From IMG/VR virus record IMGVR_UViG_3300037119_000330, positions 1 through 22,380 of that record: a DNA stretch of 22,380 nt; one strand, written 5' to 3'. Source of the DNA: a virus. A program made the position numbers and the translations under genes. This document shows positions 1 through 22,380 of the stretch, piece by piece. The first letter of the stretch is position 1; every line of letters begins with the position of its first letter. Below the pieces are notes generated by a model. That model was given only the letters and a program-made list of their open reading frames with translations, ran no database searches and was not told the origin of the DNA.

Positions 1-525
1 AGACCCCGTAGGACCGGTAACCGCAACGCTAGGCGCAAGCGCGTAGGTGACCGTGACCAGAAGGTCCGCAAACATCGCGTTCCACGAAACGCCACTGGTC
101 GCTCCGTTGGCTCCATAGAACGTCGGGAAGATCTCGTATGAAAGCTGCGAGACATCAATGCAAGGCTGCAACGCTCCCTGGCGATTCTGGAACCCACCGC
201 TATTGAAGACGAGATAGTCAAGCGACTGCATTCCACCGAATGTCGCTTCAGTACCAACAACGAATGTGACGACAGTCCCGGCCGGGGGAGCCTCCCCAAT
301 GGCCCAACCACCACCGACCTGGACGCGCACCCACTTAGGCACGCCCCCAGCGGGGATCGTCACGTCCTGAAGCCCGCCACTTATCCAGTAACCAACGACC
401 CAAGTCGAAGCAGAGTTGTCGGACAGAACGGCATGAGCGGTCGCGCCGCCTACCAACGTCGCTGCCGAACTATTGGCCTTAACTGCGGTGAAGGTGGCGT
501 CTGGCCTGACCGTAATCTGTGGCAT
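1..525 (-). CDS. Minor tail protein, partial (3' end beyond window)
   Basis: This frame is open from an ATG at 525 to the window edge, 175 codons without a stop, so the gene is cut off at its C-terminus. The ATG follows the tape measure stop by one base (TGACATG), which suggests translational coupling. The protein begins MPQITVRPDATFTAVKANSS and is rich in Gly, Ala, Val, Thr and Ser with alternating hydrophobic residues, as expected for beta-sandwich virion proteins. There is no signal peptide or transmembrane segment. In siphophages the gene directly after the tape measure usually encodes a distal tail or other minor tail protein; that assignment rests on position and composition, not on a recognised domain. 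Confidence 0.6.
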   Translation of the reverse strand, partial: MPQITVRPDATFTAVKANSSAATLVGGATAHAVLSDNSASTWVVGYWISGGLQDVTIPAGGVPKWVRVQVGGGWAIGEAPPAGTVVTFVVGTEATFGGMQSLDYLVFNSGGFQNRQGALQPCIDVSQLSYEIFPTFYGANGATSGVSWNAMFADLLVTVTYALAPSVAVTGPTGS

Positions 526-526
526 G

Positions 527-3500
527 TCAGACCATCGCCTTCAAGTTCTTCACCAAGGCCGTAGCGTCGGCACCCGTGCGGATGTTCGGGAACTCCAGAT
601 CGCCATAGAAGTGCAAGTGCGTCTCTCCATCGCCACCCTCATTGTCGCCATGGAGAGGACGCACTTGCACGGCCTCATCGTACAGCCCCTCGCCTACCCG
701 CATCAGGGTCCCACCCGGAGTGTGCGGAACGATCACACCGCCGCGTGCCAGCGCCGCATGGACGTGGTTCACGTGCTCCCGGAGAAGCTGACTGGAGAAC
801 TGGTGATCCTGACCGCGGAAGACGTTCTTGGCACCGGGGCCACCGTAGATCAATTCCTTCAAGTCGGGCTTGAAGCGGTCGTAGATCGCCCGGTTGATGG
901 CGAGCAGGTCGGTCGGGCTGTAGTTGATCATGCCGGTCGGTCCGGCGAGATCGACAGCCCGGTCAAGCGCGTGCCATGAAGTGTTGCCCGTGTATCGAGT
1001 GGTGGCCCCCGGTCGATAGGTACTGAGGATCGAGTGAGGCATCTTGATCCTGGCCAGGAAGTCGGTCACCGACCTCCACGAGCCTGCCCCACCGAACACC
1101 CCGCCCATCTGCCCCTTGGCGGTTCCCTCCCACTCCTGATCCACGCCACTGATCCAACTATCGACCCGATCGAGCAGACCCTTGGCACCTTCCCGAAGGA
1201 ACGGAACCGGAATCTGATTCAGGACGGCGTTGGCCGCAGACTTCAACGGGTCCCAGATAAGCTTGACCGCGCCCTCGCGAACCCAGCCAGACAGCTTGCC
1301 AAGAGCGCCCTTGGCGAAGCCGATACCGGCATCGAACACGTCCCCGATGCCGAACCCATCGCCATGACGCAAGCGCTTGTTGAGTGAGTCCTGGAGAGCC
1401 ATGGCTTGATGTGCGTACCGGGGGTCGGTCGGGATCACGTACTCCGGGTACCGGTTCGACCCCTCACCCACAATGGCCCGAGCGCCCGTGAACGCCCCGC
1501 CCGCTGCGCCCACGATGCCACCGGTTGCCATCTTGGGAACGGAGCCGCCCCCGCCCCCGCCACTTGACGGCAGGGCAGGCCAACTTACCTTATGGCTCGT
1601 ACCGGCAATGTCGATGTGCTCCATCAAGGTGACCCGAGCATCCACGCCAAGGAGATCGGCAATGGCGTTGACCGCCCTCGCCAAGAGGTTGAACATATCC
1701 ACGAAGAAGTTAACGCCGCCCTCGATCACGCCACCGATGACCCGCCACGCAGCCTGGAAGCCTTCAACGATGATGTTCCAGATCGGCTGAATCACCGACT
1801 CATAGAGCCAACGGAACGCTGCCTCGACCGGCCCCAGCGCCGCCCGGAATCCATCGAAGACCGGCCGGATGATGTGATCCATCGTCCATTCCAGACCCGT
1901 ACCGAAGGCATCCCAGGCAGCCCCGGCAAAGTCACGGATGTGTTCGAAGGCAGGAATCAGCACATGATCCACCACCCAGTTGAGAGCGTTCCAAGCAGGC
2001 TCAATCAAGTTCCGCCAGACCCACTGGATCTCGGTGCCGAGATCGTTCCACACCAAGACAACGAAGTCCCAGAGTTCCTGGAACACCGGGATCAAGATGT
2101 TCTGAACCACCCACACGAGCGCGTCCCAGATGATCTGGATGGCATCCCAGTGAATCTGAATGGCCCGAGCGAGCAGTTCCCAAGCAATCGCGCCGAGAGT
2201 GTAGAACAGGGTGAAGATAGGAATGAGGAAGCCGTCAAGGGCATCCCAGATCGCACCGAAGATCGCGCTGATCACGTCCCATGAAGTGCTAATGACGGCG
2301 ACGATCACGTCCCAGGCCGTCGAGATGACGGTGCCAAGGATTTCGAAGCCCAGTTGGATCGCATCGATGACGGGCCGTATCCCCGTCTCGTACAAGGTGG
2401 TGAGCGCCCCAACGAACGGACCGAACACGTGATCCGAGAGCCACTGACCCCAGCCCTCCAGGGTCCGAGCAATCGGAAGAATGATGTTGTCGTAGGCCCA
2501 GCCGCCCACGACCGATGCAAGGTTCTGGAAGAATCCGAAGATCTTGTCTCGCATGACCCACAGGCCAGCGATGATCGCTGCCGGAATGAGGATCGGCAAC
2601 ATGGGGAGCGCCAGCGCCGCGAGGAGAATCTTCGTCCAGTGATCCCTGAACCAATCCACAACACCGGACGCCAGTTCCTTGACCCGCTCCCACGCCTTTC
2701 GGAACGGCTCCGTGATCTTGTCGAACAGATCCATGGAGAGATCCTTGAACAAGGTTCCGAAGTCGAGATTGACTCCCATGTCCTCCAGCATCTTGGCAAT
2801 GTCGTCTTCAAGTTGCTTGTTCAGTGCCTCGATGTCGAACAGATCGCCCTCTGGCCCGAGCACGGTGTCGCCACCGAAGATCTCCATGTCCTCGGCCAGC
2901 GCTGCCGCATCCATCATCCGATCAATGAAGTCAGGCTCCTTGATCTTGGCGAGATCGGCCTCGATGGAAGACACCATCGAAGTGAGGGCACCCTCCATGT
3001 CCCGGATGAGCGCTTGGATGTCGCTGTACGACTGCTCCAACTGGTCTAGCTTGTCCTGCTCAAGATCAAGCTGCGCGTTGATCGCCTCGCGCCCGTCACG
3101 GGCTGCCTCTACCGCCGCCTCCTCGCGCTCGACCTGAGCGGCCAGACGGTCGTACTCCGGAGTGAGCGCTGCGACGATTGCTTGCTGTTCCTGGATCTGG
3201 GCAAGGATCTGATCGAAGGGCATCTCGTGGACGCCATGAACAAGGCGCTCGATCTGACGCTCCAGTGGATCGAAGTTGATCGACTTGGTGAGTTCCAGGA
3301 AGCGACCCTCAAGATCCAGAGCATCCAGTTGATCTTGGATATCCTGAATCGTCCGAGCCGTCTCCGTAAGACCACCGCGCTGATCCTCCAGTGCTTGAAT
3401 CTGAGCGTCATACACCGAGAGGATGTCGGACCCGGCCCCGGCTGCCCGGAGGCTCCCCTGCTCGCCCCGCAGAAGTTCGATCTCTCCGTTCAAGGCTGCG

Positions 3501-5908
3501 TACTTGTCCTTGATCTCATCGATCGAGATGCCCGCCTGCTCGAACTTCAAAAGTTCCAGGCGGAGGCGCTTCTGCGCCATCTCGTTCTCAAAGATCTGAT
3601 CCTCCATTGCCGTCATGCCCTCGATGGGAGTCTCGGCTAGCTCAGCGATCCGGTTGTTCGCCGCCTCGATGGTCGCCGCTACGGACTCAAAGGCATCACG
3701 GGACGACTCAAGTTGAACCTCCAACTGTCGAAGTTGATTGTCCGCTGCCGCCAGCGAGCGCTCCCACACGCCAACGACTTGGTTCTGAGCCGCAATCTCG
3801 CGAGCGAGGTTCGGCAACTCAGCTTCAAGTTGGAGGATGGAATCCACCATGGCGTTGGCCGGTCCCCCCGAACCCGGAACGGCAGCGGACACCGTGCTGG
3901 CCTGCTCCCGAAGCTCCTGCTCGCGGAAGGACCGCGCCTTGGGATTGACCGCCATCCCAAAGGCGTCGAGTGCCTGAGTCGCAGAGAAGATCGCCCCACG
4001 GATTCCCCGCAAGCGCTCAAACTGATCGAGGATTGTCGAGATACCGGCAGTCACGTTGTCCACGAGCGACGGCGAGTGCCGTGCAAACGGATTCAAGTAC
4101 TGGAGCATCTCCCAGATTTGCGTGACAGCATCGGCTACGACCCGAGCTACGGCCTCCAGGGCACGAGCGAAGATCCCCGGCAACTGAGCGAACGCCCTAC
4201 CGATACTCTCCACGATCTCAAAGACGTTCTCACGAAGATCGTCGTCAAGGATCAGAATGATGGCGGCGACTGCGGCGGCGACGAGTGCCGCCAGTGCCCA
4301 GACCGGAACGCCCATGGCGATCAGGCCGGAGGTGGCCGCGGCGATCGCAGCGACGAACTGACCGATGAACAGTCGGATCAAGGGAATGACAGCAGTCTGC
4401 GCCAGCCAGATCAGAGCACTTGCCAAGGGAACGATCGCCTTTACGATCACAACCCTAGAGACATAGGTCACGAAGCCGCCGAGTACGCCCATCAACTGAG
4501 CGAACGAAGCAACGACAGCGAGCAGGGGGCCGACCAGGAACACGAACGCAGCGCCCAGGAGAATGATCTTCCTCGTGGTATCCGAGAGCTTGGCGAATCC
4601 GTCAGCCATCTGAGCGAAGAATTGGATGACGCTCATGATCACCGGCATGAGAGGCAGGAACGCCTTAGCCATCGAGTTACGAATGGCGTTGGTCATGATG
4701 TCCCACTTGCGAGGGGACGATTCCAGAACCGCTTGCAACTCCTGTTGATACACCTTGTCGGTGCGAACCTGATCGCTGGTCGCCTCCATCGCCTTGGCAA
4801 AGATGCCGTTCTCATCGTTGAGATCGGCCATCAAGCGGGTGAACCTGTTGACCTGCCAACCACTCGACAGGATTCGGGTAGCGAAGTTCTGTGTCTCCAG
4901 CGTCGACTCGGAGAAGGCCTTGGCGATCAGTTGCAGCTTCTCGACAGCATCCCGACCCATCCACTGATCGCTCGTGACCGTGATCCCGAGACGCCCGAGC
5001 ACTTGCTCCATGTCCTGTGTGGGCGACACCAGGCGAGCAAGAATCGTGCGGAGAGCGTTACCGGCGTTGGCGGCGCTACCGGTGGCCGGGACGAGGGCTG
5101 CCGCCAAGGCTGCAAGCTCCTGGAACTCCAGACCGGCCGTGCGCGCCATGCTGCCCGACCGAACGAAGACATCGATCAACCCTTCCATGTTGATCGCCGT
5201 CTCGTTCTCGATGATGTTCAACATGGCAAGGTGCGTGCCAAGCTCACTAAGACCGTCGCCCGTCTGGATGGTCGAGAATTGCCACGCGGCCTGAATCGCG
5301 ATCAAGGCTTCAGTGGCCTCGACAGCCTCCATCTCACCGAGGATCATCATTTCCAAGGTGGCCTTGACGTTGTTGCCCAGACCGGCACCGGCCGACCCGG
5401 CTTGCGCCCAGGCGGCGGCGATGTCGAGCACCTCAACCTGATGCACGCCGAACCGCGTGCTCAGAAGCTCAAACGTCCTGTCGAGAGCCTTCAATTCCTT
5501 GTTGGCCGTCGCCGCGTCCATCGACAGGTCGCCATACACCTTGCGGATTCGGACGCGACTCCGCTCCAAGTCCTGATTGAACTTGAACAGCGCCACCCCG
5601 GCGAGCCCCAGAGGTAGCGTGAAGTTGTAGATCAGTTGTCGGCCAACCCACTGAAGGTTCTTACCCGCCCTTACGAGCGGATTACCCGACAGCGAATCCA
5701 GAAACTTCTTGTGTACTGGAGCCAACTGCTTGAGGGCAGCGTGGATCTGCTTGAACCCACCACCCATGGCAGTGCCCAGGCCCGCGAATCGAGCCTGAGC
5801 ACGCTGCGCCACTCGCTGAAGTCCGGTGATCTGATTGGCGGTCGCCTGGATCTGTTGCTGGGCCTGCCGACCCTGCGCCCGGATGATGATGGTCAGTGTG
5901 GCGTCCAC
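527..5908 (-). CDS. Tape measure protein with C-terminal M15-like peptidase domain
   Basis: This 1793-residue protein is the longest in the window. It would set tail length, fill the tail tube, and be ejected with the DNA. Residues about 110-330 resemble the TP901-type tape measure core (FNQDLERSRVRIRKVYGDLS, then an Ala/Gly-rich helical stretch). Residues about 445-555 and 1090-1120 are strongly hydrophobic, 700-970 are coiled coil, and 1140-1400 carry Trp-rich repeats. Near the C-terminus, SWHALDRAVDLAG (H1646, D1653) and EHVNHVHA (H1715, H1717) match the HxxxxxxD...HxH zinc-ligand pattern of M15 peptidases, so it may cut peptidoglycan cross-links. The start is GTG at 5908, with GAGG four bases upstream, 6 bases after the chaperone stop. 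The two tail chaperone frames immediately upstream give the classic order. Confidence 0.95.
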   Translation of the reverse strand: MDATLTIIIRAQGRQAQQQIQATANQITGLQRVAQRAQARFAGLGTAMGGGFKQIHAALKQLAPVHKKFLDSLSGNPLVRAGKNLQWVGRQLIYNFTLPLGLAGVALFKFNQDLERSRVRIRKVYGDLSMDAATANKELKALDRTFELLSTRFGVHQVEVLDIAAAWAQAGSAGAGLGNNVKATLEMMILGEMEAVEATEALIAIQAAWQFSTIQTGDGLSELGTHLAMLNIIENETAINMEGLIDVFVRSGSMARTAGLEFQELAALAAALVPATGSAANAGNALRTILARLVSPTQDMEQVLGRLGITVTSDQWMGRDAVEKLQLIAKAFSESTLETQNFATRILSSGWQVNRFTRLMADLNDENGIFAKAMEATSDQVRTDKVYQQELQAVLESSPRKWDIMTNAIRNSMAKAFLPLMPVIMSVIQFFAQMADGFAKLSDTTRKIILLGAAFVFLVGPLLAVVASFAQLMGVLGGFVTYVSRVVIVKAIVPLASALIWLAQTAVIPLIRLFIGQFVAAIAAATSGLIAMGVPVWALAALVAAAVAAIILILDDDLRENVFEIVESIGRAFAQLPGIFARALEAVARVVADAVTQIWEMLQYLNPFARHSPSLVDNVTAGISTILDQFERLRGIRGAIFSATQALDAFGMAVNPKARSFREQELREQASTVSAAVPGSGGPANAMVDSILQLEAELPNLAREIAAQNQVVGVWERSLAAADNQLRQLEVQLESSRDAFESVAATIEAANNRIAELAETPIEGMTAMEDQIFENEMAQKRLRLELLKFEQAGISIDEIKDKYAALNGEIELLRGEQGSLRAAGAGSDILSVYDAQIQALEDQRGGLTETARTIQDIQDQLDALDLEGRFLELTKSINFDPLERQIERLVHGVHEMPFDQILAQIQEQQAIVAALTPEYDRLAAQVEREEAAVEAARDGREAINAQLDLEQDKLDQLEQSYSDIQALIRDMEGALTSMVSSIEADLAKIKEPDFIDRMMDAAALAEDMEIFGGDTVLGPEGDLFDIEALNKQLEDDIAKMLEDMGVNLDFGTLFKDLSMDLFDKITEPFRKAWERVKELASGVVDWFRDHWTKILLAALALPMLPILIPAAIIAGLWVMRDKIFGFFQNLASVVGGWAYDNIILPIARTLEGWGQWLSDHVFGPFVGALTTLYETGIRPVIDAIQLGFEILGTVISTAWDVIVAVISTSWDVISAIFGAIWDALDGFLIPIFTLFYTLGAIAWELLARAIQIHWDAIQIIWDALVWVVQNILIPVFQELWDFVVLVWNDLGTEIQWVWRNLIEPAWNALNWVVDHVLIPAFEHIRDFAGAAWDAFGTGLEWTMDHIIRPVFDGFRAALGPVEAAFRWLYESVIQPIWNIIVEGFQAAWRVIGGVIEGGVNFFVDMFNLLARAVNAIADLLGVDARVTLMEHIDIAGTSHKVSWPALPSSGGGGGGSVPKMATGGIVGAAGGAFTGARAIVGEGSNRYPEYVIPTDPRYAHQAMALQDSLNKRLRHGDGFGIGDVFDAGIGFAKGALGKLSGWVREGAVKLIWDPLKSAANAVLNQIPVPFLREGAKGLLDRVDSWISGVDQEWEGTAKGQMGGVFGGAGSWRSVTDFLARIKMPHSILSTYRPGATTRYTGNTSWHALDRAVDLAGPTGMINYSPTDLLAINRAIYDRFKPDLKELIYGGPGAKNVFRGQDHQFSSQLLREHVNHVHAALARGGVIVPHTPGGTLMRVGEGLYDEAVQVRPLHGDNEGGDGETHLHFYGDLEFPNIRTGADATALVKNLKAMV

Positions 5909-5914
5909 GTCACC

Positions 5915-6738
5915 TCACCGCCGTCGCCCGCGCCCTCCGCCCGAGCGCGACGCCGCTGGCTTGCGACGGTTGCTCCGGGCTTCCTTAGCTTTCTTGTCAC
6001 GTTCGACCTGCACTTCGATGGAATGGATTATGTAGAAGTCATCCAATAGCTTGGGAGACTGATCGTAGATCCCTCCCATGACCGGAAGGTGATTCCATTC
6101 CCACGACTTGCAGAGGACATAGAGTCTCAAGGATTCGTGGATAGGACCCTCAATGGGCTTCTCTCGGCAATATTGACGGGCCTGCGTCTCTAGGACGCTT
6201 TTCCCTCCGCCTCCGCGACCTTGCGCTCACGGAGCTTCTGAAGTTCTGCGATCTGCTCATCGATGCCCTCGACGGTGATCTCCGCCATGAGCCACGGGTT
6301 GTGCTCGCGGACATCCTTCTCGATGATGTCGATGATCTTCGGGTTGGACGAATCCAGGAACTTGCGGAGGTTCGTCTCGTTGAACTCGATGGGCTGAAGC
6401 TCCCCGGTCGTCTTGTGCGCCGTGACGAGGCTCCACCCCTTGATCGCCGTCAAGAGAAGGTTGTAGCGCTCATCGCCAGACGCCACCTTCATCTTGGCGT
6501 CACCGGATACTCGCTCGACCGTCACCTCGCGGTTGGCCTTGTTGAGGTACTGGCGACGGTCACCTTCGTTGAAGGAACGGTGCTGGACCCATGACACGCC
6601 GTCAGGCAGCGTCACGGTGTATACCTCCGAGAAGCCGAAGTAATCGGCCTGGACGGAGATGTCGGGATTCACACCGGCTGCGACCATGGCAGCCCGAGCG
6701 CTATCTGCGGGGGTGGGGAGTGTGTCTGTGTCTTCCAT
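5915..6738 (-). CDS. Tail assembly chaperone, long frameshifted form (gpGT type)
   Basis: A -1 slip at 6205-6199 would join the upstream chaperone frame to a second frame that stays open to a TGA at 5915-5917. The fusion would be 274 residues: 180 from the first frame, then SVLETQARQYCREKP and onward. The added part contains WEWNHLPVMGGIYDQ and a basic Arg/Gly-rich tail. A Trp-x-x-LP-x-x-GG-x-YDQ pattern is typical of the downstream part of siphophage tail chaperones as I know them. The second frame has no good start of its own: the only candidate is a TTG at 6130 without a Shine-Dalgarno. In lambda the gpG and gpGT proteins bind tape measure and tail tube subunits and are absent from the mature virion; the same role is inferred here. 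Confidence 0.85.
6190..6738 (-). CDS. Tail assembly chaperone, short form (gpG type)
   Basis: This 182-residue protein lies between the tail tube gene and the tape measure gene, the standard place for the first tail chaperone. The start ATG at 6738 has a strong AGGAGG Shine-Dalgarno six bases upstream, consistent with the high synthesis expected of the short form. The N-terminal half has a beta-rich VTLPDGVSWVQHRSF segment, followed by a helical region with FNETNLRKFLDSSNPKIIDI and a charged coiled-coil C-terminus. No catalytic motif is present. It would work as a soluble assembly factor holding tail tube subunits and tape measure before polymerisation. A slippery heptamer just before its stop also makes it the N-terminal part of the long form. 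Confidence 0.88.
   Translation of the reverse strand: MEDTDTLPTPADSARAAMVAAGVNPDISVQADYFGFSEVYTVTLPDGVSWVQHRSFNEGDRRQYLNKANREVTVERVSGDAKMKVASGDERYNLLLTAIKGWSLVTAHKTTGELQPIEFNETNLRKFLDSSNPKIIDIIEKDVREHNPWLMAEITVEGIDEQIAELQKLRERKVAEAEGKAS
6199..6205 (-). other. Programmed -1 frameshift slippery heptamer GGGAAAA
   Basis: On the minus strand the zero-frame codons are GAG GGA AAA GCG TCC TAG, which places G GGA AAA in the X XXY YYZ arrangement of a canonical -1 slip site. Lambda uses the closely related GGGAAAG in its G-T pair. The slip lands in the frame encoding the downstream chaperone part, and no stop intervenes. The site lies two codons before the zero-frame stop. I did not find an obvious strong downstream pseudoknot by eye. 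Confidence 0.88.
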
Positions 6739-6776
6739 TTGTGGCCTCCTGAGCCTTTGTTGGATTGGTATTCAGA

Positions 6777-7802
6777 TCAAGCGATGGTGGGGTAGCTGTT
6801 CAGGATCGTCACCGTTGCGACCGGGGTCGCGAGAGAGGGACGGAGCGCCCGGATCTCGATGTCATGCTCGATCACGTCATCGCCGGAAGGGTCGAGACTG
6901 AACGGCGCGATCGCGGCCTGCGGAATCGTGATCGTCATGTTGTACTTAATGCCCGCGGTAGCGCCGGGAATATCTTCGTACGTCTCGACTTCGATCTCCA
7001 CGTCGTCCTTGAACGACTGCCCGAGAGGAGCGGTGGCCACCGGGGACCCCCACATGGCCGTGCGCCACAGAGCGGAGTCCTGCGGCCGGATGGTGACGGA
7101 CGCCGTGATCTCACGCCGCTTCTCGACCAGATCGCCCAGGAAGAATCCGCACAGGCGGTAGTCGTCATCTTCGAGGTTGTTGTTGATGTCGAGGCTGAAC
7201 GACTTGGCGGGAAGATCGACGCCACCCCAACGAACGCACACGTTCGTGCCCACCAGCAACGGCGACGAGTCGAGTCGTTGGTTGGCGATGATCGTGGGAG
7301 AGGCTTCCAACTCTTGCTCCAGCGCGATGAGGCCGACCGTGCCCATGAGGTAACCGTTGGCGTCGGCCTCCAGATGGAGCGTGTTGACCTTGGCGTCGGT
7401 GTACCGGAACGCCTCGTAGCCGTCAGCGATCTTCTCTTCGACCGACAGCCAAGGAATGGTCGTCGCGGCCGGAGTGATCGTGTGCAGGAAGCCAGTCGGG
7501 GCCGTGCCGGACACGATGCTCGTACCGAGAGCACCCTTCATCCACGTGGCGAGCGACTCCATGCGTGCGTAGAAGTCGTACTCCCCGGAGTACGAGATCG
7601 GGCCAAGCTGAGCATCGGGAATGTCCCGGCTGCCGCCGATCTCAGGGTCCGGGATGAGCAGTTCGCGGTTGCCACCGAGAGCGCCGGACCGGAAGAAGAT
7701 GAAGACGCCTTGGTTCGGCGCAACAGCACCGGGGCTCAGGTACGTCCCCTTGACCGCCTGGGTCTTGACCCCGACGTGACCAGCTTGAGACATGAATCCC
7801 AT
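6777..7802 (-). CDS. Major tail protein (tail tube subunit)
   Basis: This 341-residue protein starts at an ATG that overlaps the upstream stop by one base (TAATG). It sits between the head-tail joining genes and the tail chaperones, where siphophages encode the tube-forming subunit. The N-terminus (MSQAGHVGVKTQAVKGTYLS) and the alternation of beta-strand segments with short loops match tail tube proteins of phages infecting Gram-positive hosts. The C-terminal part has further beta-rich segments (YNMTITIPQAAIAPFSL). It would polymerise around the tape measure to form the conduit for DNA. A second ATG three codons downstream is a possible alternative start. The family call rests on position, size and composition, with no catalytic motif expected. 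Confidence 0.82.
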   Translation of the reverse strand: MGFMSQAGHVGVKTQAVKGTYLSPGAVAPNQGVFIFFRSGALGGNRELLIPDPEIGGSRDIPDAQLGPISYSGEYDFYARMESLATWMKGALGTSIVSGTAPTGFLHTITPAATTIPWLSVEEKIADGYEAFRYTDAKVNTLHLEADANGYLMGTVGLIALEQELEASPTIIANQRLDSSPLLVGTNVCVRWGGVDLPAKSFSLDINNNLEDDDYRLCGFFLGDLVEKRREITASVTIRPQDSALWRTAMWGSPVATAPLGQSFKDDVEIEVETYEDIPGATAGIKYNMTITIPQAAIAPFSLDPSGDDVIEHDIEIRALRPSLATPVATVTILNSYPTIA

Positions 7803-8131
7803 TACTTGCTGCCCTTCTGTGCGTCAGCCGCAGACTCTTGGGCTGCGACGGCCTTGGCAAGGTCTTCCTTGCTGAGCTTGTCCGCGTCGGGGACGGAGGT
7901 CGGCAGTTCGTTCACCGGAGGCTCGACCGGAGCGGCGGCGGGGACCGAAGGCTCAGGAACGGCCCGCAGGCGCTCCAGTTCCTCGCGCAAGTGGTCAGCC
8001 TCGGCATCGAGAGCCGCACCGCGGTACTCATCCACGCCGTCCGCGACGCTCTGGGCATTGGCGGTTCGCTGCTCACGGATCTGCTCCCTGAGAGCATCCA
8101 CCTCGGCTCGCTTCTCATCAACCGTACTCAT
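7802..8131 (-). CDS. Small coiled-coil protein of unknown function, tail region
   Basis: This 109-residue protein has an AAGGAG Shine-Dalgarno four bases before its ATG at 8131, which overlaps the upstream stop as ATGA. Residues about 5-60 are heptad-like and charged (EKRAEVDALREQIREQRTAN), predicting a coiled coil. A Pro/Ala-rich linker follows (VPAAAPVEPPV), then a short Lys/Ala helix (LSKEDLAKAVAAQESAADAQ). There is no transmembrane segment, signal peptide or metal-binding motif. I do not recognise the family. Its position between the tail terminator and the tube gene suggests a structural or assembly accessory. The frame extends upstream to 8182, but the Shine-Dalgarno supports the shorter start. 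Confidence 0.75.
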   Translation of the reverse strand: MSTVDEKRAEVDALREQIREQRTANAQSVADGVDEYRGAALDAEADHLREELERLRAVPEPSVPAAAPVEPPVNELPTSVPDADKLSKEDLAKAVAAQESAADAQKGSK

Positions 8132-8604
8132 GGCGCTCCTTGTGGTGTCGTCTCGGTCTGAATGACCAAATCGGTAGTGCATAGGAAGGTGAACCCGATA
8201 TCCAACCGGGAGGCCAGGAAGTCTTGCCTTTGCACGTTGTACTTCTTCACTCGCTCTACCGATCCGAAAAGGACTTCAGCTAGTCCCAGCAAAGCTACAC
8301 GGAGGCCGTCGTCTCGATACAGTATTGCCCTGATCGAGCGACAGTCCGCACCGTGCAGCCTGCGACCCTCGATGTCATCACCATGAACCAAGACGTTGGC
8401 GATTTGGACGATGTAGTTGTTCAATGTCGGCTCGTTCTGGCCGATCAAGTGCGAGTCGACGGCAGGCAGCCATGTCGTCGGGTAGACACCGATCGTGTTG
8501 CTATCAAGCGCGCTCAACGGGCGCGGTTCGACCAAGATCTCCGAGTTCATCAAGTTCTTCATTGACGCAACGATCGGATCTACGAAGTCCATCGGGAAGC
8601 TCAT
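8128..8604 (-). CDS. Tail terminator / head-tail joining protein
   Basis: This 158-residue protein begins MSFPMDFVDPIVASMKNLM at an ATG overlapping the upstream stop as ATGA. It has mixed alpha/beta character: a long first helix, a strand with VYPTTWLPAVDS, and C-terminal strands (RLDIGFTFLCTTDLVIQTE). Size and place fit the tail terminator family (lambda gpU type), which caps the tail tube and joins it to the head: it lies after the connector and virion morphogenesis genes and shortly before the tube protein. I assign it by position and overall character; the sequence has no diagnostic motif. An upstream in-frame extension to 8709 is possible but lies wholly inside the preceding gene. Confidence 0.65.
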   Translation of the reverse strand: MSFPMDFVDPIVASMKNLMNSEILVEPRPLSALDSNTIGVYPTTWLPAVDSHLIGQNEPTLNNYIVQIANVLVHGDDIEGRRLHGADCRSIRAILYRDDGLRVALLGLAEVLFGSVERVKKYNVQRQDFLASRLDIGFTFLCTTDLVIQTETTPQGAP

Positions 8605-9212
8605 GGCACTGGCGGTCCCTGAATCGCGCCAGCCATCAAGTTTATCGTCCCCATGATGTGAAGCTGCAAGGCAACCATCAGTGCTGCCACGTCTCGCCGT
8701 CCGACCCACAGGATCGGGCGAGGCACCGTAAGCGCGTTCGGCATCATGTCGTCTTCGCCCTGAACGTCACCGAACTCCGACACCATCAACTTGGAACGGA
8801 GAACCGGATCGATCTGCGTACCCGGAATCATCAAGAACGCACCACCGGCTCCATCCAAGCCGACCTGCTTGGTGTAGAGCAGGGCAGAGAGCATCGCTCC
8901 GGTGCGCTCGTTGGGCGTATCGGGGTCGTAGCCCATCGCAAGCCTGATCCGTCGCGTCGACTCCTCCAGCGGTGCCCAGGTCCCACCGGGCACACCCTCC
9001 CCACCGTTCGCAGCGAAGCGCCGGATGATACTGGCCTGCATGATCGGGTGCGCCACATAGTTCATGAAGTGCGCCAACCTGATACCAGAAGTGGCGAACT
9101 CAACTGCCCCTAAGAGCTTGTAAGCCTCGTGAGCGTCGACATCGATCGAGAAGCCCGCCTGGAGATTGCCTCCGCCGCGAGGAAGCCGAACCCCGGTCGA
9201 GATGAGCGCCAT
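8601..9212 (-). CDS. Virion morphogenesis / neck protein (Mu gpG or HK97 gp10-like)
   Basis: This 203-residue protein starts at an ATG one base after the upstream stop (TGACATG). The central part, GGTWAPLEESTRRIRLAMGY, followed by a short ERTGAM motif, resembles the W-x-x-L-x-x-x-T pattern followed by an R-x-T-G-x-L-like motif found in Mu gpG and P2 gpS type virion morphogenesis proteins and in HK97 gp10-like proteins. These act at the head-tail interface or in tail completion. An earlier helix (HFMNYVAHPIMQASIIRRFA) fits the same fold. There is no signal peptide. Neighbours on both sides are head-tail joining genes, which supports the call. The exact role, connector component or tail completion factor, cannot be decided from sequence alone. 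Confidence 0.72.
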   Translation of the reverse strand: MALISTGVRLPRGGGNLQAGFSIDVDAHEAYKLLGAVEFATSGIRLAHFMNYVAHPIMQASIIRRFAANGGEGVPGGTWAPLEESTRRIRLAMGYDPDTPNERTGAMLSALLYTKQVGLDGAGGAFLMIPGTQIDPVLRSKLMVSEFGDVQGEDDMMPNALTVPRPILWVGRRDVAALMVALQLHIMGTINLMAGAIQGPPVP

Positions 9213-9213
9213 G

Positions 9214-9768
9214 TCACTCGGGCCTCGGGCCAGGAATCCAGGGAACGGCCTCGCAAGGGTAATTGTCCGTCATGTAGTTGTCTTCGAAGGCAGCCACAGC
9301 AGCGAAGTCGTCTCGGTTCTTCCCTCCCGGAACGAACGCCATGGGATCGATGCTCGTCGGCGGGTCCACGGGCTCATCTGGATTACCTTCAGAGTCCACA
9401 GTCGGAGCGGCCAGGTTAACTTCCTGATTGGCAATCGCCATCAAGGTAACCTCGGCCTCACGCACCAGATACAAGCCGTACTGGTGAACGGTCGAGTCCT
9501 CATGCCCAATCGCGGCGGCAAGGATGATCCGGCCGCTGGCGAGCTTGGCGCAGACGTGCTTGAGAAGAAGTACCTGCGGAACCGGGAGCGCCACCAGTGG
9601 CGGGTCCGGCTCTGGGTCGACGTTGATCGGCGTGACGTACACGAAGCCGATCTTGGAGTCCATCTCCTCCGCTGCGTGCTTGACGAACTCAGCCGGGTCA
9701 ATCTGGGACGGCAAGCGACCCTGGAGGTTCCCGAGTAACAGGTCGCCTACTTCACAGTAGTAAGACAT
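9214..9768 (-). CDS. Head-tail connector / head completion protein
   Basis: This 184-residue protein starts MSYYCEVGDLLLGNLQGRLP, followed by PAEFVKHAAEEMDSKIGFVY. An N-terminal short-helix pattern with a later A-x-E-M-D-S-x-I-G helix is typical of gp6-like or DUF1320-type connector proteins, which bind under the portal. A second helical segment (PQVLLLKHVCAKLASGRIIL) is consistent with the family. The C-terminal 50 residues are Pro/Asp-rich and probably extended. The ATG at 9768 lies immediately after a perfect inverted repeat, and its likely Shine-Dalgarno GGGG is inside an alternative pairing arm, so translation may be controlled by RNA folding. The family call is from pattern and position. 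Confidence 0.75.
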   Translation of the reverse strand: MSYYCEVGDLLLGNLQGRLPSQIDPAEFVKHAAEEMDSKIGFVYVTPINVDPEPDPPLVALPVPQVLLLKHVCAKLASGRIILAAAIGHEDSTVHQYGLYLVREAEVTLMAIANQEVNLAAPTVDSEGNPDEPVDPPTSIDPMAFVPGGKNRDDFAAVAAFEDNYMTDNYPCEAVPWIPGPRPE

Positions 9769-9793
9769 GAGTCACCCCAGGGGGGCCGACTCA
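9768..9793 (-). promoter_or_regulatory. Alternative RNA hairpin covering the Shine-Dalgarno and start of the connector gene
   Basis: On the minus-strand transcript, the arm at 9793-9780 (TGAGTCGGCCCCCC) can also pair with the segment at 9778-9768 (GGGGTGACTCA), through TGAGTC with GACTCA and CCCC with GGGG. That pairing would bury both the GGGG Shine-Dalgarno and the first base of the ATG at 9768. It competes with the perfect 14-base-pair stem formed with 9821-9808. The complementarity is seen directly; a switching role is inference. Confidence 0.4.
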
Positions 9794-9821
9794 CCACCCC
9801 CGCGGGATGAGTCGGCCCCCC
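9780..9821 (-). terminator. Perfect 14-bp GC-rich inverted repeat, probable terminator or attenuator
   Basis: Left arm 9780-9793 (GGGGGGCCGACTCA) is the exact reverse complement of right arm 9808-9821 (TGAGTCGGCCCCCC), with a 14-base loop. It lies in the only sizeable gap between the head genes and the connector genes, just after the stop of the Rho-N-like gene. No T-run follows on the minus strand, so it is not a classical intrinsic terminator. GC-rich hairpins without a U-tail have been proposed as terminators or pause and processing sites in high-G+C bacteria. It could limit transcription downstream of the abundant capsid genes. Confidence 0.65.
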
Positions 9822-9825
9822 GAGA

Positions 9826-10296
9826 TCAGCCTTCGGCTGCTTCGACGGCAGCACGAAGCTCGTCGTAGTCCATGGTGGACCGCCCGGCGATCTCCAGTTC
9901 GGTTGCCCGTGCGTAGAGTTCCGTCTTGGTCGGCTCATCGTCCGGATCGCCCGGATCGGAAGCCACAGAAGCGGACGGCCCGGACTTGCTGACCCGAGAT
10001 GATCCCGGCCCGCCAACGCCCGTTTCGCGCTCGCCCACCCAGTCCTGGAAGGACTGGACTTCCTTCTGGGGCTGCGCCATGGCCTCTTCGTGCTCCTTGC
10101 AGCGCTGGCGCATTTCGATGTCCGGATCTTCGTCGTGATCCGCGACCGGCGCGTCCGTCTCGTAGGCGGAGTGCTTGGAATCCGGTGCAGCGCCGACGTA
10201 ATTCTCGTCGTACTCGCGGACTCCGGAATCGGCAAGCGACTCTTCGTATGCCTCCTGGCGCTCTTCCTCGGTCAGTTCTTCCTCGACTTGTGCCAT
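9826..10296 (-). CDS. Acidic protein with C-terminal Rho-N/HeH-like motif, next to major capsid
   Basis: This 156-residue, strongly acidic protein has an AAGGAG Shine-Dalgarno six bases before its ATG at 10296. The N-terminal 70 residues are Glu/Asp-rich. The middle is Ser/Gly/Pro-rich and probably disordered. The C-terminal 34 residues (TKTELYARATELEIAGRS, then a YDELRAAVEAAE helix) resemble the small two-helix Rho-termination N-terminal or HeH/SAP-like motif often found in proteins encoded beside phage major capsid genes. Function is not established; it may be a head accessory or connector-region protein. Its EAYEESL segment is encoded by a 28-base stretch nearly identical to one in the small acidic gene at 22054-22377. 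A short hairpin (9828-9840) overlaps its stop codon. Confidence 0.75.
   Translation of the reverse strand: MAQVEEELTEEERQEAYEESLADSGVREYDENYVGAAPDSKHSAYETDAPVADHDEDPDIEMRQRCKEHEEAMAQPQKEVQSFQDWVGERETGVGGPGSSRVSKSGPSASVASDPGDPDDEPTKTELYARATELEIAGRSTMDYDELRAAVEAAEG
9828..9840 (-). other. Small stem-loop overlapping a stop codon
   Basis: CAGCC and GGCTG (9828-9832 and 9836-9840) form a 5-bp stem with a 3-base loop, covering the last codons of the Rho-N-like gene and reaching its stop. It immediately precedes the large inverted repeat at 9780-9821, so the transcript would carry two hairpins in tandem here. Confidence 0.4.
10233..10260 (-). repeat. 28-base coding repeat, copy 1 (EAYEESL motif)
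   Basis: Aligned by eye with 22098-22125, 25 of 28 bases are identical and no gap is needed. Both copies are read in the same frame and encode R-x-EAYEESL. Here it lies in the N-terminal part of the acidic gene beside the major capsid. Confidence 0.7.
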
Positions 10297-10336
10297 GTTG
10301 TTCTCCTTGGTAACGAGGGTCGGTCGGTGCCCGCCG

Positions 10337-11470
10337 TCAGGCGAGCACGACCATCGAGAAGGTCAGTTCCATGTGCGGGAAGACAGGGAACGCCTTGATG
10401 CCGGTGCCACGGTTGACACCCCAGGGATCGGTCGTCTCCTGCTCCCACTCGTAGTACCCCGGCTGCCAGTTACCCTCCGGGTGCGGCGACGTGAGGGTCT
10501 TGCCGAACCCGATGAGGGTGTCGTCCAGATCTTCCAGGTCGTCGTTGTTGGGGAGGAAGAGCATGGTGTTCTGGGGGAAGAAGCGGTTGTTCGTGATCGT
10601 CGTGCTGCCGACCGGACGGGTCCGGTACACCGAGTCGTACTCGATGAAGGTCACGTTCGTGGCGCGCTCGACCACCTGCTTCGCTGCCTGCGGTCCCCAA
10701 CCGTCCATGACGTAGTTGAGATCCACCGGGTCGGAGCCGGTCACGTTGACCATGCCCGACCGTGCGATGAACCGATCGCTGTTCATGAAGCTGTTGAGGA
10801 TCTTGCGGGAAGCCAAGATCCGGTCCATGCGGACGCCGTAGGTGTCGAACATGAACTCCTGAACGGTGAGGATCTCACCGATCGGGTCGGAAGTCGTGGC
10901 CGAGAAGAGCGACCCGACCGGAGCCTCGTCGTGCTGGCCCGCGGGACGCCCGTAGTCGACGGTGAACTTGATCTTGCCGTCGTCGTAGGCGATACCGCCC
11001 GTCGACAGAGCAGTCATGATCATCCACTCGATCCGGTTGTCCAGCTTGCGGCGGCGGAGTGCGTCGTCGCGAGCGACCTTGTTCCGGAACTCCTCCGCGT
11101 TGGAGGCGATCGTCAGCGGAACGTCAGTGACGCCGAGACGACTCTGGATGAGGGCACCCTCCCGGTAGCGGCTCACGTCGCTAGCCGAGTAGTGATCCTT
11201 CAGCGCCCAGTCGAGCACGGCTGCCCGCCCGGTCCCGCCGAAGATCAAGTCCTTCTGGGCAAGCTCAGACTCCGCGTCCTCGGCTCGTGCCGGGGCCAGA
11301 CCATCGGTCAGCCCCTTGGCGAAGTCGAAGATCACGTCATCGTTCGCGACTTCCAGGAACGGTGCGATGAGACGTGTGCCGATGTGGTTCAACGGCGGCT
11401 CCAAGGACCGAATGGTCCCGAGAGCAGTCTCCTTGCGGATCAATCGATCCTGGGGCGGAAAAACAGCCAT
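10337..11470 (-). CDS. Major capsid protein (lambda gpE family)
   Basis: This 377-residue protein forms the icosahedral shell. It begins MAVFPPQDRLIRKETALGTI, and its overall pattern is that of the gpE-type major capsid (HK97 fold). The helical segment at about residues 117-160 (GVTDVPLTIASNAEEFRNKV and onward) fits the long spine helix region. A C-terminal stretch with FFPQNTMLFLPNN followed by a W/Y-rich closing segment also matches. The start has a GAGAGGT Shine-Dalgarno seven bases upstream. It follows the decoration protein by 12 bases and the protease-scaffold gene, the usual protease, decoration, capsid order. No N-terminal delta domain is obvious, consistent with a separate scaffold being used. 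Confidence 0.92.
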   Translation of the reverse strand: MAVFPPQDRLIRKETALGTIRSLEPPLNHIGTRLIAPFLEVANDDVIFDFAKGLTDGLAPARAEDAESELAQKDLIFGGTGRAAVLDWALKDHYSASDVSRYREGALIQSRLGVTDVPLTIASNAEEFRNKVARDDALRRRKLDNRIEWMIMTALSTGGIAYDDGKIKFTVDYGRPAGQHDEAPVGSLFSATTSDPIGEILTVQEFMFDTYGVRMDRILASRKILNSFMNSDRFIARSGMVNVTGSDPVDLNYVMDGWGPQAAKQVVERATNVTFIEYDSVYRTRPVGSTTITNNRFFPQNTMLFLPNNDDLEDLDDTLIGFGKTLTSPHPEGNWQPGYYEWEQETTDPWGVNRGTGIKAFPVFPHMELTFSMVVLA

Positions 11471-11482
11471 GTCAGGTACCTC

Positions 11483-11935
11483 TCACTTGAAGAGCAGGGC
11501 GAGGGCCGGGAGCGCCAGGATGGCGTCCCTCGTGGTGTTGGAGAGTGCGATCTGCGCGCCCGCCGCGTCGTGTTCGATGCACCACGACTGCTTGGCAGTG
11601 GCCTCGTAGGCCACGGCGATCTCGACGTCACGCTCCGTCAACTGCCACGGCAGGAAGGTGTCGTTGATGCCGACGATGTTGGCAGCGGTCTGACGGCCAT
11701 CCGCCACCGACGCCTGGAAGACGCCGACCTTGCCGGAGTTGACGCCCGACGTCGCCTTGGCCATGATCACGCCAGGCTGAAGCACCTTCGTGGCGACGGA
11801 ATCGACCGTCATGTTGTTGGGCACCAGGCCCGCGCCGCAGGTGTACGACGTGAGCTTGACGTCGTAGACCGAGAACCGCCAGACGTTCTTCCCGAACGGA
11901 GTCCGAGTGGCGTCGGCCTTGATGAATGTCGACAT
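11483..11935 (-). CDS. Head decoration protein (lambda gpD-like)
   Basis: This 150-residue protein lies between the protease/scaffold gene and the major capsid gene. It is compact, with Gly/Val-rich beta-strands: VIMAKATSGVNSGKVGVFQ, then DGRQTAANIVGINDTF. A KATSG...GKVGVF...DGRQTA pattern is that of trimeric head decoration proteins that stabilise the expanded capsid at its threefold sites. The ATG at 11935 has AAGGGAG about ten bases upstream. No signal peptide or enzymatic motif is seen. It would be added to the outside of the shell after expansion. The family assignment is good but made by pattern alone. Confidence 0.8.
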   Translation of the reverse strand: MSTFIKADATRTPFGKNVWRFSVYDVKLTSYTCGAGLVPNNMTVDSVATKVLQPGVIMAKATSGVNSGKVGVFQASVADGRQTAANIVGINDTFLPWQLTERDVEIAVAYEATAKQSWCIEHDAAGAQIALSNTTRDAILALPALALLFK

Positions 11936-11950
11936 GGTTCGTCGTCTCCC

Positions 11951-12598
11951 TTACTTCTGCGCCCGAAGCTCGGTGAGCCTACGGAACGCCGCGGTCTTCT
12001 CGATGAAGGTTTCGTCCTTGCCGGTCCGGCGAAGGTTGGCGACGATCTCCTCCTGCTGCTCGATCTCGCTGAGCACGTTGGGATCGGCGTTGGGGTCGGT
12101 GGAGCCGTTGGTGTCATGGCGAGCGAAGATCGACGCAGGACCGGCTTCGTCGTAGGTCTTCTTGAAGGCAGCGAACTGCGCCTCATCGAACGAATCCACG
12201 AGCGGCTTGAGGTCAGTCACCTGTGGGTTCGTCATGATCTTGCGATCGGTGAGGCTCTTCATGAACGCCGCACGCTCGGCCGTGATCGAATCCGAACGGA
12301 ACTTCTCCAGTGCGGAGATGTGATCCTGCACTCGGCCGAAGTCCTGCACCTCCTGGCCGAACAGGCGGAAGGTGTGAACCTGGCCAGCGGGCCGCTGGTG
12401 CTGAGCCGTACCGGCCGGATCTGCCGGGGGATCAGTAGCAGGCGGGTCAGCGGCCGGGGGATCGGCCGCAGGCGGGTCGGTCGCCGGGGGATCGGCCGCA
12501 GGCGGGTCCGTCGAAGGCGGAGTCGTCACCGGAGGATCGGTCGTCGGGGCATCCGTCGCAGCCGGGGGGGTCTGCGTGCTTGTGGCATTTCCACTCAT
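11951..12598 (-). CDS. Nested in-frame scaffold protein (Mu gpZ / lambda Nu3-like)
   Basis: An internal ATG at 12598 lies in the protease frame at codon 171. It is preceded by AAGGAG with an 8-base spacer, one of the best Shine-Dalgarno sequences in the window and far better than that of the full-length gene. Initiation here would give a 215-residue protein starting MSGNATSTQT, with a Pro/Asp/Ala-rich disordered region and then a helical C-terminal half (DHISALEKFRSDSITAERAA and onward) suited to coat binding. Lambda (C/Nu3) and Mu (I/Z) make their scaffolds this way. Strong separate initiation would give the excess of scaffold over protease that assembly needs. The scaffold would fill the procapsid interior and be cleaved before packaging. 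Confidence 0.65.
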   Translation of the reverse strand: MSGNATSTQTPPAATDAPTTDPPVTTPPSTDPPAADPPATDPPAADPPAADPPATDPPADPAGTAQHQRPAGQVHTFRLFGQEVQDFGRVQDHISALEKFRSDSITAERAAFMKSLTDRKIMTNPQVTDLKPLVDSFDEAQFAAFKKTYDEAGPASIFARHDTNGSTDPNADPNVLSEIEQQEEIVANLRRTGKDETFIEKTAAFRRLTELRAQK

Positions 12599-13108
12599 GT
12601 TGGGTTCTCCTTCGGAGAGGCGATATAGACCTTCGACCGCTGGCAGATCAACGAACGCAAGGCCGACAGCGACAGGATCGTAGCTTTGACCCTCGTTTGT
12701 CACGTATTCCCCTATTTCGATCGAGCGGTTCCTCAAGTGACCCGTTCGATAATCCTCCGCCGACTTGGCGGTGGTGAACTCGACATCGGCCACCAGGAAG
12801 GGAGCTTCGAATCGAACATCCAGGAAGTACCCGATGACATCCCGCATCGAGATCGAGTGATCGATCTTGACTGGGACATTCGGAAGGACGTTGGAAGAGC
12901 GCAAGTGGCGGAAGTTCTGCGCCGCCGCCTCCAGGCTCTCGGGGGTGTACGTCCGTACCCTGCCCTTGGAATCAGTGAAGGTTCCGACACGCAAGATCTT
13001 GATTCCACGCTCGATGAGCCCTGCGCTGGTGGGAACGATGGTGTCCAACTGGGTGTCAGCCAAGGCGAAAACCGCCGAGGACCGCAATCCACTTGAGTAC
13101 ACGTGCAT
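11951..13108 (-). CDS. Prohead protease with C-terminal scaffold region (Mu gpI-like)
   Basis: This 385-residue protein has two parts. Residues 30-165 look like a phage prohead protease: a strand with KILRVGTFTDSKGRVRTYT, then PVKIDHS (candidate catalytic His84), a VIGYFLDVRF strand pair, and HLRNRSIEI (candidate nucleophile Ser129). The C-terminal part has a Pro/Asp/Ala repeat (about 175-230) and then a helical segment resembling scaffold proteins. The layout matches Mu gpI and lambda gpC, in which the scaffold is the C-terminal part of the protease and is also made separately. It would cut scaffold and itself during head maturation. I chose the ATG at 13108. A TTG at 13132 is possible; neither has a clear Shine-Dalgarno. 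The catalytic residues are inferred from the spacing pattern. Confidence 0.82.
   Translation of the reverse strand: MHVYSSGLRSSAVFALADTQLDTIVPTSAGLIERGIKILRVGTFTDSKGRVRTYTPESLEAAAQNFRHLRSSNVLPNVPVKIDHSISMRDVIGYFLDVRFEAPFLVADVEFTTAKSAEDYRTGHLRNRSIEIGEYVTNEGQSYDPVAVGLAFVDLPAVEGLYRLSEGEPNMSGNATSTQTPPAATDAPTTDPPVTTPPSTDPPAADPPATDPPAADPPAADPPATDPPADPAGTAQHQRPAGQVHTFRLFGQEVQDFGRVQDHISALEKFRSDSITAERAAFMKSLTDRKIMTNPQVTDLKPLVDSFDEAQFAAFKKTYDEAGPASIFARHDTNGSTDPNADPNVLSEIEQQEEIVANLRRTGKDETFIEKTAAFRRLTELRAQK
12423..12542 (-). repeat. Four tandem 30-base repeats coding a Pro/Asp/Ala linker
   Basis: Units begin at 12423, 12453, 12483 and 12513. The second and third are nearly identical over 30 bases and the fourth is degenerate. 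On the coding strand they translate to repeats of AADPPATDPP type. They lie at the joint between protease and scaffold regions and probably form a flexible linker whose length can vary by slippage. Confidence 0.85.
12607..12612 (-). promoter_or_regulatory. Internal Shine-Dalgarno AAGGAG for the nested scaffold
   Basis: AAGGAG on the minus strand lies 8 bases before the internal ATG at 12598, inside the codons for SEGE of the protease. It decides the nested start. Confidence 0.65.
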
Positions 13109-13153
13109 GGCCGAGAGACTACACGGACCCAAGCCAGAAAGTTCCAGTATTGG

Positions 13154-13381
13154 TCAGACGTCGTGGGTCATCTCAAGTACCTGCGCGATGCGAACTCGCA
13201 TCCAGCGCCCGCACTCACGGCAGCAAATACGGATCGTCCCTGACTCGACAATCAAGTCCACACGGCCGCGGACATTTCGGACCCAGATGAAGGGCTTGCC
13301 GTCACTTATCCCGCCACGAGCCAGGAGAGGCTTCCGGGAGCACACACATTCGATCCTCTGAGGGGCATCTTGTTCATCCAC
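13154..13381 (-). CDS. Com-like small zinc-finger protein
   Basis: This 75-residue protein carries CVC at residues 12-14, followed by KPLLARGG, and CCRECGRW at residues 53-60. A C-x-C...LLA...I-x-C-x-x-C-G arrangement resembles Mu Com-type zinc-finger proteins, and the Cys pairs probably bind one zinc ion. In Mu, Com binds the mom mRNA and switches on its translation; other phages carry Com-like genes of unknown role. I chose the GTG at 13381 because AAGGA lies six bases upstream; it overlaps the portal stop by 8 bases. An ATG at 13405 is an alternative start giving 83 residues. No mom-like modification gene is in the window. Confidence 0.7.
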   Translation of the reverse strand: MDEQDAPQRIECVCSRKPLLARGGISDGKPFIWVRNVRGRVDLIVESGTIRICCRECGRWMRVRIAQVLEMTHDV

Positions 13382-14840
13382 TAACGGTCCTTGGTCGGTC
13401 GTCATTGACGAGGTTGGGCTTGTCGGCCGTGCGATCGGTGCGCTCGGTCCGCTGGCGATCATCGACGGCCGCAGTCGGAGCCAAGACCTGCTGGACTTGC
13501 TTGAGTGTCATGCCAAGAGCGACCCCCATCTCCTCCAGGTCTGGCTTGACGGTCCCACCACGGATCAACTCCACGACGATCGCACGAAGCGTCTCGGAAT
13601 TGTCCTTGCCCATCGATCGAGGCTCCCACTCCACTCGCGGAGCATTCGGGCTGAAGTTGTAAGCCTTGATCCGCTGGCAAAGGTACTGGTCGATGTAGAC
13701 CTTCAGGTCCGCTGCCATGCTGTTGAGCGCCGTGAGCCAGGTCTGCGTGTGCTGCACGCCAAGGTTCAGGCTGCCCCGGTCGCCGGAGCGCATCAGGAGC
13801 ATGGGAGTGAAGATCGAAAGACTGATCTCTTCGTCCAAGCGGGCCAGGTAGCGCTCAAAGTCAGCGCCACGCATCTGGGCCTCAAGGTACTCGATGTCCC
13901 ACTCGTACTCGGACCGGTTGCCCGTCGCCGTCTCGTCGCGATCAGAGGGCAGAACGACCTTGCCGCCGCTACGCACGGAGTCGATAGCGGCCTCCATCGC
14001 CATCTTGGCGCTGATCTTGATGAGGTTCCCATCCTCCATGAAGGTGTACTCACGCTCCAGGGGGGCACGGCCCACGGGGACCGGCTCACCAAACCGTTCG
14101 AAGTACCTGTTGGCGAACAGGTGGATGATGATGGAGAAGTACCACGGCATGAAGGCGGGCTTGAGGAGATTGCGACCATAGTAATCGCCACGCTCCATGA
14201 GGCACGGGTACCAGAGCGTGTGCTCCGGTCGGATCGGGTAGCCAAGGCCGAACTTGTCGATGCCGTCGTAGATCTTGACCTTCGGCTTGATGACCTTGCC
14301 GGGAGGCCCAAGCACGTCCTCTGGTCGAGGCACGTAGTTGGACTCGACCTCCTTCCAATGGACACGGCAGTCTTCCGGAGCAAGATCCTTGATCTTGTCG
14401 ATGAACAGCCAGCGCCCCGAAGATTCGTTATCCCACTCCAGCGCGATCGGGCTGTACCCGGCCCAGTACGCCGTGCCCAACCCCCGCACCAGCGGAGTCC
14501 AGATCAAGTGCATGTTCTCCTCCACCACGTCAGCGATGTCCTGGCGTTCGCACGTGATCTTCCAGTCAATCTGGTGGAGCATGAAGGACATCAACGACAG
14601 CGAAGCGTTGATCTGCGGGTGGCTTCGCATGTTGGAGTAATCGGCCAGAGTCAGCTTGTCCAGGTCGAACATGAGCGCCTGCGAGCCGGGGATTCCGCTG
14701 TACTGGGAGAACTGGCTCTTCTGGTCGAACGCCGTACCGAGTCGCGGCGGGTCGGCCTTACGGAAAGAGAACACAGGTCCTGGCTTTCCGTGGCCGTTGG
14801 TACCAGGGAGCGGCAACTGCATCTGTTCTGTATCAGGCAT
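13374..14840 (-). CDS. Portal protein (DUF935 / Mu gp29-like)
   Basis: This 488-residue protein would form the dodecameric ring at one capsid vertex, through which DNA is pumped and to which connectors attach. It starts 3 bases after the terminase stop, with AGGAAG upstream. The segment at residues about 205-260 (PEHTLWYPCLMERGDYYGRN, then LLKPAFMPWYFSIIIHLFAN) matches the DUF935 portal pattern of Mu-like and many actinophage portals. Later come KVVLPSDRD, a core-forming FERYLARLDEEIS helix and LLMRSGDRGSLNLG, which lies where portals of this type usually have a G-S/G-L motif. The last 35 residues are charged and probably disordered. Following the large terminase directly is the standard order. 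No MuF-like head morphogenesis gene follows it. Confidence 0.9.
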   Translation of the reverse strand: MPDTEQMQLPLPGTNGHGKPGPVFSFRKADPPRLGTAFDQKSQFSQYSGIPGSQALMFDLDKLTLADYSNMRSHPQINASLSLMSFMLHQIDWKITCERQDIADVVEENMHLIWTPLVRGLGTAYWAGYSPIALEWDNESSGRWLFIDKIKDLAPEDCRVHWKEVESNYVPRPEDVLGPPGKVIKPKVKIYDGIDKFGLGYPIRPEHTLWYPCLMERGDYYGRNLLKPAFMPWYFSIIIHLFANRYFERFGEPVPVGRAPLEREYTFMEDGNLIKISAKMAMEAAIDSVRSGGKVVLPSDRDETATGNRSEYEWDIEYLEAQMRGADFERYLARLDEEISLSIFTPMLLMRSGDRGSLNLGVQHTQTWLTALNSMAADLKVYIDQYLCQRIKAYNFSPNAPRVEWEPRSMGKDNSETLRAIVVELIRGGTVKPDLEEMGVALGMTLKQVQQVLAPTAAVDDRQRTERTDRTADKPNLVNDDRPRTVSG

Positions 14841-14843
14841 CTG

Positions 14844-16688
14844 TTACTTCCTGGTGGGTGGTCGCCATGTGATTGGCTGAAGTGGCATCGAAGGGTTCTG
14901 CGCCTTGAATCCGGTGTTGACCGCGGGGTGGGCGGGCCAGTTGGAGGACGTTTGGCCTCCAGTTGTACCACTCGACGTGTTGGACCCGCCCGACATGCCG
15001 GAGATCACCATGGACCGGTTGTGGAAACTTGTCCCACCCATGAGCGTCGTCGTCACACCCGCCACAGCATCGGCTACGTCCTTTGATCCGTCAGGTGGGT
15101 GATCGATCTTGGGGCCGATGTCTTGAAGGTTACTGATCTCTCGATACAGGATGTCAATGGGGGTCGGATCGCCCGCATTCAACGGCACGAGGTACGGGGG
15201 AATCGCCAGACGCTCTTCGTACATGGCGTCATGAAGATCCTGATAGCCCAACTTGGATCGGTCCATGGACACGATGTCCGTGGCAATCCGTCGCTTCTTC
15301 AACTGCTGCCGGAAATCGGTGGACTCGAAACCATCTGTCGTCGCCTTCGTGATCCGGAAGTGGCGATCATCTCGCAACTTGTAGATGATCCGGCGAATGT
15401 CGCCAAGAATGATCTCCTGACCGGCCGGAGCCTTGATCCACATGACCAGATCGATGCAGATGTACGGCTTCCACTCACCATCGACTTCCACCATCTCAGG
15501 TACGTGCCCCATGGCTAGTCCCAGCCCGTCGCCCTCGTCAGCGAAGGCAATGTCGATGTGAACTGCACGCTTGAGGCCATCGGTAGCAACGAACCAATCA
15601 GCAATACTGTTCAAGTGATCCACGGGACCATCGTTGCGGTTGTAGCGGATGCACCAAGCGTCGCGAGCCAACTCCAACTTCGACGGATCATGGAAGAACG
15701 GAGACTCGATCGACGGGGGCCGACCGGCGAGATCCCGCAAAGCCTTGTGTGGCGAGATCATGAAGTTCTTGCGGTACTCGTTGGGGACCTCGATGATGTG
15801 ATCGGGGAACCCCTTGAACTCAGTCAACTCACGGGTGGTGAACTCAAAGCGCTGCGAGTCGTACCAGAACGAATCACGCTCGCCCGTCATCCGATTCGTA
15901 AACTTCGACCAGCCCAGTGATTCCCAGATCGTGATGCGCGAGACGTAACAGGTCGGGTCCTTGGACATCCTGAGCATCGTCTTGGCGACAAACCCACTCG
16001 GGTGCTTCATCTGACCGATGACGATGAGGAAGCCCCGATGTCCGAACCGGGAAGTCATACGGCCATAGATGGTCGAGTGGCCCTGCTCGGCGTAGTCCTT
16101 GTTCTTGGTGACCCGGTGCGAGTCGGCCTCGTCAAGCACGCCCCCGATGATGTTGTAACCCTCAAAGGTCGTCTCAGCGGAGTCGCCAGGGATGATCCAG
16201 ATGTCCTTGGGGAAGTGGAACTGGCTCTTGAACTTCGGATCAGGAAGGTAGTTCCGCTGGAACCACGGCGAGTGCATGATCCGGGCCGAGATGTCACCGA
16301 AGACCACTTCCTTGGCTTGGTCTTCCGAAGTCGACATCTGCATCAGGGCGATCCTCGATCCCGGCATGAGATCGAAGTAACCCTGGGGGTCCCGCAGGCA
16401 GAGGAGCCAGTGCGTCATGTACGTGACAACGATGGAGGCAATCGTCGTCTTGCCAACACCGATAGCCCCGGTGAACAGAGCCTCGGTGTACTTGGCGATT
16501 CGATCGGGGTTCGACTCCACGCCGAACATCTCCACCAAGATCTTGAGAAGGGCGGGCCTCGTGAACTGGAGGATGTCCAAGTAGTCAGGGCCAAGGAACT
16601 CGACTATCGAGGCAGGGCGCTGCTCGAACTCGGGGTGATCCCGAAGCCAAAGGAACTCAGCGCCGAGGACCGCTGGAGCGTGCGACAT
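14844..16688 (-). CDS. terL: Large terminase subunit (ATPase and nuclease)
   Basis: This 614-residue protein is the DNA packaging motor. Numbered from the ATG at 16688, the Walker A loop is GAIGVGKTT (about 74-82), and Walker B is GGVLDEAD with catalytic Glu187. The C-terminal RNase H-like nuclease has the expected acidic residues: HIDIAFADEGDG (Asp379), ATTDGFES (Asp452) and SKDVADAVAG (Asp537/Asp540). The last 70 residues are Gly/Ser/Thr-rich and low in complexity. A GTG three bases upstream is an alternative start; the ATG is favoured because GAGG lies four bases before it and it overlaps the previous stop as TGATG. It would cut concatemeric phage DNA and drive it through the portal encoded next. 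Confidence 0.96.
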   Translation of the reverse strand: MSHAPAVLGAEFLWLRDHPEFEQRPASIVEFLGPDYLDILQFTRPALLKILVEMFGVESNPDRIAKYTEALFTGAIGVGKTTIASIVVTYMTHWLLCLRDPQGYFDLMPGSRIALMQMSTSEDQAKEVVFGDISARIMHSPWFQRNYLPDPKFKSQFHFPKDIWIIPGDSAETTFEGYNIIGGVLDEADSHRVTKNKDYAEQGHSTIYGRMTSRFGHRGFLIVIGQMKHPSGFVAKTMLRMSKDPTCYVSRITIWESLGWSKFTNRMTGERDSFWYDSQRFEFTTRELTEFKGFPDHIIEVPNEYRKNFMISPHKALRDLAGRPPSIESPFFHDPSKLELARDAWCIRYNRNDGPVDHLNSIADWFVATDGLKRAVHIDIAFADEGDGLGLAMGHVPEMVEVDGEWKPYICIDLVMWIKAPAGQEIILGDIRRIIYKLRDDRHFRITKATTDGFESTDFRQQLKKRRIATDIVSMDRSKLGYQDLHDAMYEERLAIPPYLVPLNAGDPTPIDILYREISNLQDIGPKIDHPPDGSKDVADAVAGVTTTLMGGTSFHNRSMVISGMSGGSNTSSGTTGGQTSSNWPAHPAVNTGFKAQNPSMPLQPITWRPPTRK

Positions 16689-18130
16689 CACGCCTCGATC
16701 GAATCGACATCCAGGATGTCACGACTTCCCATCCGGCCGATGATCGTCTCGACATCGTTGACCGTCGCGTCTTCGATCTTGATGCCTTCCTTCTCCAACT
16801 CGCCCACTACCTTGGCCATCAACTCTTGGGGAGTCGCGTTGGCGACCGCCAACTGGGCCGGTACGCCATTGACAATGTTGATCTTGGCCCCATTGCTCAT
16901 CTGGTACGCCAGGGCCGGGTCCACGAGACGGGCAAGCTGAATGCCACGAGTGAAGAGCGACTCCATTAGCTTGGAGACGTTCGGATCGAGCTTCTCCGCG
17001 CTCTTCTCCTTCTGCATGGCGCTCTCCACGCGCTCGGCGTCTGCCGCCATGATGGAACCAAGCGCGTCGATGATGTCGGTCGAGCGCCGCGTCTTGAACT
17101 TGGCGGCGAGGCCGGTTGCTTCAGATCCGGTCACTATGCACACTGCTCCTGGTCGTGAATATGGGCAGGACGCTACCAGGGAGCAAGTGTCGCACAACCA
17201 CCTATCCCGCGGAAGGACCGGCAAACCCTTGGAAAGTTTGTAGACCGGCTCCTCCAGCGGCTCCCAGTCAACGTCGCTCGGTTCGGTATCTACCGTCTCC
17301 CCGCCCGACCCCTCACCACGGCCTGGCTTCCAAGCGTTGTCATAGTTCATGAACAGCCAGCGGATCGAGCGCAGACTGAACTTGAACGCCTCACGGGACA
17401 ACTTGTGCCTATCGCTGATCGAGAGCACCTCCTCGATGTCCATGCCGATCATGCGCGCCCAGTCCTTGATCCCCTTAGTCAACTCCTGTCCCGGTCGGTA
17501 CTCGTGGCCATTGGGGAGCACCAGGGCGGGCAGCCCGTCGATCCAGCGGGTCCGGATCGGGTGATCGAAGGCATCCACACCAATGCCCATTGTTCGCCGG
17601 AGGCTCTTGCCCGCATGGAAGTGGAAGATCCAGTCAGGATGTCGCGACTTAACCGTGCCGACAGTCTTCATCGCCGCATTCCAGTCGATGTCGGTCGACG
17701 GAGATCCCGTGATGAAGATGCGCTTGGATTGATCCTTGACGATGCGGAACTCCTGACCGTCTCCCGCCATCCGTCCCACGAGATCACCGGGCAGGTTGAG
17801 CTTGTCGTCCAGCTTGTCGTACAAGCTGTAACGCATGTCATTGCTGGCGTCCCAGCACCGGTACACGCCGACAGGATGATGGAAGCGCACGCGGGAAGTG
17901 AACTCCACCGCCATGTTGCTGTCGTACTCGACCAGGATGGCTCGCCAGGCCCGTCCTCGGGAGGCTGCCTCCAACTGCCGCTCGGGGTCGAGCCGCATGT
18001 TGCCCTTGAACTTGTACGTGCGTTCAGAGAAGACGAAGTTCGTGACTCCGTGGTCGAAGGCAATGTCAATCGCCGGTCCAGGGTTCAAGACCCACAGTTC
18101 TCGGGTGCCACTCCAGGGCGTCTCGCTCAT
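16688..18130 (-). CDS. Composite protein upstream of TerL: unknown N-domain plus probable small-terminase-like C-terminal region
   Basis: This 480-residue protein is coupled to the large terminase (TGATG). The C-terminal third carries CDTC...CPYSRPGAVC (Cys313, 316, 322, 331; CX2CX5CX8C), then TRRSTDIIDALGSIMAADAE and LDPNVSKLMESLFTRG. As I remember them, putative small terminase proteins of actinophages share a C-x-x-C...CP-x-Y-x-x-G-x-x-C cluster followed by such a helical region, so a DNA-recognition role is likely but unproven. The N-terminal 265 residues alternate strands and helices like a TIM barrel. They contain GVDAFDHPIRTR (184-195), which faintly recalls the GIDMFD...PTR signature of tRNA-guanine transglycosylases and DpdA DNA 7-deazaguanine enzymes. 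No normal small terminase is seen elsewhere in the window. It has no clear Shine-Dalgarno. Confidence 0.55.
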   Translation of the reverse strand: MSETPWSGTRELWVLNPGPAIDIAFDHGVTNFVFSERTYKFKGNMRLDPERQLEAASRGRAWRAILVEYDSNMAVEFTSRVRFHHPVGVYRCWDASNDMRYSLYDKLDDKLNLPGDLVGRMAGDGQEFRIVKDQSKRIFITGSPSTDIDWNAAMKTVGTVKSRHPDWIFHFHAGKSLRRTMGIGVDAFDHPIRTRWIDGLPALVLPNGHEYRPGQELTKGIKDWARMIGMDIEEVLSISDRHKLSREAFKFSLRSIRWLFMNYDNAWKPGRGEGSGGETVDTEPSDVDWEPLEEPVYKLSKGLPVLPRDRWLCDTCSLVASCPYSRPGAVCIVTGSEATGLAAKFKTRRSTDIIDALGSIMAADAERVESAMQKEKSAEKLDPNVSKLMESLFTRGIQLARLVDPALAYQMSNGAKINIVNGVPAQLAVANATPQELMAKVVGELEKEGIKIEDATVNDVETIIGRMGSRDILDVDSIEA

Positions 18131-18146
18131 GGCGGGAGACTACCGG

Positions 18147-18175
18147 AGACTATTTCAACCGCAAGGCCTTGTAGA
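18147..18175 (-). promoter_or_regulatory. Weak candidate promoter before the packaging genes
   Basis: Minus-strand TCTACA (18175-18170), a 17-base spacer and TAGTCT (18152-18147) lie just upstream of the ATG at 18130. The -35 box matches only four of six consensus bases. GGAGACTA is duplicated here (18135-18142 and 18145-18152), giving a second TAGTCT. The gene lacks a Shine-Dalgarno, so a nearly leaderless transcript is conceivable. Confidence 0.22.
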
Positions 18176-20435
18176 AATCTTCCTGCGGGTACTTCTTGCC
18201 ATCAGGTGAGGCCGGGAGTCCAGCGAAGCCCTCCATCGAGACGTAACAAGTCTTGCAGAACTTCCGCTGACCGGTGTCGCGCTCCAGTTGGATCTCAGCC
18301 ACCTGCCCACTGGTCCGCTCGGCATCGATGAACTTGGCGCGTTCATCGGCATTGAGCCTGCGATAGAACTTGGCCTTGTAGAGATGACTCTTCTCGGGTA
18401 GCTCGTCGTGGTCCTTGTACCACTGCTCGATCCACGCCACGAACTCACTAACGGCATAGTCGGCCTCGCTCGACGCCACATGCTTCATCAGGTGAGCATA
18501 GGCCGGGATCAAGTACGTGTCAGCGAACCGCACGGCGCTGGCGTACGTCGGCCGGTCAACCATCGCCTTGCCGTTGTTGAGCGCCAGGGCAAATGCGATC
18601 TTGAATACGGTGTCCCACAACCGGCCGTAGAGAGGGTGCTCGCGCTGCATCGGGAAGATGCGGTTATGAACCGGCCCAGCCGGATCGTTGCCGTACGCGA
18701 TCGCATCGTCCGTCAGCGGAGCTATCCACTTGACTCCGCGACGGCAGCGCTTCCAGACCGCTTCGAACTCGTCGTAGTAGTCGGGGTCCGGCACCTTCGG
18801 ATTGTCGTGAAGGGGGAACACCGTCCTGCCTCCGAAGATCGGAACGATCCTGCCCATGAACCCACTATGCAGGTCGCCGTTCGCCACCAGATCGCGCAGC
18901 GACCGCTCCTGCGTCGTGAACGTCGCCATGAGGAAGGAATCGGACACTTCATCGATGCCAGAGCCCTTGGTCTGGTGACGTACTGCAATCTTGGGGTTGA
19001 TGCCGGAGTTACGGAAGTCATAGAACGTGATGAGCTTCGACTTGAAGTCCCCACCTGAGCCAGCCCGACGGGTTCGGGAGATGAACTCCGCAAACTCATC
19101 CTCGTGGTACCAGGCCGTCGTCGGAACCTCCAGCTTCATTACCGCATTAGCAGGGTCCTCGATCTCTGTCTTGATCCCATAGACCAGTGCCTCCGGGGAA
19201 CCCATCTGAGGGAGAATCTTCAGCCCCTCGCCGTCGTCGCGACGGAATGGGACCACCGATTCGAAGAGATCGGACATGCGTGACACCGTGAAGGACTTGC
19301 CGGTGCCGGACGGGCCGATCAACAGGGTCATCAAGGCTCCGGAGTGGATGACGCCACCGCCGCCCTCGACGTGGACACACTGACCGGCACACGCGCCGAG
19401 TGCCTGGAGCCCCAGCGCCAGGAAGTACTCCACCGGAGCCCAAGGATAGTGCTCGGTATGATACTTCATCCAACGATCCAAGAAGGTGTCCTCCTCGATC
19501 GCCAAGATCGACCAGTCCATGGGCGGTATCTCGTCAGACTCCTCCTCGGTCTGAAGATCGGACGTGGTGAGCACCAGCCCTCGCTCCATCTGCTCGGTCG
19601 AGATCGTGATTGGCTCACTCGCTTCGGATGAGGGCGGGACGACAGGGATCAACGGCTCATCCGCCAAGGGGTCTACCGGCTCAAAGGTGATCTCCGGAAC
19701 GGGGGCCGGTTCTTCCCGTTCCGGACCATCAGGGCGGGACGATGGCCAATCTTGGTCATCTACCTCGACCATGTACTCGCCATCCGGTGTCTGGACGATG
19801 GCGATTCCAAGCTCCTCGGCCATCTCCACAACGATCTTGCGGAAGTCGGACGACCGATGGAACCCTGACGGGTCCAGCCCGTACTTGCGGGCCGCGTAGA
19901 AGTCGATTACATCCCCACCCGACTCACACTTGCCGCAGTGCCAGAGGTTCTTCTCGCGATTAGCCCAAGCACTCGGATTATTGTCGACGTGGGAATCAAA
20001 GGGACACCTGAACTTGATCCCCTCGATGCGGTTGGCTCGAAGGGGGTGATTCTCGGGCTTCCCCCACTTGCGAACGGCGACGAGGATGCCGACGCGTGAC
20101 TTGATCTCAGGGATGTAGTCCGGACCACGGTTCTCCAACTCCTCGGGCGGTTCAGGCACGTCGGCCAGGAACTCTTCGGGTATCTCGACCGGCGCATGGA
20201 CGGTCGGCGCGTGACTGGCAGCCGACTCGTCGGCTCTGTTCTTGTCGATGACCTGACGGTTCAGGCCGACAAGCTGGAACTTTCTTGCCAATCCACCAGG
20301 GGCGACCCGTTCGCGCCGTTCGGTCTTCTCCGACGACTCGTCTGGACCGTAGAGAGCATCCAGCAATTGCTCTATCTCGGCAGGACCGATCATTCCTTGG
20401 TCGAAGGCAGATGAGATATCATCGAACGGAGTCAT
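18150..20435 (-). CDS. CHC2 zinc-finger / DUF3987-type P-loop ATPase (primase-helicase partner)
   Basis: This 761-residue protein begins [20 protein letters not shown] at an ATG overlapping the HNH stop as ATGA. Residues 141-182 form a CHC2-type zinc finger: Cys144, His149, Cys167 and Cys170, then GGDVIDFYA. Residues 230-305 are Pro/Glu-rich and probably a linker. The ATPase domain has Walker A GPSGTGKS (374-381), a Walker B-like [10 protein letters not shown] (Asp446/Glu447) and a [10 protein letters not shown] segment (525-534) whose Arg could be an arginine finger, as in DUF3987 proteins. Usually the CHC2 finger sits on a DnaG-type primase; here it is joined to the motor while the primase catalytic domain is a separate gene upstream. 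It probably unwinds DNA or loads the primase at forks. Confidence 0.85.
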
Positions 20436-20941
20436 GGAGCGCGATTCTTGGCTTGCTCCAGCGATGTTGCCCACCGACAGTTCCCCGGCTCGTAGTTGCC
20501 ATCGTTGTCGATCCGGTCGAGCGACATGCCTTCGGGACGTTCTCCCATGTCGACCAGGAAGTTCTCGAACTTCGCCCAGCGCTCGCAGACAGTAATCTCT
20601 CGCCCTCCGTAACGATGCCATGCAATGCCATTGGGATTACTGCATCGTTGCCTCATTGACTTCCAGGATGAATAAGTCCGAGAAGTCCCGCTTCTGGAAG
20701 TGTGCCCATGAACAGGACGACCCTTGGAATCAGGGTTCCCCGCCAACCCCTGTTCGTGAAGAACACTCATACTCCTCGATGCAACTTCTCGACGCAAACA
20801 CCCACAGGAACGAGTCAATCCGTTCATGAGTGCATACTTGTCAATGCCACGCACGGCACCGCAATCGCACCGGCAAATCCATTTGCGTTGTCGAGTTTCC
20901 GCTTCCAGGACAATCAGTCGTCCGAAGCGTTGACCATTCAT
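20432..20941 (-). CDS. HNH homing-type endonuclease
   Basis: This 169-residue protein has an N-terminal Cys-rich DNA-binding element (WICRCDCG at 21-28, RSCGCL at 45-49), a central [11 protein letters not shown] helix (90-100) and a C-terminal [20 protein letters not shown] nuclease signature (139-158), then LEQAKNR. This combination is typical of free-standing HNH endonucleases of phages, which cut DNA and spread by homing. It overlaps the primase stop (ATGA, 20938-20941) and the ATPase start (ATGA, 20432-20435), so it is cleanly wedged between two replication genes. Two 60-base stretches within it each count 30 G+C, lower than the 35 of 60 I counted in the capsid gene, which suggests acquisition. 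The Shine-Dalgarno is weak; coupling is likely. Confidence 0.9.
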
Positions 20942-21801
20942 GCGTCCAGGCCCAGAGCTTCAGCACACTCTCGGAGTGTGTCGAGACTCCTGCGCCGCGG
21001 GAGATCCCAAGGTGGCACCGATCGTTGCAAATCAAGGAAGTAAGTTCGCATGTTGGCCTCCAAGTGCCACCCCAATGGCAGCCTGAGCAAATTGCCCAAG
21101 CTGTCAGGCTCCGAAAGACCGTCCTGTTTGGGGAAGACCTCGATCTCCACCCAGCCCTCAACGTCGTCCGGGGCGTTCTTGTAGAAACTTTCACTCTTGC
21201 GCCAGAACCCGGCGACATTCTCCAGGACGGAGTGTGCCATGGCTCGGGCCTCGACTCCAGGTACCAGATCACCGAACGGCACGATCACGTGCGCTCCGCC
21301 CCCGGTGACGACCGGCAGGACGGGGAGATTCAGCACCTTGTCCACCTGTGCAGCCACTCTCATCGCCGTCTCACGGACAAGACAGCGCGCCCAGCGATGT
21401 GCCTCCATGTCGGGGTCGTGGAGTGCTGCCTCAAGCGGCCCGACACGGGCATCGGGGTCGAGAGTGCCTTCGTAGGCACCCTGAGCCTCCATCCGCTCCA
21501 GTTCGTCAAGGTCACGAACGATGAAGTACGGACCCTCGGGCTTCAGGTCGATATCGAACGCCACGAACTTGCATGTCGACTCACGACTGTGGAGGTAGGT
21601 GCCGAGACACTTGGTATCGAGCAAGTGTGCCCGAAAGTCGCCTTTGGTGAACTTGCTCCGCTGGGCGACCCATCCGGCCGGTCGTGGTGATCCGTCATGG
21701 TGGGTTCCCGCTGGAAGGTATAAGGCCTTCGCGTCACGGCGCGCGACGAGAAGTGCTCCGAGTAGTTGGGCGGCTGCGTCCGCAGATTGCTGCTTGTCCA
21801 T
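20938..21801 (-). CDS. Archaeo-eukaryotic primase (TOTE-type AEP)
   Basis: This 287-residue protein has the hallmarks of an archaeo-eukaryotic primase, as in TOTE conflict systems and phage PrimPol-like proteins. Residues 71-86 give [16 protein letters not shown], with metal ligands Asp83 and Asp85. [11 protein letters not shown] (166-176) contains the nucleotide-binding His171. VEIEVFPKQ (218-226) supplies the third acidic residue, and [12 protein letters not shown] (235-246) is the strongly conserved strand after it. It would lay down primers, and possibly extend DNA, for phage replication. It lacks its own zinc finger and helicase, which are supplied by the gene two steps downstream. The ATG at 21801 has AGGGAG five bases upstream and a consensus promoter about 60 bases upstream. 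Confidence 0.88.
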
Positions 21802-21860
21802 AGGCGCTCCCTGGCGCTCGATTCTCCGGTGGTCCCACCCCTGGAGGGGACGGGACGGTC

Positions 21861-21889
21861 ACACTACTCGCCGCTTCGAAAGGGGTCAA
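21861..21889 (-). promoter_or_regulatory. Promoter P2 for the replication block
   Basis: Minus-strand TTGACC (21889-21884), a spacer of exactly 17 bases and TAGTGT (21866-21861) match the sigma-70/sigma-A type consensus of TTGAC then TAnnnT. A transcript would start near 21854, leaving a leader of about 50 bases before the primase ATG at 21801. It lies just downstream of the hairpin at 21908-21935. Confidence 0.7.
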
Positions 21890-21907
21890 CGTTGGCCGGT
21901 AAACGAG

Positions 21908-21935
21908 CCAGGCCCGCCGGGTGGGGCGGGCCTGG
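21908..21935 (-). terminator. GC-rich 11-bp perfect hairpin, probable terminator
   Basis: CCAGGCCCGCC (21908-21918) is the exact reverse complement of GGCGGGCCTGG (21925-21935), with a 6-base loop. On the minus strand it is followed by CTCGTTTACC, only a short T-run. It stands between the two promoters and would end transcripts from P1 or from the upstream gene before P2. Confidence 0.65.
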
Positions 21936-22017
21936 ACGTTCCCTTTGACAACTCATCGCTTCGGTACTTGGGGGTCCTGTGGGCGATGCGGTTCCCGGAG
22001 CCGTGGACAAGACGGCA
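21908..22017 (-). ncRNA. Candidate small structured RNA between promoter P1 and the hairpin
   Basis: The interval between a consensus promoter (22052-22024) and the GC-rich hairpin (21935-21908) is about 110 bases and holds no ORF with a ribosome binding site. The predicted RNA has a possible CCGT/ACGG stem near its 5' end and a 6-bp CATCGC/GCGATG stem (21988-21983 with 21959-21954), then the terminal hairpin. The 5' end is inferred from the -10 box. It matches no RNA family that I recognise. It could instead be an untranslated leader or read-through spacer. Confidence 0.4.
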
Positions 22018-22023
22018 GCACGA

Positions 22024-22052
22024 ACTCTAGGGGTCTACTTGCATTCTGTCAA
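22024..22052 (-). promoter_or_regulatory. Promoter P1, consensus, directly after a stop codon
   Basis: Minus-strand TTGACA (22052-22047), a spacer of exactly 17 bases and TAGAGT (22029-22024) form the best promoter match in the window. It begins one base after the stop codon of the small acidic gene. Transcription would run into the hairpin at 21908-21935 before reaching any gene. Confidence 0.7.
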
Positions 22053-22053
22053 C

Positions 22054-22377
22054 TCAGTCGAACCGAAATACGTCCTCATCAGGCACTTCCCAGTCGACAA
22101 GCGACTCCTCGTATGCCTCTCGGCGTGGAGTCGCCTCGGCAAAGGACTCGTCGCCCATCAGGGCAGCGACAGATGGGTCCACCCCCAGGTCTGCCTTCTC
22201 GATGCGATCTCGCTCGGCAGCAATGACCGGATGGGTCGGGTCGGTGACGTCGATCGGGTGGCCATCGACGTAGATGATGTTGTCTTCGTCGTGGTCGGGG
22301 ATCTCCTCCTCCGGCTCATCTGCCAGCACAAAGTCCTTGACCTCTTTGAGCGTGATGGACTTGACGAGTCCAATCAT
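22054..22377 (-). CDS. Small acidic protein of unknown function, possibly 5'-truncated by the window
   Basis: This 107-residue protein begins MIGLVKSITLKEVKDFVLAD at an ATG at 22377, three bases from the window edge, so a longer upstream start cannot be excluded. It is rich in Asp and Glu (PEEEIPDHDEDNIIYVDG, then DPTHPVIAAERDRIEKAD). The C-terminus contains RREAYEESL, encoded by the 28-base repeat shared with the capsid-adjacent acidic gene. There is no signal peptide, membrane segment or metal-binding motif, and I do not recognise a family. It is the last gene before the control region at 21802-22053. An acidic regulator or inhibitor is possible but nothing in the sequence shows this. Confidence 0.65.
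   Translation of the reverse strand: MIGLVKSITLKEVKDFVLADEPEEEIPDHDEDNIIYVDGHPIDVTDPTHPVIAAERDRIEKADLGVDPSVAALMGDESFAEATPRREAYEESLVDWEVPDEDVFRFD
22098..22125 (-). repeat. 28-base coding repeat, copy 2 (EAYEESL motif)
   Basis: Partner of 10233-10260, with 25 of 28 bases identical in the same reading frame. It lies near the C-terminus of the small acidic gene. Confidence 0.7.
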
Positions 22378-22380
22378 TCC

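Follow-up and report, generated by a model that had tools for sequence, protein, structure and literature searches.

Phage antisense RNAs are known to control an antirepressor, cII and Q. P22 sar and lambda OOP are encoded opposite to their target, with long complementarity to it, and the c4 RNA of phages P1 and P7 sits on the strand of its target, just upstream of it, and is processed from a longer transcript. Sar and OOP are small RNAs that pair with phage mRNA, sar interfering with translation initiation, and the loops of c4 carry a short complement of the ribosome-binding region in the ant mRNA (PMC12197685). The CI RNA of satellite P4, processed from a longer transcript, keeps phage replication genes off via transcription termination (PMC4825925). 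IsrK of prophage Gifsy-1, with a promoter and a terminator of its own, is encoded on the strand of the cistron that it regulates, directly upstream of it, and is preceded by a regulator gene; it activates translation of its own read-through transcript and controls an antirepressor/antiterminator (PMC4825925). Finally, the put RNA of HK022 consists of two adjacent stem-loops (PMC9378689).

Here, we describe a locus in a virus record of 22,380 bases (G000, the window) where a promoter, P1, probably makes a stand-alone small RNA that would pair with the start of the primase mRNA and hinder its translation. Since the predicted RNA holds a stretch complementary to the start of this message, the phage probably controls in this way the amount of a replication enzyme.

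Gene context and related phages

Almost every gene of the window phage lies on the - strand, including those for the primase, an HNH endonuclease, the helicase, the terminase subunits and the portal, with the tail tape measure at the far end. A twin contig (IMGVR_UViG_3300037070_000817, G001, 24,462 bases) has the same sequence in this region and reaches further upstream; at its right end (L006 6400-6963), tandem CGACCAGGAGCCGCAGGGACGTCGAGCACGGCCG-type units are followed by repeated TAGAAGCGATTGCGT boxes. The closest named primases, from Gordonia and Rhodococcus phages, are about 30% identical, and no DNA similarity to the region was found among named phages. Because of this low identity and a different gene order, these phages were left out of the comparison set. 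Relatives were gathered with a primase profile and then a helicase profile, and closely related replication genes gave seven further phages. The set thus comprises eight related soil phages: the window phage, L015, L016, L086 and L087 (the last four forming one clade), L017, L018 and L106. Primase identity is 41-48% for the relatives compared directly. Most of the more distant primase loci (about 23-35% identity) have a P2-like promoter at best and lack P1. A contig scan of genomes found no close relative, and an IMG/VR search with the motif-plus-promoter pattern of the L015 clade matched only its four known members.

Primase and helicase genes are adjacent in L015, L016, L086, L087, L017, L018 and L106; hence, the HNH endonuclease gene that separates them in the window (20432-20941) looks like a mobile insertion. 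The gene upstream of P1 encodes a product (P0001, 341 aa, read in G001) with a ribbon-helix-helix (RHH)-like segment, which shares 52% identity over 33 aa with its RHH counterpart in the L086 gene. Upstream genes in most relatives give Arc/HicB-like matches, and searches of Pfam and PHROGs with the upstream gene returned no Q-family match, those in relatives being RHH/Arc/HicB-like. A 32-base near repeat (88%) at 22094-22125 and 10229-10260 of the window encodes AYEESL(V/A)D in the C-terminus of the RHH-like gene and in a 156-aa ORF at 9826-10296, and is possibly a short protein motif common to both. The L016 contig (G003) carries a tyrosine integrase at 14298-14729, which suggests that this phage at least is temperate, and a role of the predicted RNA in lysogeny is therefore possible.

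A promoter, a predicted short RNA and a hairpin before the primase gene

The sequence-only reading had described a consensus promoter one base after a stop codon, a GC-rich hairpin downstream and a second promoter before the replication genes, with no ribosome-bound ORF between the first promoter and the hairpin. All these elements were found again (Table 1). P1 (TTGACAGAATGCAAGTAGACCCCTAGAGT) matches 10 of the 12 consensus positions with a 17-base spacer, and its -35 box starts one base past the TGA of the upstream gene (22056-22054). The hairpin (CCAGGCCCGCC-CCACCC-GGCGGGCCTGG) has perfect pairs throughout its stem and is followed by the DNA tail CTCGTTTACC, given also as CUCGUUUACC; this is a poor U-tract, which explains why the terminator scan did not list it. 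P2 (TTGACCCCTTTCGAAGCGGCGAGTAGTGT) would give the primase mRNA a 5' leader of about 50 nt. In the window, the pattern TTGACN-N16-18-TANNNT has three matches, two of them P1 and P2, versus 0.26 expected from shuffles. On the + strand, the RNA segment contains a third TTGACA box (21945-21950), which lacks a properly spaced -10 box and is possibly an operator or a chance occurrence. The two tiny ORFs of the RNA segment (GTG at 22021, 22 codons; ATG at 21959, 30 codons) both lack a good ribosome-binding site. No conserved ORF was found in the related RNAs, L015 and L016 differing by a 1-nt indel in their shared part, and a small leader peptide was ruled out since no reading frame is conserved among them.

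Table 1. Features of the primase locus in the window
Feature	Position	Strand	Basis
Primase gene, 287 aa, archaeo-eukaryotic type	20938..21801	-	phrog_5362 DNA primase E 1.4e-27; Pfam AEP-TOTE E 1.2e-13
Predicted target UGGACAAG, overlapping the primase start codon (AUG at 21801)	21793..21800	-	complementarity
P2, promoter TTGACC-N17-TAGTGT for the primase mRNA	21861..21889	-	sequence, present in 8/8 phages
Predicted small RNA, ~115 nt	21900..22019	-	between P1 and hairpin; predicted ends
Terminator-like hairpin, 11 bp, loop CCACCC	21908..21935	-	sequence and RNA folds
Hairpin H2 (CAUCGC...GCGAUG)	21954..21988	-	RNA fold
Hairpin H1, GCCGU-CUUGUCC-ACGGC, exposing the primase-complementary loop	22000..22016	-	RNA fold
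Predicted pairing segment CUUGUCCA, H1 loop, complement of primase UGGACAAG	22004..22011	-	8-nt perfect complement
P1, sigma70/sigmaA-type promoter of the predicted small RNA, TTGACA-N17-TAGAGT	22024..22052	-	sequence, pattern in 8/8 phages
Upstream gene, 3' part	22054..22380	-	full protein read in twin contig G001

The same order (stop codon, P1, short untranslated RNA, GC hairpin, P2, primase) is present in all eight phages, and in the seven relatives a gene with an RHH-like segment precedes the stop codon and P1. The strict P1 pattern is found at the same position in 8/8 phages, versus 0.037 matches expected from the pattern density in the eight contigs applied to the corresponding stretches taken together. 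Lack of conservation of the promoter boxes in related phages had been named beforehand as grounds for rejecting a small RNA; the boxes are conserved, and this check did not reject it. In L017 and L106, the stop codon is the TAG within the -10 box (TAGAGT); in the other phages, P1 starts 1-7 bases past the stop codon. P2 is also present in all eight, its -35 boxes being weaker (TTGC) in the L015 clade, and an equivalent hairpin, often U-richer than that of the window, was found in each of the seven relatives. Some 3.5-4.6 kb upstream of P1, three contigs carry another conserved promoter, TTGACAAC-GCTATCA--TGATAT-AT (G002:57560-57587, G003:76370-76397 and G007:21453-21480), which is probably the early promoter.

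The predicted RNA would start near 22019-22016 and end near 21900, and its length across the eight phages would be roughly 50-115 nt, or about 55-115 nt in the relatives. In the window it folds better than shuffles (z = -2.3). Fold prediction gives two small hairpins and the terminator for the window phage, L017 and L018, one hairpin and a long terminator stem with an inner loop for the L015 clade, and for L106 a short 5' tail and essentially the terminator hairpin only. Sequence and fold thus differ between lineages, which have too little sequence in common for a covariance model. Compensatory stem changes, the other conservation looked for after the sequence-only reading, are few: in the four-phage clade, two H1 pairs are changed on both sides, no more than chance expects, and between 50 and 394 of 500 shuffles equalled the remaining measures, so that covariation of H1 is weak evidence. 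The Rfam search that had also been proposed matched no family at its cut-off, at gathering or relaxed thresholds; the sole weak match, PK-repBA in L086 (E 0.08), is on the opposite strand and below cut-off.

Such a layout recalls the antitermination loading site of lambda pR'-tR'; in that case, the hairpin would halt transcripts from P1 as long as RNA polymerase is not modified by a phage factor (perhaps the upstream RHH protein) for read-through into the replication and structural genes. The gene order, with a putative DNA-binding gene, a promoter, a terminator and a long co-directional operon, is that of Q - pR' - tR', and conservation is highest in the promoter and the terminator, which L106 keeps with almost nothing between them. 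However, the operon is already served by P2, which lies past the hairpin, the complementarity to the primase described below is not predicted by antitermination, and the upstream gene is RHH-like, not Q-like. RHH proteins of the Arc/HicB type are repressors or antitoxins and are not known to be antiterminators, which counts further against this explanation. We therefore consider it unlikely. Among the three possibilities first raised for this segment (a dedicated small RNA, a decoy or an antitermination leader), the dedicated small RNA is favored by the presence of the unit in 8/8 phages and by its accessible complementarity to the primase mRNA.

The RNA made from P1 might instead act on DNA replication, priming it or opening an origin next to the primase gene, a role proposed for noncoding RNAs of parABS mycobacteriophages (PMC7157519). 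It adjoins replication genes, and actinobacteriophages do have RNA-dependent prophage origins (PMC7157519). This role is nevertheless very improbable: the RNA is short and GC-rich with a strong terminal hairpin, its surroundings lack an AT-rich stretch, a search of the eight contigs (several of them fragments) gave no ParA-like ATPase and complementarity to the primase would not be expected.

Complementarity to the primase message

The trait that persists across lineages is an accessible RNA segment whose complement occurs at the 5' end of the primase message, a link that the sequence-only reading had missed and that our analysis adds. In the window, CUUGUCCA in the loop of the first hairpin would pair with A(UGGACAAG) at the start codon, the primase start being AUGGACAAG. 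In L015, UUCGUCAGCC is complementary to GGCUGACGAA, also at the primase start codon; L086 has CGUCAGCCA, complementary to UGGCUGACG; the segments of L016 (UUCGUCA) and L087 (CCGUCA) are short matches of 6-7 nt. The Shine-Dalgarno is matched in L017 (UCUCCUGUG to CACAGGAGA, with UGUGCUU to AAGCACA in addition) and in L018 (GACUCCA to UGGAGUC, with CUGAACGG to CCGUUCAG in addition). In L106, UGCAUAGAGA is complementary to UCUCUAUGCA, a match over an in-frame ATG that precedes the likely primase start by about 95 nt. Hence the complementary segment changes between lineages yet tracks its own target, as illustrated by L017, L015 and L106.

Within the -30..+20 region of the primase start, the longest perfect complements of the eight phages (8, 10, 7, 9, 7, 9, 8 and 10 nt) add up to 68 nt. 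Dinucleotide shuffles gave 48.2 +/- 2.7, and the highest of 1000 reached 62; the idea of complementarity arose from the same eight sequences, and a final search for relatives yielded 0 additional phages for an independent test. With whole leaders and five lineages, the four-phage clade being represented by one member, P ranges from none of 3000 shuffles to 0.0023, depending on which member is taken. Same-sense identity, used as a control, is not raised over shuffles. With accessibility as a weight on the complement, the primase start comes out on top of all gene starts of its contig (8-83 competitors) in 7/8 phages, including the window (top of 28), and is in the top quarter in L017. By interaction energy with G-U pairs, stacking and opening costs, its ranks are 2, 1, 1, 2, 1, 1, 3 and 1 (second of 27 in the window); by stacking energy without accessibility, it is not first in several phages.

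It could be argued that the hairpin merely ends the upstream operon, whose last gene needs a terminator, that P1 is idle or weak and that the complementarity is due to chance. Taken singly, the 8-nt match of the window phage could indeed be chance (P 0.05 to 0.21, not significant). Such a coincidence is highly improbable given the strict P1 at the stop codon in 8/8 phages and the lineage-level complementarity (P <= 0.0023).

The same complementarity would serve equally in cis, in a leader where read-through RNA from P1 or the upstream operon hides the ribosome-binding site of the primase, so that translation occurs from the P2 mRNA only. Phages such as T4 hide the ribosome-binding sites of late genes in early transcripts, which counts for this explanation. 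However, it leaves unexplained a strong dedicated promoter before the complementary segment in 8/8 phages and a terminator that separates the two RNAs. A cis leader instead of the small RNA is thus quite unlikely, although it may act besides the trans mechanism.

Predicted mode of action and comparison with known RNAs

In the mechanism that we favor, P1 would drive a stand-alone RNA ending at the hairpin and exposing its complementary segment in a loop or a single-stranded 5' stretch; this segment would target the start codon, the Shine-Dalgarno region or the leader of the primase mRNA made from P2, and pairing would block ribosomes and lower the production of primase. From the predicted pairs, repression of primase translation is most likely, and likelier than activation, since the paired bases cover the start codon or the Shine-Dalgarno in most phages. 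In a GC-rich host for which no chaperone is known, so short a duplex may be weak. As P1 resembles an ordinary host-type promoter, the dose of RNA would follow the copies of the phage genome and rise with them, which would result in delayed or self-limiting replication. Plasmid copy-number RNAs provide the analogy for such dosage logic. More tentatively, the RNA might be their phage counterpart: fast-evolving, dosed by the genome, pairing with the primase message to limit replication and keeping a lineage-specific match by paired change. Such an RNA could also give lysogens an RNA-based immunity. If the proposed small RNA is real, these phages adjust how much replication enzyme they make through an RNA that conserves nothing but the match to its target, and searches by RNA family would miss it for that reason; a suitable route to more such RNAs would be to scan the DNA ahead of phage replication genes for promoter-hairpin units and then to test complementarity to the next start codon. 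Replication control would join the known jobs of phage antisense RNAs. In the open-licence full-text literature, we found no description of a phage RNA that targets a primase mRNA.

By the tests run, the predicted RNA belongs to none of the RNA families compared here. Unlike sar and OOP, it lies on the strand of the primase and has matches of 6-10 nt, which sets it outside cis-antisense RNAs. Lambda 6S RNA (pR'-tR') and HK022 put share with it a promoter, a short structured RNA and a terminator adjoining a phage operon; however, no Q-family antiterminator gene was found upstream as in the Q-type pR'-tR' unit, and complementarity to a primase is part of neither system. Two adjacent stem-loops before the terminator, as in put, are clear in L018 only, and this fold is not common to all members, being absent in L106. 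Like P4 CI RNA, the RNA is predicted to control replication genes, but it would have its own promoter and terminator, and translation rather than termination is the proposed level. The layout of IsrK, with a promoter, a short untranslated RNA and a terminator directly upstream of the presumed target gene, is found in 8/8 phages, and a putative regulator gene precedes the RNA as it does in Gifsy-1; unlike in IsrK, the target mRNA would come from a separate promoter, P2, and complementarity to the start region predicts repression. As in c4, segments in loops are complementary to the ribosome-binding region of the target, according to the computational comparison at the level of the group, and the position just upstream of the target on its strand is also that of c4. 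The RNA differs from c4 (RF01695) in not matching its Rfam covariance model, in its predicted target (a primase instead of an antirepressor) and in a predicted promoter and terminator of its own, c4 being processed from a longer transcript together with its target. Hence, the predicted RNA would work like c4 of P1/P7 without being a member of that family: its nearest counterpart in action is c4, and in layout IsrK of Gifsy-1.
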